A stretch of 64,000 nucleotides of DNA from Planctomycetota bacterium (GCA_019456145.1 VRUL01000005.1:124001-188000), one strand, 5' to 3'; shown: positions 1-64,000, counted from the stretch's first letter. A program made the numbers and translations. The notes: generated by a model not told the origin, from the sequence alone.

Positions 1-1245
1 ATGAGACCAGCAGACGCCTCTGTTAAGTTGTCCCTTTGTCGGTTTTATGAGCTTGGCGCGGCTGATTTCATGGAAACCGCGCGGTGAGAGTTTGCTGATA
101 ATAAGCTCACCGCTTTCGTTGAACATCCATATATTGTCCTGGTTTTTTACCATGTGAATGTTGGCCCAGCGGTTTTTGGGGACGGCGTCAAAGCTTTCCC
201 AGATTCTGTCTCCTGTGCGAAGTTCGAGACAGCGGAGCTGGCCGTAACTGTCCACTCCGTAGATGTAATCACCCTGGAGAACAGGAGTAGATATCATGCA
301 ATGCAGGCTGTCTGTTTCTTTTTCGCTGGTACCTTTGCGTCTCCATACTTTCTCAACGGTCAACTTATCAGGATTGACTTTGAGTAAGAGAGAGCCGTCG
401 TAAAAGCTGGTGACGAAAAGATAATCATCGTGGAAAACAGGGGTAGGGACATTAATCACCATACGGAACGGCTTAAACGGGTATTGCCAGTAGAGTTCAC
501 CAGTCACAGGGTTGAGACCTGTTACACTATCGCCGGTCCAACAGACCAGGACGCGCTTGCCTGCTTGTTCAATCATAATAGGGGCTGAATACGAGGCACG
601 GTCGTCCAATGCTCGCCATCGCTCTGACCCTGTTACCTTATCGAATGCTACCAGGCATGCACCATCCCGGCCGCCAATTTGGGCTATTACTAAATCACCT
701 TCAACAAGGGGCGAGGCGGTGATTCCCCAGATTGGCATTTTGATTTTGTATTCGGTGACGCAGTCTTTTTTCCACAAGAAGTCTCCGGTCGCTGCGTCGA
801 GGCAAAACAGATGTCCCATAGTTCCCAGTGAGTAGGTGCGGTTGTCATTGATAGCAACGGCAGCGCGTGGGCCATTTGGATAACCGACTTTTTTGTATTT
901 GCATTCGTAGGAATATGACCAGATTGGTTTGCCTGTCTTTGCGTCAAAACAGAGGATTCGTTCTTTGGGATCCGGAGAAGTTATCCGGTCGGTGATATAT
1001 ACTCGGCCTTTGGCAACGGTAGGGCCGCTGTAACCGTTTGAGATTTTCGTTCGCCATCGGATTGATAATTGCGGGGCAGCGAATTTTTTGACGATGTCTT
1101 TTTCGTTCCAGGTGCCATTGCGGTCAGGACCTCGCCACTGGGGCCAGTCGGCCGCCTCAGAGGAGTTATAGAAGCTGAACAGGGTAAGAGATAATGCGAT
1201 ACGAGAGATTGAAGTGAACAAACATTGCTTAGTTGTTCTTACCAT
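1..1245 (-). CDS. PQQ-like beta-propeller protein, 3' end outside window
   Basis: Secreted or membrane-anchored beta-propeller of the PQQ-like (BamB/quinoprotein-fold) family. The frame is open from an ATG at 1245 to the window edge (415 codons), so the C-terminus is missing. It has a hydrophobic signal segment, then A-D-W-P-Q-W-R-G-P-D, the entry motif of planctomycete PQQ-like propellers, followed by repeats of the type GRVY-x-D and LCFDAKTGKPIW. I see no heme-binding CxxCH. Nothing proves PQQ is bound; a scaffold or BamB-like role is equally likely. It is the last gene of the minus-strand cluster and resembles the frameshifted gene just upstream (1352-2591), suggesting tandem duplication. 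Confidence 0.85.
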   Translation of the reverse strand, partial: MVRTTKQCLFTSISRIALSLTLFSFYNSSEAADWPQWRGPDRNGTWNEKDIVKKFAAPQLSIRWRTKISNGYSGPTVAKGRVYITDRITSPDPKERILCFDAKTGKPIWSYSYECKYKKVGYPNGPRAAVAINDNRTYSLGTMGHLFCLDAATGDFLWKKDCVTEYKIKMPIWGITASPLVEGDLVIAQIGGRDGACLVAFDKVTGSERWRALDDRASYSAPIMIEQAGKRVLVCWTGDSVTGLNPVTGELYWQYPFKPFRMVINVPTPVFHDDYLFVTSFYDGSLLLKVNPDKLTVEKVWRRKGTSEKETDSLHCMISTPVLQGDYIYGVDSYGQLRCLELRTGDRIWESFDAVPKNRWANIHMVKNQDNIWMFNESGELIISKLSPRGFHEISRAKLIKPTKGQLNRGVCWSH

Positions 1246-1351
1246 CGCCACAAACCTCCAGAGGAAAAGACTATAAGGCCATCTTTGTACAGAAAATCTA
1301 TGCTGATAATTATCCCGGTAATTTCAACAAATCCGTTCTGAGAGCATTTTA

Positions 1352-2591
1352 CTATTTACCGCTGACATCAACACAAACGAGCTGTCCATCGGGATTGTTG
1401 CGTGCGTAGATTCTGCCGTTAGCCAGGACGGGTACGGTCCAGCACTTTTTTTTGGGCAAAATCTGGGCCGACGCGAGTTCCTTATATTCTGTCTGGGAGG
1501 CCTCTGCAATCGCCAGCTTTCCTTTGTCACTTAGGATAATGAGCTTTCCATCGGCGAGCATAAGGCTTCCTTTGCCAAATCCGCTTTGCGTCCACTTCAC
1601 CTCTCCGGTCTTGAAGTCCAGACATGTTATGGATTTACCATCATCGACGCCGTAAATATATCCCTTCCAGAGGACGCAACTGTTGAAATGGTTTCGCATT
1701 TTTTTGTTTATCCAATCTTGGGTGAAATCGGAAGATCCGAAAGTGTAAACTGCGCAGCCCTTGTTATATCCTGAAGAGAGGAATATCTTGTTGCCCTGGA
1801 TAATAGCATCTGCGGCGTTGACGTCGTAGCTGGTTTTCCAGGGTATCTTCCAGAGGATTTTTCCTGTTTTTGGAATTAATGCCACCATTTCCTTGGCTGT
1901 AAATAATGCGATGCATTTTTTGCCGTCCATAGTGAAAGGTACGGCAGTAGAATATGCAGCCGGGTCTTTACCGTTTTCCCATATTATACTGCCATCGGCT
2001 TTATTTAGGGCAATACCATAAGAGCCGGCGTTAAGAATGACCAGGTTATCGACTACAAAAGCTGAGCTGGCAAAGTGCCATTTAGGGTGCTTATAGCCCA
2101 AGTCCTCGTTCAGCTTCTTGTGCCAGACTATCTCGCCCGATGCTATCTTGAAGCGTATCGCGTCGCCATTTTTGCTAGGTGTAAACTGAGTCACCGCTTA
2201 TTGTTGGTGTTGCGCAGGGGCCGCCTTCATGGTTTTTCTTGAATAACGGGCATGGGTAGGATTTTTTCCATATTTCTTTGCCGGTATCGGCATCGAGGCA
2301 ATAGAGTATATCATTATCCTTGATGTTGCCCATTGCGTAGACGCGGCCTTTACTTACCGACATTGAGGCAAATCCTGTTCCGAGCGTTTTTTCCCACAGC
2401 ACTTTCGGTCCAGCCTCGGGCCAGTCAGCATTCCATCCTGTTTCTTTTGATATGCCGTTGTGATTTGGTCCACGCCAGTTAGGCCAGTCTGCTGCCTGAG
2501 CGGTGGCAAAATAGCCGAGGCCAATTGCACCAGCCGCGAAGCTAAAAACCAGCATTAGCACGTAATCTTTGACTACCCTTCGAAATTCCAT
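1352..2591 (-). pseudogene. PQQ-like beta-propeller protein, frameshifted
   Basis: Two overlapping minus-strand frames together make one propeller of about 410 residues. The first starts at ATG 2591, preceded by a good GGAGG six bases upstream, encodes a signal-anchor and the A-D-W-P-N-W-R-G-P motif, and ends ...SGDSVYT at a TAG (2175-2177). The second frame resumes at once with SKNGDAIRFK and runs to 1352, ending IYARNNPDGQLVCVDVSGK, the normal family C-terminus. The usual text would be VYT-L-SKNGD, so about two bases seem lost (or one gained) near 2178. Either a recent pseudogene or a sequencing/assembly error. An upstream extension of the first frame to 2726 exists but lacks a ribosome site. 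Confidence 0.8.
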
Positions 2592-2633
2592 AATATACCT
2601 CCAAAATGAACAATAAGTTTTAGCAACTATTCT

Positions 2634-2660
2634 TGTATACAATTTTGATTCGAATGTCAA
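2634..2660 (-). promoter_or_regulatory. possible sigma70-like promoter before the distal propeller pair
   Basis: In the 224-bp gap upstream of the gene starting at 2591, the minus strand carries TTGACA (2660-2655) and TATACA (2639-2634) with a 15-bp spacer in very AT-rich DNA. The spacer is short, so this is tentative. It would let the two distal propellers be transcribed separately from the redox genes upstream. Confidence 0.3.
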
Positions 2661-2815
2661 TCTTATTTTTTGCTCAATTATTATATGCCTTTCTAATTCT
2701 AATAATATAGTGTATAATCGGCCCACTAATATCGAGACGGGAGAGGATTAATTGCTGTGGAATAACCTCATTAGTTCAGCAAAAAGCAGGATTCGATCCG
2801 AAAGGTACAGTAGTA

Positions 2816-4381
2816 TCAGGTTTTTTTCCTGAATGAAAGTGCCCCGGTTGGGCAAGCTTCTACACATTGGTTTGCTGCGAGCTTTAGACCTTCGGCAATT
2901 GAGTGGTCAAAAGGCACTGTGACGCGTACGTCAAAGCCGCGGCCAACAAATGTCAAGCCAAGTGATTCGCCAGCCTGCGAAGCAATCTGTATACAAAGTC
3001 CGCAGCTTATGCACTTGCCGGATTCATAGATTAGGCCCGGGTGCTGTAGGTGCTGGACAAACAAGCGTCGCGGGCCCTTGTATCGGTTTGGTTTGGCTCC
3101 ATATTGGCGGGCATATTGCCTTAGTTTACAGCTTATGGGTTTTCGGCAGTCACAATGCATGCAGCGAGCCGCTTCATCATTGGCCTGGTCATCTGTGAAT
3201 CCTGAACCTTCCGGCGAAGGGGTGAGGCGCTCGGATTTGCCGGCATCGGCCATAAATCTTTCAATCTCACCATCTACGAGCTTGCCAATGCGATTGTTAA
3301 AAACATAAGGTGATCCTGTTACCGGCTGGCCTGACAAGAATTGGCCGATAGCTGCCGCTGCTTCCTTTCCGTCCGCGACGGCCCTGACTGCGAGTTTGCT
3401 TTTGCGAACAGCAGCACCGGCTGCAAATACGCCCGGCAGATTTGTTTCATAAGTTTTTCTGTTTATTTCGATGCCATTAGAGGTTGTCTTGAGCCCCATT
3501 GACTCGGCGTCACCGGGCTTTGGCTGGCCAATCGCGACAAGTACGGCGTCAAAGTCTTTTTGCAAATCTTTCATCGATAACGCTGCACCTATTTGCGTTT
3601 GTCCTTTAAATATCATGCCGAGTTTCTCAATCAAATTAATTTCAGCATCAAGTATGTCTATCGGAAGCTTCTCTTGCAAAACGCCGTATCGCAGCATACC
3701 GCCAGGATTTTCGTGGTCGTCAAAAATCTTGCAACTATAACCATCTATTTGCAGATAATAAGCAGCCGCTAATCCTGTCGGTCCAGCTCCAATAATGGCT
3801 ACGCGTTTGTTCTGGCTTTGTTTACAAGCGGGCAAATATGGATTATCAGATTGCAAGTCGACGTCGGCGACATATCTTTTCAAGAGACAAATCGAGACTG
3901 CTTTATCAAAGGTGGCCCTTCTGCATACTTGTTCACAAGGCTTTGGACAAATACGGCCGAGAACTGCGGGCAAGGCGATATCTTTTTTAACCGTTACAAT
4001 TGCATCACGAAGCTTGCCGGCGGCGATTTGCCGAATCATCAATGGAATGTTCATGTGAGCAGAACAGGCAACTTGACATGGGCCAATGCAATCACCGGCA
4101 TGGTCGCTGAGCAGTAATTCCAGTGCTGCTTTTCTGGCCTGACGGATTTGGTCTGACTCGCTTTCAACTGTCATGCCATCCTGTGCGATGGTTCCACAGG
4201 CAGGAAGCAGTTTATCCGAACCATTGATTTTTACGACACACAGCATACAACTTGTCGAAGCCTTGTATCCTCTCAGGAAACACATCGTGGGAATTTCAAT
4301 TCCCAGCTTTTCTGCGGCGTCAAGAATCGTAGCGCCGTCATCTACTTCAACCTGATGATTGTCTATAGTCAGTTTTGACAT
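2816..4381 (-). CDS. 2Fe-2S/GltD-like FAD protein lacking the NAD(P)-binding domain
   Basis: Cytoplasmic iron-sulfur flavoprotein, 521 aa. Residues 1-80 are a plant-type/NuoG-like [2Fe-2S] domain (C34, C45, C48, C62). Residues 90-160 are the GltD-type N-terminal Fe-S region (C98, C102, C106 and C145, C149, C153). FAD-binding starts at VAIIGAGPTGLAAAYYL (194-210). In GltD/NfnB relatives a second Rossmann domain for NAD(P)H follows the first A-x-G-x motif; here LVAIGQPKPG (281-290) joins directly to the closing TYETNLPGVFAAG, so that domain is absent. The C-terminus has more cysteines, including C457, C460, C463 and CVEACP at 506-511. It follows the NuoE-NuoF gene with two bases between them, so it probably receives electrons from that subunit or from ferredoxin. 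The layout recalls NfnB-like subunits of Stn/Hyt-type bifurcating complexes, but the specific reaction is unknown. Confidence 0.8.
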   Translation of the reverse strand: MSKLTIDNHQVEVDDGATILDAAEKLGIEIPTMCFLRGYKASTSCMLCVVKINGSDKLLPACGTIAQDGMTVESESDQIRQARKAALELLLSDHAGDCIGPCQVACSAHMNIPLMIRQIAAGKLRDAIVTVKKDIALPAVLGRICPKPCEQVCRRATFDKAVSICLLKRYVADVDLQSDNPYLPACKQSQNKRVAIIGAGPTGLAAAYYLQIDGYSCKIFDDHENPGGMLRYGVLQEKLPIDILDAEINLIEKLGMIFKGQTQIGAALSMKDLQKDFDAVLVAIGQPKPGDAESMGLKTTSNGIEINRKTYETNLPGVFAAGAAVRKSKLAVRAVADGKEAAAAIGQFLSGQPVTGSPYVFNNRIGKLVDGEIERFMADAGKSERLTPSPEGSGFTDDQANDEAARCMHCDCRKPISCKLRQYARQYGAKPNRYKGPRRLFVQHLQHPGLIYESGKCISCGLCIQIASQAGESLGLTFVGRGFDVRVTVPFDHSIAEGLKLAANQCVEACPTGALSFRKKT

Positions 4382-4383
4382 TA

Positions 4384-6735
4384 TTACTCGATTTTAATCG
4401 CCTCTGCCGGGCATACACTCTTGCATGACCCGCAACGGATACATTTGTCCGGGTCGATTTCATGTTTTTCGTATGGCTTCATTTCAATGGCGTCAGCCGG
4501 GCAATGCTGCGCGCACAAAGTGCAGCCAATGCAGTCGTCCGTTACCGAATATGTAATCAGTGCCCTGCATCTGCCGGCAGGGCAACGTCGGTCAAGATGT
4601 GCCTCGTACTCGTCGCGGAAGTATTTTATAGTTGAAAGAACGGGATTTGGTGCGGTTCCGCCAAGTCCGCAGATACTTGTATTCCGAATCATTTGGGCCA
4701 GGTGTTCCAGCTCGTCGATGTCTGTCTTTTTGCCCTCTCCGGCACAGAGCCTTTCGAGAATATCCAGCATGCGCCGGGTCCCTATTCTGCAGAAAGTGCA
4801 TTTGCCGCAAGACTGATTTTGTGTAAACTCCAGGAAATAGCGTGCGATATCAACCATGCAGTCTGATTCATCCAGTACTACCAAACCGCCGGAGCCCATC
4901 ATCGCACCAACATCTTTGAGCGTTTCATAGTCCACAGAAATATGCGACAGCTTCGCGGGCACACACCCTCCGGATGGCCCTCCAACCTGCACCGCCTTAA
5001 ATCGCAGTCCCCCGTCAATCCCTCCACCTATATCTTCTATAACTTCCTTTATGGAAATACCCATTGGCACTTCTATAAGGCCTCCCCTGGCTATTTTGCC
5101 GGCCAGCGCAAAGACCTTTGTCCCCTTACTGTTGCTGGTTCCAAGTTGAGCAAATGCATCCGCGCCGTTTCGCATAATCCATGGAACGGCTGCAAAGGTT
5201 TCCACATTGTTAATGAGGGTAGGCTGATCCCATAGCCCGCTTACTGCCGGGTATGGCGGGCGCAGCCGGGGCATACCGCGCCGTCCTTCTATACTGGCCA
5301 TAAGTGCGGTTTCTTCACCGCACACGAACGCACCTGCCCCGGCGGAAATTTCGAGTTGAAGTGAAAATCCGCTACCCATGATATTGTCACCAAGAAAACC
5401 ACGCTTTAGGCAGTTGTTTATCGCCTCGCTCATTCGCTTTATTGCAAGCGGGTACTCTGCGCGAATGTAAAAATAACCCTGGTCGGCGCCTACCGAATAT
5501 GCAGCTATTGCTGCGCCTTCGATAATGCGATATGGATAAGACTCCATCAGCATCCGGTCCATAAAGGCGCCGGGGTCGCCCTCATCACCGTTACAAACCA
5601 CATATTTCTTTGCCGATTTTCTATTGAGCACAGCAGACCACTTGAGGTGTGTTGGAAAACCGGCACCGCCCCTTCCGCGTAGCCCGGCGAGCCCTATTTC
5701 GGCAATAATCTGCTCAGGGCTTAACTCATTCACACTCTTTTTCAGCGCTTTGAATCCGTCATTTCGCACGTATTCATCAAGGTCGACCGGATCAATGACG
5801 CCGCAGTGCTCAGTAGCAATATGCTTTTGCTTGTCCAGAAAATCAGCAACACGTTGATCCCGCACGTCTATTGAATAACGTGTTACCGGCTCCCATGCCT
5901 TGTCGGTAAGTATCTTGTCCAGCATTGTGGAAATGGTGTTTCTGATTTTCCGGGTAATCTGTTTGGGATTGAAGTGCCTGAGTACAATGGCCCTTGCGTT
6001 GTCGGGCGTGACTTGTGCATAGCGAAATGAAGGCCCGTCAGCGATGACGACTTCGACCAGTGGAGCCAGGAACGACATTCCCGAACAGCCGACACTTTTG
6101 ACGACGGCGCCAGCGCCGGTTTCTTTTACGGCCTTCTTTAATGCGTCGTATACTTTGGTACTTCCGACGGCGACACAACTGGAGTCAAGGCATATCCGGA
6201 TTTCACCGAGGATTCCATTGCTTTTTATGTATGCCCCATCATCGGCCTGTTGTGCCTGGGCTTTTTGTTGTTCGAGGAAGTCCCTGAGCACAATGGGGAC
6301 TTTGTCTAAAGTTAAGTGTCCGTATGTAATATCATCAATTTGTATCGCCGGGGCAAGCATACAACATCCCAGGCAGGCGACTTTTTCGATAGTGAACAAT
6401 TCTTGTGGGTCGGTATCCTCGCTGTCCGGTATGCCGAGGTTGCGTTGAAAGGTATCGTAAATCTGCTGGCCGCCTTTGACGTGGCAGGCGGTACCGATGC
6501 AGATCTTAATCATATGCCGACCGGCCGGGCGGTGTCTGAACTGGCTGTAGAAAGTGGAAACACCGGCGATGGATGCAGGCGTTATTTCTGTCAAACTACA
6601 AACTCGCTCAAGTGCTTCGGTGGGCAGGTAGCCAAAATGTTCCTGTATGGCCTGCAAAATCGCAAGGGTGTTTTCTGGTCCGTTGCCGATTCTCTCTACC
6701 GTCTGGGTTACAAATGTCAAATCCAACTCAACCAT
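4384..6735 (-). CDS. NuoE-NuoF fusion, NADH-oxidising flavoprotein subunit
   Basis: NADH dehydrogenase module in one chain of 783 aa. Residues 1-155: NuoE-like thioredoxin-fold [2Fe-2S] domain (C79, C84, C121, C125). Residues 175-255: a second thioredoxin-like ferredoxin domain keeping C182, C187 and C217, but with Ser221 where the fourth ligand is expected, so this cluster is probably lost. Residues 290-640: NuoF core with FMN loop GLRGRGGAGFPT (351-362), NADH loop GDEGDPGAFMDR (383-394) and the GEETAL segment. C643, C646, C649 and C689 bind the N3-type [4Fe-4S]. Residues 730-783: two [4Fe-4S] ferredoxin motifs (C735/738/741/745 and C765/768/771/775). This is the order of HndC/HydB-type subunits of hydrogenases, formate dehydrogenases and bifurcating enzymes. 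No hydrogenase or formate dehydrogenase catalytic subunit is in the window. Confidence 0.9.
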   Translation of the reverse strand: MVELDLTFVTQTVERIGNGPENTLAILQAIQEHFGYLPTEALERVCSLTEITPASIAGVSTFYSQFRHRPAGRHMIKICIGTACHVKGGQQIYDTFQRNLGIPDSEDTDPQELFTIEKVACLGCCMLAPAIQIDDITYGHLTLDKVPIVLRDFLEQQKAQAQQADDGAYIKSNGILGEIRICLDSSCVAVGSTKVYDALKKAVKETGAGAVVKSVGCSGMSFLAPLVEVVIADGPSFRYAQVTPDNARAIVLRHFNPKQITRKIRNTISTMLDKILTDKAWEPVTRYSIDVRDQRVADFLDKQKHIATEHCGVIDPVDLDEYVRNDGFKALKKSVNELSPEQIIAEIGLAGLRGRGGAGFPTHLKWSAVLNRKSAKKYVVCNGDEGDPGAFMDRMLMESYPYRIIEGAAIAAYSVGADQGYFYIRAEYPLAIKRMSEAINNCLKRGFLGDNIMGSGFSLQLEISAGAGAFVCGEETALMASIEGRRGMPRLRPPYPAVSGLWDQPTLINNVETFAAVPWIMRNGADAFAQLGTSNSKGTKVFALAGKIARGGLIEVPMGISIKEVIEDIGGGIDGGLRFKAVQVGGPSGGCVPAKLSHISVDYETLKDVGAMMGSGGLVVLDESDCMVDIARYFLEFTQNQSCGKCTFCRIGTRRMLDILERLCAGEGKKTDIDELEHLAQMIRNTSICGLGGTAPNPVLSTIKYFRDEYEAHLDRRCPAGRCRALITYSVTDDCIGCTLCAQHCPADAIEMKPYEKHEIDPDKCIRCGSCKSVCPAEAIKIE

Positions 6736-6764
6736 CAGTTATTCCCGGGTTCCACAAACACAAT

Positions 6765-8663
6765 CTAAGGTTGTTTGGGAGCTTCCTCCTCTCCTATGCA
6801 GTACAGATTCTCCATCCCTCGGATATAGATACGGCCATCCATAAAGGCCGGTGTGGCAAAACAATCCTCACCAAGCTCGCATTTGGCCACTTCCTTATAT
6901 TCTGTGCTGATCTCAGCGATAAGCATAACACCCTTTTCACTCAGCAGGTAGAGGCGGTCTCCGACGAGGCTTGGGGACGCGAGAAAATTATAATCAAATT
7001 CGTGCTCCCATGACTTTGTTCCATCCGCGGTTTTGTAACAGGTGAGCATTCCTTCTGTTGTCAGCAGAAATATGAATTTGTCATTACCGACCGGAGAAGA
7101 TGTATCCGGCGTGTTTTCATCAATGCTCCAGTCGATATGGGTTTTAGTAACGTCTCCGCGGCCGTCCGGCTTTATGGCAATGAGTGTAGCATAGGGTTCT
7201 ATGGCAAATATCCGCCCGGCGGCGTAAATTGGAGATGGTGCAATTTCACCACCCAGGCATTTCGCCCGCCAAAGTTCTGCGCCGTTGGGTTCATACGCTA
7301 TAACCCAGGGATCAGCGCAGGTAATTATCTGATGTTGATTCCCAATTTCGGCTACAATGGGCGATGACCATGAATTTGGGACGGGTCGTTTCGTTTCCCA
7401 GACAGTACGGCCAGTAAACGTATCTAAGGCTATTAACTTCGATATTTCGTCTTCGGCGCCTCCCTGGTCATATTGAATCAATAGTAGATTTCGATACATC
7501 GCAAGTGAAGTCGCATGTCCATATCCACTGTCAGGGATGCCTAAATTTCGTGTCCAGAGATTCTTGCCATCGAAATCAAAACAGCCAACATCCCCTGTTG
7601 GAAAAATGGCGCAAATCCGGCGACCATCCGTCACGGCGGTGGGTGCGGCATAACCAGGGCCCCCATCATCCATCACTTCAATCGGTTTGGTACTGCCTGT
7701 CACGCCACGTTTCCACAGAAGCTTGCCCGAAAGTGCATCAAAACAGTACACTTCACGATTGTTGGGGTCGGCCCCGGTGACAAAAACGCGGTCCTCCCAG
7801 ACTATTGGTGAATTGTGCCCTGGCAGCGGCACCTTGCTTTTCCATAAAATGGCTTCACCAGTCTTTCCATTCCAACTTGCAGGGACATTTGTATAGGCAC
7901 TTATTCCGAGTCCGCCGGGCCCGCGAAAACGAGGCCAATTCTTTCTAATCTCCTCGGTCGAAGGATAAGAAGTAGCCTGCATGTCGGCTGCACTGAAATC
8001 GATCCAGGGCCTGGTTGTTAGAAATAGCGCTGTTAAGCCGAACGTAATTAAGCCAACGGTTACGGCCCACCGAGCTTGCATTGCTTTGCGGGCCTGTTCT
8101 TTGCGCTTGTCAGGGGCCGGTTGGGGTGCCGGCAGCTTCTTTCTGTAAGCGTATGCGGATTTGACACCTATCAATAATACCACCACGCTGCCAAGAAGCA
8201 GGTAACTGCCTTTTTGAGACAAATCCCACCTGCGCATCCTTACCTGTCTGATTTGCAGGTCCAATTGGCGAATTCTGTCCTGTTTAATCTGAAGATAGAG
8301 CTGTCGAATCCGGGGCAAGAGCTGCTTATCATCAGGATTGTTACGGATTTCTGCCTGGATAACCTCCAGCTCTTTTACTCGGTTGGGGTCAACGTCGCTC
8401 TGAGGATCCAGTTCCAGAACCTGAAATATAAGCTGTTGGTCATCGGGCTCTTGTTGAAGTTGTATTTTGAGGGCATCTAACTTCTCAGCTCGCTTAGGTT
8501 CGGCTACGGTTCTCTGAAAGTAATTGAAAAGCATAACTTCAAGAATGATAAGAGAAAATACTCCACCGATAACTGCGGTGGCAACCGCGGTGTGATACCA
8601 TTGGCTTGTCGCCTCGGTATTCCCGGGAGTTTTCTTGTAAGTGTCGTCAATCTGAGTTTTCAT
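6765..8663 (-). CDS. membrane-anchored PQQ-like beta-propeller protein
   Basis: 632 aa. A transmembrane segment near residues 27-48, a Gln/Asp/Arg-rich, repeat-like helical stretch (about 60-145), a second transmembrane segment (about 152-170) and a third (about 200-216), then a propeller starting N-W-P-R-F-R-G-P near residue 245. Propeller blades read YCFDALSGKLLW, IALDTFTGRTVW and so on, ending with the family-typical RIYIRGMENLYCIGEEE. The double membrane anchor plus coiled region sets it apart from the other propellers. Its ATG overlaps the TAA of the polyferredoxin gene by one base, which implies translational coupling and a shared complex. Binding of PQQ is not demonstrated by the sequence. 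Confidence 0.85.
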   Translation of the reverse strand: MKTQIDDTYKKTPGNTEATSQWYHTAVATAVIGGVFSLIILEVMLFNYFQRTVAEPKRAEKLDALKIQLQQEPDDQQLIFQVLELDPQSDVDPNRVKELEVIQAEIRNNPDDKQLLPRIRQLYLQIKQDRIRQLDLQIRQVRMRRWDLSQKGSYLLLGSVVVLLIGVKSAYAYRKKLPAPQPAPDKRKEQARKAMQARWAVTVGLITFGLTALFLTTRPWIDFSAADMQATSYPSTEEIRKNWPRFRGPGGLGISAYTNVPASWNGKTGEAILWKSKVPLPGHNSPIVWEDRVFVTGADPNNREVYCFDALSGKLLWKRGVTGSTKPIEVMDDGGPGYAAPTAVTDGRRICAIFPTGDVGCFDFDGKNLWTRNLGIPDSGYGHATSLAMYRNLLLIQYDQGGAEDEISKLIALDTFTGRTVWETKRPVPNSWSSPIVAEIGNQHQIITCADPWVIAYEPNGAELWRAKCLGGEIAPSPIYAAGRIFAIEPYATLIAIKPDGRGDVTKTHIDWSIDENTPDTSSPVGNDKFIFLLTTEGMLTCYKTADGTKSWEHEFDYNFLASPSLVGDRLYLLSEKGVMLIAEISTEYKEVAKCELGEDCFATPAFMDGRIYIRGMENLYCIGEEEAPKQP

Positions 8664-9964
8664 TAGCTTTTGTCAATCGTTTCTTTGGCGAGTTTTCGCT
8701 TAGTGTGTTCTTTGGGACAATATTCAAAACATCGGCCACACGCCAGACAGCCTGCCCTGCCGGCCTCGTAATCGGTCCTTTGGCGTCTGAGAGACAGGAC
8801 AATAAGCTTTAGAGCGATGACCAAACCGACAAATCCTCCAAAAATCCAGCCTCCCAGCCCAAACTCGGCCTGAATGTCCAAAGCCTCGGCATAAAGATCT
8901 TGGACTTCCTTTCCGGTTGCTCTAAATGCTGAACTGGTGTCTGTTGTTTCTTGTGCCTGGCCGGTTTCTTCCAGATATATGCCGTCAGCAAGCCTGACTG
9001 TCGCGTGCATTCGGGATGTTACCGGTCGAAGGGCGAAGCCAATCCATCCACATGAGAACACTAATACAGGTAAAAGAAGAATTAGAACCACAAGCAGTTT
9101 CTTGTTTTTGTTATAATCCTGCGGCGACCAGTCTTCTGTAGGGGCTCTGATAGCACCAAATGGGCACGAATCTTCGCAGAGTCTGCACTTTATACAGTCA
9201 TCAGGAGTAATGGCAACGCGCCATTTCGAGATGCGCGAAAGCTGTCTCATGATTATGCCATAGGGACACGCAAAGCGGCAGTAGGGACGGCCTATGAACA
9301 TGCCTACGAACAGAAAGCAAACACCGAGTATCAACATGTTGAAGTCTCCGCTCAAACGGAAGAACGAGATAAACGGGTCATATCTGCATATGATAAAAGC
9401 GCTGCCGGTGGCTGCAAACAGGACCGCTGCCGCCAGGTACACATAGGCAAACAGTCGCAGCCCGCTTTCCAGCCATTCCGGTACGGAGGTCGGACGCAGT
9501 AGTACCACATCCTGGATTGCCCCAAGAGGACATACGGCTGCACAGAAAATCCTGCCGAAAAACAGGGTAAATACAAGCGGCAACAGGAAAAAAATCATAA
9601 CCGTAATGGGTACGGCATAGTCGCTGTCAAAAATAGACAAGGCGACATTTTGAATTGCTCCTATCGGACAGACGCAACCCTCTCGCCAGAAGCCGAAATA
9701 GAACAATGAAAGGATACTCAGTACAAATATTAACCGTCGTCTACGCTTTCTCAAAACCAGGTATGAAGCCAAACTCAGCACCGCTAAAAGCACGAACGCA
9801 TCTATATATTCATAAATATCCTGACGAGGGTTAGGAGTAGTAGGGCTGGGCTGCTCATAGCCACTTTCGAAATCCGGCGGAGGAAAACGTTCGAATCCCG
9901 ATGCAATACCGGATGAAAGCAGTAAGACTGCCATACCGACTATGATATAAACAAAACGTATCAT
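8663..9964 (-). CDS. NosR/NapH-like membrane polyferredoxin
   Basis: 433-aa integral membrane iron-sulfur protein of the NapH/NosR/CcoG-type 4Fe-4S superfamily. About eight hydrophobic segments are visible. Between them lie three C-x3-C-P type motifs (GCVCPIGA, CAAVCPLGA, CRFACPYG), a [4Fe-4S] motif CIKCRLCEDSCP on the loop after the sixth helix, and a C-terminal CLACGRCFEYCP after the last helix. The N-terminal FMN domain of true NosR is missing. Proteins of this type pass electrons across or along the membrane between quinols/flavoproteins and periplasmic partners. Stop and start overlap with the neighbours on both sides (one base each), so it is coupled to the Tat-exported ferredoxin and the anchored propeller. 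Confidence 0.88.
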   Translation of the reverse strand: MIRFVYIIVGMAVLLLSSGIASGFERFPPPDFESGYEQPSPTTPNPRQDIYEYIDAFVLLAVLSLASYLVLRKRRRRLIFVLSILSLFYFGFWREGCVCPIGAIQNVALSIFDSDYAVPITVMIFFLLPLVFTLFFGRIFCAAVCPLGAIQDVVLLRPTSVPEWLESGLRLFAYVYLAAAVLFAATGSAFIICRYDPFISFFRLSGDFNMLILGVCFLFVGMFIGRPYCRFACPYGIIMRQLSRISKWRVAITPDDCIKCRLCEDSCPFGAIRAPTEDWSPQDYNKNKKLLVVLILLLPVLVFSCGWIGFALRPVTSRMHATVRLADGIYLEETGQAQETTDTSSAFRATGKEVQDLYAEALDIQAEFGLGGWIFGGFVGLVIALKLIVLSLRRQRTDYEAGRAGCLACGRCFEYCPKEHTKRKLAKETIDKS

Positions 9965-10539
9965 TAAGCGCTGTCCGCCCTCTTAAGCAGGTAAGGTTTG
10001 TCCGCAGGAACCCGCTTATACGCACCCGAAGGGCAAGCAACGGCAATTGAACACTCATTACAATTCAAACAGCGGTCGTGGCGAACCTGAAGGAATAGTG
10101 AACCATTTCCAAAAGTATTACAGCCCAGGACACATTTGCCGCAACCCATACAGAGCGGTTCGTCGATGGTGTACTCGTAATAGGGGTCGTCGTCTTTCAG
10201 GTATTTGCGAATAATGGCGCCGGTTGGGCAAAGTTGATTTTCCGCAGCATCGTTGATATCATGAGGTTCTGGTCCGAAGAAACCGAAACAAATTCTACAG
10301 TATCCACACATTGCGTAGGCGTGCACACACTTTACTGCCGATTCTTCCAATACGCAATACGTGGCACAGTTGCCGCAGGCAATACATATTTCGGGGTCGA
10401 TTTGCCAGAAGAGATTCTGAGCGCTGCATTTTCTGCTGAGGGCGCCAGTGATGGCGCCAAGGCCGGTTAAACATGCCGCCCAGAGACCGTTCCTCAGGAA
10501 ATGGCGTCTGTTAATATCGTTTTTATTTTCTGCCATCAT
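9964..10539 (-). CDS. Tat-exported polyferredoxin
   Basis: 191 aa. N-RR-H-F-L-R near residue 11 followed by a hydrophobic run is a twin-arginine signal, so the protein is predicted to be exported folded with its Fe-S clusters. At least three [4Fe-4S] motifs are recognisable: CIACGNC-x3-C, CMGCGKC-x3-C and CLNCNEC-x5-CP. There is also an unusual cysteine-rich stretch KCVHAYAMCGYCRIC plus LCP that may complete a fourth cluster. This is the typical electron-transfer subunit paired with NapH/NosR-like membrane proteins, the gene it directly precedes. It overlaps the preceding 82-aa gene by 17 bases. An alternative ATG is the next codon. Confidence 0.88.
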   Translation of the reverse strand: MMAENKNDINRRHFLRNGLWAACLTGLGAITGALSRKCSAQNLFWQIDPEICIACGNCATYCVLEESAVKCVHAYAMCGYCRICFGFFGPEPHDINDAAENQLCPTGAIIRKYLKDDDPYYEYTIDEPLCMGCGKCVLGCNTFGNGSLFLQVRHDRCLNCNECSIAVACPSGAYKRVPADKPYLLKRADSA

Positions 10540-10771
10540 CTAATCCCGTTAAAACTTCTTTTGCTGACAAAGCCTGAGGCAGTCCGCACGTCCCTAAAAC
10601 ATAACAACCCCGGCAAACTCCGTCGTTAATACATTTACCCTCTCGTACTAATCTGCGTCGCCTGGCAATAACAGAGGCTCCAGCTGTCCCCAGCAGCCCT
10701 AAAGCTGCATATCGTAAAGTTACTGTAAGCAGTTGTCGGCGGCTTTGTACTTGTCCCGAACGCCTGTTCAT
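10523..10771 (-). CDS. small Tat-type four-cysteine protein
   Basis: 82 aa. S-RR-Q-L-L near residue 10 with a following hydrophobic stretch resembles a twin-arginine signal or signal-anchor. It is followed by a basic RRRR patch and then a short mature part with C47-x5-C53-x2-C56-x5-C62, ending GLPQALSAKEVL. Four cysteines in such a small domain could hold one Fe-S cluster or zinc. I do not recognise a named family. It sits between the NHL protein (one-base overlap) and the Tat ferredoxin (17-base overlap), so it is very likely a real, co-translated part of the same periplasmic redox unit. Confidence 0.75.
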   Translation of the reverse strand: MNRRSGQVQSRRQLLTVTLRYAALGLLGTAGASVIARRRRLVREGKCINDGVCRGCYVLGTCGLPQALSAKEVLTGLDDGRK

Positions 10772-11805
10772 TATTCTTCCTTAATCTTAGTGAATATTCT
10801 CACTATATTCTTAGTTGTATCCAGTACGAAAATTCGGTCGTGAGCGTCAACGGCGACATCAAAAGCTCTTGACTGACACTCTGCGGGAATATTGCAAATG
10901 CGGCCGGCTTTGCCGGTTAATTGTTTGGATCCAGCAACTACACCGGCGAAAGAGCCGTCCCGGTCATATATCTTGACGCGTATCAGGCCTTTCTCACAGG
11001 TGACAAAACTTTCATCGGCAAGTATGGCAAAGTTTACAGGATTGCAGCAGCCGCAGAAACTGTTGATGTTTACATTTGAAAATTTACCCCACGAAAACTC
11101 GAGGTCGCCTTCAGATGTGTAAGCCTCAATTCGATGGTTTCCGGGATTGGCCACCCGCAGCAGTCCATCATGACCAACTGCAAGGTCGAAGTGAGGACTG
11201 GGAACGAAAAAACCAGGAATGTTTTTATCCTTATCTTTGCCGCCGATGCGGTTTATTAACTTTCCGGTTGTATTGAAACGGTAAACAATTCGATTGCCTG
11301 CATCAGCGACAAACACATCATTGTTTGAAACAGCGATGCTGGTCAATACAGCGTCATTACCCAGGTTCTCCCATGTTGCTAACGGTTTTCCCTGGCCGTC
11401 ATAGACTTCCACGTGATCCTTGAATCCAATGTACATCTTGTCGTCATTGGCTATGGTCAGACACATCGGCATATCAGCAACATGTGTTTCGCCGAGCAAA
11501 TTGCCGGCTTCAGCAAATTTGCGAATGACTTTATCGCCGGCTATATAAATAATGCCTTTAGAATCCAGGGCGATAGCGCGGGAATTGGTAAAGCCGGTGC
11601 TGATAGCCCGGACAGACCCTTTATAAAGAATCAGATTAGGGTCAATTTTGCCCAGGTTCTTAAGATCATAGGTGAACTCTTTGCCAAGCCCACTGCCTTT
11701 TTTGCCCGTCGTATCAAGCCGTATGAGAGCAATAACGGCAATAGCAATGGCAACAAAAACAGCTACTAATATCTTAATATTTGTTGTTCCTAATCGCTTG
11801 TTCAT
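10771..11805 (-). CDS. NHL-repeat protein with a CGCC cysteine cluster
   Basis: 344 aa with an N-terminal signal-anchor (about residues 10-30) and NHL-type propeller repeats (IALDSKGIIYIAG, VFVADAGNRIVYRF, LLRVANPGNHRIEAY, IFVLDTTKNIVRIF). In one blade the protein has F-C-G-C-C-N-P at 250-256, with further cysteines at 270, 304 and 310. That is unusual for a plain NHL scaffold and suggests bound metal, an Fe-S centre or a disulfide cluster. It is predicted periplasmic and membrane tethered. It lies directly before the 82-aa and Tat ferredoxin genes, so it probably belongs to the same electron-transfer assembly. No catalytic function can be read from it. Confidence 0.82.
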   Translation of the reverse strand: MNKRLGTTNIKILVAVFVAIAIAVIALIRLDTTGKKGSGLGKEFTYDLKNLGKIDPNLILYKGSVRAISTGFTNSRAIALDSKGIIYIAGDKVIRKFAEAGNLLGETHVADMPMCLTIANDDKMYIGFKDHVEVYDGQGKPLATWENLGNDAVLTSIAVSNNDVFVADAGNRIVYRFNTTGKLINRIGGKDKDKNIPGFFVPSPHFDLAVGHDGLLRVANPGNHRIEAYTSEGDLEFSWGKFSNVNINSFCGCCNPVNFAILADESFVTCEKGLIRVKIYDRDGSFAGVVAGSKQLTGKAGRICNIPAECQSRAFDVAVDAHDRIFVLDTTKNIVRIFTKIKEE

Positions 11806-11889
11806 TTTGATATCTTCTCGATTTATACACTCAAATTTTCAAGCTATTTATTGTAACAGAAAAAAGCCTTGGCTGCAATGCGGCCTTGG

Positions 11890-13287
11890 TTATTGGCCGG
11901 TGACATCAAGACATATCATTCGGTTCATATCACGTAAAATCAATCTGCCGGAGGCGATGGCCATAGGTCCCCACGATTCCGGTCCTTCCAGCACTTTCGC
12001 TTCAGCAAGCTGCTTATAGCCGGCTGGGTTTGCCTTTGCCAGTGTCAGCGTACCTTCGTCATCCATAATATATATCAATCCGCCAGCGATCATATAAGGA
12101 CCGAGCCCACGAGGTCCAAAACGATGGGTGCCTGGACTGGTCCACACTACTTGCCCGTTCAAGTCCAGACAGATCAATTGCTTATCGGGCCGAATCCCGT
12201 AAATATGTCCATCATAGAAAATAGGGGTTTGTTGCTCCGAGCCGAACACCTCGTGCGTAAGCCTAAAAGTTGGCTGTGCGCTTATCGTGCCGTTTTCCTG
12301 GGTTAATTGCAGCATCATGCTTCCGGCTTTGTATCCACCCGATAGAAAAATTAATCCATCACCTACCACTACAGGGGATGTAACATTTGCAATACGAATC
12401 TTCCACTCATTGATTTCCCACAAAATGCTTCCATCCTCTGCCGAAATACCTACTACCCCTCCGCTGGCGCAATAAACATACATGCGCGTGCCCATAAATT
12501 CGGCTGGTATTATAGAGGAATGCGTCATCAACCAATTGTTGGGATTGGGACTTTTCCATACAATCTCGCCCGTCTCACAGTCCACTGCCATCATCAGCGC
12601 ATCACCGCCGACGGCAATTATCGCCTTGCCGTCGTCAATGAGTGGACACTGTCCAGCGTACCAGTCGGGCATAGTGGCGTTAAAGTCTCTCACCAGATTC
12701 ATCATCCAGCGAAACTGCCCCGTATCTGTATCGAGACAGGTTAAGTGACATTTAGGCCCTAATGCCACAACATATTTTTCTGTCACAGCGGGCACTGTTC
12801 GGCTCATCCCGTGCCAGCGTTTGATCCTAATAGGATAAGAATACCGCCAGATATCTTTGCCATCTTCAAGGGACAGGCATCGAATTGCATCGGCCTGTTT
12901 TGGGCGGTCATAATCCATCAGGAATACTCTCCCAGCCAGAATTGCCGCACCGGCATAGCCTTCGCCAACGTCAATAGACCAGAGCAATGCTGGTCCGTCC
13001 GGATCCCAGGTTTGTGCAAGGTCAACTTTTTCAGTGCTTATGGCATCAAAGTTGGCTCCTCTAAATCGCGGCCAGGCACCTGGTAAATCCGCCGGTACGC
13101 CATCGAACTGGAGCAATTCGCCACTAATTGGCCCTTCATCCGAAGATATTTGTTGGACGTTACTGGGGAGGGGCATGCTATTTGTAAGCTGGGCTGCTAC
13201 GTCGCGTTTAAGCCATAGGTATAGTGATACCACGCCCACTATAACTAATGCGACCGGAATTATTCTGGCGATAACAGATTCTCTCAT
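11890..13287 (-). CDS. PQQ-like beta-propeller protein
   Basis: 465 aa. Signal-anchor at residues 8-26, a spacer of about 50 residues, then A-W-P-R-F-R-G-A-N and propeller blades (RCLSLEDGKDIW, TCLDTDTGQFRW, MAVDCETGEIVW, VGISAEDGSILW, ICLDLNGQVVW). The C-terminus ASGRLILRDMNRMICLDVTGQ matches the ends of the other propellers of the cluster. Predicted to act outside the cytoplasmic membrane. It lies between the ABC permease and the NHL gene, with gaps of 43 and 84 bases. Whether it binds PQQ or is a BamB-like scaffold cannot be decided from sequence. Confidence 0.87.
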   Translation of the reverse strand: MRESVIARIIPVALVIVGVVSLYLWLKRDVAAQLTNSMPLPSNVQQISSDEGPISGELLQFDGVPADLPGAWPRFRGANFDAISTEKVDLAQTWDPDGPALLWSIDVGEGYAGAAILAGRVFLMDYDRPKQADAIRCLSLEDGKDIWRYSYPIRIKRWHGMSRTVPAVTEKYVVALGPKCHLTCLDTDTGQFRWMMNLVRDFNATMPDWYAGQCPLIDDGKAIIAVGGDALMMAVDCETGEIVWKSPNPNNWLMTHSSIIPAEFMGTRMYVYCASGGVVGISAEDGSILWEINEWKIRIANVTSPVVVGDGLIFLSGGYKAGSMMLQLTQENGTISAQPTFRLTHEVFGSEQQTPIFYDGHIYGIRPDKQLICLDLNGQVVWTSPGTHRFGPRGLGPYMIAGGLIYIMDDEGTLTLAKANPAGYKQLAEAKVLEGPESWGPMAIASGRLILRDMNRMICLDVTGQ

Positions 13288-13330
13288 AGTGTCCTTATCA
13301 GGGGGGCCCCGCCCAGTATCCTATTAGTAC

Positions 13331-16300
13331 TTATTCATTCCTTAACGCATCCAATAACTTCCCACTGAGCGCAAATACCGTCGCCATCCATATCGCCACG
13401 AGCCCACTGATTCCAATAGCAAGGATTATCAGTGTCAGTGAGATAAATGGTACTTGCGCTGCGGCAGAACTTAAGGCCGGGCCAACAGCAACCAGGGCGG
13501 CGATAACCCCGCAGGCCAGGCCACACAGCATGAGTCCGCCATGCTCATAAAACACCATCCGCTTAAGCGCAATTTTATTAAATCCCACAGCCCGCATCAT
13601 TGCAAGCTCGCCCCGCCTGTCGAGTACGTTGCGCAGGACCACCAGTCCAAGGCCGATGCTGCCAAGAATAAGGCCTAAGCCGCCAAGCAACTGGAATATC
13701 GATAGATATGTATTCTCGACAGCGTTAAACTCAGCCAGTCGCTGAGCCGCCGGGGTCAACGCCAGCCCATAATCTGTCAATCCGGCAGAAAGTATTTCCA
13801 TTACCTTATCAGCACTTTCCGGGGCAGTATCGGCAAGGAACATTCTGTAGCCGTTTTCTGAAGGGAAACGCCTGACAAACTCGTCTTCAGCAATGATTAA
13901 ATTTCCCTGCAGGATCGAATTCTTCAACATTCCCACGATTCGCAACTGAAACGTTCGGCCCTTTTCATCGGTGTATTCGATTTCCTCGCCAACGGATTTG
14001 CCAAGTGCCCACACAATGGTCGCAGAATCGCCAATTGCCGGCACAACATCCTCACCCAGATTGCGGTTAAGTAGTTGCCAGCCATCTTCTTTGACGGCGC
14101 CTTCAATTGTGTCGGTGAACCGGAAGGCACCTCGAATCTGCTCCGGCTGTAGGCCCAACAGGGAAGGTGTCTGGGCCCGGTTCAAATTGAAACAGCTCGC
14201 ATCGTCACCTTCGTGGAGGCGCAACTGGACGACCTTGATGTTTTCAAGCCCGCTATCATCGAGCCCTATCGATTGACGTCCAGCTTTGCTGTTCAAATCA
14301 TGTAAAATTCCGATAGCGGATTCGCCAAATATATCAAAGCCTCCCGTACCCGAGTCGCGTCTATGGGCATCAGCCTGGGGGTCATGTCTGTTGGCCCCTA
14401 CGGCAATGACCAGAAAAATCCCACACGCAAGCAATCCTACGACCGCCAGGCTTCGCCCGCTTCGCCTTGTTGAGTTTCGCAATCCCAGACCGGCCAGTGA
14501 CGCCAAAGATTTACTCCAACTGTCTTTCAGCATTCTCAGTAAAAACTGAGTTATACCAAGTCCGGTGATCAAAAGCAAAGCTCCTGCTCCAAAAAACGCT
14601 CCCGCTACAGTGCCGCTTTCACCTGTGCTCATAACAACCAGGAGCACTGCCGCCGAAGCTGCTGCGAGTACCGCTATCCATAGTCCGATCTTTCGTTTTG
14701 AGAGAGGCCCGGCTTCGAAAAATTGCCATTTCAATTCCCCAGTAAGAAGCTCATGAGCGGGTCGGGACACCTGCTTACGCAAAGTGAGCCATATCGTCAA
14801 GAGGGAGACGGCTACTGCTGAAAACGCTCCCACAAATAATGTCGACGATTTTGCATGAAACTGTATTGCCGAACCACTGACTGCAACGCGCCAGATAGTC
14901 GCAAGTCCATAAATCATGGCCTTGGTATAAAGCAGGCCAGCAGCAGTACCTGCAATTGCGCCAAGTAGCGCCAATGTCCCACCTTCAACGAATAGCAATC
15001 GCCTTACTAACCTGGGCGGAAAACCTACGGCCAGCAACATTCCAACCTGCTCGCTGCGTTTCTCGACGCCAAATATAAAAAGAAGGCTCATCAATCCCAA
15101 GGCCGCCACAATAAGGAACATGCTAAAGCCCAGGAAAAGCCCCCCGAAGCCAGTCGCCTCATTGCTTGCTTTGATGCCGCGTGCCCGAATGGGCTGAAAG
15201 TATAGTCCTAATGAAGCAGGATCAACCGCTTTTAATATTTTTGCATTTATTCTTTCTTTGATTTCGTTGCTGGATGTAACGGTCAAAGGGTAACGTACGG
15301 CTGTCAGGTTCCCGTACCTGTTGGCCCAGATGTTCTGGCCGGCCTTGAGAGTGATAAAAGCTTTCGGTGTGCCGTGGAACTTGTCCCAATAATCCTCGTC
15401 GCGTTTGCGTATCTTGTCGAGGTCAATCGGAATGCCTGTGTCCCAATCTCTGCAATTATCTGCATCGGCCAGACCGGGAAAGTCCGGCATCAGTTCAGGG
15501 TCAATTGCCCGAGTGTCCATAGGCAGTATTTGGCGAATCCTGAAAGTAGTTTTTTTCTGGTCGAGTTTTCTCATCGGGCTGACGACGAAATAGGTCAGTT
15601 CCAGCGAATCGCCTATATCGGCGTCAAGATCGTCGGCAAGCCATTGGTTGGTGATGATTTCGTTATCCTGCATATCCATGGGAATGATGCTGTTCGGATG
15701 TTGCGAGTGTCCCATAGCAGTCACCATCGAATAGGGGGTTGTCCTGTCACCAGAGCGCAAATCATTTACAAAATATGTGAGGATTCCGACAGCGTCGTCT
15801 TTTGCATTGAGCGCTGCCTTGGTTAAGGACTCGTCGATGAATATCCGTCTGCTGCGGAGTTCGAGGACGTCCTGTTGGTCCAGTTTGCGCAGTTCAAGAC
15901 CAGAGTCGGCAATCTGCCAGGATTTACTGATAGCTTCATTTGCCCTTTCAGACGTTAGACCGTCGTTTGTATCAGAGACTAACAAGATGTTGGCTTGTGC
16001 AGTACGGCTGAGTTTTTCCTGGAGCCATTGAATCGGGACAAATGCATTCAACGAGGGAATTTGATTGGCCTGCAGATTGAAGTGGCCAAACTCGGATGGG
16101 CCTGCAACTGCTTTTACCACCAGCCGGGAAGCGAGGGACAACTCCGAATCCGGTGCAATGGGAATATCTCGTGACATAAGAGCCGGCTGTTCAATTCGCA
16201 GTAAGACCTCATCACCGATAGTAACGCCAAGTCTTGCGGCCAAAGAGTCATTAAGGACAATCCCATCACTGAAATCGTCACCAAAGGGATTTTTGCCTGG

Positions 16301-16657
16301 GCCAAGGCTAAAAAAGCGGTTGTCAACGCCGAGCACCTCAATTTTATTTGCACGTTTTGTGCCGTCGTTGTTTGCAACAATACCGCGCAGATAGAGCACC
16401 GGGGCCGCGATTGTGTTAAGATTTTGTGCCAATTCGTCGGCCAGTTCGGTTGTAAAGAACCGGTTGTTAGCAACAAGAGCGAGATGCGTTTTGCCCAGCC
16501 GGGCTGTCATCATCATTCTGAGACTGTGGCGGACCGAGTCGCCGACAACCAGGGCACCTGTCAGAATAGCTGTGCTGGTCATTACAGCCAGCAGGACGCC
16601 GAGGTTCGTCCTCCAATAAAAGACAAGACTTCTTTTAACAAGTCCTAACAATCTCAT
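13331..16657 (-). CDS. ABC transporter permease with two FtsX modules
   Basis: 1108-aa type VII (MacB/LolC-like) ABC permease. The first transmembrane helix (about 16-36) is followed by a large extracytoplasmic domain (about 40-500) and a first FtsX module of three helices (about 510-640, including LFIFGVEKRSEQVGMLLAVGF). There is a central hydrophobic pair near 665-710 and another helix near 750, then a second extracytoplasmic part and a second FtsX module (about 985-1100, with VLRNVLDRRGELAMMRAVGF). The two coupling-helix motifs mean one chain could replace a LolC/LolE pair. It overlaps the ATPase gene by 4 bases, so the two form one transporter, likely moving lipoproteins or a lipid-linked envelope product. 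Confidence 0.9.
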   Translation of the reverse strand: MRLLGLVKRSLVFYWRTNLGVLLAVMTSTAILTGALVVGDSVRHSLRMMMTARLGKTHLALVANNRFFTTELADELAQNLNTIAAPVLYLRGIVANNDGTKRANKIEVLGVDNRFFSLGPGKNPFGDDFSDGIVLNDSLAARLGVTIGDEVLLRIEQPALMSRDIPIAPDSELSLASRLVVKAVAGPSEFGHFNLQANQIPSLNAFVPIQWLQEKLSRTAQANILLVSDTNDGLTSERANEAISKSWQIADSGLELRKLDQQDVLELRSRRIFIDESLTKAALNAKDDAVGILTYFVNDLRSGDRTTPYSMVTAMGHSQHPNSIIPMDMQDNEIITNQWLADDLDADIGDSLELTYFVVSPMRKLDQKKTTFRIRQILPMDTRAIDPELMPDFPGLADADNCRDWDTGIPIDLDKIRKRDEDYWDKFHGTPKAFITLKAGQNIWANRYGNLTAVRYPLTVTSSNEIKERINAKILKAVDPASLGLYFQPIRARGIKASNEATGFGGLFLGFSMFLIVAALGLMSLLFIFGVEKRSEQVGMLLAVGFPPRLVRRLLFVEGGTLALLGAIAGTAAGLLYTKAMIYGLATIWRVAVSGSAIQFHAKSSTLFVGAFSAVAVSLLTIWLTLRKQVSRPAHELLTGELKWQFFEAGPLSKRKIGLWIAVLAAASAAVLLVVMSTGESGTVAGAFFGAGALLLITGLGITQFLLRMLKDSWSKSLASLAGLGLRNSTRRSGRSLAVVGLLACGIFLVIAVGANRHDPQADAHRRDSGTGGFDIFGESAIGILHDLNSKAGRQSIGLDDSGLENIKVVQLRLHEGDDASCFNLNRAQTPSLLGLQPEQIRGAFRFTDTIEGAVKEDGWQLLNRNLGEDVVPAIGDSATIVWALGKSVGEEIEYTDEKGRTFQLRIVGMLKNSILQGNLIIAEDEFVRRFPSENGYRMFLADTAPESADKVMEILSAGLTDYGLALTPAAQRLAEFNAVENTYLSIFQLLGGLGLILGSIGLGLVVLRNVLDRRGELAMMRAVGFNKIALKRMVFYEHGGLMLCGLACGVIAALVAVGPALSSAAAQVPFISLTLIILAIGISGLVAIWMATVFALSGKLLDALRNE

Positions 16658-17346
16658 TTCGAGTTTGTCCTATCTATCAATGTGCCGTTACTTAATTCCA
16701 ATACCTTGCCCATATGCTCAGCGAGTTTGATAGAATGTGTCGCGAGAATCAATGCAACCTGTTCACTTTGGTTTAGCTCAACGAGCAGTTCAGCTATGTT
16801 TTGCGCTGCGTGCTCATCAAGTGAGCCGGTGGGTTCATCGGCGAGCAGTAACTTGGGTTGATTAATCAAAGCCCTGACAACCGCTACCCGCTGGCGCTGT
16901 CCGCCGGAAAGCTGGCCCGGTCGATGAAGCAACCAATCTTTAAGGCCGACACGCTCCAGCAGATTAATTGCTCTTTCCTCAACCTCATTCCTCGGGAAGC
17001 GGTTTTTTTCGGCAAGGGTCGGTACTATTACATTTTCAAGGACCGTGCACTGAGGTAAAAGATGATGCAACTGAAAAACGAAACCGATTTCGCTGTTGCG
17101 GATTCGAGCAAGTTCAGTATCATCCATCCGGGCGAGGTCCTTACCGTCAAACAAAACTCGGCCTGCAGTGGGGCGGTCCAGGGCACCAATGATATTAAGC
17201 AACGTGCTCTTCCCGCAACCGGAGGGACCGACTATTGCGGTGGATCGGCCTTTACGGACCTTTAATGTTATATCCTTCAAGACACAGAGGCCGAGAGTAT
17301 TTCCCGGTGACTCATAAATTTTTGATACTTTAATAAGTTCAAGCAT
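16654..17346 (-). CDS. LolD/MacB-type ABC ATPase
   Basis: 230-aa ABC ATPase driving the adjacent FtsX-type permease. Walker A GPSGCGKST (40-48), Q-loop in IGFVFQLHHLLP, signature LSGGQRQRVAVVRAL, Walker B LLLADEPTGSLDE and switch histidine in ATHS are all intact. Length and sequence match the LolD/YbbA/MacB-N clade, which powers lipoprotein release or mechanotransmission rather than classical import. The gene starts nine bases after the glycosyltransferase gene stops and overlaps the permease start by four bases. Confidence 0.92.
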   Translation of the reverse strand: MLELIKVSKIYESPGNTLGLCVLKDITLKVRKGRSTAIVGPSGCGKSTLLNIIGALDRPTAGRVLFDGKDLARMDDTELARIRNSEIGFVFQLHHLLPQCTVLENVIVPTLAEKNRFPRNEVEERAINLLERVGLKDWLLHRPGQLSGGQRQRVAVVRALINQPKLLLADEPTGSLDEHAAQNIAELLVELNQSEQVALILATHSIKLAEHMGKVLELSNGTLIDRTNSK

Positions 17347-17355
17347 TGTTATTTT

Positions 17356-18657
17356 CTATGGAAACTGCTCCACAGTTACCTGATATATACGCATCAAATC
17401 TTTAGCTGTTTGCTCTACATTGAATTTTTGAATAACTTGTTCTCTGCCTTGTTTCCCCAATTTTCGTGCATATTCAGGGTCAAGCAGTAAAGGCTGCATT
17501 GCAGCGGCCAGGGCCTCAGCATTATTTGGCTCAAATAATACACCACCGCCGGTCATATCCAATAATTCAGGAAATGCACCACTTTTGGGCTCTACTACCG
17601 GCACACCTGCCGCAAGAGCTTCAAGCACGTACAACCCATAAGCGATTGGCCGCTTTTCCGGCACCGACAACAAAGAAAGTGATTGGAAAAACATGAGCTT
17701 GGTATCGCGATCGAAACTCGGCAGAAACTGGACATCATCTATAAAACCACAAGAGGCAAGCTTTTGCCGAATACGATTTATAAATGTTTCGTCATGCCTT
17801 ACCTTACCACCTGCTATCCGAAGCCTGGCTTTCTTCAGGTTCTTATTGCTCTTAAGTATAACAAAAGCATCGACTAACGTATCCAAGCCTCTGTCAGGAC
17901 ACATCCGTGAAAGATAACCGATCGTTGGTATCTTAGGTCCTGCTTGTCGCGATTCGTAACCATCCAACGAAATACCCGAATGCACGACATGCACTCGATC
18001 GGCGCTCAGCTCCAGTCTTTGCTGCATAACAGTTGCAAAATATTTACTGACAGCGATAAATGTGTCAACATCCCTCGAACGCTCTGCAATCATTTGCCAG
18101 GCCTGCTTCGAATACGGCGGTGCCAACCCATCCAGAAAGTCATCTTCATCCTGAAGCAGACATACAATGGGTACACCGAGCTTTGCCTTGATACTTCCGG
18201 CCAGCCCTGTTAGCAGGATATTGGACAGGCACACGACGTCGGGCCTGTTATCCTGTGAGTCCAGCCATTCGATGAGGCGGTTTAGTTCCTTTACCTGTCG
18301 GCCTTGTTCTCCACGCAACATCGATATTGTGGTTTCCGCCAAATCGGCGGCACTTGTCATATTAGATTTTCGGGCCAGCCAGCCAAGGAGTTTCGGTGAG
18401 TCAAAGATACGGTCGAGCCAGCGAGGTGTCTTTCGAAAAATCGCAGATTTCTGCTGAAGGTACACGTTGATCCCACCGAAAAAAATTGGTGCGTTGCATA
18501 CCGGCTCATTTTTATCACCTTGCATCGGTAAATACATAGGAATGATTAAGACATCGTGGCCCAGATTGCGCATCGCTGAAACCAGGGCAGCATCGCGTAC
18601 ACAATTTTCACAATAGAAGCTATCTCCCGTGCCTGGTGTAATATGAACAACTCTCAT
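17356..18657 (-). CDS. glycosyltransferase family 4 protein
   Basis: 433-aa GT-B fold glycosyltransferase. N-terminal Rossmann domain begins MRVVHITPGTGDSFYCENC. The C-terminal donor-binding domain has IGYLSRMCPDRGLDTLVDAF and the acidic/nucleotide region YGLYVLEALAAGVPVVEPKSGAFPEL, where a Glu-x7-Glu arrangement is present. It would transfer a sugar from a nucleotide-sugar to an envelope glycan or lipid. Substrate unknown. It lies between a propeller gene and the ABC transporter, which hints that the exported product is glycosylated or that the glycoconjugate is the cargo. Confidence 0.88.
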   Translation of the reverse strand: MRVVHITPGTGDSFYCENCVRDAALVSAMRNLGHDVLIIPMYLPMQGDKNEPVCNAPIFFGGINVYLQQKSAIFRKTPRWLDRIFDSPKLLGWLARKSNMTSAADLAETTISMLRGEQGRQVKELNRLIEWLDSQDNRPDVVCLSNILLTGLAGSIKAKLGVPIVCLLQDEDDFLDGLAPPYSKQAWQMIAERSRDVDTFIAVSKYFATVMQQRLELSADRVHVVHSGISLDGYESRQAGPKIPTIGYLSRMCPDRGLDTLVDAFVILKSNKNLKKARLRIAGGKVRHDETFINRIRQKLASCGFIDDVQFLPSFDRDTKLMFFQSLSLLSVPEKRPIAYGLYVLEALAAGVPVVEPKSGAFPELLDMTGGGVLFEPNNAEALAAAMQPLLLDPEYARKLGKQGREQVIQKFNVEQTAKDLMRIYQVTVEQFP

Positions 18658-18674
18658 AAATCTGCACTCCGGTT

Positions 18675-19877
18675 CTATTGCTGAGCAGTAAACGCATACA
18701 AATAGCCGTCATTGCTGCCGACAATAACCATTCCGTTAGCAATAGCCGGCGAAGAAGTAACAGGCTGGCCAATCTCGTACGACCAAACTTTGCTGCCATC
18801 GGATAGCCTTATCATATAAAGCCGACCATCTTCTGAGCCGACAATGACTTTGTCTCCACAGATAACAGGAGAACTGTCAACTTCGCCGAGCGTCTGAAAT
18901 GTCCAGAGTGGCTTTCCGTCATCGCGGCCAATGCAATGCACACGATTATCCCGGCATCCGAGCACAATGACGTCCCGGTTAACTGCGGGCGAGGAAAAAA
19001 ACGGAGCTTCTGCGCCGGTATATTTCCACAGGATTTTGCCTGAAGCAATATCTGCGCAGATAAACACATTGTCGTAATTGCCTACATAAATCCGCCCTTC
19101 GAAGATTGCAGCAGAAGCGGCGATGTATGAGCCGGTATCAATTTTCTTAATCATGCTGCCGTCAGTCAGGGACACCACATGAATCTGTGCGTCACAGCCG
19201 CCGAAGGCAACAATACCCTCGCCAACTGCGGGTGAGCCGTTTATATAGTTATCTGTTTCATATTTCCATATCAACTGGCCGTTTGTTGAATCCAGGCAAT
19301 ACATCATATTATCGTAACTGCCGAGGAGTATCCAGGTGCTCCGGCCATCAGGTGAACGGGTCCAGTTGGCGGCTCCAAGTATCTGGCTATCCGTTTCATA
19401 TTTGAACTTAAGCGAGCCGGTTTTTGCGTCAAGTGCATACAGGAAGTTGTCTGATGAGCCCACGAAAACGCAGCCATTAACCACAAGAGGGGTGGCCTCA
19501 ATAAAATCGCCGGTCGGATATTCCCAGACCTTGTGTCCGTTTTCTAAATCGATTGCGTAGACATTCGCGTCCGCCGAGCCGATGAAAACAAGGCCGTCGT
19601 TGATTGCCGGGGATGATTTGATATCTCCGCCTGTTTTGAATTTCCAGATAGGCTGAAGTGAGTCCGGTAAAGTCCCTCTTGCTGTGCCGAGAAGGCTTTG
19701 TCCGCCGCGAAACATAGGCCAATTATTTTGGTCCGGGATCACGACCTGTGATTGGGTTAGCTCTGTTCCGGATTCCTCGTCGCCGGGTTCAGGCCGGTTG
19801 ATTATCATCGTCACGAGGATTAAACACAGGACAACGATGACAGAAACTGCCAAAATAGCTTTATTAACTATCTTCAT
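18675..19877 (-). CDS. PQQ-like beta-propeller protein, first gene of the cluster
   Basis: About 400 aa from ATG 19877 (MKIVNKAIL...); a GTG at 19913 in the same frame is possible but adds a charged leader. Signal-anchor, spacer, N-W-P-M-F-R-G-G, then very regular blades of about 40 residues (VFIGSADANVYAIDLENGHKVW, VFVGSSDNFLYALDAKTG, VIVGSEDGRLYMIRLSDGSKVW, VIVGSNDGYLYAF). This is a clean BamB/PQQ-like eight-blade type, more regular than the other four. It is the promoter-proximal gene of the minus-strand run; a 119-bp gap separates it from the preceding gene. Confidence 0.87.
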   Translation of the reverse strand: MKIVNKAILAVSVIVVLCLILVTMIINRPEPGDEESGTELTQSQVVIPDQNNWPMFRGGQSLLGTARGTLPDSLQPIWKFKTGGDIKSSPAINDGLVFIGSADANVYAIDLENGHKVWEYPTGDFIEATPLVVNGCVFVGSSDNFLYALDAKTGSLKFKYETDSQILGAANWTRSPDGRSTWILLGSYDNMMYCLDSTNGQLIWKYETDNYINGSPAVGEGIVAFGGCDAQIHVVSLTDGSMIKKIDTGSYIAASAAIFEGRIYVGNYDNVFICADIASGKILWKYTGAEAPFFSSPAVNRDVIVLGCRDNRVHCIGRDDGKPLWTFQTLGEVDSSPVICGDKVIVGSEDGRLYMIRLSDGSKVWSYEIGQPVTSSPAIANGMVIVGSNDGYLYAFTAQQ

Positions 19878-19996
19878 AGGTAATTCACGTAGCTGGCGTC
19901 TATAATATCGCACATAAAAACCAGCTTCTAATAATAACGCATTAGCTTTTCATAATCAACAGATGGCTTTTGAACAATATGCATGTAAAGCGGAAC

Positions 19997-20509
19997 TTAT
20001 GTTGATGTAATGATTTCTTCGATGGCCCGCGCGACGATGTAGTCGGGCAGCTTTCCGAGAGCTGGTTCACTCTGGTAAGCAGATATAATGCTTTTATCCG
20101 GGAAGGCGCCGACGTCTTTGATAAGTTCTTTGGCCAGTTCCCTTAATTCTTGCTTGCCAATATGTGTTTGTAGTTTGCCTTGTGCCGCTTGTATTAAAGC
20201 CTCGAATTCAGAGCGGCTGTCGTAGAAGTTAAGTTGTAACTCCAACTCGAAAGCCTGCTTTCTTCTGGTGCTGTCAAAGGTGTATTGAATGCCGATTGGA
20301 TTGTACATTTCTATCCGTTCAACGACAAAGGCCAGACAGGCATCTCTGTATGCATCGAATTTTTCCTGGTCGATGCTGCCAAAGTCGTGGTTTGCGAACT
20401 CGTCTTGCAGGAACTTTTCTATTTTCGCGGTCAAGAGGTCCTTATTTGCTTCCAGCCTGTCATGCAGGGCTTCATAGTATGCGTTCAGGAGTAATTTTAT
20501 TTCACTCAT
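19997..20509 (-). CDS. uncharacterised 170-aa protein
   Basis: Soluble, mostly helical, acidic protein with no signal peptide. I do not recognise a family. N-terminus SEIKLLLNAYYEALHDRLEANKD and a central FDAYRDACLAFVVERIEMYN look like amphipathic helices; there are no conserved Cys/His clusters. The start has a plausible purine-rich AGATAAAAGATG context. It stands between the redox cluster and mtaB in the same direction, with gaps of about 119 and 180 bases, so it may be a separate unit. Confidence 0.65.
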   Translation of the reverse strand: MSEIKLLLNAYYEALHDRLEANKDLLTAKIEKFLQDEFANHDFGSIDQEKFDAYRDACLAFVVERIEMYNPIGIQYTFDSTRRKQAFELELQLNFYDSRSEFEALIQAAQGKLQTHIGKQELRELAKELIKDVGAFPDKSIISAYQSEPALGKLPDYIVARAIEEIITST

Positions 20510-20692
20510 CTTTTATCTATCCAAATTCTGGTACAGGTATTCAATTGAATCATTTAATTATATTATGGGTAACTCTTTGATAATACGGTCGCAGCAGTTG
20601 GGAGTGGCAGAGGTGTACGATGTTAAAACAAGGTCAAAAAAAACTCGTTTTTATATAATATTTTGTGAATATTTCCAAATTTTTCTTAAATT

Positions 20693-22039
20693 TTAGCCGT
20701 TTTTTTGGCTGTCAAGTTTGCCGATCAGACGATTTTCAGCATTTCGGATCAATTTCAACCTTATAAGCTGATTTTTTTCCAGTTTTTTTGCCTCTTTTTC
20801 GAGATAGACCATAAAATATCTTTCGCTTCGACCGTAGGGAGGCTGATTGCTGTTTTCGGTTAAAACCGTGGCGAATTCTCCAATAAATTGCTGACGAAAT
20901 TTGCAGGCTAAATCTATGTTCAAATCGTACAATGTTTGTACTCTCTTCTTTATAATCCTATTATCTACAGTATGTTGCATATTTGCAGCGGCGGTGCCTT
21001 TACGTGGTGAGAAGCTGAAAATGTGCATTTTTGCAAAGCCGATGTCTTTGGCCAAATTTACAGTCTGATTAAAATCATCATCGGTCTCGCCGGGAAAACC
21101 GACGATTATATCAGTAGTTATGGCGGGCCTGTCGAGCTGGGATTTAATTGACTTGACCTTATCTCTAAATTCTTCGGCTTCGTATTGTCGGCCCATCTTT
21201 TTCAGGATTGTACTTGAACCTGACTGAAGTGATAAATGCAGATGTGGCATGATGTTACGGTTTCTGGTGAATGTATCAAGTAAACGGGGCGTTACGTCAG
21301 CCGGCTCCAGCGAACTCAGCCTTATCCTTGCAAGTTTTGGTATTTTGGCCATTTTATCGAGTAATTCGGGCAATTTGTCATTTTGTTGACTTGGCCAGTT
21401 TTTTCGTCTGACGCTTTTTTGGCCATAAGCTCCGAGAAATATTCCGGTTAAAACGATTTCTTTATGTCCTGCTGTGACAAGTGCTTGCGCCTCTTCGAGA
21501 ACAGTTTCGAGCGGCTTACTGTGGACAAAGGGGCGTGTTTTAGGTACAATACAGTAGGAACAATATCCGTCGCAGCCATCTTGAATCTTTAGAAAGGCCC
21601 TGGTATGGCCTTTGAAGGTGGTTAAATGTGGCAGTTTTGACTGATTAATCCAGTTGTTTTTGCTGGATTGAAGGCCTTGGGAACCGGAGGAAGCGGTTTT
21701 GGAGCCCACTACTTGAGCTAAAGTGGCAGCAAGGCTTTCTCGATGATTAATAAGAAGGACTTTTTCACCCAGATTGCTTAGTTCGCCGATTTGTACCGTA
21801 GGCAGGCAGCCAGAGACAACTATAACGGCGTCAGGATTTAGCTTTTGGGCTTTTCGGATACGTTGACGGCTTTTTGCTGATGCGGTATGAGTTACACAAC
21901 AGGTATTGATAACAGCCAGGTCGGATTTTTCGGTCTTTTCGGCCTTACTGAGTCCGAGTTGTTCGAGCCACTGGCGAACCTGCTGACTTTCGTATTGGTT
22001 GACTTTGCAGCCAAGAGTATTTATGGAAAAAGTTCTCAT
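20693..22039 (-). CDS. mtaB: MtaB, tRNA t6A37 methylthiotransferase
   Basis: 448-aa radical-SAM methylthiotransferase converting t6A37 to ms2t6A37 in tRNAs that decode ANN codons. The N-terminal UPF0004 domain has the three auxiliary-cluster cysteines C11, C47 and C78. The radical-SAM cysteines are C156, C160 and C163 in GCDGYCSYCIVP. A C-terminal TRAM-like region follows. The GCKVNQYES N-terminal signature favours MtaB over MiaB or RimO. Full length. Divergent from the pilM gene across 116 bp. Confidence 0.93.
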   Translation of the reverse strand: MRTFSINTLGCKVNQYESQQVRQWLEQLGLSKAEKTEKSDLAVINTCCVTHTASAKSRQRIRKAQKLNPDAVIVVSGCLPTVQIGELSNLGEKVLLINHRESLAATLAQVVGSKTASSGSQGLQSSKNNWINQSKLPHLTTFKGHTRAFLKIQDGCDGYCSYCIVPKTRPFVHSKPLETVLEEAQALVTAGHKEIVLTGIFLGAYGQKSVRRKNWPSQQNDKLPELLDKMAKIPKLARIRLSSLEPADVTPRLLDTFTRNRNIMPHLHLSLQSGSSTILKKMGRQYEAEEFRDKVKSIKSQLDRPAITTDIIVGFPGETDDDFNQTVNLAKDIGFAKMHIFSFSPRKGTAAANMQHTVDNRIIKKRVQTLYDLNIDLACKFRQQFIGEFATVLTENSNQPPYGRSERYFMVYLEKEAKKLEKNQLIRLKLIRNAENRLIGKLDSQKNG

Positions 22040-22155
22040 AATAAGGTATAATATATCTGTTCAAAAGGATTTACAAGCTGATTGAGTCCATAGTTGGTAG
22101 TTCATAGATAACAGGACTCATAGGTATGGATTAAAAACTACATGGGAGATTTGTT

Positions 22156-24498
22156 ATGGCGTCGAAATCCAATGCGGTTTGGGCGATAGATATAGGCAGT
22201 AATTCGCTGAAAGCATTGCACTTAAGCGCTGAGGGCGACATTGTCGAGGTGATCGGCTTCGACCATATCCAGCATGGAAAAGTTGTTACCGGAGCTGGAG
22301 TAAGGCCTGCTGAGAGGGACGAACTGGTTGCATTAAGTTTTCGTCAGTTTGTAGAGCAAAACAATCTGGGCAAAGATGATGTAATAATTTCTGTTCCAAG
22401 CCAGAATAGTTTTGCCCGTTTTGTGAATCTTCCGCCTGTGGAAGAGAAGCGGATTCCTGAGATCGTTAAGTTCGAAGCAGTTCAACAGATTCCTTTTGAC
22501 ATCAATGATGTACAGTGGGACTGGCAGTTGATGGCCGAGACAGAAGGCGCTGAAAAGAGGGTGGGCATATTTGCTATAAAGAATGAAGTTGTCAATTCTG
22601 CGCTCGAGCATTTTAGCAGAGAAAATATACAGGTTGGCTACGTTCAGATGGCACCGATGGCTCTTTATAACTACGTGCTGTACGACCGTGATGATTTGCT
22701 CGATTCCGATAATGAAGCTACGATAGTTCTCAACATAGGTGCGGAAAACACAGATTTAGTTGTATGTACAGGCTCGACGGTTTGGCAAAGATGTATTCTT
22801 ATAGGAGGTAATGCCTTTACAAGGGCGATCTCGGATACATTTAAACTTAATTTTGAAAAAGCTGAGAAACTAAAACGTACGGCTCCAATGAGCAAATATG
22901 CCCGGCAGATATTCCAGGCGATGAGGCCTGTCTTTACTGATTTGGCCACTGAAATTCAGCGGTCACTCGGCTTTTACAGGACTTCCAACCCGAACACTAA
23001 ATTGTCGAAGATTATTGCTCTCGGTGGCGGGACGAAGATGCGTGGGCTGCTCAAGTATCTGCAGCAGACAGTGGAAATACCTGTTGAGAGGCCGGATTCA
23101 TTTAAGAAGCTTGTGATAAGCTCAAGTGTGTCGGCAGCAAAATTTCACGAGAATGTTAACGATTTTGGTATTGTTTATGGACTTGGTTTGCAGGGCTTGG
23201 ATCTGGGCAGGATAGAAAGCAACCTGCTGCCACGTGGTGTTGCGCGATCGATGGCGTGGGCAAGTAAAGCCAGGTACTTCACTGCTGCGGCGAGTTTGAT
23301 CCTGTTGGTGTCGGTTCTGGCCTTTGCAAGAACACTTTTCGACAAGGCAACCTATAATGATAAAGCAGGTATTCGGGATGAAATCAGCGTGATTCTTGAT
23401 GATGCCAGGCAGGCCCAAAGCAAGACCGAAGCTGAAAGAAAAGCAGGTTCGGGCTATGAAGCGATGATACTAAAGGAATTTGAAGTTTTTAATAATCGCG
23501 ATGTTGTTCCGCTATTGACAGAAATCTTAGTTTCATCCTTGCCGAACGAAGAAAACAATCCGGAACAGAGTGCGCTTTATTCTGCTTTTGTCAGCGGTGA
23601 TGTAGAAACGGTTTTGAAGACTCCCCGCAAGGAGCGAAAACAGATATTCATAACGGATATGAAGATTTACTTTGAAGATGATGTTAACGGTGCGGTTTTT
23701 GAGAGTATAACCGATCAGTATAGTGGGAATTATGAAAGAAGACGTGATCGTTCACAATACTATGGTATGGGGGGGCAACCAGGCGTTAGTGCCGTGCAGC
23801 AAGGCGAACCGGGTTTTTTAGTAACAATAGTGGGGTACAGCCCCTATAAAAACATAGATAACTTGCTGGACCCGGCGGGAGTTGAAGATAATCCGGATGA
23901 GTGGGGATTTATTACTCGATTGGCGCATCTTGACGATATTGTTGATGGGAACAGTCCGTTCACACTGTACAAGAAAACCGGAGGTGACAAACACTTCAAG
24001 TTGGAAACTGATGATGTCGAAGCCCGTCAAGAGCTTAGTGGAATTGATGCTAAGAATATATTCAGAGGGATAGGTGTTGAGGATATCCGATTTGAAAAAG
24101 TGAGAATGGCAAGAGCGGGAATGACAAGGCCACTAATGACAAACTCAAGCATGATAATGGACTTAGAAGGTGGAAGGATTGGTATGCGGGTTTTGATTGA
24201 CCCTATGACAAAGGAAATTATCAGTAAGGTTGCCGAGTTGGACGAGGACGGGAAAGATAAACTCGACAGCAGAGGAAAACCTATTTATATAATTAATGAC
24301 CATTGGTTCGTGCTGAATGTTAAATTTACGTGGAAAGATCCGTCGAAGCCGTCTGTCGCGGCAGTTTCAGCAATGCCTGTTGATTATGGTAGTATGTCGG
24401 GTGCGCCTGCGGTGCCAGGAAGTGGGACTGCGGGGCGAAGGCGGGATGATGTTGGGAGAACTGAGAGTGAGAGAATCAGCCTTGATGGTTTAAGATAG
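22156..24498 (+). CDS. pilM: PilM-PilN fusion, type IV pilus-like assembly protein
   Basis: 780 aa. Residues 1-350 are the actin-like PilM fold (phosphate loop IDIGSNSLKA at 11-20, VLNIGAENTDLVV at 191-203, IIALGGGTKMRGL at 286-298). Residues 356-360 read NLLPR, the short PilN motif that normally inserts into PilM, followed by a transmembrane helix (374-392) and about 390 extracytoplasmic residues, some low in complexity. So PilM appears fused to a PilN-like partner, with the docking motif in cis. SD GGGAG precedes the ATG. It is followed by a PilO-like gene and a third membrane gene, forming the inner-membrane alignment complex of a type IV pilus or type II secretion-like machine. No secretin or ATPase gene is nearby. 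Confidence 0.85.
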   Translation: MASKSNAVWAIDIGSNSLKALHLSAEGDIVEVIGFDHIQHGKVVTGAGVRPAERDELVALSFRQFVEQNNLGKDDVIISVPSQNSFARFVNLPPVEEKRIPEIVKFEAVQQIPFDINDVQWDWQLMAETEGAEKRVGIFAIKNEVVNSALEHFSRENIQVGYVQMAPMALYNYVLYDRDDLLDSDNEATIVLNIGAENTDLVVCTGSTVWQRCILIGGNAFTRAISDTFKLNFEKAEKLKRTAPMSKYARQIFQAMRPVFTDLATEIQRSLGFYRTSNPNTKLSKIIALGGGTKMRGLLKYLQQTVEIPVERPDSFKKLVISSSVSAAKFHENVNDFGIVYGLGLQGLDLGRIESNLLPRGVARSMAWASKARYFTAAASLILLVSVLAFARTLFDKATYNDKAGIRDEISVILDDARQAQSKTEAERKAGSGYEAMILKEFEVFNNRDVVPLLTEILVSSLPNEENNPEQSALYSAFVSGDVETVLKTPRKERKQIFITDMKIYFEDDVNGAVFESITDQYSGNYERRRDRSQYYGMGGQPGVSAVQQGEPGFLVTIVGYSPYKNIDNLLDPAGVEDNPDEWGFITRLAHLDDIVDGNSPFTLYKKTGGDKHFKLETDDVEARQELSGIDAKNIFRGIGVEDIRFEKVRMARAGMTRPLMTNSSMIMDLEGGRIGMRVLIDPMTKEIISKVAELDEDGKDKLDSRGKPIYIINDHWFVLNVKFTWKDPSKPSVAAVSAMPVDYGSMSGAPAVPGSGTAGRRRDDVGRTESERISLDGLR

Positions 24499-24593
24499 CG
24501 CAGTTGCAGTGAGCGTGGTTGCGCGATTGTTTCAGGAAATGACGTTAGGCAGTGATAATAAATCGAAAGAGCGAAACAGATTAGTGAGCTAAA

Positions 24594-25895
24594 ATGGATA
24601 TCCCTCAACTTAAAGATATTATACAAAAGCTGAGTGTTTTTAAGAGACACTCATCGCTGTTTGTACCGGGTATTATAGGGCTGGTTGGTGTGCTTCTTTT
24701 TGTACCTGCCCAATTGATGAGCAGTAAACTCAAGGCGCAGATTTCCGAAAAAAGTGTTATGAACAGGAGTAGACAAATTACGTCCTTGAAAAAAAATACC
24801 ACCGCCAGGGACCAATGGAAAGTAGAGAAAGAGCGTCTGCAGGCATATCAAAATGATGCTAATCAAATATCGCTTTTAGCCAAAGAACTTTCACAAAGAC
24901 AGTTATTAAGCGATAAGATATTTCCTAAGCCAAAGGATGCTTCAACATTACTCTTCAAGGGATTCGGTCAGTTGTATCGGAGCGGAGTGGATGAGCAACT
25001 TAAGGGTTTAAATGCCGGTGAATGTCCCACAAAGGCGGAGTTGGAAAGAAGCCTGGGGGGCTTATCCGTCAGTGGATCTCGCAGGATTAACCGCTCAAAT
25101 CGGAGTGCTTTGAGCGGAGCTGGTACTGAGATAAGAGATGCCCTTTGCCGATCGAAAGCGGAGTCTTCTCGTATTTATTGCTATCCTGCTGATTTGAGCG
25201 GATACGAATTCTGGGGCGAATATAAGTATGCCGGGACACCAGAGGCAATTAAGGATTGCTGGTATTATCAGTCAGCTTACTGGATAATCGAAGATATTAT
25301 CGATACGATAGATGTTATGAATTCGGGTTCTAAAAGTGTTTTCGAATCGCTGGTGAAACGGCTTCTTGACGTAAGCTTCGATACAAGTTTGGATAGGAAC
25401 TCTAGGTCCGGAAAAAGAACCACAGTTGGTCAACCTACTTACGTTCTTACAACTCTGGATGGACTTGCGGTATCATACACAGGTCGGGTATGTAATGATG
25501 CTATTGATGTTGTGCATTTTAATGTTCGTGTTATAGTAAGTACGAAAGCGGTTTTACGGTTTATGCAGCAGTTGTGCAGCGCCAAGCGGCATATAATTCG
25601 TGAATCGAGCGGGCAGATAGAGGCCCCAAGATACGCAAAGCATAATCAGATAACGATTTTAGAAAGTAAGATTTCGTCGATTGACCGACAAGATGAAACT
25701 CACAATCTCTACCGTTATGGTGAGGATGCTGGGGTAGAATTGGATTTAATTTGCGAATATATCTTTAGCAAAAAGGGCTACGATGAGATTAAGCCGGAAT
25801 CGGTAAAGAAATCACAGATAATCCCGACTATACCGGGATTCATGGATCCGAGAACCGCCCCTGTTTCGCCGGGTGGAAGACCTGCAACGAGGTAA
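24594..25895 (+). CDS. PilO-like inner-membrane protein
   Basis: 433 aa. A short cytoplasmic N-terminus, one transmembrane helix (about 22-42), a coiled-coil-like stretch (about 45-105) and a periplasmic domain. This is the PilO/Amuc_1100-like topology expected after PilM and PilN. The periplasmic part is longer than ordinary PilO (about 200 aa) and I cannot align it confidently. It starts 95 bases after the fused pilM-N stop. Function inferred from position and topology. Confidence 0.65.
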   Translation: MDIPQLKDIIQKLSVFKRHSSLFVPGIIGLVGVLLFVPAQLMSSKLKAQISEKSVMNRSRQITSLKKNTTARDQWKVEKERLQAYQNDANQISLLAKELSQRQLLSDKIFPKPKDASTLLFKGFGQLYRSGVDEQLKGLNAGECPTKAELERSLGGLSVSGSRRINRSNRSALSGAGTEIRDALCRSKAESSRIYCYPADLSGYEFWGEYKYAGTPEAIKDCWYYQSAYWIIEDIIDTIDVMNSGSKSVFESLVKRLLDVSFDTSLDRNSRSGKRTTVGQPTYVLTTLDGLAVSYTGRVCNDAIDVVHFNVRVIVSTKAVLRFMQQLCSAKRHIIRESSGQIEAPRYAKHNQITILESKISSIDRQDETHNLYRYGEDAGVELDLICEYIFSKKGYDEIKPESVKKSQIIPTIPGFMDPRTAPVSPGGRPATR

Positions 25896-25930
25896 GAAAT
25901 TAAAAGATAAAAATATTCTAAGGTGTAGAA

Positions 25931-27961
25931 ATGCGTAAAAAAGGCGGCAACATTTTCGAAGAACATGCTGAAAAGATAGTGTTGGTTATTGTTGGGCTTG
26001 TGTGTATGTGGCTATTGATTACGCGTGTTTTTATCAGTCCGAATAAGGTTCTTCTGTATGCAGGTGTGGAACTCGGTCCAGGCAAGATTGATGATCGCAT
26101 AAGCATGGAAGCCGAGCTTTTGAAGTTGAAACTGGACGGCAAACCTGAGCCGCTTCCACCATATGAACGGCGAATTGATGCTTTTGTTGAAATGATCGAC
26201 CTGCCTATAGGCAACATTGATGTTAGCCTGCATTTACCGCTTCCTATTCATAGTTCAACAGACATTAGAGATAAACGGAAATATCGCATTCCGTGGATTG
26301 GTGAGGTCGAGGATGCGGCAATCTCTTACATCAGGGCGGTGGCTTATGAGCCTATCATAGAAATTGACGAGGAGAATCAATATGATATGGCAGTGAGTAG
26401 GCCAAATGATATTGATTTTGTGACGGTGGAGGCGAAGTTTGATGTCGCGGGACTGTATGGGAGATTTTACGACAGCTTTGCCGGCGATGATGTTGAGCAG
26501 AAACAGTGGCGTGATCCGTGCCTTGCGATTCCGGTTTTTTCGGCTGTGCAGTTGCAAAGACAGGAATTGGGCGCCGACGGCAGTTGGAGCCAGTGGCAGA
26601 TTGTGCCTCGAACGAAGATAGAGCTTCGCAAAAAGATGTTTGAATCTGTAGAAGAGGTTGAAGATCTGCCTCCCGGCGGGATAAAAGTGCGTCGGCTTCA
26701 GTTTGATGATGCAGAAGTGAGGATGGCTCTGTTGCAGCCGGAGGCTTATAAGATTGCATCGGCAAAAGAAGAGTGGTTTCCTCCATCGCTGCATAAGAAG
26801 TATGTAGAGCAGCAGAATGAGATAGAGGTGGAAAAGAAGCGTAGAGCCAAAGAGGAAGAAAAGTTAGAGCGTGAGGAGGAGCGTGAAAAAGCGAGGGAAG
26901 AACGTGGGGAGCGACGCGGCAGAACAACTGGAACAGGACTATTCGGAGGACAATCTGGTGGAAGGCGTGGTGACTCCACACGCAGGGAAGGACGTTTAGG
27001 AACTAATAGAACCGGCAGAGACAGACGGTCAAGAAATGAAAGCCTTGATACCTATGGTGGCAGTGGCACTTCGTCAAGGAGAAGAGAGCGTGAGGAGCGT
27101 GCGATAGAGAGACAAGAACGTCTGGCGGAACTTAGAGCCACTTCAAGGTCAACAACTATTGATGATATTTATAAAGAGCTGGATGATATTCTGATTACGA
27201 AGAAAACTAATCTTATGAGGATGCGGGACCTGTTGTTATTCTGGGCGCATGATGATACTGTAGAGCCGGGGAAGAGCTACCGATACAGGATTCGCTTGGG
27301 TGTTTTTAATCCGATAGCAGGGACAAATAGATTTAATGAGCAAGATGAAGACCTGAAGAACAAGATTGTTTTATGGAGTGAGTTTTCTGAGTTAAAGGAG
27401 ATTGTAAAGGTTCCGGGGACATTATACTTTTTCCCTCGTGATGTTAAGGATGCCGCGAGGGTCGTTACGGTGCATGTCGCCAGGTATACATTAGGTTACT
27501 GGTATGTTAAGGACTTTGCAGTCAAGCCGGGAGAGGTTATAGGTAAGGTTGCTGAGTTTGAGCCGGCGGAAGATGAAAGGAATGCGCCTATGATGCCAGA
27601 GACGATTGATTATACTACCGGGGCAGTTATGGTGGATGTTGTCCCTGTAAATGATTGGTCGGGCGGAAGGAATATGTATGCCAGGCGTTATTATGATATG
27701 CTTTACAGTTTTGACGGGGGCGGGATTGAACACAGACCTGTTAGCACAAGGTATTGGGACGATGAATTACGGATTAAGTTAAATGATATAACAAGATCCC
27801 AGAAGGAACCGAAAGAACCTTTGCGGCCATGGGACTCCAAACTGACTAATTGGCAGTTAGCTCCGGGGATGGGATATCGTAATGAGGGACGTATAGGAAC
27901 CAGTAGAGACAGGCAGAGGGGTCGCACTCGTGAGAGTCGATACCAAGAGATAGACCGATAA
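25931..27961 (+). CDS. membrane protein with Arg/Glu-rich linker, third gene of the pilus-like operon
   Basis: 676 aa. One transmembrane helix (about 15-33), a folded domain to about residue 290, a strongly charged Arg/Glu coiled or disordered stretch (about 290-400: KKRRAKEEEKLEREEE, then Gly/Arg/Ser-rich), and a second folded region. The C-terminus again becomes Arg-rich (RDRQRGRTRESRYQE). I do not recognise a family; by position it could substitute for PilP, linking the inner-membrane complex to a secretin. It begins 35 bases after the PilO-like gene. Confidence 0.65.
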   Translation: MRKKGGNIFEEHAEKIVLVIVGLVCMWLLITRVFISPNKVLLYAGVELGPGKIDDRISMEAELLKLKLDGKPEPLPPYERRIDAFVEMIDLPIGNIDVSLHLPLPIHSSTDIRDKRKYRIPWIGEVEDAAISYIRAVAYEPIIEIDEENQYDMAVSRPNDIDFVTVEAKFDVAGLYGRFYDSFAGDDVEQKQWRDPCLAIPVFSAVQLQRQELGADGSWSQWQIVPRTKIELRKKMFESVEEVEDLPPGGIKVRRLQFDDAEVRMALLQPEAYKIASAKEEWFPPSLHKKYVEQQNEIEVEKKRRAKEEEKLEREEEREKAREERGERRGRTTGTGLFGGQSGGRRGDSTRREGRLGTNRTGRDRRSRNESLDTYGGSGTSSRRREREERAIERQERLAELRATSRSTTIDDIYKELDDILITKKTNLMRMRDLLLFWAHDDTVEPGKSYRYRIRLGVFNPIAGTNRFNEQDEDLKNKIVLWSEFSELKEIVKVPGTLYFFPRDVKDAARVVTVHVARYTLGYWYVKDFAVKPGEVIGKVAEFEPAEDERNAPMMPETIDYTTGAVMVDVVPVNDWSGGRNMYARRYYDMLYSFDGGGIEHRPVSTRYWDDELRIKLNDITRSQKEPKEPLRPWDSKLTNWQLAPGMGYRNEGRIGTSRDRQRGRTRESRYQEIDR

Positions 27962-28000
27962 ATGTGTTCTGAGCCAATGCTCTTTGGTTGCATGAGATAC

Positions 28001-29611
28001 TTAGCTGCTGTTGTTTGCCTTTTTGTGTGTAAGCTGGCTTTTGAGCAGCGAGAACGTGTGGATGATTTCTTTATCAATATTGATGATCCGGTAAGTTACA
28101 CGCGGGTCGGATAGGCCTGTGTCGAATGCGAGCAATCCGAATGAGCATTTCTTATTGTAACCGAATAGGGCGCCCTTTATCAGAGGGTGGGTGTGGATGT
28201 TTGTCAGCTTTGAACTTTCGAACTCATATAAAGCATATCCGTTTTCCCGTTCAATCTTCCACGCATCGGAGCGATGACGATCGGCTGAGATAAGAATTAC
28301 TCCGTCAATTTTGTTCTTCTCAAGAAATGAAAAGATTTCCTCCCGTTCCTTCTTGTATCCTTCCCATGTGTCACGACTTCCGGGCTTGGTTCCAAAGGCC
28401 CAGGATACAGGTGAGGCGAGAACTTTGAATGTAGCTGTAGATGACTTAAGCTTTTTGAGTAGCCATTCTTTCTGAGTGGGACCGAGCATGGATGGATTTT
28501 TACGCTTGGGATTGTTGCGATAATACCGGCTGTCGAGCATAAAAAAGTCTACATCGCCGATAGAGAAATCGAACCAGCATCCGGGTTGGTTTTCTCCTCC
28601 GCCGTAATAAGGATTGTTCCAGTTGTTGCAGAATAAACGCCAGACGGGAATCTTCCACGCCGGCTCTTTGATTTCGGGGCCGCCCCAACCATCGTTGGTC
28701 GTAAAGTCGTGGTCGTCCCAAATGGCATAGATGGCCGCCGAGGCGGCGAAGCCCCGGAATTCAGGGCGGGATTGCCGTCGATAATAACAATATTGCTGTA
28801 CGGCTGGCCTTGTCGGGTTGTCGATGTAGACGTTGTCACCGAGAAGAAGAAAAGCCAGCGGATTGTGCGCGGCAATGGTCTTCCACATTCTTTCGTGCTG
28901 TGGTGTGTATCCTGCCCCGCCGCCGAAACCGATTTGAAACTTTGCTTCTACTTTCGCAGTGGGAAAGGTGCGGAACGACCATCGTTTCGGCTGCTTCTTG
29001 CCATTCACCAGCAGTTCGAAGTAATACCGTGTATCCGGTTTCAAGCCCTTTATGTCCACTACGGTTGTGAAGTCTCTGTCTTTGTTTGTTTGAACTACGG
29101 TGGATTTTATAGACGGACTCATATTCACTGAAGAGCTAACGACAACCTGCACGGGTACTTCGTTTGCGGTGCGTACCCAGAATTTTGCGCTGGTGTCAGT
29201 GACACAGCCAAGCGTTGGGCCGTGCAAAAGCTCGACAGTGTGTTTTTTCGCCAATTGTTTGAACTCGGCGCTGTTGGTTAGAGGCATGAGCAAATCTCTT
29301 GGGCCGGCGAGAAAACGGCTGAAGGGAAGCCCTGCGCCAACGGCCTGTCTGGTATACGCGACAGCCTTGCCAATGTCTTTCTTTTGAGAATAAGCGACTG
29401 CCAGGCCATACATAGACTCGAGATCCTCGGGGTGTTTCTTAAGGTAGTTCTCAAAGTGTCTTATGGCTTTATCGTGCTTGCCGTCCACGATTTGGGAAAT
29501 TGCTTCTCTGTTCTGCTGCTTGTATTGTTCTGCCGCATAGATGGCAACGGCAAATAAGAATAATGTCAGGCACACAAATGCTAATACAGCAAATACTTTT
29601 CTCCGATTCAT
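28001..29611 (-). CDS. PhoD-like phosphatase with N-terminal TPR segment
   Basis: About 536 aa from ATG 29611 (MNRRKVFAV); a longer frame to 29656 exists but the signal-anchor begins at 29611, with AAGGA upstream. Signal-anchor, then TPR-like helices (about 30-95: AIRHFENYLKKHPEDLESMYGLAVAY), a PhoD N-terminal Ig-like domain, and a calcineurin-like phosphoesterase core with metal motifs GDNVY, WDDHDF and SADRH. Predicted extracytoplasmic phosphodiesterase/phosphatase using Fe/Ca. The TPR leader is unusual for PhoD. Convergent with the pilus-like operon (39 bases between stops). Confidence 0.85.
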   Translation of the reverse strand: MNRRKVFAVLAFVCLTLFLFAVAIYAAEQYKQQNREAISQIVDGKHDKAIRHFENYLKKHPEDLESMYGLAVAYSQKKDIGKAVAYTRQAVGAGLPFSRFLAGPRDLLMPLTNSAEFKQLAKKHTVELLHGPTLGCVTDTSAKFWVRTANEVPVQVVVSSSVNMSPSIKSTVVQTNKDRDFTTVVDIKGLKPDTRYYFELLVNGKKQPKRWSFRTFPTAKVEAKFQIGFGGGAGYTPQHERMWKTIAAHNPLAFLLLGDNVYIDNPTRPAVQQYCYYRRQSRPEFRGFAASAAIYAIWDDHDFTTNDGWGGPEIKEPAWKIPVWRLFCNNWNNPYYGGGENQPGCWFDFSIGDVDFFMLDSRYYRNNPKRKNPSMLGPTQKEWLLKKLKSSTATFKVLASPVSWAFGTKPGSRDTWEGYKKEREEIFSFLEKNKIDGVILISADRHRSDAWKIERENGYALYEFESSKLTNIHTHPLIKGALFGYNKKCSFGLLAFDTGLSDPRVTYRIINIDKEIIHTFSLLKSQLTHKKANNSS

Positions 29612-29781
29612 GGTATTGGTATCCTTAATCTTAGACCTTTGTAGACTAAAAATCATAGCTTATAACAATCCTTTACCATTTTTGGAAAAACATCTGACTT
29701 TCCATAATAGCTGCTTCCCATGCTTTGGTTTTTCATAGCGTTTATTTTTTTTGCCGGAGCGAGACCTTCGGTTTCTATTCG

Positions 29782-30351
29782 CTATTGATTATCTCTGGTG
29801 AATTCAGCACCCCGATGGATGGCTTCGGTGTTGACCGGCAATGTTTTATGATGCCGCTTGGCAATGGCGTCGGGTAAACAAGCGGCTGCTGTATCGGGGC
29901 TGAGAATGCCTCGCTTTTGGAAATATGCACCGAGGACCACCATATTGGCGGTTTTTTTATTGCCTAATTCGACCGCTATTTCATCTGCCGGGACCGCTAT
30001 AATCTCGATTGAATCGTCTAATTGCGGTTTAGTATCAATCAAAGAGCTGTTCATAACCAGCAGTCCGCCGGCTTTAAGGCGAGAGGCGAATTTATTTAGC
30101 GAGGCCTTGTTCATTACAATCAGCGAATCAGGCCTGTCAACGAGTGGTGAGGCGATAGAGTCATCTGCGATGATGACCATACAATTTGCCGTGCCGCCGC
30201 GAACCTCGGCGCCATAGGAGGGCATATAGGTTACTTCTTTGCCGGCCTTCATTGCCGTTTGCGCCAGGAGTTTTCCGGCCAGCATAATTCCCTGGCCGCC
30301 GAAGCCGGCTATGATAACCTCTTCATAAGATTCGTGTTTCGTGTTTTGCAT
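29782..30351 (-). CDS. korC: 2-oxoacid:ferredoxin oxidoreductase gamma subunit
   Basis: 189 aa, pyruvate/ketoisovalerate oxidoreductase gamma domain (GFGGQGIMLAGKLLAQTA at 15-32, MPSYGAEVRGGTANC). With the three genes upstream it forms a four-subunit (alpha, beta, gamma, delta-type) enzyme that oxidatively decarboxylates a 2-oxoacid to its CoA ester and reduces ferredoxin. The substrate could be 2-oxoglutarate or branched-chain 2-oxoacids. Separated from the beta gene by 48 bases. Confidence 0.9.
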   Translation of the reverse strand: MQNTKHESYEEVIIAGFGGQGIMLAGKLLAQTAMKAGKEVTYMPSYGAEVRGGTANCMVIIADDSIASPLVDRPDSLIVMNKASLNKFASRLKAGGLLVMNSSLIDTKPQLDDSIEIIAVPADEIAVELGNKKTANMVVLGAYFQKRGILSPDTAAACLPDAIAKRHHKTLPVNTEAIHRGAEFTRDNQ

Positions 30352-30399
30352 TTCTTAACTCACGGGCGCATTTATACAGGAATGCGTTTTTATTATGAT

Positions 30400-31140
30400 T
30401 CATCCTTTTAATCTTCCGAGGGGAAAGACTTTTGTCATTTCGTTCTCGATCCATTCCATTGATTTGGCCGGTGTCATCCGCCAATAGACGGGGCAGGACG
30501 AGAGCAGTTCAACAAGCGAGAGGCCTTGAGCGCCGTCAACCTGCAGTTCGAAAGCGTGTTTTACTGCCTTTTTTGCCTTGCGGATTTGGGCTGGGCTGCT
30601 GAGCGCGCATCGCTCGACGTAGATTGCGCCTGGCAATAGAGCCAATAATTCCGATACTTGTAGCGGGTATCCTTCGTTGGCAGCATCTCGGCCCTGTGGC
30701 GTCGTGGCTGTCACCTGGCCGAGAACGGTCGTCGGCGCCATCTGCCCGCCTGTCATTCCAAATACAGCATTGTTGATGAAGATAACCGTTATCTGTTCGC
30801 CTCTGTGGGCGGCGTGAATAATCTCGCCGGTCCCAATCGCTGCCAGGTCCCCATCGCCCTGGTAGGAGAATATTATTTTGTCCGGATTGGTCCTTTTCAT
30901 GCCCGTTGCGACTGCCGGTGCTCTGCCGTGCGCTACCTCGACCATATCGACATCGAGATAATTGTACGCCAAGACCGCGCAGCCCACAGGGGCTATGCCG
31001 ATAGTGCGGTCGTGGATGCCCAGCTCATCGATTGTCTCGGCTATCAATCGATGAGCGATGCCGTGCCCGCATCCGGGACAATAATGAGTTGTGTAGTTTT
31101 TAAGAGTCGGTGTTCGCTCAAATATTGTTTTCATTTTCAT
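30400..31140 (-). CDS. korB: 2-oxoacid:ferredoxin oxidoreductase beta subunit (TPP-binding)
   Basis: 246 aa. Thiamine-pyrophosphate subunit: YCPGCGHG at 20-27 (C21 and C24) and C54 are likely [4Fe-4S] ligands, and GDGDLAAIGTGEI...NN (95-124) is the TPP/Mg motif. The short length fits Kor/Vor-type beta subunits. It overlaps the alpha gene by four bases (ATGA), so the two are translationally coupled. Confidence 0.93.
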   Translation of the reverse strand: MKMKTIFERTPTLKNYTTHYCPGCGHGIAHRLIAETIDELGIHDRTIGIAPVGCAVLAYNYLDVDMVEVAHGRAPAVATGMKRTNPDKIIFSYQGDGDLAAIGTGEIIHAAHRGEQITVIFINNAVFGMTGGQMAPTTVLGQVTATTPQGRDAANEGYPLQVSELLALLPGAIYVERCALSSPAQIRKAKKAVKHAFELQVDGAQGLSLVELLSSCPVYWRMTPAKSMEWIENEMTKVFPLGRLKG

Positions 31141-32204
31141 TGCTTTTTCGCCGGTATTATGAGCTGTTTGATTCTTTCCAGTAGCTGGTCAACGGCTGGT
31201 ATTCCGCCGCCGGGTCGCCCGTAGAATAATACCGGCGTTTTTCCAGCTACGGCCAGTTTTACGTCTTCGACCATCTGGCCCATGCTCATTTCCACAACCA
31301 GAAAGATGTTAAGTTCATCGGCGGCCTTTGCGATTTGCTCGGTTGGAAACGGCCACAGGGTGACAGGACGTATCAAGCCGGCTTTAATTCCTTCTTTTCT
31401 TGCCTTGTTCACTGCAGAACGCACGATTCTGGCTGCAACGCCATAGGCAATAACTACGATTTCGGCATCATCGACCTGGTATTGTTCGCAGATGACTTCG
31501 TTCTTTTGCACCTGGTCATATTTGGCTTGGAGCTTATAGTTGTGTTTTTCCAGTGATCCTTCAGGGAGCCATAATGAGCGAACAATGTTTTGTTCTCTGT
31601 CTTTGGCTCCGGTTAGGGCCCAGTCTTTGGGCGGCAGGCTTCGTCGTGGTGTTTTGTTGAAGACTATCGGCTCCATCATCTGGCCGAGAATGCCATCGGC
31701 CAGAATGATGACCGGCATTCGATACTGGTCGGCCAAGTCAAAGGCCAACGGCATACAATCGACCAGCTCCTGCACGGTCGATGGTCCCAGGGCGATGGTT
31801 CGATAATCGCCGTGTCCGCCGCCTCGGGTGGCCTGGAAATAATCTCCCTGTGAAGGTGCGATGTTGCCGAGACCGGGTCCTCCCCGCATTACATTGACCA
31901 TTACGGCTGGCAGCTCGGCGCCTGCCAGATAGCTTATTCCCTCCTGCATCAGGCTGATGCCGGGACTTGACGAAGTAGTCATAGACCTTTTCCCTGTGGC
32001 CGAAGCCCCGAAGACCATGTTGATTGCGGCTAATTCACTTTCACTCTGGACAAAGACTCGACCTTCCTCGGGCATGCGTTTGGACATATATGCAGGGATT
32101 TCGTTTTGCGGCGTAATGGGATAGCCGAAATAAGCGTCGCATCCGGCAATGATAGCCGCTTCAGCAAGGGCCTCATTGCCACACATTAGAATCCTTTCGC
32201 TCAC
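31137..32204 (-). CDS. korA: 2-oxoacid:ferredoxin oxidoreductase alpha subunit (VorB/KorA-like)
   Basis: 355 aa. Pyrimidine-binding domain with GCDAYFGYPITPQNEIP near 21-37, the substrate loop SSSPGISLMQEG and the GGGHGDYRTIALGPS stretch, which I associate with VorB-type (3-methyl-2-oxobutanoate) annotations. Therefore the substrate is 2-oxoglutarate or a branched-chain 2-oxoacid. It overlaps korD and korB by four bases each. Confidence 0.92.
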   Translation of the reverse strand: MSERILMCGNEALAEAAIIAGCDAYFGYPITPQNEIPAYMSKRMPEEGRVFVQSESELAAINMVFGASATGKRSMTTSSSPGISLMQEGISYLAGAELPAVMVNVMRGGPGLGNIAPSQGDYFQATRGGGHGDYRTIALGPSTVQELVDCMPLAFDLADQYRMPVIILADGILGQMMEPIVFNKTPRRSLPPKDWALTGAKDREQNIVRSLWLPEGSLEKHNYKLQAKYDQVQKNEVICEQYQVDDAEIVVIAYGVAARIVRSAVNKARKEGIKAGLIRPVTLWPFPTEQIAKAADELNIFLVVEMSMGQMVEDVKLAVAGKTPVLFYGRPGGGIPAVDQLLERIKQLIIPAKKQ

Positions 32205-32470
32205 GCTTTATCCTTGATTAGACCCGGCTCGCTTTTCTTGCTCGGCTGAACAGGCACTATGTCATCCTCGCGAAATACCTTGATTACGACGTCCGGACAC
32301 ATGACGGCGCATAAGCAGCAGCCCGTGCAGCCGGCGTTGGTTGCCTCGGCAGGGAAGTAGCCGCGTTTGTTGGATAGCCTGGATATAACGATGCAACTTT
32401 TCAGACATACTGTTACACACAGGCCGCAACCCTTGCACTGTTCAGTATCAATAACTATTTTGCCGGCCAT
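32201..32470 (-). CDS. korD: 2x[4Fe-4S] ferredoxin subunit of the 2-oxoacid oxidoreductase
   Basis: 89 aa with two classical motifs, C12/15/18/22 and C48/51/54/58, and a charged C-terminal tail. First gene of the four-gene operon, translationally coupled to korA. It would carry electrons from the TPP subunit to free ferredoxin. It is divergent from nagA across 181 bp. Confidence 0.92.
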   Translation of the reverse strand: MAGKIVIDTEQCKGCGLCVTVCLKSCIVISRLSNKRGYFPAEATNAGCTGCCLCAVMCPDVVIKVFREDDIVPVQPSKKSEPGLIKDKA

Positions 32471-32651
32471 TTTCTAATTTGGTCTCTGTTGAGCAATTTC
32501 CTAACTTAGCTGATGAATTCTACTGGAGCCGAGCCCTTTTGTAAAGTCAAAAGGCAATTATTTCGTATTTCATGCATCATATCTCGTATTACGGATGGGT
32601 TGGGAAGCGTAATAGATATCTTCGGACTTGGCTTCTGCACATAGTTAAGGT

Positions 32652-33959
32652 ATGATTTTTGTCGATATGAAAGCAATTCAACTAAAAGGCGGTTTTGTGG
32701 TAACAGGCCAGGGCGTCGAGCGCACCGATATTATCCTTCGCGATGGCAGGATTGAACTTGCCGGTGATAAAGAACGCTGTGACCAGGTCGTAGACATAAC
32801 CGGCAAATATGTCGTGCCGGGCTTTGTTGATATACATTTTCACGGTTATAACCTTTTTGAGTTTACCAGCGGTCTTTACGATGTGAAATCCGAGACTTTT
32901 GATAATAGTCCGTCTGCTTATGACTATGGATTGGAGATGTTAAGTAAAACACTCGTTAAGTTCGGTGTTACCGGATTTTATGTCGGGACCTGGGCCAGCC
33001 CCATTGAGAATCTAAGGAATTGCTATGCTCAGCTATATCGTTATCTAAGTAAGACAAAGGAACACGATGGTGCTGAGCTTTTGGGAGGGCTTTTGGAAGG
33101 CAGCTTTCTTAATCCTCAGATGGCTGGTGCTCAAAATCCAGACTATGTGCTTGAATTTTGCACCGATTCTTTCGATAGAATCCAAGACAAAGGGACCATC
33201 AAGCTGGCAAATGTGGTACCTGATTTTGGCAGGCCCAGTTATGAATTGACCGAATATCTGGTCGGCAAAGGTATTGTGGTGGGCGCCGGGCACAGCAATG
33301 CAACCTGTGAGCAGATTGAAGAAGCAACCAGGGCGGGACTTAAATATTTCATTCACCTTACAAATGGCCCGACCGGCGGTTCGTACAAGCCATTCAATGG
33401 CGGCGGCGCGATTGAAGCTGTGCTGAAATCCCATGAACTTTATGCCGAGCAAATCCTTGACGGCTACCATGTCAATCCCGCATATATAAGAGACATTTTG
33501 AAACGCAAAGGTGCGGACAGGATTATTGGGGTAACAGACTGTTTGTTTACTGCAGGTTCGCAGGTTAAACAGTTTACAAGTGGCGGTATACGTGGTGCGC
33601 TCAGCGAGGACGGCAAGTACTTCCGAGTTGTTGATAAGGCCAATACGCTCTTTAGCAGCAATCTGACAATGGACCATGGATTTGCCAACCTGCTCGATTG
33701 GCTCACTATAGATATGCAGGGTATCTGGAATCGCCTGCATAATGCGTTGGAGTTCGAGCAGGCTCTTGTAACGGCAGTAAAGATATTGTCAACAAATCCA
33801 TGCGCGCTGACAGGGCTGGATAAGAGTGGCTACGGCTCAATCGCCGACGGGGCAAAAGCTGATTTGTGTGTGCTCAACATCATTGGCTCACCGGGTAGTT
33901 ATAAAGTGATGGTTGAGTCGACGATAGTCAATGGCAATATAGTCTATTCCTCAAAGTAG
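32652..33959 (+). CDS. nagA: N-acetylglucosamine-6-phosphate deacetylase (NagA-like)
   Basis: 435 aa, amidohydrolase superfamily. VDIHFHG (about 58-64) carries the metal HxH; GAGHSNATCEQIEEATRAG and ILDGYHVNP supply the distal histidines; GVTDCLFTAG carries the catalytic aspartate. The canonical HLFNAM loop is replaced by HLTNGPTGG, so substrate preference may differ (GlcNAc-6-P or GalNAc-6-P). The frame opens at ATG 32652; ATG 32667 (MKAIQL) is a possible start, and neither has a good SD. Followed after 57 bases by a sugar kinase, with nagB convergent beyond it: an amino-sugar catabolic locus. Confidence 0.87.
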   Translation: MIFVDMKAIQLKGGFVVTGQGVERTDIILRDGRIELAGDKERCDQVVDITGKYVVPGFVDIHFHGYNLFEFTSGLYDVKSETFDNSPSAYDYGLEMLSKTLVKFGVTGFYVGTWASPIENLRNCYAQLYRYLSKTKEHDGAELLGGLLEGSFLNPQMAGAQNPDYVLEFCTDSFDRIQDKGTIKLANVVPDFGRPSYELTEYLVGKGIVVGAGHSNATCEQIEEATRAGLKYFIHLTNGPTGGSYKPFNGGGAIEAVLKSHELYAEQILDGYHVNPAYIRDILKRKGADRIIGVTDCLFTAGSQVKQFTSGGIRGALSEDGKYFRVVDKANTLFSSNLTMDHGFANLLDWLTIDMQGIWNRLHNALEFEQALVTAVKILSTNPCALTGLDKSGYGSIADGAKADLCVLNIIGSPGSYKVMVESTIVNGNIVYSSK

Positions 33960-34016
33960 AACCTGTTATTTGTGCGCTTCTTTAACAAGCTCGAGACATC
34001 TTAAAAAGGAAGAGTT

Positions 34017-35663
34017 ATGACAGTTGAATACTCTCGCCTGCGGCCAGTTAGTAGTTGGATTAAGCTGGTTAAAGACAAAAATAGCGCATTTCACAAAAAG
34101 TTGGTCCAAATCTACGGCGACAATGGGGATATGAAGTGCCAAGCGGCCGAAATGTGTTTGCGGACGCTTGAGGTATTCAGTGGAGCGTACGGAACAGAGC
34201 GCAGGGTCTTGATAGTTCGTTCAACCGGTCGTGTTAACCTTGTAGGCACTCACATCGACCACCGCGGCGGGTCGGTCAACCCGATTTGCATCAAGGACAT
34301 GTGGCTGGTGGTCGAGCCGCGTGACGATGATGTCGTGCTGGCTAAAAACGTGGAATCCGGAGAGTTTGCTGATGAGCAATTTTGTATCAAGGAATGTCTG
34401 CCGGTCGGTGAGAAAATCCATGACTGGGACGCCTGGTGTCACGACGAGTTTGAAAAACGCAAGGATGATTCGTCTATTACCTGGTCGAACTATGTCCGCG
34501 CCGCAGTGCTGTACTTTCAACATCTAAATACGAAAGACGATGGCGGCTTTGCACCGGCAATTAAAGGAATGAATATGATGTTTTATGGTAATGTTCCCCG
34601 GGCGGCGGGTCTTGCATCATCATCGGCATTAGTTATGGCGGCGGCAGAAGCAATAATACGGCTAAACGGACTTCGGTTTGAGCGTACCGATTTGGTTGAG
34701 CACGCAGGTTTCGCTGAATGGTACGTGGGGACACGCGGGGGATGCAGCGACCACGCAGCGATTATCTTTGGCAAGCCGAATACAATCATACATATTACGG
34801 CTTTTCCAGCGACTGTAGATAGTACTCCGCTGCCGGCCGGTTACAGTGTATTGCTGGTTAACAGCCTTAAAGAAGCAAAGAAGCAAACTGGTGCCCGTGA
34901 TGCGTTTAACAGTTGTGTTGCTGCGTACGTATTCGGCTTGATGATGCTCGGCAAGAACTTTCCACAGTATGCCGGCAAGCTCCAACGACTTCGCGATGTC
35001 AATCCCCAAAAGCTCGGCGTTGATGAGGCTGAGATTTATCGGATAGTAAAGTCACTGCCCGCTTCTGTCAGCCGAGCAGAAATTCTGGAACTCCTTCCGG
35101 AAGGCGAGCAAAAGATTCGTCGCGTGTTTAGAAGTCACAAGGAACCCGAACAGGGCTATCAAATCAGGCAGATATGTTTGTATGGAATAACCGAGTGTGT
35201 TCGTGCCGACATGGTAGCGCAGTGTCTTCGAGGAAGGGACATGAAAACTTTCGGTCAGTTGATAAGCATCTCTCATGATGGGGATCGGGTGACAAAACTG
35301 GTTGACGGCAAGCGCATACAGACCGACAACAGATATCCGGATGCAAGAATCGATGCTTTGATAAGCGATCTGGAATCAGGTGATCCGCATCGGATGAGCC
35401 GGGCCAGCCTGTGGCGGCAGGGCGGAGGCTATAATGTCAGCGTACTTGAGCTGGATATGCTGGTTGATATCGCGCTGGCGGCACCGGGCGTTATCGGAGC
35501 AGGGCTTGTGGGTGCCGGGATGGGTGGTTGTATTGTGGCCGTGGTAGAAAATGAACATGCCCGGCAGGTCATTGAAAACATGGCTGAGCAATACTATCGT
35601 CCGCGGAACCTGGAAGTAAAAGCAGAGGTCGTGACGCCGGTTGGTGGTTTGTCTACGATATAA
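34017..35663 (+). CDS. galactokinase-family GHMP kinase, probably amino-sugar kinase
   Basis: 548 aa, longer than galactokinase (about 380-400) because of an N-terminal extension of about 65 residues and inserts. Motif 1 is GRVNLVGTHIDHRGG (canonical GRxNLIGEHxDYxGG; Glu replaced by Thr). Motif 2 is PRAAGLASSSALVMAA (ATP loop) and motif 3 is GAGMGGCIVAVV. The changed signature and the nagA/nagB neighbours suggest N-acetylgalactosamine or another amino sugar rather than galactose. Strong SD (AAGGAAGAG) before the ATG. It ends against a bidirectional terminator. Confidence 0.82.
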   Translation: MTVEYSRLRPVSSWIKLVKDKNSAFHKKLVQIYGDNGDMKCQAAEMCLRTLEVFSGAYGTERRVLIVRSTGRVNLVGTHIDHRGGSVNPICIKDMWLVVEPRDDDVVLAKNVESGEFADEQFCIKECLPVGEKIHDWDAWCHDEFEKRKDDSSITWSNYVRAAVLYFQHLNTKDDGGFAPAIKGMNMMFYGNVPRAAGLASSSALVMAAAEAIIRLNGLRFERTDLVEHAGFAEWYVGTRGGCSDHAAIIFGKPNTIIHITAFPATVDSTPLPAGYSVLLVNSLKEAKKQTGARDAFNSCVAAYVFGLMMLGKNFPQYAGKLQRLRDVNPQKLGVDEAEIYRIVKSLPASVSRAEILELLPEGEQKIRRVFRSHKEPEQGYQIRQICLYGITECVRADMVAQCLRGRDMKTFGQLISISHDGDRVTKLVDGKRIQTDNRYPDARIDALISDLESGDPHRMSRASLWRQGGGYNVSVLELDMLVDIALAAPGVIGAGLVGAGMGGCIVAVVENEHARQVIENMAEQYYRPRNLEVKAEVVTPVGGLSTI

Positions 35664-35707
35664 AATTCGGGACTGCCAACGTTTTTTATGGCTGTCCCTG
35701 AATTTTT
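35664..35707. terminator. bidirectional terminator between kinase gene and nagB
   Basis: AATTC-GGGAC-x-GCC (35664-35677) pairs with GGC-x-GTCCC-x-GAATT (35690-35704): about 13 pairs with one mismatch and one bulge, a 12-base loop, and a T-run at 35703-35707 (and A-run for the opposite strand). It lies exactly between two convergent stop codons. Confidence 0.8.
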
Positions 35708-35728
35708 CGATCTGGTACACTGAATCCT

Positions 35729-36466
35729 TTACGAGAGCAGTGACGCGGCATCGGTGTCCAAAAACATCTTACAGTTTTCATGCCTCTGTAGTATCGAGGC
35801 CGGGCACATGTTTGTCACTTTTCCTTCGAGGGCGTTTCTGACTGCTTCTGCTTTTCTTTTCTCCGGAACCGAGACAATTAAGCACGCGCTTTTCATAATC
35901 TGTCGGATGCTCATAGATATGGCTCGCTGGGGTACCTGCTCTAACGTTTCGAACCATCCTTCGCCCAATTGCTGAGATCTGCATTTTTCGTCCAGCTCGA
36001 CGATAATAAACGCCTCTTCGGTCTCGAAGTCTGCCGGCGGATCATTAAATGCAAGATGACCATTCTCCCCGATCCCTATTAGCGCCACATCGATAGGATG
36101 CTTGGCGATAATAGCGGTTATTCTTTGGCACTCCTGATGGGGATTGTCCGCGTTACCCTTAACGAAATGTACTGCTTTCAAATCCGGCACTTTATCAAGA
36201 AATCGCTCTTTCAGAAACTTCCTGAAACTGGCAGGATGGTCCGCTGCCAGCCCTATATATTCATCCAGGTGAAACATTGTCACTTTTGAAAAGTCGATTC
36301 CGCCTGTCTCGGCCAGGTTCTTGAGTGTCTCGAACTGGCTTGTCCCGGTCGCCAGGATAATATTCGCCTGGCCTTTCTCTTCTATTGCCTGCTTGATAGC
36401 TTCTGCTGCATGTACGGCGGCAGCAGCTCCCATTTGTTGTTTTGTCTTGTAAATCAACTTTTCCAT
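35729..36466 (-). CDS. nagB: glucosamine-6-phosphate deaminase
   Basis: 245 aa. Converts glucosamine-6-P to fructose-6-P and ammonia. [12 protein letters not shown] near 37-48 binds phosphate, FHLDEYIGL holds the catalytic aspartate, and [14 protein letters not shown] holds the catalytic His/Glu loop. The family usually is 240-270 aa, so it is full length. Convergent with the kinase and nagA genes, and probably part of the same catabolic route although on the other strand. Confidence 0.93.
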
Positions 36467-36889
36467 TATTTCTTTTTTAGAATTATGTTTGAAGTAATCA
36501 TAGGTTATTTTAGTGACTCTGGCAAAAGATTTTTCTTGCCTTGCAGGCCTTGAATCTTCTATAACATTTCGCAGAGTGGAATTAAGTACCTTTATTTACC
36601 TGGTTTCTAAAATGCTGTTGAGCTATTTAGTGAGGTATTTGGGACAGAGATACGGGAAAATCGCAAAATATTTTGAATAAATCGGTGCTTCACTATGTAT
36701 ATTAATTTAAGAACAGAGATATATAAACGGCGATTAAATCTTTTTGATTTGATATTGTGTTTGTTGACTGGTTTATTTTGTGCGGTTAAGGATGTCGATT
36801 TTCAGCAGGAATTGAACATTGCCATCCTCTAATAGGGATATGGGCGAAAATAAAACGCAGAATTTCAATAAGTAATGAAGGGATACTAA
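36467..36889. other. divergent AT-rich intergenic region (423 bp)
   Basis: Lies between nagB (minus) and the NfeD gene (plus), so it must hold promoters for both. AT-rich throughout. A TTGACT at about 36765 on the plus strand has no convincing -10 partner. I see no repeat, RNA gene or conserved operator here. Confidence 0.5.
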
Positions 36890-37348
36890 ATGGACACACT
36901 TAAAGATTTCCTGAAACCCGAACTAATATGGTTCCTGGTAGGGCTAACCCTGCTTATTTTGGAGTTTATAATGCCGGGATTAATAGTAGCTTTTTTTGGG
37001 GTCGGGGCTTGGATAGTAGCGATAATTTGTCTTTTTATAGATATTTCTTTGAATACCCAATTGCTGATATTCATAGTTTCTTCGGTTCTCTCGTTACTGC
37101 TTTTGCGGAAGTGGCTCAAAGGAATATTTATGGGGCACATTGCGTCAAAGCAGAACATGAGGGAGAATCTTGAGGAGTTTATTGGTCACAGGGCAGTCGT
37201 AAAAGAGCGGATTGTGCCGAACGGTCGCGGCAAGGTGGAGTTTCACGGGACAGACTGGCAAGCTGAGGCGGATGAAGAAATCGCGGAGGGAACTGCTGTT
37301 GAGATTATTGGAAAGGACAATATAACCCTTAAAGTAAAAGTTTTGTAA
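36890..37348 (+). CDS. NfeD-like membrane protein
   Basis: 152 aa. Three to four hydrophobic helices (about 12-90) followed by an OB-fold NfeD domain (about 95-152: GHRAVVKERIVPNGRGKVEFHGTDW). Short NfeD type without the ClpP-like protease domain. Always partnered with SPFH proteins, as here (16-base gap to the next gene), and thought to help membrane microdomain organisation and quality control. Confidence 0.9.
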   Translation: MDTLKDFLKPELIWFLVGLTLLILEFIMPGLIVAFFGVGAWIVAIICLFIDISLNTQLLIFIVSSVLSLLLLRKWLKGIFMGHIASKQNMRENLEEFIGHRAVVKERIVPNGRGKVEFHGTDWQAEADEEIAEGTAVEIIGKDNITLKVKVL

Positions 37349-37364
37349 AGGAAAGGAGTTAATT

Positions 37365-38312
37365 ATGTTAGCATTAGGCTCAGGATCCGTATTAACGATT
37401 ATTCTTGTCGGCGTACTACTTTTTGCGTTAATCATATTTTTCAAGACAATACGAATCGTTCCCCAGAAAAAGGCGTATATCGTTGAGCGTCTTGGAAAGT
37501 ATTACACTACACTCGAAGCGGGATTTCACATCCTCGTTCCGTTTATTGACAGGGTTGCATACAAACACACCATGAAAGAACAGGCGGTGGATGTCCCTCC
37601 TCAGGACTGTATCACGAGAGATAATATCATGGTCGAAGTTGACGGTATCCTGTATATGCAGGTTATTGACCCTAAGAGGGCGTCTTATGGAATAAGGGAC
37701 TACGCGTTTGCATCTATACAATTAGCTCAAACGACAATGAGAAGCGTTATGGGCAAGCTCGAACTTGATAAGACTTTTGAGGAAAGAGATAGCATAAACG
37801 GTGAGATTGTCGCCGCCGTGGATAAGGCCTCCGACCCCTGGGGCGTTAAGGTAACGCGATACGAGGTTAAAAACATTGTTCCGCCTAAGAGCATCAAAGA
37901 CGCGATGGAAAAGCACATGCGTGCTGAACGGGAGAAGCGGGCGACGATTGCCGAATCCGAAGGTGACAGAGAGGCAAAAATTAACAGGGCCGAGGGTGAA
38001 AAGCGAGAGATGATTGCCAGGTCGGAAGGCGAAAAACAGAAGCGGATTAACGAGGCCGAAGGTCGGGCCGTGGAAATTCAGAGAGTTGCTGAAGCTACAG
38101 CTAAAGGTATCAGGGAAATTGCTTCTGCGATAAACGAAAAAGGCGGTATTAATGCTGTGAATCTGCGTATTGCGGAGCAGTATTTGAACGAATTCGGTAA
38201 GCTTGCAAAGACAAATAATTCTATCATAATACCTTCCAACCTTTCCGATATAGCGGGTATGATTAAGGCGGCAGCTTCGGTAATTAAGGACCAAACGGAA
38301 GTTGGAGGCTAA
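37365..38312 (+). CDS. SPFH/stomatin-like protein (QmcA/paraslipin type)
   Basis: 315 aa. N-terminal hydrophobic anchor (about 8-28), then SPFH/PHB domain (IVPQKKAYIVERLGKYYTTLEAG, DCITRDNIMVEVDGILYMQV), a charged helical coiled-coil (about 180-240, KRATIAESEGDREAKINRAEG) and a hydrophobic tail. Predicted membrane-bound oligomeric scaffold. AAAGGAGT precedes the ATG. Paired with NfeD upstream. Confidence 0.92.
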   Translation: MLALGSGSVLTIILVGVLLFALIIFFKTIRIVPQKKAYIVERLGKYYTTLEAGFHILVPFIDRVAYKHTMKEQAVDVPPQDCITRDNIMVEVDGILYMQVIDPKRASYGIRDYAFASIQLAQTTMRSVMGKLELDKTFEERDSINGEIVAAVDKASDPWGVKVTRYEVKNIVPPKSIKDAMEKHMRAEREKRATIAESEGDREAKINRAEGEKREMIARSEGEKQKRINEAEGRAVEIQRVAEATAKGIREIASAINEKGGINAVNLRIAEQYLNEFGKLAKTNNSIIIPSNLSDIAGMIKAAASVIKDQTEVGG

Positions 38313-38365
38313 ACTGAATAGATTTATTGCAATAAAACAGCCTTGCATGTGTCACCATTAGTTGA

Positions 38366-38450
38366 TAAGCTTTATCGCTAAGTGTGTAACGGTAAAACTG
38401 ATATTGTACTCAAGCAAAATGGAGGTGGACTATGACGAATATATATAGAT
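38366..38450 (+). repeat. direct repeat, upstream copy (leader plus gene start)
   Basis: The 66 bases before ATG 38432 and the first codons match, without gaps, the 66 bases before ATG 40160 (starting TAAGCTTTATCG, then CTCAAGCAAAATGGAGGTG and ACTATGACGAAT). The relation continues at protein level for about 50 residues (signal peptide, then x-EPST-x-L-x-TL). This marks a duplicated leader and gene start. Confidence 0.85.
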
Positions 38451-40096
38451 TTGTTGTATCGGTGACCATCCTGTTCTGCTGGCATCCAGCTTTAGCATTG
38501 GACAGGAAGTCCATTTACGAGCCGTCTACCATTCTATCTACACTCGTTCAGAGGCACTCACCATTGATATTATTGACGGCTGATGCGATTGCTGCTGAAC
38601 ACCACTTGGGTGTGGCTTCTGTGAGTAAGGATAGAAGAGTTTTGGAAGTTGTGCCTGGTGAAGAAAACGAAGAACAGAAGGAGAAACGAGACATTCGAAC
38701 CGACGGCCTCAAAGGTCGACGCAAGTACAAGCTCTACCGTTCATCCGGCGAGTACCTTGGTCATAAGTGGCACATCGATGAGAGCCACCTGATGTGGTGG
38801 GATGGGAAGCCCTACGTGCCCTTTGGCGGCTTCGGCATCACGCCGGGCAATGAGTTAGGGCTGAACACGTACAACCTCTGGATTGACTTCGACTCTTTTA
38901 TTGAAAGGCCCGGCTACACTCGCAAGCAGCACCGAGCGGAAATAGCGCAGAAGCTAAACGCCATCACAAAGGCCGGCGGCACCTGCATCGTTCAGTTTTC
39001 AATGGCCTTGCCACACATACCTGAAGGCCCAAAACCGGGCATGCGCTGGCGAGAGCCCGAAAGCGGCATTGATGGCTCGTGTCTGGCGGACCCGGAAGTC
39101 AAGAGCCAGATCTTCAAGGTCTGGGAATATTACGCGCCTGCTGTGCGCAAGGAATGTGTGCGAGCCATAGTGCTCTGGAATGAAATCAATGTCTGGCGCT
39201 GGCCGGGGCGTATGTCGGTGGAAAAATACGGCCAAGTTCTGGGCGAGTACGCCCGCGAGGTCAAGCGGATGGTTGGAGACCTACCGGTCTGCTTCAAAAT
39301 CGCCGGAACGTGGAACGCGGCGGCGGTCATAGCCGGAGCGGCTGCGGCCGACGGATTAGGCTTTGACGTGTGGTTCACAAAGCCGGATGACGCCGGCGCC
39401 CGTCGGGAAATGGAACGCGCGCTGTGGATGTTAGAGTCACGCCAAAAAAAGACAAGCTGGTTCTTCATCGCCGAGGGCGGGCGGGGAATCGCCGAGGGCG
39501 GAACGGATGATGCGCCGGCTGTGGAGAATTACTGGGACCGCTGGCCGCCGTTTAGGTCCAAGAAAGAAGCGCGAGGCATCCTGCGAGCGTATGCACAGTC
39601 TGGTGCTAAGGGCTTCATTTACAACGGCCCAACCTCGGAACCAGGGAGCAAATACCGCGGCAGTTACCATTGGCTTGGAGAGTTGAAGCCGGAGATCACA
39701 ACCCTGATGGTGGAGACGAGGCGTCCGCCTCCGGAGGCACGTTGGGCAATGACGGCAGAGAGAGCAGTCACCGCCGCCCGTGCTGACGAGCGGGTGCAGG
39801 AATTGCTGCGAGGTCTTGATGACGTGCGGTCGGAGGCAGAGTTTGCAGAACGGTGGCAGGTGTGGCTGGTGCATTTCTTTACAGGCGAACGTCGGGTTGG
39901 CTTCGCCTCGGTGAGTAAGGATGGGAATGTGCTGGAAGTGGACGCTGCGGAAGAAAGCGAAAAAGACAGTGACGACCGGAACGAAGAGGATGACGGAATG
40001 GTAAGGAGATTAGCAGCACCTGGCCGGCATCTCCGTTTTCACGGGGACAAGTTTACCCCTGCGAAAGCAGGGGCCGGCGTTATGAAAGGCAGGTAA
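38432..40096 (+). CDS. GH-A-like putative glycosidase with chimeric ends
   Basis: 554 aa. Signal peptide and the first 50 residues are homologous to those of the next gene. A TIM-barrel-like core (about 95-430) has VLWNEINVW near residue 250 (acid/base Glu after Asn, clan GH-A) and FFIAEGGRG near 347 (candidate nucleophile). The core is bracketed by two related segments: GVASVSKDRRVLEVVPGEE (N side) and GFASVSKDGNVLEVDAAEE (C side). The last 30 residues are encoded partly by a palindromic repeat (40056-40073) and look non-native. Secreted; the polysaccharide substrate is unknown. Probably assembled by insertion into a duplicated leader. Confidence 0.7.
   Translation: MTNIYRFVVSVTILFCWHPALALDRKSIYEPSTILSTLVQRHSPLILLTADAIAAEHHLGVASVSKDRRVLEVVPGEENEEQKEKRDIRTDGLKGRRKYKLYRSSGEYLGHKWHIDESHLMWWDGKPYVPFGGFGITPGNELGLNTYNLWIDFDSFIERPGYTRKQHRAEIAQKLNAITKAGGTCIVQFSMALPHIPEGPKPGMRWREPESGIDGSCLADPEVKSQIFKVWEYYAPAVRKECVRAIVLWNEINVWRWPGRMSVEKYGQVLGEYAREVKRMVGDLPVCFKIAGTWNAAAVIAGAAAADGLGFDVWFTKPDDAGARREMERALWMLESRQKKTSWFFIAEGGRGIAEGGTDDAPAVENYWDRWPPFRSKKEARGILRAYAQSGAKGFIYNGPTSEPGSKYRGSYHWLGELKPEITTLMVETRRPPPEARWAMTAERAVTAARADERVQELLRGLDDVRSEAEFAERWQVWLVHFFTGERRVGFASVSKDGNVLEVDAAEESEKDSDDRNEEDDGMVRRLAAPGRHLRFHGDKFTPAKAGAGVMKGR
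40056..40073. repeat. perfect palindromic hairpin CCCCTGC-GAAA-GCAGGGG
   Basis: Seven-pair stem with a GAAA tetraloop, inside the end of the GH-A-like gene. Hairpins of this C-rich/GAAA/G-rich form are a widespread class of small dispersed bacterial palindromes. It encodes the last residues TPAKAGAG of the protein. Confidence 0.7.
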
Positions 40097-40178
40097 GCTT
40101 TATCGTTAGGTGGATAGCAGTAAAACTGAAATTGTGCTCAAGCAAAATGGAGGTGGACTATGACGAATAAGTGTAAGC
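40094..40178 (+). repeat. direct repeat, downstream copy
   Basis: Partner of 38366-38450, 1728 bp away. Includes the same SD (AATGGAGGTGG) and ATG context. The repeat begins at the stop codon of the GH-A-like gene, so that gene lies exactly between two copies. Confidence 0.85.
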
Positions 40179-43132
40179 TTATCGTATCTGTGATTATCCT
40201 GGTATGTTGTCATCATTCTTTGGCGGCGGATGATGAATTTAATGTTGAGCCTTCAACGGTGCTCAAGACACTTGATAAGGGACATCCTCGATTGATGTTG
40301 AAGGACAAAGACCTGGAAGCTCTGAAAAAACAGTATGCAAAAGACAAAGTTCTGCAGAAGTGTTTGCGGGATGTTATTAAGCAGGCCGATGTTTATCTTG
40401 ATAGGCCGGTGCTTAGGTATAAGAAGATTGGGCCGAGGCTTCTTTCTGTCAGCAGGGCGTGTGTCAACCGGATTTACCATCTTGGCTTGGCTTATAGGTG
40501 GACGGGCAAAGAGAAATATGCCAAAAAGGCGGCGGAAAATCTACTGGCGGTCTGTGCGTTCAAGGACTGGAATCCATCTCACTTCCTCGACACCGCCGAA
40601 ATGTCACATGCCGTCGGCATCGGATATGACTGGCTGTATTCGTATCTCGATGCCCCAACACGCAAGAAGATTAAGGCCGGCTTAATCAAGAACGGTCTTG
40701 AAGAGGGGCTTATCGCATACAAGAAAAGATGGTGGGCCCAAAGCGAACATAACTGGAACCAGGTCTGCAATGGAGGGCTGATAGTCGGAGCTTTGGCTGT
40801 TGCCGAATCCGATCCCCGGTATGCCGAGCAGATTATCCCCGCTGCGGTTCGCTCATTGCCCCGTGCTCTAAAGACTTACGCCCCCGACGGTGCCTGGGGT
40901 GAAGGGCCTGGTTACTGGCACTATGCCAGCCGATATACTGCCTACGGCCTGACAGCTTTGGAAACGGCACTCGGCGAGGACTTTGGGCTCTTGAGTATCA
41001 AAGGAATGGCCGAAGCGGCAAATTTCCCGATATATATGACCGGCCCGACTGGGTTGTACCTGAACCTGGCCGACAGTGGAGAAAGGAATTCGAGAAAGAC
41101 CTTGCCCTGTTTGTTCTGGTTCGCCCGCGCTTACAATAATCCCCTGTTTTCAGAGGCCGAGCACGCTGAGCTTGCCAAGCGCAGCGCCAGTCCACAGCAT
41201 GTGATTTGGTACATGCCTCGTTCAGCTAAAAAGCCCGCACCGAAAGACCTCGACCGTTATTTCCGCGGACCCGTCGAAGCGGCCGTGTTCCGAAGCGCCT
41301 GGGATGATTCCGATGCGTTATTTGTTGGTGTCAAGGCCGGTTACAACCAGGTCAATCACGGCCATCTGGACCTGGGCAATTTCGAGCTGGATGCTCTGGG
41401 AGTGCGATGGGCACGCGACCTCGGCTCGGACAACTACAATATGCCTGGCTATTGGGACAAAAAAAAAGGTGGCAAGCGGTGGTCCTATTATCGTTTGAAT
41501 TCGTTTAGTCATAACATTCCTCTTTTAGGCGGCCAGGGCCAGGACGCTTTAGCTAAGTCTAAGTTTATCAAGTTCGAAACAAAGGAGTCGTCTGGTTTTG
41601 TTCTTATTGATTTGTCAGAGGCTTACAATAAGTTCGCGAACAAAACAACTCGCGGCGTTGCGATGGTGCAGGACCGCCGGGCCGTCCTGGTGCAGGATGA
41701 ATTTGAGATTCAAAAGCCCTGTGAAGTAGCCTGGGGTATGACGACCGACGCGAAAATTGCTGTCAGAAAAGACGGTAGTGCGGCACTCAGTCTCAAAGGT
41801 AAAAAGTTGATTGCCCGGATATTGTCTCCTGCCGGTGCGGAATTTGTAGTTGAGTCAGCCGAGCAAAAGCCGCCCCAGAAAACTAATAAAGGAGTAAAAC
41901 GACTTATGCTCCGATTGCCCCAGGCCAAAGGCAATGTACAAATTGCTGTTCTGTTCTCGCCGGTCGGGAGTGATGGCAATGTTGTTAAGAGAGTTCGGGT
42001 AAAGCCGTTGTCAGAGTGGGGCAAGGAACCTCAGCTTTGTCAGGGGAACTATCATAGTGAGGAGGCTGCCAAGGAGCAGCTTGCCAGGTTTGCCCGAAGC
42101 TACTCGAATTTGGCTGAGTGGAAAGAGCGGGCCAAAAGAATTCGTGAGGGCATCCTTCGCGGAGTTGAGCTTTTGCCTTTACCCAGGAAGGGTGCTTTGA
42201 AACCTATCATTCACAGTAAACGCAAGTTCGATGGCTACACCGTTGAAAACGTCGCGTTTGAAAGTTTGCCCGGCGTTTTTGTTACGGGTAGTTTGTACCG
42301 CCCAGGCAAGGGCAAAGGGCCTTTTGCCGCAGTGCTTTGCCCACATGGTCATGCGAGAAGTCCGGATAACTACGGGCGGTTTCGAACTAACCACCAGAAG
42401 CGATGTGCAACTCTGGCCCGTATGGGTGCAATTGTTTTCTCCTACGATATGGTGGGGTGGGGGGACTGGAAAGAGGATGGATGGAAGCACAGCCGGCCGA
42501 AAGTACTTAAATTGCAGACCTGGAACAGCATCCGGGCCGTGGATTTTCTACTTTCGCTCAAGGAGGTAGATTTCAAACGAATAGCTGTGACCGGTGCCTC
42601 CGGCGGCGGGACTCAATCGTTTCTTTTAACCGCGTTGGATGACCGCATCGCCGTTTCGGTTCCCACTGTAATGGTCTCAGCCCACTTCTTCGGCGGATGC
42701 AATTGCGAAAGCGGGATGCCTATCCACAAAAGCGATACTCACGAGACCAACAATACTGATATCGCCGCTCTTGCTGCACCTCGGCCGCAGCTCCTTATCT
42801 CCGACGGCAAGGATTGGACCAAGAATACCCCGGATGTTGAGTTTCCTTATATTCGCGATGTTTATAAACTTTTTGGGGCAGAGGAAAAGATAGAGAATGT
42901 GCATCTTCCCGAAGAGGGGCATGATTATGGACTTTCAAAACGGCTCGGTGCCTATAAGTTCCTTGCCAAACACTTGGGGCTTTCGCTCGATACAGTGACG
43001 AAGCCGGACGGTAATATTGATGAAAGTTTCGTCATAATCGAGAAGAAAGAGGACCTTTACGTTTTCAACTCGCAGCACCCCAGGCCTGCGCATGCCGTAA
43101 GCGGCGATGCAGCGAAACTGCCGTGGGATTAG
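40160..43132 (+). CDS. heparinase II/III-like lyase fused to an esterase
   Basis: 990 aa, secreted (signal peptide residues 1-22). Residues about 40-360 are the alpha-toroid of heparinase II/III/alginate-lyase type proteins (PRLMLKDKDLEALKKQ, SHAVGIGYDWLY, SEHNWNQVCNGG, YAPDGAWGEGPGYWHY). About 370-620 is the beta-sandwich with FRSAWDDSDALFVGVKAGYNQVNHGHLDLGNF, where His is the usual catalytic/metal residue. About 640-970 is an alpha/beta-hydrolase: GASGGG near 815, SDGKDW near 880 and EEGHDYG near 919 as a plausible Ser-Asp-His triad, resembling acetyl-xylan/glucuronoyl esterases. The fusion would remove an ester and cleave a uronate-containing chain. Both halves look intact. Confidence 0.85.
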   Translation: MTNKCKLIVSVIILVCCHHSLAADDEFNVEPSTVLKTLDKGHPRLMLKDKDLEALKKQYAKDKVLQKCLRDVIKQADVYLDRPVLRYKKIGPRLLSVSRACVNRIYHLGLAYRWTGKEKYAKKAAENLLAVCAFKDWNPSHFLDTAEMSHAVGIGYDWLYSYLDAPTRKKIKAGLIKNGLEEGLIAYKKRWWAQSEHNWNQVCNGGLIVGALAVAESDPRYAEQIIPAAVRSLPRALKTYAPDGAWGEGPGYWHYASRYTAYGLTALETALGEDFGLLSIKGMAEAANFPIYMTGPTGLYLNLADSGERNSRKTLPCLFWFARAYNNPLFSEAEHAELAKRSASPQHVIWYMPRSAKKPAPKDLDRYFRGPVEAAVFRSAWDDSDALFVGVKAGYNQVNHGHLDLGNFELDALGVRWARDLGSDNYNMPGYWDKKKGGKRWSYYRLNSFSHNIPLLGGQGQDALAKSKFIKFETKESSGFVLIDLSEAYNKFANKTTRGVAMVQDRRAVLVQDEFEIQKPCEVAWGMTTDAKIAVRKDGSAALSLKGKKLIARILSPAGAEFVVESAEQKPPQKTNKGVKRLMLRLPQAKGNVQIAVLFSPVGSDGNVVKRVRVKPLSEWGKEPQLCQGNYHSEEAAKEQLARFARSYSNLAEWKERAKRIREGILRGVELLPLPRKGALKPIIHSKRKFDGYTVENVAFESLPGVFVTGSLYRPGKGKGPFAAVLCPHGHARSPDNYGRFRTNHQKRCATLARMGAIVFSYDMVGWGDWKEDGWKHSRPKVLKLQTWNSIRAVDFLLSLKEVDFKRIAVTGASGGGTQSFLLTALDDRIAVSVPTVMVSAHFFGGCNCESGMPIHKSDTHETNNTDIAALAAPRPQLLISDGKDWTKNTPDVEFPYIRDVYKLFGAEEKIENVHLPEEGHDYGLSKRLGAYKFLAKHLGLSLDTVTKPDGNIDESFVIIEKKEDLYVFNSQHPRPAHAVSGDAAKLPWD

Positions 43133-43162
43133 TTCATAATTTATTTTGAAAGAGTAAGCAAA

Positions 43163-44716
43163 GTGAAAAAGACCATTGTGATATTTTTAGCCTGTATAGT
43201 TACTATTGTGCTTTCAGTCACAGCAGCAGAACCTCGGAGCAAATCGGAAAAAGGTTCTGTAAGGCCGGTACTGGTGGTGTACAAAACCATCGGCGAAGTC
43301 GAATTGAAACTGCATATATTTAAGCCGCCTCAGCGGGACGCCAAAAAATTGTCGCCTGCGATAGTGTTCTTTTTCGGCGGCGGTTGGGTTGGTGGGACTC
43401 CGAAACAGTTTTACCACCAGTGCGAACACTTTGCCTCGCGGGGAATGGTAGCTATTTCTGCAGAATATCGTGTCAAAAACAGACATGGGACGACACCCTT
43501 CGAATGTGTTGCCGATGGCAAGTCTGCCATTCGCTGGGTCAGGGCCAACGCGGCCCGGCTTGGCGTTAACCCGAACAAAATCGTTGCGGGTGGTGGGTCG
43601 GCGGGCGGCCATGTGGCGGCGTGTACAGGCGTGATTGAGGGACTCGATGAAAAACATGAAGATCTGAAGATCAGTTCTAAGCCAAATGCATTAATGCTGT
43701 TCAACCCGGCTGTGGACTTGGTGGGATTTTCAAGAAAAAAGCGTTCGGACAGAGGATTAGGGAATCGTGTCAAGGAAATATCTCCCTTACAGCACGTGAA
43801 AAAAGGTGTTCCTCCGTGCATTATTTTTCACGGAACTGCGGACCGGACGGTCCCTTTCAAGAGTGTTGAACGTTTCAGCGCAGCGATGAAAAAGTCCGGC
43901 AATGTCTGTCGGCTTGTGCTGTTCGAAGGAAAGGGGCACGGCTTTTTTAATTATGGCAGGGACAAAGATAACAGCTCATTTAACCAGACCATCCGGGCGG
44001 CAGATAGGTTCCTTACTTCCTTGGATTATTTCAAAGACATCTCGAAACCAAAGCAGCCCGCCAGAAAACAAAGGCGTGTAAATCCCGTTTTTGCGCCCAT
44101 AAAGGACACACCGGGCCTGCCGCGTGTCCTGTTGATTGGCGATTCTATTTCGATTGGTTATACACTTCCTGTGCGCAAACTGCTTGCCGACAAGGTCAAT
44201 GCCCATCGGGTACCCACCAATGCCAGACATACCGGTATAGGCCTGGAAAACATCCACAAATGGCTCGGCGAGGGCAAATGGGATGTAATACACTTCAATT
44301 GGGGACTGCACGATCTTTGCTACCGAAGTCGCAATGCAAAAACTACCCGTCGAAATGACAAGGTGAATGGCTCTTTGGATTTGACATTCGCCGAGTATCA
44401 ACAGAATCTGCGCAAACTTGTTAAGGTACTCAAGATGACCGATGCGAAGCTTATCTGGGCCAGCACAACGCCCGTTCCCGATGGTGAGTCTGGCCGTATC
44501 AAGGGTGACGAAATAAGGTATAATAAAGCTGCCGAGAAAATTATGAAAGAAAACGGCGTGACGATTAACGACCTTTATGCTCGTGCCTTGCCGAAGCTCA
44601 GCCGGATCCAACTTCCAAATGGCAACGTCCACTTTACCGCCCAGGGCTCTAACTATCTGGCTGAACATGTGGCTGCGAGCATTCTCAAAGCACTTGGTAA
44701 ATCACGTAAAAGGTAG
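43163..44716 (+). CDS. secreted bifunctional esterase: alpha/beta-hydrolase plus SGNH hydrolase
   Basis: 517 aa from GTG 43163. Signal peptide, then an HSL/BD-FAE-type alpha/beta-hydrolase (about 35-290) with oxyanion FFFGGGWVGG, nucleophile elbow GGGSAGGH (Ser about 146) and FEGKGHGFF (His). A second domain (about 310-515) is SGNH/GDSL: VLLIGDSIS (Ser about 328), the block around HFNWGLHDL, and NVHFTAQGS (His about 490). Both are families that deacetylate polysaccharides. It follows the lyase-esterase gene by 30 bases, so it probably shares its substrate. Confidence 0.85.
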   Translation: MKKTIVIFLACIVTIVLSVTAAEPRSKSEKGSVRPVLVVYKTIGEVELKLHIFKPPQRDAKKLSPAIVFFFGGGWVGGTPKQFYHQCEHFASRGMVAISAEYRVKNRHGTTPFECVADGKSAIRWVRANAARLGVNPNKIVAGGGSAGGHVAACTGVIEGLDEKHEDLKISSKPNALMLFNPAVDLVGFSRKKRSDRGLGNRVKEISPLQHVKKGVPPCIIFHGTADRTVPFKSVERFSAAMKKSGNVCRLVLFEGKGHGFFNYGRDKDNSSFNQTIRAADRFLTSLDYFKDISKPKQPARKQRRVNPVFAPIKDTPGLPRVLLIGDSISIGYTLPVRKLLADKVNAHRVPTNARHTGIGLENIHKWLGEGKWDVIHFNWGLHDLCYRSRNAKTTRRNDKVNGSLDLTFAEYQQNLRKLVKVLKMTDAKLIWASTTPVPDGESGRIKGDEIRYNKAAEKIMKENGVTINDLYARALPKLSRIQLPNGNVHFTAQGSNYLAEHVAASILKALGKSRKR

Positions 44717-44782
44717 CTTCAATAAGCAGTATAATATTGGCAATACAAGGCGTGCTCAGGCGGGTAGCTTTTGAACCAGTGG

Positions 44783-45760
44783 TCAAACCGGGACGGCTGC
44801 GTGGACAAGTTCTTTGCTCACGGCTTTGCGGTAGCCGGTGACGGTGATACTGCGGTTAGGTCGGATTTCGACGATAACGTAAGAATTATTTTCTTCGCCA
44901 GGACCTTCCACCATTGCCTTCAAAGTATAGTAGTGAATCCCCTCGATATAACTGTAGCTTCCCTCGTGATGATGTCCCTGGAAGACGGCCGAGACCTTGC
45001 CCGATTGCTCAAGAATCTGCCGTATTTCCGCGGCATTGTTGACATAAACCGGGCCAGTGCCATCGAGTAGCTGGTGAATAAAGACAATAACGGGTCGGCG
45101 TGCGATGGCGAGGTCCTGTTTAAGCCATTTTAGCCTTGCGGGTGGGATGTTCGCGTCGATCCAGTCGAAGTTGCCATGGTTGTAATCGATGCAGTCGGCC
45201 CTGTAGTTGGCATCAAGAATGACAAAGTGCACACCGTTGAAATCGAACGAATAATAGCTCCTGTCGGGATCTATGTTGGTGTTTTCTACATTAGTTAGAA
45301 ATTGTTCTTTTGAGATACTATCGATGTCGTGATTGCCGAGGACATGGTAGGTTGGGCCCTTAAAATTTTGGAATACTTTCTCGATGGTCCGTAGGTATGT
45401 GATAGTCTTTTGCTCGACGGGGGGATTGTTTTGGTCCTTGAAATCGCCGAGTTCAACGAGAAAATCAACTTTTTGGGTGTTCATCAACCCAACGCATTCG
45501 GCTAATTTATCAAGCGAGTGTCTGTAGTATCTTGAGCCGATAGTATCGGCGTCGGCGTAGTGGCTGTCGGTTACTATGCCGAATTTCGTAGTGTCTTGCC
45601 TGCGGCCGGGCGAGGTCTGTAATGTACAGGAAAGGGGCGCGACAGCCAGGCCGCCGAATGTGGCCGCAGATGCCTTTAGAAAAAACCTGCGGGTGATTAC
45701 CCAATTGTAATTGTCCTGCCCGGTAGAGCAAGATTTGTGGTTTCGATACTTAGTGCCCAT
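44783..45760 (-). CDS. Tat-exported calcineurin-like metallophosphoesterase
   Basis: About 325 aa from ATG 45760 (a TTG at 45778 is also in frame). T-RR-F-F-L-K near residue 27 followed by a hydrophobic run is a twin-arginine signal. The core shows FGIVTDSHYADAD, VELGDFKD, HVLGNHDID, FIHQLLDG and GHHHEGSY, the full metal-binding set of purple-acid/icc-like phosphoesterases. Substrate unknown. Convergent with the esterase gene (66 bases between stops). Confidence 0.88.
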   Translation of the reverse strand: MGTKYRNHKSCSTGQDNYNWVITRRFFLKASAATFGGLAVAPLSCTLQTSPGRRQDTTKFGIVTDSHYADADTIGSRYYRHSLDKLAECVGLMNTQKVDFLVELGDFKDQNNPPVEQKTITYLRTIEKVFQNFKGPTYHVLGNHDIDSISKEQFLTNVENTNIDPDRSYYSFDFNGVHFVILDANYRADCIDYNHGNFDWIDANIPPARLKWLKQDLAIARRPVIVFIHQLLDGTGPVYVNNAAEIRQILEQSGKVSAVFQGHHHEGSYSYIEGIHYYTLKAMVEGPGEENNSYVIVEIRPNRSITVTGYRKAVSKELVHAAVPV

Positions 45761-45828
45761 CGCATAATACTTTCCCAAAAAGATATTCTAGATTCCAATA
45801 ACAGATTTAATGGTCAGCAAGAGCCCTG

Positions 45829-46437
45829 TCAGGAAGGGGGCTTTTTTAATTCTTCGATTTTAGGCAGGTCTTTAAGTGTGTTTAAGCCAAAGACTTCGAG
45901 GAACTTCTTTGTCGTTCCATAGAGCATCGGTCTGCCTAATACTTCGGCCCGGCCGACAATCTTGACCAGTCCCTTGTACATTAGGGATCGCGTTACCTCG
46001 CCGACCGCAACGCCCCTTATGACTTCGATATCGGCCCGAATAACCGGCTGTTTGTACGCAATTATCGCAAGTGTCTCCAGAGAGGCGGGACTTAGTTTGC
46101 TGTCACTGCGGACGCGAAGTAGTTTTTTCAACCAGGGATTGTAGCTGCTTAAGGTAAGTATTTGGTAACCGCCGGCAATTTCCTCTATTCTAAAGGCGTT
46201 GTTGTTGGCTTGGTATTTATCGTTGAGATTTTTGATATGTTGTCGGATTTGTTTTACAGATGTTCCGACGATATCAGTAAGCCGGGCCACCGAGAGGGGC
46301 TCATCGCTGGCAAACAAAACGGCCTCGACCACCGACTCGACCGTCGGCTCGGCGTCGGGCGAAAATTGAGTTTGTTCCTGCATATCCGTTTGGATTGGTG
46401 TGTTCTCTTCGTGCTCTTTTGTCATAGTTCTTTCCAT
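45829..46437 (-). CDS. scpB: segregation and condensation protein B
   Basis: 202 aa. Two winged-helix domains of ScpB (VEAVLFASDEPLSVARL, LSPASLETLAIIAYKQPV, LMYKGLVKIVGRAEVLGRPMLYGTT). Binds ScpA as part of the SMC condensin that organises the chromosome. N-terminal 25 residues are acidic linker. It overlaps the Nif3-like gene by 16 bases. scpA is not in the window. Confidence 0.93.
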   Translation of the reverse strand: MERTMTKEHEENTPIQTDMQEQTQFSPDAEPTVESVVEAVLFASDEPLSVARLTDIVGTSVKQIRQHIKNLNDKYQANNNAFRIEEIAGGYQILTLSSYNPWLKKLLRVRSDSKLSPASLETLAIIAYKQPVIRADIEVIRGVAVGEVTRSLMYKGLVKIVGRAEVLGRPMLYGTTKKFLEVFGLNTLKDLPKIEELKKPPS

Positions 46438-47534
46438 TTGAACGGGTCGGCATCTTTTTTGCTTATCTTAATTGTTACCTGTTTTATCTGTTTTTGCAAC
46501 TGTTTGGCGAATTTTTTTAATATGAACCGTTCTGAGACGGTATGGCTCAAACAAATGCAGGTCAGGCCTGCTTCTTGTGCGGCTAATGCCTGGTGATGTT
46601 TCAGTTCGCCGGTGACATAGCAATCGGCTTTTGCGGCGATGACCGAATTGATTATTTTGCCGCATGAGCCGGCGCAGACCGCAGCGGTTTTCACTACTCT
46701 TTTTTCGTCTCCGACTATACCGACGGCTTGTGCACCGGTATGCTTTTTTATTTTACCGACAATCTGTTTTATCCGCATCGGCTGGGCCAATTTGCCGATT
46801 TTGCCCAGCCCGAATTTGCTCTGTGTATTGTAGAGTTTGAAGACATCGAAGGCTGGTGTCTCATAAGGATGTGCCTTTTTCATCGCTGCAATACAATCAT
46901 CGAGTCTTTCGGCAGGAACAATCGTCTCAAGTCTTATCTCCGGCACTTTTTCAAATTCACCTTTTTTGCCGATGGCCGGCTTTGCACCTTTCAAAGGCAA
47001 AAAGGTGCCCGTTCCCTCAGCGCCGAAACTGCAATTTCTGTAATTGCCTATTGCTCCTGCGCCGGCGGCGAAGACGGCGTTTGAGATTTTGGCTGCCGAT
47101 TCGATGGGGACAAAGACAACGAGCTTGTAGTTGTCGCCGCCTGGACTGTCTACGTAATCGCCGATAGGTTCGCCGTCGCAAATACCCAGAATCTCTGCAA
47201 GGCCGTCGTTTACTCCGCCTATGGCGGCATCCAGGGCGGTATGTATCGAGAAAACTGCAATCCCGGCTTTTATCAAATTATAGACAGCACCGGTAGATCC
47301 ATCAGCGGTAATTTGTTTCAGGCCGTCCCAAATCACGGGATGATAACTTATAATCAGATCGGTTTTTAGCCTTTTTGCCTCAGTGACAACGTCGACGGTT
47401 ACATCGATTGTCAACAGGATGTTTTTTACTTTGCGCTGCGCATCGCCGATGAGCAGACCAACATTGTCCCAGTCCTGCGCCAATTTCAGGGCTGCTATTT
47501 TATCAATAGCTGTTGCAATATCTTTTATCTTCAT
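46422..47534 (-). CDS. Nif3-like dinuclear metal protein (DUF34)
   Basis: 370 aa, the long form with the inserted PII/CutA-like middle domain. Metal-binding histidines occur in SYHPVIWDG and VFSIHTALDAA, with C-terminal VTGELKHHQALAA. Also annotated GTP cyclohydrolase 1 type 2, though cellular role is unsettled. Overlaps pabC by four bases. Confidence 0.9.
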   Translation of the reverse strand: MKIKDIATAIDKIAALKLAQDWDNVGLLIGDAQRKVKNILLTIDVTVDVVTEAKRLKTDLIISYHPVIWDGLKQITADGSTGAVYNLIKAGIAVFSIHTALDAAIGGVNDGLAEILGICDGEPIGDYVDSPGGDNYKLVVFVPIESAAKISNAVFAAGAGAIGNYRNCSFGAEGTGTFLPLKGAKPAIGKKGEFEKVPEIRLETIVPAERLDDCIAAMKKAHPYETPAFDVFKLYNTQSKFGLGKIGKLAQPMRIKQIVGKIKKHTGAQAVGIVGDEKRVVKTAAVCAGSCGKIINSVIAAKADCYVTGELKHHQALAAQEAGLTCICLSHTVSERFILKKFAKQLQKQIKQVTIKISKKDADPFKWKEL

Positions 47535-48403
47535 TTTCTATGCCTGCATTCGCTGTCAATGAGCTCTTCGAAGCTCTTTTGCAACTTTTTAGTCATCGCC
47601 CCGACCTTGCCGTTGCCTACCGTGTGCTTCTCTATCCTGCTTATCGGCATAATCTGCATAATTACATTCGTCAGAAAGGCCTCGTCGGCGGCTAAACAAT
47701 CGTCTATATAGAGGTTTTTTTCAACCAATTTAATGGAATCTTTTAGCGCGATCTGGCAGACAGTCTTTCTCGCCACCCCTGCAAGTACCGGCGTTTCAAT
47801 CGGCGGAGTGTAGAGAACCGAATCTTTGACCAGGAACACATTACTAATGCAGCCTTCAGCCAGGCGATTATCCACAGTAAACCATATCGCCTCGGCCGCT
47901 CTTCTGTCGTGCGCCAATTTTAGTGCTATCATACGTGAGAAATAGCTTGTCGTCTTGTGCCCACAAGTCGGCTCGGCGGGATTTTGCCTAAATGGGCACA
48001 ACACGACCATGACGCCATTTTTATAATATTCGGCTGGATATGGCACTAATTTCGTGGCGGTGACAAGAAGTGTTGGATGGCGTTCTTCTTCCGATTCGGA
48101 CATCGGTCCGCCGGTCAATGTCAGACGCAGGCGGGCGTCAGTTAGTTTATTTGCCTTGAGGACTTTGTATATGGCTTCAGCGATATATTTTCGATGAGGG
48201 GGCTTTATCGAAAAGGCGTTGGCGCTGAAAAAGAGTCTATCCAGATGGTCTTTAAGCGCGAAGACCACGCCGTTATAACTTCGCATCGTCTCGAAGAGAC
48301 CGGCCCCGTACAAAAGACCGCTATCGGTAACCGATATACCGGCCTTGTCGATATCGACCAACTTATCATTTAGGAAAACCTTTTCCGTCTTTTTTATTTT
48401 CAT
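47531..48403 (-). CDS. pabC: class IV aminotransferase, probable aminodeoxychorismate lyase
   Basis: 290 aa, PLP fold type IV. DSGLLYGAGLFETMR at the N-terminus and the PLP lysine in HKTTSYFSRM (about residue 158), with EGCISNVFLV binding the cofactor phosphate. Could be a branched-chain or D-amino-acid aminotransferase, but pabB lies two genes upstream, so 4-amino-4-deoxychorismate lyase (p-aminobenzoate for folate) is the best reading. Confidence 0.8.
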   Translation of the reverse strand: MKIKKTEKVFLNDKLVDIDKAGISVTDSGLLYGAGLFETMRSYNGVVFALKDHLDRLFFSANAFSIKPPHRKYIAEAIYKVLKANKLTDARLRLTLTGGPMSESEEERHPTLLVTATKLVPYPAEYYKNGVMVVLCPFRQNPAEPTCGHKTTSYFSRMIALKLAHDRRAAEAIWFTVDNRLAEGCISNVFLVKDSVLYTPPIETPVLAGVARKTVCQIALKDSIKLVEKNLYIDDCLAADEAFLTNVIMQIMPISRIEKHTVGNGKVGAMTKKLQKSFEELIDSECRHRK

Positions 48404-48492
48404 AAATCTTTAACTTAAGCTTAGCAAATCGCGCTGGCCTTATGAATTTCATTTGTTAGTGGATACCACAAATATTTAGTTTTATAAATCAA

Positions 48493-49257
48493 CTAATCAA
48501 TCCCATACTTGGGATTGTAACGGCCCCATCCTCCTATGTAGATAATAACGTTTTCAGATTCAGCCAAATCAATGCATAGGGTATTTATTTGGAGACTACC
48601 GTCCTTGCTGTTCATATGACCAGAGAAATTTTTTCCCTTCCTTATCTTAGCTTTGAACCATTCTGGCCAACCCCAATAAGGTTCTATCCTTGGTTCATAT
48701 TTGTTAGGATCATAATCCGTAAAATCATACACATCGTGCACATGACGAGTACCATTGGGATAACCGTAAATTGTATCTTGGTCCTTTATTTTTGGAAACG
48801 ATGTGTGGAACTGCTCCCAACCTTTTTCGTCAGTCGAGAAATTGAGTATGAAACGGTAGGTGTCGTCGAGCCAGGTAGTTCTTGTTTCCGCTGCTTTGGC
48901 GGAGCTGATGTTGTCGGGAAGATTAAAATCAAAGCTGTTTTCTATTAAAGCGATAACTTTATTTGGATTGCACTCACTAAATGGTCTTGGTTTGGGAAAA
49001 CCGAAACCAGATATGCTAATTATTAGTATCACGAGAATCATTATGATGATAAACGACGTTGCTGCTACTATTCCAAGGATTGCTGCTGTTTGTCCTGTTA
49101 ATTGACCTTTGCTTTTTTTTATTCGGGTTATTGCCAGAATTCCCAAAACAAGGCCTATCGGGGCAAATGGAGGAATTCCACCAAATATAATTGAAGCTAT
49201 CGCCAACTTAGATATTTTCTTTTTTTTATCTTCTGTTTTTATTTCTGTTTCGGTCAT
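48493..49257 (-). CDS. DUF4190-type membrane protein
   Basis: 254 aa. Lys-rich N-terminus, then two hydrophobic helices (about 18-45 and 55-85) with the DUF4190 pattern KLAIASIIFGG...GLVLGILAI...GQTAAILGIV. The rest (about 95-254) is a soluble, probably external domain I do not recognise. It overlaps pabB by four bases, sitting between pabB and pabC, but nothing links it to folate synthesis. Confidence 0.75.
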   Translation of the reverse strand: MTETEIKTEDKKKKISKLAIASIIFGGIPPFAPIGLVLGILAITRIKKSKGQLTGQTAAILGIVAATSFIIIMILVILIISISGFGFPKPRPFSECNPNKVIALIENSFDFNLPDNISSAKAAETRTTWLDDTYRFILNFSTDEKGWEQFHTSFPKIKDQDTIYGYPNGTRHVHDVYDFTDYDPNKYEPRIEPYWGWPEWFKAKIRKGKNFSGHMNSKDGSLQINTLCIDLAESENVIIYIGGWGRYNPKYGID

Positions 49258-50780
49258 GCTTTCTCCTCTTCATTGTTTTGCACTGCTTTTATTCCAGCCA
49301 GTAGTGCTCTTGCTTTTGTGGTAGTTTCGTCCCATTCGGCTTGCGGATCGGAGTCAGCGACGATACCACCGCCGGTTTGAGCAAAGGCCGTCTGTCCCTT
49401 GATAATAATCGTTCGTATAGCAATATTCAGGGAGACGCTGCCGTCGAGCCCGATGTATCCGATGCTGCCGGTATACACACCTCTTGCTGTTGGTTCGGTC
49501 TCGTCGATAATCTCCATTGAGCGGATTTTTGGGGCGCCGGTAATCGAACCGCCGGGGAACATTGCCTCTAAAATATCGCAGAATGTAATATCCTTGCGAA
49601 GTCTTCCGGCGACGGTAGCCACAGCATGAAAAACAGTCGGATAGTTTTCGATAGTTCTTTGCTGGACGACCTTTCTGGTCCCGGGTTCGCAGATTCTGGC
49701 GATGTCGTTGCGCTCCAGGTCGACTATCATATTAAGCTCGGCCTGCTCTTTTTCGCTCTGGATCAGCTCATCGAAATTTTTTGCGTTGATTTTCTTACCT
49801 CGACCGGTTTCACTGACCCGCGGCCGGGTGCCTTTAATCGGCTTGGTGCTGATAATGCCGTCCTCGGTTGTTATAAACATCTCAGGCGAAGCGCTTACTA
49901 TGTGGAAGTTGCCGGCGTCGATATAGGCGGCATAGGGGCTTGTATTGTAATGGTTTTGCCAGTGGAAAAGGTCTATCGGGCAGGCTTGATAGTCACATTC
50001 AAATCGCTGTGAAAAGTTGATTTGGTAGACATCGCCATCATAGATATAGCGTTTTATTTTCTCGATTGCCTCCAGATAATAGCTTTTATCCATATTGCAT
50101 CGAATTTGCGAGAAATCTATATTTTCAATATCAGCAGGCGGAGGCGATGGAATGTGTAGTTTCTCAGAGTCGGTCAGTAATTTTTCCAGAGAAGCTAATT
50201 TTTCCTGCGGCTTTTTAGTATCGTTCGGCATCTGTAAGGCGATTAGCCAGAAAGTTTCTTCGAGATGGTCATAAGCGATAAAGCGGTCGTAGAAGCACAG
50301 TCGAATCAGCGGCATTTGGAAGTCATCTATTGTGGTCTCCGGCAGCTTCTCAATATATCGGCCGAGTTCGTAGCTAAAATACCCCATCCATCCGCCACGA
50401 AAAATCCCTCGTAGGGGCAACCCTGTGTGGTTGCCCTGGCAGTCTCTTTCAAGTTTGTATTTTTCCAGAGCTTTTTGCAGTTTTGCGAAAGGGTCATTTT
50501 GTCCGGCCCGGAATTCAAATACTTCTTTCGGTCGAGCCGCCCAGTAGCTGAATCTATCCGCATCTTTCTTGGCGCTATTACCGCCGATAATTGACGGGTA
50601 TTTTAGCCCGGCGAATACTTCATTTAGAGCCGGAAGATTTATCGAAGAGTGGAATTTTTTATAGTGCAATCTGCAAAGAATACATTTGTCCGCCGCAGCA
50701 ACTGTTTTTAATGCTACAGTCCTGTTAGACTTTGCAAGTTCAGTAAAGCGCTCTCTCTTTGAATTTTGTATTTTTGTCAT
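49254..50780 (-). CDS. pabB: aminodeoxychorismate synthase component I
   Basis: About 508 aa from ATG 50780 (GTG 50798 also possible). Chorismate-binding enzyme making 4-amino-4-deoxychorismate for folate. The nucleophilic Lys of PabB is in STKPIKGTRPR (anthranilate synthases have PIAGT). Other motifs: ELNMIVDLERNDIARIC, FPGGSITGAPKIRSMEII, YTGSIGYIG and QTGGGIVADSDP. Residues about 118-130 (CQGNHTGLPLRG) are encoded by a palindromic repeat inserted in frame just before the conserved FRGGWMGYFSYELG. No separate pabA is in the window. Confidence 0.92.
   Translation of the reverse strand: MTKIQNSKRERFTELAKSNRTVALKTVAAADKCILCRLHYKKFHSSINLPALNEVFAGLKYPSIIGGNSAKKDADRFSYWAARPKEVFEFRAGQNDPFAKLQKALEKYKLERDCQGNHTGLPLRGIFRGGWMGYFSYELGRYIEKLPETTIDDFQMPLIRLCFYDRFIAYDHLEETFWLIALQMPNDTKKPQEKLASLEKLLTDSEKLHIPSPPPADIENIDFSQIRCNMDKSYYLEAIEKIKRYIYDGDVYQINFSQRFECDYQACPIDLFHWQNHYNTSPYAAYIDAGNFHIVSASPEMFITTEDGIISTKPIKGTRPRVSETGRGKKINAKNFDELIQSEKEQAELNMIVDLERNDIARICEPGTRKVVQQRTIENYPTVFHAVATVAGRLRKDITFCDILEAMFPGGSITGAPKIRSMEIIDETEPTARGVYTGSIGYIGLDGSVSLNIAIRTIIIKGQTAFAQTGGGIVADSDPQAEWDETTTKARALLAGIKAVQNNEEEKA
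50413..50437. repeat. REP-like palindrome inside pabB
   Basis: AGGGGCAACC (50413-50422), loop CTGTGT, GGTTGCCCT (50429-50437): nine pairs. The form GTAGGGGC-x-ACC...GGT-x-GCCC is a common dispersed bacterial palindrome. It is read through in frame by pabB. Confidence 0.7.
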
Positions 50781-50848
50781 GTGGGCTGAGATTTGCACCG
50801 ATATGCAGTCAGGTAATTACAGACAGCAAACTACAAACAGTTGTCATC

Positions 50849-51178
50849 TTACTCATCTTCTTCCTTTCCGATGACTGTATATAACCACCATCTCATTTTG
50901 TTCTGGCTTTTTGCCCTTGGCTGCCGCTCGAAATATAGTGTCATTATCATGCCGTTATCGGTTACTATTCTGAACCAGTGTTTACGTAAATATTTCTCAG
51001 GACCTCCGCTTTTACAAGGCCCCAATTCCTTCCAGACCTCAAGCACATCAACAACTGCGTACTCTTTATCTCTCCAAATAAATCGTCCCGGCAGTCCCGG
51101 CTCACCCCTGGTCATTGCAGCCGGCTCAAACGTACCTGCGACCGGCTTAATTGGCTCACTGATAAATTCTTCATCCAT
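50849..51178 (-). CDS. DUF6504-like small protein
   Basis: About 109 aa from ATG 51178, with AAGGAG upstream; an ATG at 51205 would overlap deoC and lacks an SD. Sequence EEFISEPIKPV...PGLPGRFIWRDKEYAVVDVLEVWKE...RKHWFRIVTDNGMIMTLYFER...RWWLYTVI fits DUF6504, a short beta-rich domain also seen next to UmuC/ImuB-type proteins. No function assigned. Confidence 0.75.
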   Translation of the reverse strand: MDEEFISEPIKPVAGTFEPAAMTRGEPGLPGRFIWRDKEYAVVDVLEVWKELGPCKSGGPEKYLRKHWFRIVTDNGMIMTLYFERQPRAKSQNKMRWWLYTVIGKEEDE

Positions 51179-51185
51179 ATTTTTA

Positions 51186-51869
51186 TTATAGCTCCTTAAA
51201 CTCATTTATAATCTGCACGCTTGACGAAGTTCCGATTCTATCTGCCCCGGCTTCCAGCATTTCCAGGGCCTGCTTAGCGGTTCTAATACCGCCGGCCGCC
51301 TTTATTTTACACTGTGGCGCCGTTTCTTTCATCAGTTTTATATCCTCGACGGTTGCCCCACCGGCCGGGTTCATTCCCGTGCTTGTCTTTACGAAATCAA
51401 CTCCGCATGTCTCTGCAATTTGACAGGCAAATATCTTCTGCTCACGGGTCAAGGCAGCCGATTCGATTATCACTTTCAGCAGGACCGGCGGCCTCATCGA
51501 CCGGCAGATTTTCAAAACAGCCTGTAGTTGATTGGACAAGTACGGTGAATTGCCCTCGATTATCGCTGCCAAATCGGCGACCATATCAATCTCGTCGGCG
51601 CCGGCGAAGATGGCTTCTTTGGCTTGAGCGACCTTGATTTTGGTTGAATCGGCGCCGAGCGGCAAGCTCACTACTCCGCCGACAGCGGTTTTCGAGCCGT
51701 GTAATTCATCAGCTGCTAAAGCCACCCATCGGGGATTGACTGATACTGTATGAAATCCGTAGGTTTTTGCCTCTTCGCATAGCTGCTTGATTTGCACACT
51801 TGTTGTGGTGGCACTGAGCAGTGTATGGTCAATACAGCCGGCTAATTGCTTTTCATCCGTGATGGTCAC
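51186..51869 (-). CDS. deoC: deoxyribose-phosphate aldolase
   Basis: 227 aa, TIM barrel. Cleaves 2-deoxyribose-5-phosphate to glyceraldehyde-3-phosphate and acetaldehyde. Schiff-base Lys in VDFVKTSTG (about 154) and proton-relay Lys in IKAAGGIRT; IDHTLLSATTT at the N-terminus. It overlaps the upstream gene (51853-52950) by 17 bases; that protein ends in a deoxyribosyltransferase-like domain, which may be functionally linked. Confidence 0.95.
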   Translation of the reverse strand: MTITDEKQLAGCIDHTLLSATTTSVQIKQLCEEAKTYGFHTVSVNPRWVALAADELHGSKTAVGGVVSLPLGADSTKIKVAQAKEAIFAGADEIDMVADLAAIIEGNSPYLSNQLQAVLKICRSMRPPVLLKVIIESAALTREQKIFACQIAETCGVDFVKTSTGMNPAGGATVEDIKLMKETAPQCKIKAAGGIRTAKQALEMLEAGADRIGTSSSVQIINEFKEL

Positions 51870-52950
51870 TTTTTATATATCCTTTCTTTTTGAAGAATTC
51901 TATTGCGCCGGTAAGATTGTCAAAAACTTTTGTCGCGGTTTGTGTAACAAACACCGAAGGGATCTGTTTTGCCGTCCAGATAACGTAAACTTCCCTGGCG
52001 GCTTCGTGGGCGTGTTGGAGTTCTCTTTCGACCCCGCTGGATATAGCCGCCCGGCCGTCAGCTAAAGTCGGAATAAAGCTGATTATCATATCAGACTGTT
52101 CAATTAACAGAAAATCGCGGGCGTATATCTGGCTGTTAATGTCGCGTTGGATTTGTAGAACCTCGTGCAAATCTAATCGGATTGTTTGTCCAAGAACTGT
52201 CACCTCAACGAAATCCAACCCCTCGCGGCTTGCCTGCAGGGCATAGTGCGGAAGATATGATTCTTCCAGGTCAGCAGGATCGAAGCAGATAAAGAATTGT
52301 TTCATCAATCGGCGGAATTCGGAAATTTCCTTTTTAACGTTTTCCATATCACCGACGTGGGTCATTGGAAAACTCAAGTAGGCTTTTTTAGTTAATTGCT
52401 CAAAAACAAGTTTGTAAAATGTTTCGGTGGTTTCCTGTTCTGCGCCGCGGGCAAGACAATAAAAAGGGATTTTTTCATCGATGCCTTTGCACAGCATTTC
52501 GGTGCCGATAATTTCTTCTTCCCGCCAGACAATCAAATCTTTCAGGCAGTGTTCCGTGGAGTGTTCTTCGACGAGCCGGGTGTGTAAGGCAGCGATACCA
52601 TCAATCAGGCAGATATACATATCGGCGCCAAGCTGGCGCATTTGGTCAAAGTCCACTGCCGGGAACAAGCCATGCCGCCAGCGAAAGGTTGCGTGAGTGT
52701 TGACGAAGAGGTCAGGGGCTTTTTCGGCTTTTGCTATGATGTCTTTGAATACGCTGCGGCGAAGTGAGCTTAACCTTTTCATTGGAATGTCGAGGATTTT
52801 ACTAGGCGGGATATCGGGCGCTTCGGCGTACATCATATCGCCGACATTGTATAAAAGCACATCCTTTTGTCTCTCGGCGGCGAATTGACAGACATTTTGA
52901 AGATACCTTTTCTTGTCAATGCCGACCATTCCGGTAACAACTACTTTCAT
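51853..52950 (-). CDS. adenylate-kinase-like protein with C-terminal deoxyribosyltransferase-like domain
   Basis: About 365 aa from ATG 52950, preceded by AGGA six bases upstream. The N-terminal part (1-200) resembles archaeal-type adenylate kinases: VVVTGMVGIDKKRY in place of the P-loop, LLYNVGDMMYAEA, LRRSVFKDI, VNTHATFRWRHG. The loop lacks the GKT/S residues, so ATP use is doubtful. The C-terminal part (about 255-365) has YARDFLLIEQSDMIISFIP and SSGVERELQHAHEAAREVYVIW, the pattern of nucleoside 2-deoxyribosyltransferase-like folds. Directly upstream of and overlapping deoC. Function unknown; nucleotide sensing or salvage is possible. Confidence 0.7.
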   Translation of the reverse strand: MKVVVTGMVGIDKKRYLQNVCQFAAERQKDVLLYNVGDMMYAEAPDIPPSKILDIPMKRLSSLRRSVFKDIIAKAEKAPDLFVNTHATFRWRHGLFPAVDFDQMRQLGADMYICLIDGIAALHTRLVEEHSTEHCLKDLIVWREEEIIGTEMLCKGIDEKIPFYCLARGAEQETTETFYKLVFEQLTKKAYLSFPMTHVGDMENVKKEISEFRRLMKQFFICFDPADLEESYLPHYALQASREGLDFVEVTVLGQTIRLDLHEVLQIQRDINSQIYARDFLLIEQSDMIISFIPTLADGRAAISSGVERELQHAHEAAREVYVIWTAKQIPSVFVTQTATKVFDNLTGAIEFFKKKGYIKSDHHG

Positions 52951-53044
52951 CTCGCATCCTGCATCTCGTATCTCGTCTTTCGTAGGAGACAAGCTTCACG
53001 ATTCACGAGATACTCCTTAAAGGTCTTTTTGCCTTGTATCGGGC

Positions 53045-54133
53045 TCAAAGGTCTTTGAGCCTTTGCTCTCTGTCGTGGTCCTTCAGTGCTGCGACAACTT
53101 CGCCCAAATTGCCGTTCATTATCTTATCGAGGCTGTAAAGCGACAAGTTAATTCTATGGTCGGTCAGTCGATTCTGTGGGTAATTATACGTCCTTATTTT
53201 ATCAGACCTGTCGCCTGAGCCGATCATACTCTTTCGCTGGGAATCGCGCTCGGCCCTTTTTTTCTTTTCTTCTTCTTCGTAAATCCTGCTTCTTAAGATT
53301 CGCCAGGCCTTGGCGCGATTTTTATGCTGGCTTTGTTCGTCCTGCATATTAACGGTGATTCCAGTTGGGATATGCTCGAGTTTAACGGCACTGCTGACCT
53401 TATTAACATTTTGTCCGCCTGGTCCGCTGGCTCTGCTGACGTGTTCAACAACGTCGTCAGGATTTATCTGGATATCTAATTCTTCCGGCTCAGGCAATAC
53501 TGCGACTGTTGCGGCAGAGGTGTGAATTCTTCCCTGTGATTCGGTCTGGGGTACGCGTTGGACACGGTGGCCGCCGCCCTCGTAGCCTAACTCGGACCAT
53601 ACGCCCGGCCCTTTGACGCAGAATATAACTTCACGGAAACCATTCTTTTCCGTCGTGCTGAAGCTTAGCCGTTCTACCTTCCATTTGCGGCTCTCGGCGT
53701 ATCTTACATACATATTGTACAAATCACGTGCAAACAATGCCGCTTCATCGCCGCCCGTGCCTGCTCGTATTTCCATTATGACAGAATTGGCACTTATTTC
53801 ATCGGCCATTACCAGTTTGCTTGAAATCTCGTCAAGCAGGGTGTTCTTTATGCCTTCGAGCTGTTGAATTTCTTCTTTAGCCAGGTCTCTGAAATCTTCG
53901 TCGGTTGTACTGTCCTTTAGTATATCCTCGGCATCTTCAATACCGACTAATGTTTTTTTGTACTCGCGATATTTTGAAACTATTGTTTTGAGCTTGCCTT
54001 GCTCTTTAGATAGTGCTATCAGCCTGGCCGAATTCGTGGCAATCGCCGCCTCAGCAATCTGCTTTTCGATTTCGATGTGACGCTCATCGATTTCATCAAG
54101 TTTTGCCAGCAGGCTTTCTTTATTTTCAGCCAT
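53045..54133 (-). CDS. prfA: peptide chain release factor 1
   Basis: 362 aa. Recognises UAA/UAG and triggers peptide release. The GGQ motif lies in SGPGGQNVNKV near residue 236; the N-terminal domain contains GTGGDEAALFA; the C-terminal block RTYNYPQNRLTDHRIN is the RF1/RF2 signature. Length fits RF1. It follows rpmE with a 91-bp gap, a common pairing. Confidence 0.96.
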   Translation of the reverse strand: MAENKESLLAKLDEIDERHIEIEKQIAEAAIATNSARLIALSKEQGKLKTIVSKYREYKKTLVGIEDAEDILKDSTTDEDFRDLAKEEIQQLEGIKNTLLDEISSKLVMADEISANSVIMEIRAGTGGDEAALFARDLYNMYVRYAESRKWKVERLSFSTTEKNGFREVIFCVKGPGVWSELGYEGGGHRVQRVPQTESQGRIHTSAATVAVLPEPEELDIQINPDDVVEHVSRASGPGGQNVNKVSSAVKLEHIPTGITVNMQDEQSQHKNRAKAWRILRSRIYEEEEKKKRAERDSQRKSMIGSGDRSDKIRTYNYPQNRLTDHRINLSLYSLDKIMNGNLGEVVAALKDHDREQRLKDL

Positions 54134-54224
54134 AAATCCAATCCCCTGAAATAAAAATAGCGATGAGCATATAAAAACGGAGGATAAACGGTGAATGCTA
54201 AACGCTATTATCTTGGAAGGGCAG

Positions 54225-54467
54225 CTATTGCTGCTGGTCTTTTTTGGGAGTTTGGGCAGCTTTGATGTAATTTTTGCCGTATTTCTTCTGGAATCGCTCT
54301 ATTCGGCCGGCCGTATCGACATATTTTTGCTTACCCGTATAGAACGGATGGCACATCGAGCAAATTTCAGCGTGGATTTCTTTGTTGGTACTGCGGGTCT
54401 CGAAGGTATTGCCGCAGCCGCAATGAACCACTACCTTATCGTATTTTGGATGTATTCCATTTTTCAT
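54225..54467 (-). CDS. rpmE: ribosomal protein L31, zinc-binding form
   Basis: 80 aa. [19 protein letters not shown] and [24 protein letters not shown] are typical; the CxC and CxxC cysteines (C16, C18, C37, C40) show the zinc-containing C+ form. Short basic C-terminal tail KKDQQQ. Confidence 0.96.
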
Positions 54468-54923
54468 AACTTACAGTTCTCCAGATACCTGCAATCCAGG
54501 ATTCTAACAGGCTTTACGATATATTACAATAGAAATTTCTTAAAGTTCAAACTTTTTTTAATCGGCGAATAATATCACGTTTTATTGGACGATGACAATA
54601 TGGCCCACCATTATTTATGAGTTTATCCTGAGCTTGGGAGTATACCATGAGCAAGCCCGAAGGGAAGGAATAGTCGCTAATATTCATCCATTTTCGGCCG
54701 GGAAGGCCGGCATAGCCGGCATTTTTCTGATATTGACGGATTGGAGAAATTGGAGGATTTTGGGTGCCTCGCCAGTACACTTTGGTCTGGATTCTTTGCA
54801 GAAACTTAGTGCGAGAGAGTTGTCGTTAAAAAATAAGTTTTTATTTGACGTAAATTGCGCTTTTGTGTATTTTTACGGCCAACAGAGATGTTAGCGGTGC
54901 AGAAATTTTATACTTTTGATCGC
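54468..54923. other. boundary between housekeeping run and methyltransferase cassette
   Basis: 456 bp without a convincing gene. It holds the rpmE promoter side (minus) and must hold the promoter of the plus-strand cassette. A hairpin GCCGGC-ATA-GCCGGC (54706-54720) followed by ATTTTT looks like a plus-strand terminator, although no plus gene precedes it; it may shield the cassette or end an unseen small transcript. Short open frames here look like chance. Confidence 0.5.
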
Positions 54924-56273
54924 ATGAACAGTACAATAAATTTAATTTCGTTGTTCTCAGGTGCACTCGGCTTGGATCTGGGCTTGGAACAAGCTGGATT
55001 TGTCCTTAAAGCCGCAGTTGAATGCAATCAATTTGCAATCCAAACAATAAAAGATAATAAGGATAACTTAAAAAATAAAAAACCCATAATAATTGACAGG
55101 CCCATGTCTTTGAAAAATATCACAGAAATATGTGATGAGATTTTAAAAAAAACAACACTCAAAAAAAGTGGGTGTTATGTTTTGGCCGGAGCACCACCAT
55201 GTCAACCATTTAGCACAGCAGGTAAACGGGCCTCCTTAAAGGACAGTCGCAGCTGCGGATTTCGAATCTTCTTTAAGGCGATAAGAATTCTTAAGCCAAA
55301 GTTTTTTGTAATCGAAAATGTTAAGGGGATATTGTCTGCAGCAAAAAAACATAGGCCACTGGCCGAACGGGGACCGGGTTTTCCTCAATTAACACCTGAT
55401 GAAGAACATGGTTCCGCATTTATAGAGTTGCTTGATGATATAGAAAAGCTATGTAAAGATATTGGATATTGCTGTAGTTGGGGACTAATTAATTCTGCCG
55501 ACTACGGCGCTCCTCAGGTACGCGAGCGAGTGATTTTTATAGGTTCGCTGGATGGCCATTTTATATGGCCAGGACCCACACACTCCAAAGGTGGGAACAA
55601 TGGGACGAAGAAATGGGTCACTTTAAGAAAAGCGCTTAAAGGTATCAATGACCCCGAGCCTGTATACAACAAGTTTAACAAGCGGGTTTCTAATTATCTG
55701 GAGCTAATACCAGAAGGCTCAAACTGGCGTGCCCTGCCCAACAATCTTCAACGTAAGGCAATAGGTGCTGCTTTCAAATCGTGGGGCGGACGTTCAGGGT
55801 TCTTACGCCGTCTTTCATGGGAAAAATCCGCTCCTACAATTACAAACAATCCAAAAACAAAAGCAACAATGTTGTGTCACCCTACAGAGATTAGGCCTCT
55901 TAGCGTACGAGAGTGTGCAAGATTACAGCAATTTCCTGATAAGTGGAATTTTTTTGGAAGTGTAGCGGCCCAATACAAGCAGGTGGGAAACGCGACCCCA
56001 CTTTCAATTGGTGAGGCGATTGGCCACGCCATTGCCAAAGCAGCAAGAAAAAAGAACAAAGGTCGGCACGCGAAGAAGCTTTACTGTGCAGATCCTATGT
56101 TACTCCGTCGAATTATTCAAAGGCCCAAGACAATGCTAAATCCTGTAAAAATGCGGAAAATCAAAAGCATAGAAAAAGCAAAGTCCTGGCTGAACAATGG
56201 AGAAAACAAAAGAAAAGGTTTTGAAAAATATGAGTCAATAAGCCCAAAAGAAGCAGCGTTGGTATTCAAATAA
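54924..56273 (+). CDS. dcm: C5-cytosine DNA methyltransferase
   Basis: About 449 aa from ATG 54924 (MNSTINLISLFSGALG); upstream in-frame ATGs at 54855 and 54888 add non-homologous residues. Motif I FSGALGLDLGLEQAG (SAM), IV GAPPCQPFS with the catalytic Cys, VI FVIENVKG, VIII QVRERV, X QVGNATPLSIGEAI. The target-recognition region between VIII and IX is short. A basic tail of about 60 residues follows motif X. Methylates cytosine C5 in an unknown site. First gene of a same-strand cassette, more AT-rich and Lys-rich than its neighbours, which suggests recent transfer. Confidence 0.93.
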   Translation: MNSTINLISLFSGALGLDLGLEQAGFVLKAAVECNQFAIQTIKDNKDNLKNKKPIIIDRPMSLKNITEICDEILKKTTLKKSGCYVLAGAPPCQPFSTAGKRASLKDSRSCGFRIFFKAIRILKPKFFVIENVKGILSAAKKHRPLAERGPGFPQLTPDEEHGSAFIELLDDIEKLCKDIGYCCSWGLINSADYGAPQVRERVIFIGSLDGHFIWPGPTHSKGGNNGTKKWVTLRKALKGINDPEPVYNKFNKRVSNYLELIPEGSNWRALPNNLQRKAIGAAFKSWGGRSGFLRRLSWEKSAPTITNNPKTKATMLCHPTEIRPLSVRECARLQQFPDKWNFFGSVAAQYKQVGNATPLSIGEAIGHAIAKAARKKNKGRHAKKLYCADPMLLRRIIQRPKTMLNPVKMRKIKSIEKAKSWLNNGENKRKGFEKYESISPKEAALVFK

Positions 56274-56296
56274 TTCTAAGGGCCACCAATTGCTAA

Positions 56297-56755
56297 ATGG
56301 AAAGGAAGCTTAGAAAAACTCTCAAGGGCGGAAAGTTCAAGAATGTTCCGGCTGTACGTTCAAAAACAATGTCGGCCATTAGAGGCAAAAATAACCGGAC
56401 CACCGAGCTTTGCTTCCGAATGGCACTTGTGCGGGCAGGGATAAAAGGATGGGAGACTAATGCCGAAGATTTGGTTGGAAAGCCGGATTTCTTTTTCAGA
56501 AAAAAACACATTGCTGTATTTGTTGATGGATGTTTTTGGCACGGTTGTCCTAAATGTGGCCATTACCCAAAGACACGAAGTTCGTTTTGGAAAACAAAGA
56601 TACTCCGAAACAAAGAACGAGATAAAAAAAATAGGCGGAAACTACGTGGAAAAGGTATAAAAGTCGTAAGCATCTGGGAGCATTCTCTGAAAACGCAAAA
56701 AGGTGTAAAATTGAAGATTAAACAAATTAGAAATTTCTTAACAGAAATTAAATGA
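56297..56755 (+). CDS. vsr: Vsr-type mismatch endonuclease
   Basis: 152 aa. Very-short-patch repair nicking enzyme that corrects T:G mismatches made by deamination of 5-methylcytosine. Catalytic and zinc motifs: RSKTMSAIRGKNNRTTE, LVGKPDFFF (catalytic Asp), AVFVDGCFWHGCPKC and FWKTKILRNKERD. Complete. Starts 23 bases after the methyltransferase stop, the classic dcm-vsr pair. Confidence 0.95.
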   Translation: MERKLRKTLKGGKFKNVPAVRSKTMSAIRGKNNRTTELCFRMALVRAGIKGWETNAEDLVGKPDFFFRKKHIAVFVDGCFWHGCPKCGHYPKTRSSFWKTKILRNKERDKKNRRKLRGKGIKVVSIWEHSLKTQKGVKLKIKQIRNFLTEIK

Positions 56756-56790
56756 CCTTTCACGGCTTTATTTTTCAAAAGGTGTCTATT

Positions 56791-57903
56791 ATGGCAAAGA
56801 AAAGTAATCATAAATGGAAACCACCAAAATGGCTTAAGGATTCTGTTCCTTCTACAGCATGGTTTCATGACAAAGAAGTCGATGTCTATGAAGGAACTAC
56901 AAAAGTCAAGGGTATTCGGTTGTGGAGAGAAAACTATCGTACTATTCTTGACTTAGATCAACTTCAAGAAATTTTAGGAAAGGGAAGTACAAGTGAATTA
57001 ACTGACGACGAGATCATAGAACACGTTCTTCGTGAAGGACAGCATAAAATACCTGATTTAGCGAAATCCATAAAGATGAATGGGGTGCGCGTACCTTTGG
57101 TTCTATCCCATAGTAAAGATTTGTTAGATGGAAACAGGCGTTTTCTGGCTTGCAAACACTTGTTAAGAAAGGAAGATGAAACCGATCCTAAATTCACTAT
57201 AGTGCCCGTCAAATGTGTGGATCCCAAAATATCTGATGAAACAAAACTAAAAATTATTGCAGAAATGAATTTCCTTGACCCACATAAGGAAAAGTGGCCC
57301 CGAGATGTAAGGGCCAAGTTTGCAATCCAGGAATTTAATACAGCACTAAAAAAACTAAAAAATAAAGACAAAGCATATGATTACGTAAATTACTATCTAG
57401 ACGTTAAACCCTCTGTTCTAAAAGGATGGCAATCGGTCTCAAAAATGATTGATGAGTACATTAAATATGTAGGTCGTGAGGAAGATAAAAAAGCGCGTCA
57501 AAAAGCTGAAAGATTTGGGAGGGCGAAATTCCACTTCTTTGAAGAATTTCATAATAAGGCCTTAATCGGTCGAAATGCCATGCAAGATTCTGTTTTGATT
57601 GTACAATCTAAAAAACTCCTTTTCAAGTACATATTAAAACAACAACTTCTCTCAACAACAAGCATCAGAGATTTTGCCTCTATTGTTCGTTATGCACCTG
57701 CAAAAAAGCACCTCGAAAAAGCAAATGGTACTTTTACAACTGCAAAAGCCATGTACGATGACTATGCTGGGCCCAGAAAAGCTTCACAAAAAATTCTACG
57801 ATTTTGCCAATGGCTTGAGAATTTGTCCAGGGCCGAAAAGGAAAGCTTTTCTAAAGTCCTAAAGACTCGATTACACAGAGCAGTTCTAAACTTTAAAAAA
57901 TAA
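56791..57903 (+). CDS. ParB/sulfiredoxin-like nuclease-domain protein of the methyltransferase cassette
   Basis: About 370 aa from ATG 56791, with AAGGTG eight bases upstream; an earlier ATG at 56752 overlaps the vsr stop. ParB-like core at about 80-125: PDLAKSIKMNGVRVPLVL then LLDGNRRFLACKHLL (ParB box-type GxRR). The rest (about 170-370) is Lys/Arg-rich and helical, perhaps DNA-binding. Such cores act as CTPase clamps, nucleases or DNA-modification regulators; which applies here is unknown. Neighbouring dcm and vsr suggest a restriction or control role. Not recognised as a named family. Confidence 0.72.
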   Translation: MAKKSNHKWKPPKWLKDSVPSTAWFHDKEVDVYEGTTKVKGIRLWRENYRTILDLDQLQEILGKGSTSELTDDEIIEHVLREGQHKIPDLAKSIKMNGVRVPLVLSHSKDLLDGNRRFLACKHLLRKEDETDPKFTIVPVKCVDPKISDETKLKIIAEMNFLDPHKEKWPRDVRAKFAIQEFNTALKKLKNKDKAYDYVNYYLDVKPSVLKGWQSVSKMIDEYIKYVGREEDKKARQKAERFGRAKFHFFEEFHNKALIGRNAMQDSVLIVQSKKLLFKYILKQQLLSTTSIRDFASIVRYAPAKKHLEKANGTFTTAKAMYDDYAGPRKASQKILRFCQWLENLSRAEKESFSKVLKTRLHRAVLNFKK

Positions 57904-57917
57904 GGAAGCCGGTTCCA

Positions 57918-59111
57918 ATGCCTACAATACACATAGTTGGTGCAGATTACTCTTTTACTCATGATGCGACAAAACAGAGGTATGGCATTGTTGACGACGG
58001 GCAATATACCTTCATAGATCGTGAACATCCTAAGTTGGTTTCTGACTTACTTGATAAAAATATTCCTTCTGCGCATTCGGCTGTTGTTCCGCTATGGAAT
58101 TCCAATACTGGCACAGTAGACTTCGACAGGCAAACGAAAACCGCAGACCTGTTTTTGAAAGCAAGACCAGTTCATGATTTATGGCCTCAACAAATTATTT
58201 TCAAGCTGGCAATAAAAAATGAACATTTAACTGATGATAGCAATATTTTTTCAGTAAAGGTCGCAATGTCGCAGTGTTCTCTTTTCTTAAAACAAATTAA
58301 CATTTTGGACTCGGATCGTTTTATGGGACATCTTTCTACAACAGACGCTGCCGACTCTTTTATTGAGAACGCACAATTAAATGATGGTTTGCTATGTAGT
58401 GAAGCCCTTTTGAATTTTAAGGATTTGAAATCATCTGATATTAACGTAACCAATCCATATAATTTCACAATATTTTCTACTTTTAACACTATCCTTTCGG
58501 ATTCTCCAAATGAACACCCGATATCATTAGGTTGTATTCTCGTCAATTTAACCGGTAATGAGTTACCAACAGAATTTATAGGGTATTATAAAAATCTACT
58601 CACTATGGAAGAAATACAAGAATCTCAAGACGTGTCGCTCAAAACGCCCAAAATCTTATTCATTTGGCGTTATGAAAGCTCAAAGGCGCTGTTGCTACTT
58701 GAGATGGATGCAGGGGGCTACACAGAAAATCCTTGGCCCCTCCCTGATATCGACTCAGAAGAATCTGAATCACAAGAATGGGATTTTTGTGACCAAGTTG
58801 GAAGAATACGTGAACCGTTCTCAGGAAATATTGCACACCTTTTTACAAATAGGTTCCGTGTTCATAAGGATTGTATATTTTATGGGTATGGGGATTGCTA
58901 TACGTGGGCATGTCCCGCGTTAAATATCTCAGTACAAGGCTTCGATAAGGATCTTGTTAAGACGTGCGCAAAGATCCAAGTGTTGCATTTGAAAGACCTC
59001 GTAGATGCAGGAAATGATGTTCCTGCGCCTACTAAACACATGCTGAAACTTCTTCAACAAGATGAGGCAAATTTAAAGTTGGCCCCAGATTCTGAGCCCG
59101 ATGCTCCCTAA
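57918..59111 (+). CDS. prephenate-dehydratase-like ligand-binding protein of the methyltransferase cassette
   Basis: 397 aa; GGAAG lies upstream of the ATG. Four landmarks match prephenate dehydratase (PDT): IHIVGADYSFTHDATKQRYG (start; PDT FLGPxGTFTHxAA), SAVVPLWNSNTGTV (54-67; PDT VPIENSxxGxV), CSLFLKQ...STTDAADSF...LLCSEALLNF (120-167), and NPYNFTIFSTF (179-189; PDT NxTRFxVL). The Arg of the catalytic TRF is Ile and the Glu of IEN is Trp, so dehydratase activity is unlikely. Residues about 200-265 could be ACT-like; 270-397 are unrecognised and end in an acidic tail. Probably a sensor or binding partner in the dcm-vsr-ParB-like cassette, but the sequence does not exclude a nuclease function in the C-terminal part. 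Confidence 0.7.
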   Translation: MPTIHIVGADYSFTHDATKQRYGIVDDGQYTFIDREHPKLVSDLLDKNIPSAHSAVVPLWNSNTGTVDFDRQTKTADLFLKARPVHDLWPQQIIFKLAIKNEHLTDDSNIFSVKVAMSQCSLFLKQINILDSDRFMGHLSTTDAADSFIENAQLNDGLLCSEALLNFKDLKSSDINVTNPYNFTIFSTFNTILSDSPNEHPISLGCILVNLTGNELPTEFIGYYKNLLTMEEIQESQDVSLKTPKILFIWRYESSKALLLLEMDAGGYTENPWPLPDIDSEESESQEWDFCDQVGRIREPFSGNIAHLFTNRFRVHKDCIFYGYGDCYTWACPALNISVQGFDKDLVKTCAKIQVLHLKDLVDAGNDVPAPTKHMLKLLQQDEANLKLAPDSEPDAP

Positions 59112-59149
59112 ATATGGTCAAAGCCAAAAAAAGCACTATTTTTTATTAA

Positions 59150-59660
59150 AAAAGTTCGATTTATATTGAACATTCCGGTGGAGTTTGGTATAATTAAAAC
59201 AGGTAGACATGTTTAGTCCATAGTTGTTGGTTCGTAGTTTTTAGCCATAAGTCTTCTCTGTGAGTTCTGTGAGCTTTGTGGCTTGATTATTCGTACCGAA
59301 AGCGGAGAACCGCAAGTCTTAGTATCAGCAGATACACCCCAAAAACCATCATTTAGCAAAGGTGAATGCTCAATGAACAATAATCATTTATCAATAATCA
59401 GTAATCAATTGCCTATGGCACCCTTTTCCCCTCCTTACTCCATACTTCTTATTCCTTACTCCTTATTTTTACGTGCTTTCGGCATCTTTACAACTGTAGA
59501 GAGATCTTTACAAATCAGCCCCTTTTTTATGCAAAACGAACCCAATTTCCAAAAAAGTCAAATGAATGTAACCTCTATAATGACAGTGGATTATGTAAAT
59601 AAGACACTTAGTGAACACGGGAAAAACGAACCCAAAACTAACCCAATCTATCGCGGCGTA
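59150..59660 (+). repeat. dispersed element, copy A (inverted partner at 63030-63870)
   Basis: Shares with the minus strand of 63870-63030, in the same order: a promoter-like block (59161-59195), AGCGGAGAACCGCAAGTC extended over about 31 bases (59299-59330, containing the hairpin GCGG-AGAA-CCGC), a CAATAATCA-rich part, GCTTTCGGCATCTTTACA, and a coding-like stretch from 59529 reading MQNEPNF-x-KSQMNV...NEPKTNP. Between 59661 and 59918 I see only an in-frame continuation without homology. No transposase is present. Confidence 0.8.
59166..59194 (+). promoter_or_regulatory. sigma70-like promoter at edge of repeat copy A
   Basis: TTGAAC (59166-59171), 17-base spacer, TATAAT (59189-59194). The same block, with identical boxes and spacing, begins copy B on the other strand. 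It points into the repeat and toward the isomerase gene at 59919. Confidence 0.7.
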
Positions 59661-59918
59661 GCCTCTGGCGAAGACGGATCAAACCCAATTTCCCATCAAC
59701 GAACTACGAACAATGAACAACGAACTAATAACAATCAAACCCAATCCTCCCGCCCCCGTTTTTACCCCAAAAACCAAAATTCCCGGCCTATAAAATACTA
59801 CAATTTTCAAGAAAAATTGAACTTTCGGTTCTTTTTAATCGATAATAGCTGTTATGGCATAGATTTTAACAGCAGGTTGGCCGGAAGCGGATGCTCCCGG
59901 CAGGCCTATGGAGATGGA

Positions 59919-60722
59919 ATGATGCGAATTAGATATGCTGTTTCGACAATGATATTTTGGTGGCGGGAGAACAAACTTTCCTTTGAGCAGGAATGCCTGT
60001 TTCTGCACTCGTTAGGCTTCGGTGTGGAACTATGGCCGAATATAAAAGGGCAGAATGAGTGCCGTTACGAGAGGCGTAATTGGCCCAGGCTCGTCGAGGC
60101 TACAAAGGATATGCTGGTATCGATGCGTTCTCGCAGTGACGGGCCTACATTGGAGCAGTGGAATGAGCAAATCGAGTGCGCCAAGCTGCTTGATGCAAAT
60201 ATTGTGACCGATTTGATGGGTTTGGGTATTCGAGACGGCTCGGAGCTTGACAATTGTGATTTCGCCGCCGAGGTAGTCAAACTGGCCGATGATAATAATG
60301 TCAAGTTGTGCCTCGAAACCGGTAGTTTGCAGACACTCAAGAATATCGGCGGCAAATTTGATTCACTTTGGTATTGTCTCGATACCGGCTATGCCAATCT
60401 TGACAGGGAATTTTCTTTCAAGCAATACGTGGATGATTTGGCTCAGAGAGTTACGTATTTGCACCTGAGCGACAATTACGGGCAACTGGACGACCACGAG
60501 CGGCCTGGCTTGACGGGCGGTATAGGCCGTGAAAATTGGGAATATCTATTTGACGGATTGAGCAAATACGATAATGACGTAATCGCTTCTTTTGAAATGA
60601 GACCCTCTATGCCGGCTGTGATGATACGGCAGGCAACTGAGTTTTTCTTTGACGAATTGCAATGGCCGAATCGCCCTCAGAGGCAACCCAGGCATGTAGG
60701 GATTATCTATAATCCAGTATAG
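59919..60722 (+). CDS. sugar phosphate isomerase/epimerase-like TIM-barrel protein
   Basis: About 268 aa from ATG 59919 or 59922, with GGAG five to eight bases upstream. The open frame extends to 59283, but that part is repeat copy A and not protein-like. Xylose-isomerase-like (AP endonuclease 2) fold: MMRIRYAVSTMIFWWRE, LHSLGFGVELWPN, VKLCLETGS, LWYCLDTGYANL, YLHLSDNYGQLDDH, SFEMRPSM; the Glu, Asp/His and Glu at these strand ends are the usual metal ligands. Substrate unknown. Followed by a strong terminator. Confidence 0.83.
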   Translation: MMRIRYAVSTMIFWWRENKLSFEQECLFLHSLGFGVELWPNIKGQNECRYERRNWPRLVEATKDMLVSMRSRSDGPTLEQWNEQIECAKLLDANIVTDLMGLGIRDGSELDNCDFAAEVVKLADDNNVKLCLETGSLQTLKNIGGKFDSLWYCLDTGYANLDREFSFKQYVDDLAQRVTYLHLSDNYGQLDDHERPGLTGGIGRENWEYLFDGLSKYDNDVIASFEMRPSMPAVMIRQATEFFFDELQWPNRPQRQPRHVGIIYNPV

Positions 60723-60771
60723 AGTAACCGCTGAGCCGCCTCCTCTTTACTGAGGTGGATATATCATATAG

Positions 60772-60805
60772 AAAGGCTAAGGGATAATACCTTTAGCCTT
60801 TTATT
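60772..60805 (+). terminator. terminator of the isomerase gene
   Basis: AAAGGCTAAGGG (60772-60783) pairs with CCTTTAGCCTTT (60790-60801) over 12 pairs (one G-T), loop ATAATA, then T-rich TATTC. The stem core AAGGCTAA/TTAGCCTT returns at 61965 and 62159. Confidence 0.85.
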
Positions 60806-60813
60806 CTTCCTTC

Positions 60814-60908
60814 GTAATACTACGTCCGTGAGGGCGTAGATGGAAGTACCCGACAAAGTCGGGCGGGCTTTGCCCCTCCCAGAAAATGCCACGTCCGTAA
60901 GGGCGTGG
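60814..60908. repeat. multi-hairpin element A
   Basis: After the anchor AATACTAC: hairpin 60820-60839 (CTACGTCC/GGGCGTAG), anchor ATGGAA, hairpin CCCGAC-AAA-GTCGGG (60849-60863), hairpin GGGC-TTT-GCCC (60865-60875), and hairpin CCACGTCC-GTAA-GGGCGTGG (60889-60908). Element B (62054-62125) has the same anchors and order with different stem bases. The rest of the 60723-61148 gap holds only the terminator and a promoter. Confidence 0.7.
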
Positions 60909-61064
60909 AAATTTACTGTTTCGTTAGCCTCTAATTGTGTCGTTAACCTCATATTGTTTTGCCTATGTGATGATGCTAAACACCTCATACCGCCGGTGAA
61001 AAACGAGAAAAATCAAGGCCTTACGGTCTATAATATTTGATATCATAGAAAAGGGCAAAAAAGG

Positions 61065-61093
61065 TTGACGATTCTGCGCAAATCTGTTAGATA
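61065..61093 (+). promoter_or_regulatory. sigma70-like promoter of the CsgG-like lipoprotein gene
   Basis: TTGACG (61065-61070), 17-base spacer, TAGATA (61088-61093), 55 bases before the ATG, whose SD is GAGAGG. Confidence 0.6.
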
Positions 61094-61148
61094 TCGAAAA
61101 ACGTATGTTTTGCACATTATTCATTATATTCTTTGAGAGGTAAAGGCC

Positions 61149-61820
61149 ATGAAGACAATTGTTTTGAATGTGTTGTTGGTAGCTCTTATTCTTTTAGGCG
61201 GCTGCTCAAAAGGGGAAAGCTACGTTCGGGCCGGGTACGATTTTTCGAAGCTGACTAAAGTCGCTGTCGTAGAGGTTGCAGGAGTTGTACAAGGTGATGC
61301 GGCCAAGAATCAAATCGCCGACTTTTTTAGTATGGAACTGCTGAAAAAAGGCTATACGGTTGTGGAGCGGACACAGGTTCAGACCTTGCTTGATGAGCAG
61401 GATTTCCAGGCCTCGGATCTGACCAGTGCCGACAACGCTGTCCAAGTCGGCAAAATTCTCAATGTCCCGGTGGTACTTGTGGTTAACATACCCAGGTACG
61501 ATGAAGAAATGAGCATGACAGCAAAGATGATAGATGTCGAGGATGCCAGCATTTTGTGGATGGGCAGCGCGTCCGGAACTACGGGGCGAACTTTAGCCAC
61601 CATTTTCGGAGCCGCCAGTGGCGCGGTCGTCGGCGCCGTGGTCTCCGGTGGAGAAAGCGATGACCAATTATTAGGCGGTGTAATTGGCGGTATATTAGGT
61701 GGAACAGCGGGTCGGGCTCTATCGCCGCAACAGGCGGAACATTTGCAAAAGATGGCAAAGAAGATGTGTAAGGATTTGCCTCTGAGGTTCGCTGGATCGA
61801 CAATAATGACGTTGCGGTAA
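61149..61820 (+). CDS. CsgG-like lipoprotein with glycine-zipper segment
   Basis: 223 aa. Lipoprotein signal with lipobox LGGC (Cys about 19). The core (about 30-145) follows the CsgG/DUF4384-like pattern (KVAVVEVAG, ADFFSMELLKKGYTVVERTQVQTLLDEQ, AVQVGKILNVPVVLVVNI, SMTAKMIDVEDASILWMGS). A Gly/Ala-rich zipper follows (about 150-190: GAASGAVVGAVVSGG, LGGVIGGILGGTAG). Likely periplasm-facing outer-membrane lipoprotein, smaller than the curli pore. The zipper may insert in membrane. It resembles in this respect the lipoprotein at 62283-62696. Confidence 0.82.
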   Translation: MKTIVLNVLLVALILLGGCSKGESYVRAGYDFSKLTKVAVVEVAGVVQGDAAKNQIADFFSMELLKKGYTVVERTQVQTLLDEQDFQASDLTSADNAVQVGKILNVPVVLVVNIPRYDEEMSMTAKMIDVEDASILWMGSASGTTGRTLATIFGAASGAVVGAVVSGGESDDQLLGGVIGGILGGTAGRALSPQQAEHLQKMAKKMCKDLPLRFAGSTIMTLR

Positions 61821-61831
61821 TAAACTCTTTC

Positions 61832-61955
61832 CCAGCCGAAGTTTACGAAGCATCCGGGCCAGCCGGACTTTACGATACATCGGGGCCAGCCGAACTTTAC
61901 GATACATCGGGGCCAGCGGAACTTTACGACTAAACGCCGGGCCAGCGGAACTTTA
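61832..61955. repeat. 27-bp tandem repeat, about 4.5 copies
   Basis: Units of 27 bases of the type CCAGCCGAACTTTACGATAC-ATCGGGG begin at 61832, 61859 and 61886; the next (61913) is 29 bases and a partial one starts at 61942. A further single partial copy lies at 62129-62164. Directly downstream of the CsgG-like gene. The units contain no stop in one plus-strand frame but no start codon or SD is seen. Confidence 0.85.
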
Positions 61956-61964
61956 CAAAGCATC

Positions 61965-62042
61965 AAGGCTAAAAGTAGAAAAAAACTCTTGGCCTTTTAC
62001 TCTTGGCCTTGTACTCTTAGCTTTGCACTTTTAGCCTTTTAT
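61965..62042 (+). terminator. terminator with iterated 3' arms after the CsgG-like gene
   Basis: AAGGCTAAAAGT (61965-61976) pairs perfectly with ACTTTTAGCCTT (62027-62038), followed by TTATTT. Between them are three diverged versions of the same 3' arm (ACTCTTGGCCTT type, period about 14), so alternative pairings are possible. Confidence 0.7.
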
Positions 62043-62053
62043 TTCTTCGACTT

Positions 62054-62125
62054 TTAATACTACCAGTTTCAACTGGTGGATGGAAACAACCGCCGTAGGC
62101 GGACGGGCAACGCCCGAATACGGCA
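62054..62125. repeat. multi-hairpin element B
   Basis: Anchor AATACTAC, hairpin ACCAGTT/AACTGGT (62062-62077), anchor ATGGAA, hairpin CCGCC-GTA-GGCGG (62090-62102), hairpin CGGGC-AAC-GCCCG (62104-62116). Same layout as element A with compensating base changes in the stems. Confidence 0.7.
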
Positions 62126-62158
62126 ATGCCAGCGGAACTTTACGAAACATAAAGCATC

Positions 62159-62196
62159 AAGGCTAAGAGTAGAAAAAGTCCCTTAGCCTTTTATTA
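62159..62196. terminator. terminator-like hairpin
   Basis: AAGGCTAAG (62159-62167) pairs with CTTAGCCTT (62182-62190), then TTATTAT. Third use of this stem sequence in 1.5 kb. It may stop transcripts coming from the plus strand before the convergent lipoprotein gene. Confidence 0.7.
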
Positions 62197-62282
62197 TCAC
62201 TTCAGTCTGCGAGTATCCACAGCCTGGAAATGCAGACCGTTTGCTGAGCAATTACTTTAGCGAGTATTATCAGGGCATTTTC

Positions 62283-62696
62283 CTAAAAGCCGTATATCGG
62301 CTTTAGCTCTTCCTGGGTTGGAAGATGGTCATAATACTCGTTTCTGGGGCCGACGTAGCCGACACCCTGTTTTCTCAGCGATACCTGGCTTATAGAACCG
62401 TTGCTGTTGGTAATGTTGACCGTGACGGTGTTTATATCCCGGCGGAGAGAGTCCATTTCAGCTTGTGTTTTTTTCTTGTTGTCTCGGTCGCCACCTATTA
62501 AATAGCCGGCACCACCGCCTATCGCTGCTCCTATCAACGTTGATTCGGTATCGCCACCTGCCGCCTGACCAATGCCGGCACCGGCCAGCGAACCAATAAG
62601 GGCACCGGTTTGGGCATCACTCTCACAGCCGACAACGAATACCAGACCCAGGCTCACAGCAACTACCATTAAAAATAGTACTAACTTTTTAACCAT
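62283..62696 (-). CDS. glycine-zipper lipoprotein
   Basis: 137 aa. Lipoprotein signal with lipobox VVGC (Cys about 24), then a glycine-zipper (TGALIGSLAGAGIGQAAGG, LIGAAIGGGAGYLIGGD) and a charged helical and beta part. SD GGAGGT five bases before the ATG. Similar to SlyB/YMGG-type envelope proteins that tether or stabilise the outer membrane. Convergent with the CsgG-like gene. Confidence 0.85.
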   Translation of the reverse strand: MVKKLVLFLMVVAVSLGLVFVVGCESDAQTGALIGSLAGAGIGQAAGGDTESTLIGAAIGGGAGYLIGGDRDNKKKTQAEMDSLRRDINTVTVNITNSNGSISQVSLRKQGVGYVGPRNEYYDHLPTQEELKPIYGF

Positions 62697-63029
62697 TTTG
62701 CACCTCCATTATCTTTGGTCTCTATACTCACATATCAAGGTTAAACTTTCTTTAGTTCATGCATCTATTTTATAATACTAACGGTTCAACAAACCGGTTC
62801 AAGCAAATAATCTTCAATTTAAGAAATATGAAGTTAGGGCCCTCGTATTTTTATCGGCTATTGGGCAGTAATACTTTAAATCAGCCAAGCTGAAACTTAG
62901 ACCGATGGTTATCGGCGTTGCCCGGCCGATAAGATCAAAGCACCCCCAGCTTTGCCGTCGAGGGGTGTGGAGTTTGTTTGCGGTGGGGTGGGAGTAGATT
63001 TGGGATTTGGGATTTAAGATTTCAGATTG
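62697..63029. other. intergenic stretch upstream of the lipoprotein gene
   Basis: Holds the promoter side of the lipoprotein gene (minus). A GAACCGGTTTGTTGAACCG inverted motif lies near 62785 but I cannot place a good promoter. The long minus-strand open frame across 62814-63566 is repeat sequence and has no protein-like character. From 63871 to 64000 I see only an AT-rich leader, perhaps of a gene starting at the window edge. Confidence 0.45.
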
Positions 63030-63870
63030 GCTTTGATTGGGTTCGTTTTCACAAATTGCCCAATTTGACATTTTTTCATAATCCTTTGTTAATTCTTTAT
63101 TTACGTTCATTCGAGCATTTATCAAATTGGCTTTGATTGGGTTCGTTTTGGGTTCGTTTTTCCCGTGTTGACCAAGTGTCTTATTTACATAATCGGTTGT
63201 TGATACTTTAGTTACGTTCATTTGACTTTTTCGGAAATTGGGTTCGTTTTGCATAATTAAGGAGCAGATTTGTCGAGGATTCTTTACAAGTGTAAAGATG
63301 CCGAAGGCATGTAAATAGTTTATTAATCGCGGATTATGCAGATTTCGCGGATTTTTTAGCCACAAAAAGGCACGAAAAATTAACCACAGATTGCACAGAT
63401 TTTTTGCCACAGAGGTCACAGAGGTTATTGGCCGGCTTGGTGTTCTCGGCATACTCTGCTCTAAAAGCGAGCTTTTGACGCAGAGACCTGCCTTCGTCCA
63501 CAAGGCCATCAAAATGGCCTTTTTCAAAAGCCAGCTAAATAGGTGTTTTTTATCCATGTAATACACCTTTTTGATTGATTATTTACGATTTTCTATTGAT
63601 TATTGAGTATTTACAGACGATTAATTTTACAAAATGGCTCCCTGCCTAAAGCATGCTGGGATTCGTGCAAGCTACTGGTTCCCTGCCTACTGCATGCAGG
63701 GACTCGCTGCTGATACTAAGACTTGCGGTTCTCCGCTTTAAATCCAACATGGATTCAGACTATAGACTCAAGACTACAGACTGAAGACTTCTGATTGCTC
63801 AATTTTACATTCTCAATTCTATATTTTCGTTTATATTATACCAAACTTGCCCGGAATGTTCAATAAAAAC
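63030..63870 (-). repeat. dispersed element, copy B (inverted partner of 59150-59660)
   Basis: Read on the minus strand from 63870: promoter block, the 31-base AGCGGAGAACCGCAAGTC... unit (63708-63740), two imperfect CCCTGC...GCAGGG palindromes (63640-63705), a CACAGAGGT/CACAGATT-rich stretch (63350-63430), CCTTCGGCATCTTTACA, and the coding-like segment from 63254 reading MQNEPNF-x-KSQMNV...NEPKTNP. The word TTGGGTTCGTTTT recurs four times between 63045 and 63260. It is longer and more mosaic than copy A. Confidence 0.78.
63835..63863 (-). promoter_or_regulatory. sigma70-like promoter at edge of repeat copy B
   Basis: Minus strand TTGAAC (63863-63858), 17-base spacer, TATAAT (63840-63835). 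Matches the promoter of copy A in both boxes, the spacing and most of the spacer. Directed into the repeat and toward the lipoprotein gene at 62696. Confidence 0.7.
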
Positions 63871-64000
63871 GAACAATTTTAATAAAAATTTCATATTGAT
63901 ACCCGCTTGGTAGTAAAATATGTTGGAACTTCTTATATTGACGGGGATTATGGATTAAGGTAATGTGATGTGGGAACGAAAATGAGGTTTTAAGGAAATG

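Follow-up and report, generated by a model that had tools for sequence, protein, structure and literature searches.

Dcm-Vsr pairs that lack a restriction enzyme are well known, as in E. coli K-12. Both Vsr and the EndoIII-class glycosylases can handle the T:G mismatch that arises when 5-methylcytosine is deaminated. Type II restriction-modification systems with a Dcm-type methyltransferase likewise carry, adjacent to their C5 methyltransferase, a Vsr that repairs deaminated 5-methylcytosine. The locus described here has this pairing in common with them, but a cognate restriction endonuclease is missing from the window, the whole 64,000-nucleotide stretch of Planctomycetota DNA that we analyzed, and a ParB-fold protein and a prephenate dehydratase (PDT)-fold protein are found instead.

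The restriction neighborhoods of MORC and paraMORC proteins bring together an SF2/SNF2 helicase, Vsr, C5 methylase, and endonucleases (Iyer et al. 2008, PMC2292703), a combination that returns in one sister architecture of the present system, termed B below. MORC systems are built on a GHKL ATPase, whereas here a ParB-like protein is the constant partner and the window cassette lacks a helicase. Members of the ParB/Srx superfamily are themselves known from defense, in DndB, DpdB, and the ParB-HNH protein GmrSD (PMC10853773, PMC12839542), and in these systems, as here, a ParB-type core lies beside DNA-modification or restriction genes. The ParB-like protein of our locus, P0002, nevertheless belongs to a separate family, with a helical C-terminal half of its own and no HNH fusion, and no cassette protein matched phosphorothioation or deazaguanine genes in PADLOC. 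Neither of the two papers mentions prephenate dehydratase. With respect to DISARM, only the methyltransferase resembles a component, DrmMII; none of the remaining cassette proteins matches a Drm family, be it DrmA, DrmB, or DrmC.

The cassette and its genomic setting

Four genes occupy positions 54924-59111 on the plus strand. The first encodes a C5-cytosine DNA methyltransferase of 449 amino acids (54924-56273; PF00145, 8.5e-54), the second a Vsr-type T:G mismatch endonuclease of 152 amino acids (56297-56755; TIGR00632, 1.7e-29), the third the probable ParB/Srx-fold protein P0002 of 370 amino acids (56791-57903), and the fourth the PDT-fold protein P0003 of 397 amino acids (57918-59111). The open reading frames and the family scans agree with the composition read in a preliminary description, as do the short gaps of 35 bases between the Vsr and ParB-like genes and 14 bases between the ParB-like and PDT-like genes. 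At the latter junction (57897-57918, plus strand), the narrow gap together with an AAGGAAG Shine-Dalgarno-like stretch suggests a single transcript. The AT-rich character noted at the outset was borne out, the cassette having a GC content of 0.37-0.42 and a GC3 of 0.31-0.37 against 0.46-0.51 and about 0.50-0.55 in the flanking housekeeping genes. The accompanying claim of lysine richness fits the methyltransferase, Vsr, and P0002 (11.6-17.6% Lys) but not P0003 (5.8%).

Both enzymes of known type are intact. The methyltransferase, in which the motifs APPCQPFS, ENV, QVRER, and QVGN were found, is 77% identical to its counterpart in locus L009 and 61% to that in L012. Vsr scores 102.5 bits with TIGR00632, above the cutoff of 97.85, and aligns to E. 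coli Vsr (1cw0) at 1.4e-14 with PD..F and GCFWH retained.

The cassette segment is a strain-specific insertion, because three genomes of the same genus lack the whole of it. In blastn comparisons with these congeners (L079, L080, and L081), window positions 54563-54605 are joined after 36-95 bp to positions 59792-59804, so that about 5.2 kb (54605-59792, the ends being placed to within some tens of bases) containing just the cassette is missing. The insert holds the four cassette genes only, and no defense island surrounds it; the flanks are core genes common to the congeners, those on the left encoding, by sequence, release factor 1 and ribosomal protein L31. Of the other 40 genomes in the relatives sample, none has a full-length relative of the ParB family. 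The cassette is a small, horizontally acquired unit that was inserted recently. Positions 59420-59650 and 63135-63315 hold copies of an interspersed repeat for which the genome has about 40-50 matches; one copy lies at the insert's right edge and may be linked to insertion. A second short segment, at 48390-49285, also has no counterpart in the three congeners and holds a 254-amino-acid open reading frame (48493-49257) with a hydrophobic N-terminal part.

The ParB-like and PDT-fold proteins

P0002 appears to consist of an N-terminal ParB core with an LLDGNRR box and a helical, HTH-like C-terminal half. ParB profiles match it below threshold (ParB_N, PF02195, 0.012, 16.1 bits against 26.3; TIGR00180, 1.8e-4, 21.3 against 58.45), and its AlphaFold model is confident (pLDDT 89.7). 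The only meaningful Protein Data Bank matches in Foldseek, which also head the list, are pNOB8-like ParB-N structures (5k5a and 5k5d), with a probability of 0.97-1.00, E values of only 0.003-0.04, and TM scores no higher than 0.55. Alignment of the family adds that the residues invariant in 25 members include D113-G114-N115-R116-R117, N160, and W169, the first group being aligned with the GERR box of ParB. In ParB proteins this box binds nucleotide, and P0002 is predicted to bind both NTP and DNA. A ParA partner gene was not found in the insert. PADLOC-DB has no model for P0002, the best hit (8.8e-4) being a match of the ParB core to PD-Lambda-5_A.

For P0003, homology to PDTs is shown for the N-terminal half, because Pfam, the family profile on solved PDTs, the same profile on PheA, and Foldseek all agree. 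Residues 1-190 form a PDT/PBP2-like ligand-binding fold, with a PF00800 match of 1e-10 (42.2 bits against a cutoff of 25.2). A profile built from the P0003 family matches solved PDTs (6vh5, 4.6e-9; 2qmw, 1.5e-8) and also finds genuine PheA-type proteins in 38 genomes. Foldseek returns PDTs and GqqA at E values of 1e-7 to 1e-9, followed by many LysR effector domains. The PDT catalytic-domain fold is common to P0003, prephenate dehydratase (PheA), and the acylase GqqA, with the P..NS, S..QC, and N(F)T motifs in alignment (PMC8192741). Beyond about residue 191, up to residue 397, P0003 has a conserved domain of no recognized fold. These C-terminal ~200 amino acids match nothing in Pfam, solved structures, or partner genes, also by profile-profile comparison with the latter; the AlphaFold model there is of low confidence, and no Pfam ACT domain is matched.

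In all six members of the P0003 family, P..ENS is replaced by P..WNS, S-H..QC by S-V..QC, and N-x-TRF by NFT-x-F (x being I, T, S, or V), while genuine PheA has ENS/EN and N(Y/V)TRF. Because the ENS, SH, and TRF signatures are lost in all six, P0003, as judged from its sequence, is not a prephenate dehydratase. The pocket positions N61, S112, Q119, and T184 are retained in every member. E159 of the E. coli enzyme has been cited as important for substrate binding, and GqqA is a PDT scaffold that acquired a different activity (PMC8192741). Relative to PheA and GqqA, P0003 thus differs in its motifs, in a C terminus of about 200 amino acids without a recognizable ACT domain, and in a genomic context of DNA modification. 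Profile scans matched no nuclease family in either P0002 or P0003, and family scans gave neither protein a close match to a known restriction enzyme family.

Related loci and their exchangeable parts

Relatives of P0002 occur in at least 10 phyla. A search with P0002 gave three distant relatives, whose alignment in turn yielded 26 chromosomal loci in a scan blind to methyltransferases; with the window, the chromosomal set comes to 27 loci, whose open reading frames were clustered. A C5 methyltransferase lies on the fetched stretch in 24 of the 27, usually no more than 2.4 kb away. The remaining three are L014, whose contig is cut and reaches only about 1 kb upstream of ParB, and the cyanobacterial loci L031 and L033. 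The expectation that both unknown genes travel with a methyltransferase, rather than occurring mostly away from one, thus held for the ParB family and, through it, for the PDT family, all six members of which lie directly behind a ParB gene.

Architecture A, methyltransferase-(Vsr)-ParB-PDT, comprises the window, L009, L010, L011, L012, and L013, from Planctomycetota, Verrucomicrobiota, Lentisphaerota, Margulisiibacteriota, and Nitrospirota. The whole four-gene block is also present in L009. The ParB and PDT genes are spaced from an overlap to 14 bp in all six loci, and in L013 the methyltransferase is convergent to them. Because these two genes stay tightly coupled throughout and the methyltransferase can be convergent, ParB-PDT is the core of the system. 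Six loci underlie this linkage, of which two are closely related (54% identical), and the members were found via ParB. Recurrence of the four-gene block, presence of ParB-PDT in five phyla, and absence of the segment from congeners together indicate more than chance. Relatives of P0003 surfaced only through the ParB partner: single-protein searches gave no match in phages, plasmids, viral contigs, or genome contigs, and alignment searches of viral contigs gave none either. Scans of phyla with the PDT profile recovered canonical PheA (E values of 1e-6 to 1e-13) and the members already known, and about 1,050 genomes from four phyla held no PDT-family member outside this context, a weak test given the rarity of members. 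In L010 (L010:8166-9014; G296:C160:22408-23653), from Verrucomicrobia, the methyltransferase of the PDT system lies in two frames, through either a pseudogene or an assembly error.

In architecture B, a sigma-like gene, a ParB gene, and an SNF2 helicase gene are accompanied by a methyltransferase, and eight loci encode a protein of 140-170 amino acids with PDVLR..GEAKxTE, a motif that suggests a PD-(D/E)XK-like nuclease. These loci, within L014-L034 (e.g., L016:6760-13399), present a sigma-70-region-4-like gene, a long ParB-like gene, SNF2, the small PD-(D/E)XK-like protein, and the C5 methyltransferase; isolates such as Herbaspirillum, Nitrospirillum, Aquibium, and Neobacillus also carry them, and the ParB of this architecture had no match on plasmids. 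The system is widespread and apparently uncatalogued. Architecture C (L015 and L032, with L027 cut off after the SNF2 gene) consists of a methyltransferase, an unknown gene, ParB, SNF2, and a protein whose C-terminal SxSIDxA..E(I/L)KS..QVLYY is likewise PD-(D/E)XK-like by motif. The SNF2 helicases of the sister systems (PF00176, 1.8e-23) resemble the defense proteins ZorD and DpdE at 1e-27 to 1e-36. No PADLOC-DB model covers P0003, the sigma-like gene and small nuclease-like protein of architecture B, or the unknowns of architecture C, and a literature search on PDT in defense or on ParB alongside SNF2 and a C5 methylase, which covered few subscription papers, did not find the system. To this extent, there is support for the new architecture beside a methyltransferase that the preliminary description proposed.

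Phylogenetic comparison of the ParB proteins by maximum likelihood places the PDT-associated members and one viral relative in a single clade (99/96), separate from the SNF2-associated proteins, with the architecture C ParBs in another clade (100/99); branches are long and the deeper order is insecure. The viral relative is on an IMG/VR contig (L035:1-1715) that opens in the 3' end of a methyltransferase and continues with a Vsr almost identical to that of the window and the ParB relative; genes for a HerA-like ATPase and for Dam-like and terminase-like proteins adjoin. This contig has no PDT gene, so some settings do without PDT; the ParB-methyltransferase part may work alone, or a phage may have captured it to protect itself.

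Several architecture B methyltransferases are fused to or beside an EndoIII-type HhH-GPD glycosylase of 230 amino acids with a Cys cluster. Fused or adjacent glycosylases accompany the methyltransferase reading frames of L016, L018, L028, and L034, and further glycosylases associated with a C5 methyltransferase lie at L022:8042-8773, L026:7902-8615, L013:4883-5794, and L015:13959-14663, the last being a separate gene in an architecture C locus. Vsr and the EndoIII-like glycosylase therefore look like alternative repair parts. Because sister systems place a glycosylase in its position, Vsr in the window is most likely a T:G-repair accessory of the methyltransferase rather than a restriction enzyme. 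Vsr as the restriction nuclease was considered and set aside as the leading idea in view of these glycosylases of sister methyltransferases.

Whether other nucleases adjoin the cassette varies among loci. In L012, HNH_2 follows PDT directly; in L011, a type IIG Eco57I+HSDR_N enzyme precedes Vsr; and in L013, Mrr_cat adjoins. Vsr is the only nuclease seen in the window cassette and in L009, and L010 shows none. The earlier remark that no ordinary restriction enzyme is visible thus holds for the window cassette but not for some of its relatives, given HNH_2, Mrr, and the PD-(D/E)XK-like proteins of architectures B and C. A second C5 methyltransferase and an adjacent HNH gene (L012:6310-8393) near the PDT cassette suggest that the L012 neighborhood is restriction rich. 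Within about 10 kb of Nitrospirae DNA (L013:371-10460), ParB-PDT-methyltransferase is found with a second ParB-SNF2-nuclease set, a glycosylase, and the Mrr-type nuclease.

Function of the cassette

The ParB-PDT-methyltransferase combination is probably an undescribed restriction-type defense system, because ParB-PDT recurs beside methyltransferases in five phyla. With moderate confidence, we read the cassette as a mobile restriction-type unit directed against invaders, with a PDT-fold component, and we infer its defense role from this context. In favor of this reading are the link to C5 methyltransferases, the common clade of the ParBs from PDT systems, the SNF2 helicases and nuclease-like proteins that hold the same place in sister loci, the restriction-type enzymes near some members, the insertion, and the lack of solo PDT-family members in the genomes scanned. 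Against it count the dearth of nucleases in the window cassette, L009, and L010, the solitary position of the cassette among housekeeping genes, the viral contig that lacks PDT, and the small number of ParB-PDT loci. The methyltransferase would mark self DNA at a specific site, and Vsr would repair the T:G mismatches that deamination of 5-methylcytosine leaves behind. The ParB/Srx-fold and PDT-fold proteins would form an obligate pair acting on DNA without the mark. The ParB-like protein may bind nucleotide via the conserved DGNRR box and Asn160 and DNA through its helical C-terminal half, loading at or patrolling for unmethylated sites. The PDT-fold protein, whose two-lobed ligand-binding fold has an altered pocket and is joined to a novel C-terminal domain, would gate or execute the response. 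Across the family, methyltransferase and ParB are the constant part, and the repair and response parts are exchangeable; PDT would fill the response slot held in the sister systems by the SNF2 translocase and nuclease. PDT may be the sensor or switch, with DNA damage due to the ParB-like protein or a recruited nuclease. A categorically new mechanism, in which a PDT-fold ligand-gated switch or enzyme and a nucleotide-binding ParB attack C5-unmethylated DNA in place of a helicase-nuclease, is a tentative proposal whose chances we put below even.

Other explanations are less probable. One is regulation around an orphan methyltransferase, with a ParB-like DNA-binding regulator and a PDT-fold metabolite sensor tuning methylation or expression and no invader attacked. 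The LysR effector domains following the PDTs in Foldseek, which recall LysR-like use of PBP2, the lack of a visible effector nuclease in the window cassette, and the E. coli K-12 precedent accord with this explanation. Sister ParBs that share operons with SNF2 helicases and nuclease-like proteins, restriction enzymes adjoining relatives, and a patchy distribution and insertion typical of defense argue otherwise, and we consider it unlikely. Loss of the E of ENS, the H of SH, and the R of TRF in six of six members, with no associated receptor or second enzyme seen, similarly weighs on the view that the PDT-like protein is an active enzyme, making or destroying a small molecule once the ParB-like protein detects unmodified DNA and so causing growth arrest rather than cleavage; this is doubtful, even with the four retained pocket residues and the new hydrolase function evolved by GqqA (PMC8192741) in its favor. 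Quite improbable is a chromosome-captured module of phage origin that protected phage DNA or maintained an element through methylation and a partition-like ParB. It would account for the cassette genes beside HerA-like and terminase-like genes on the viral contig, but the viral ParB is nested within the clade of the PDT systems, not outside it, which makes phage capture of a cellular cassette as likely; moreover, the window insert has no ParA, and chromosomal loci dominate. Chance proximity of unrelated genes is scarcely credible, being already contradicted by a gene order that recurs over five phyla with tight coupling and clade-consistent partners.

The locus adds PDT, a fold of amino acid biosynthesis, to the parts known from DNA-modification loci. 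It also reveals a wider and apparently uncatalogued family in which one ParB-type protein and a C5 methyltransferase are combined with exchangeable parts, Vsr or an EndoIII-like glycosylase for repair and PDT or SNF2-nuclease for response. The role of the ParB fold in restriction and the sensing of an infection metabolite by PDT thereby become directly testable questions.
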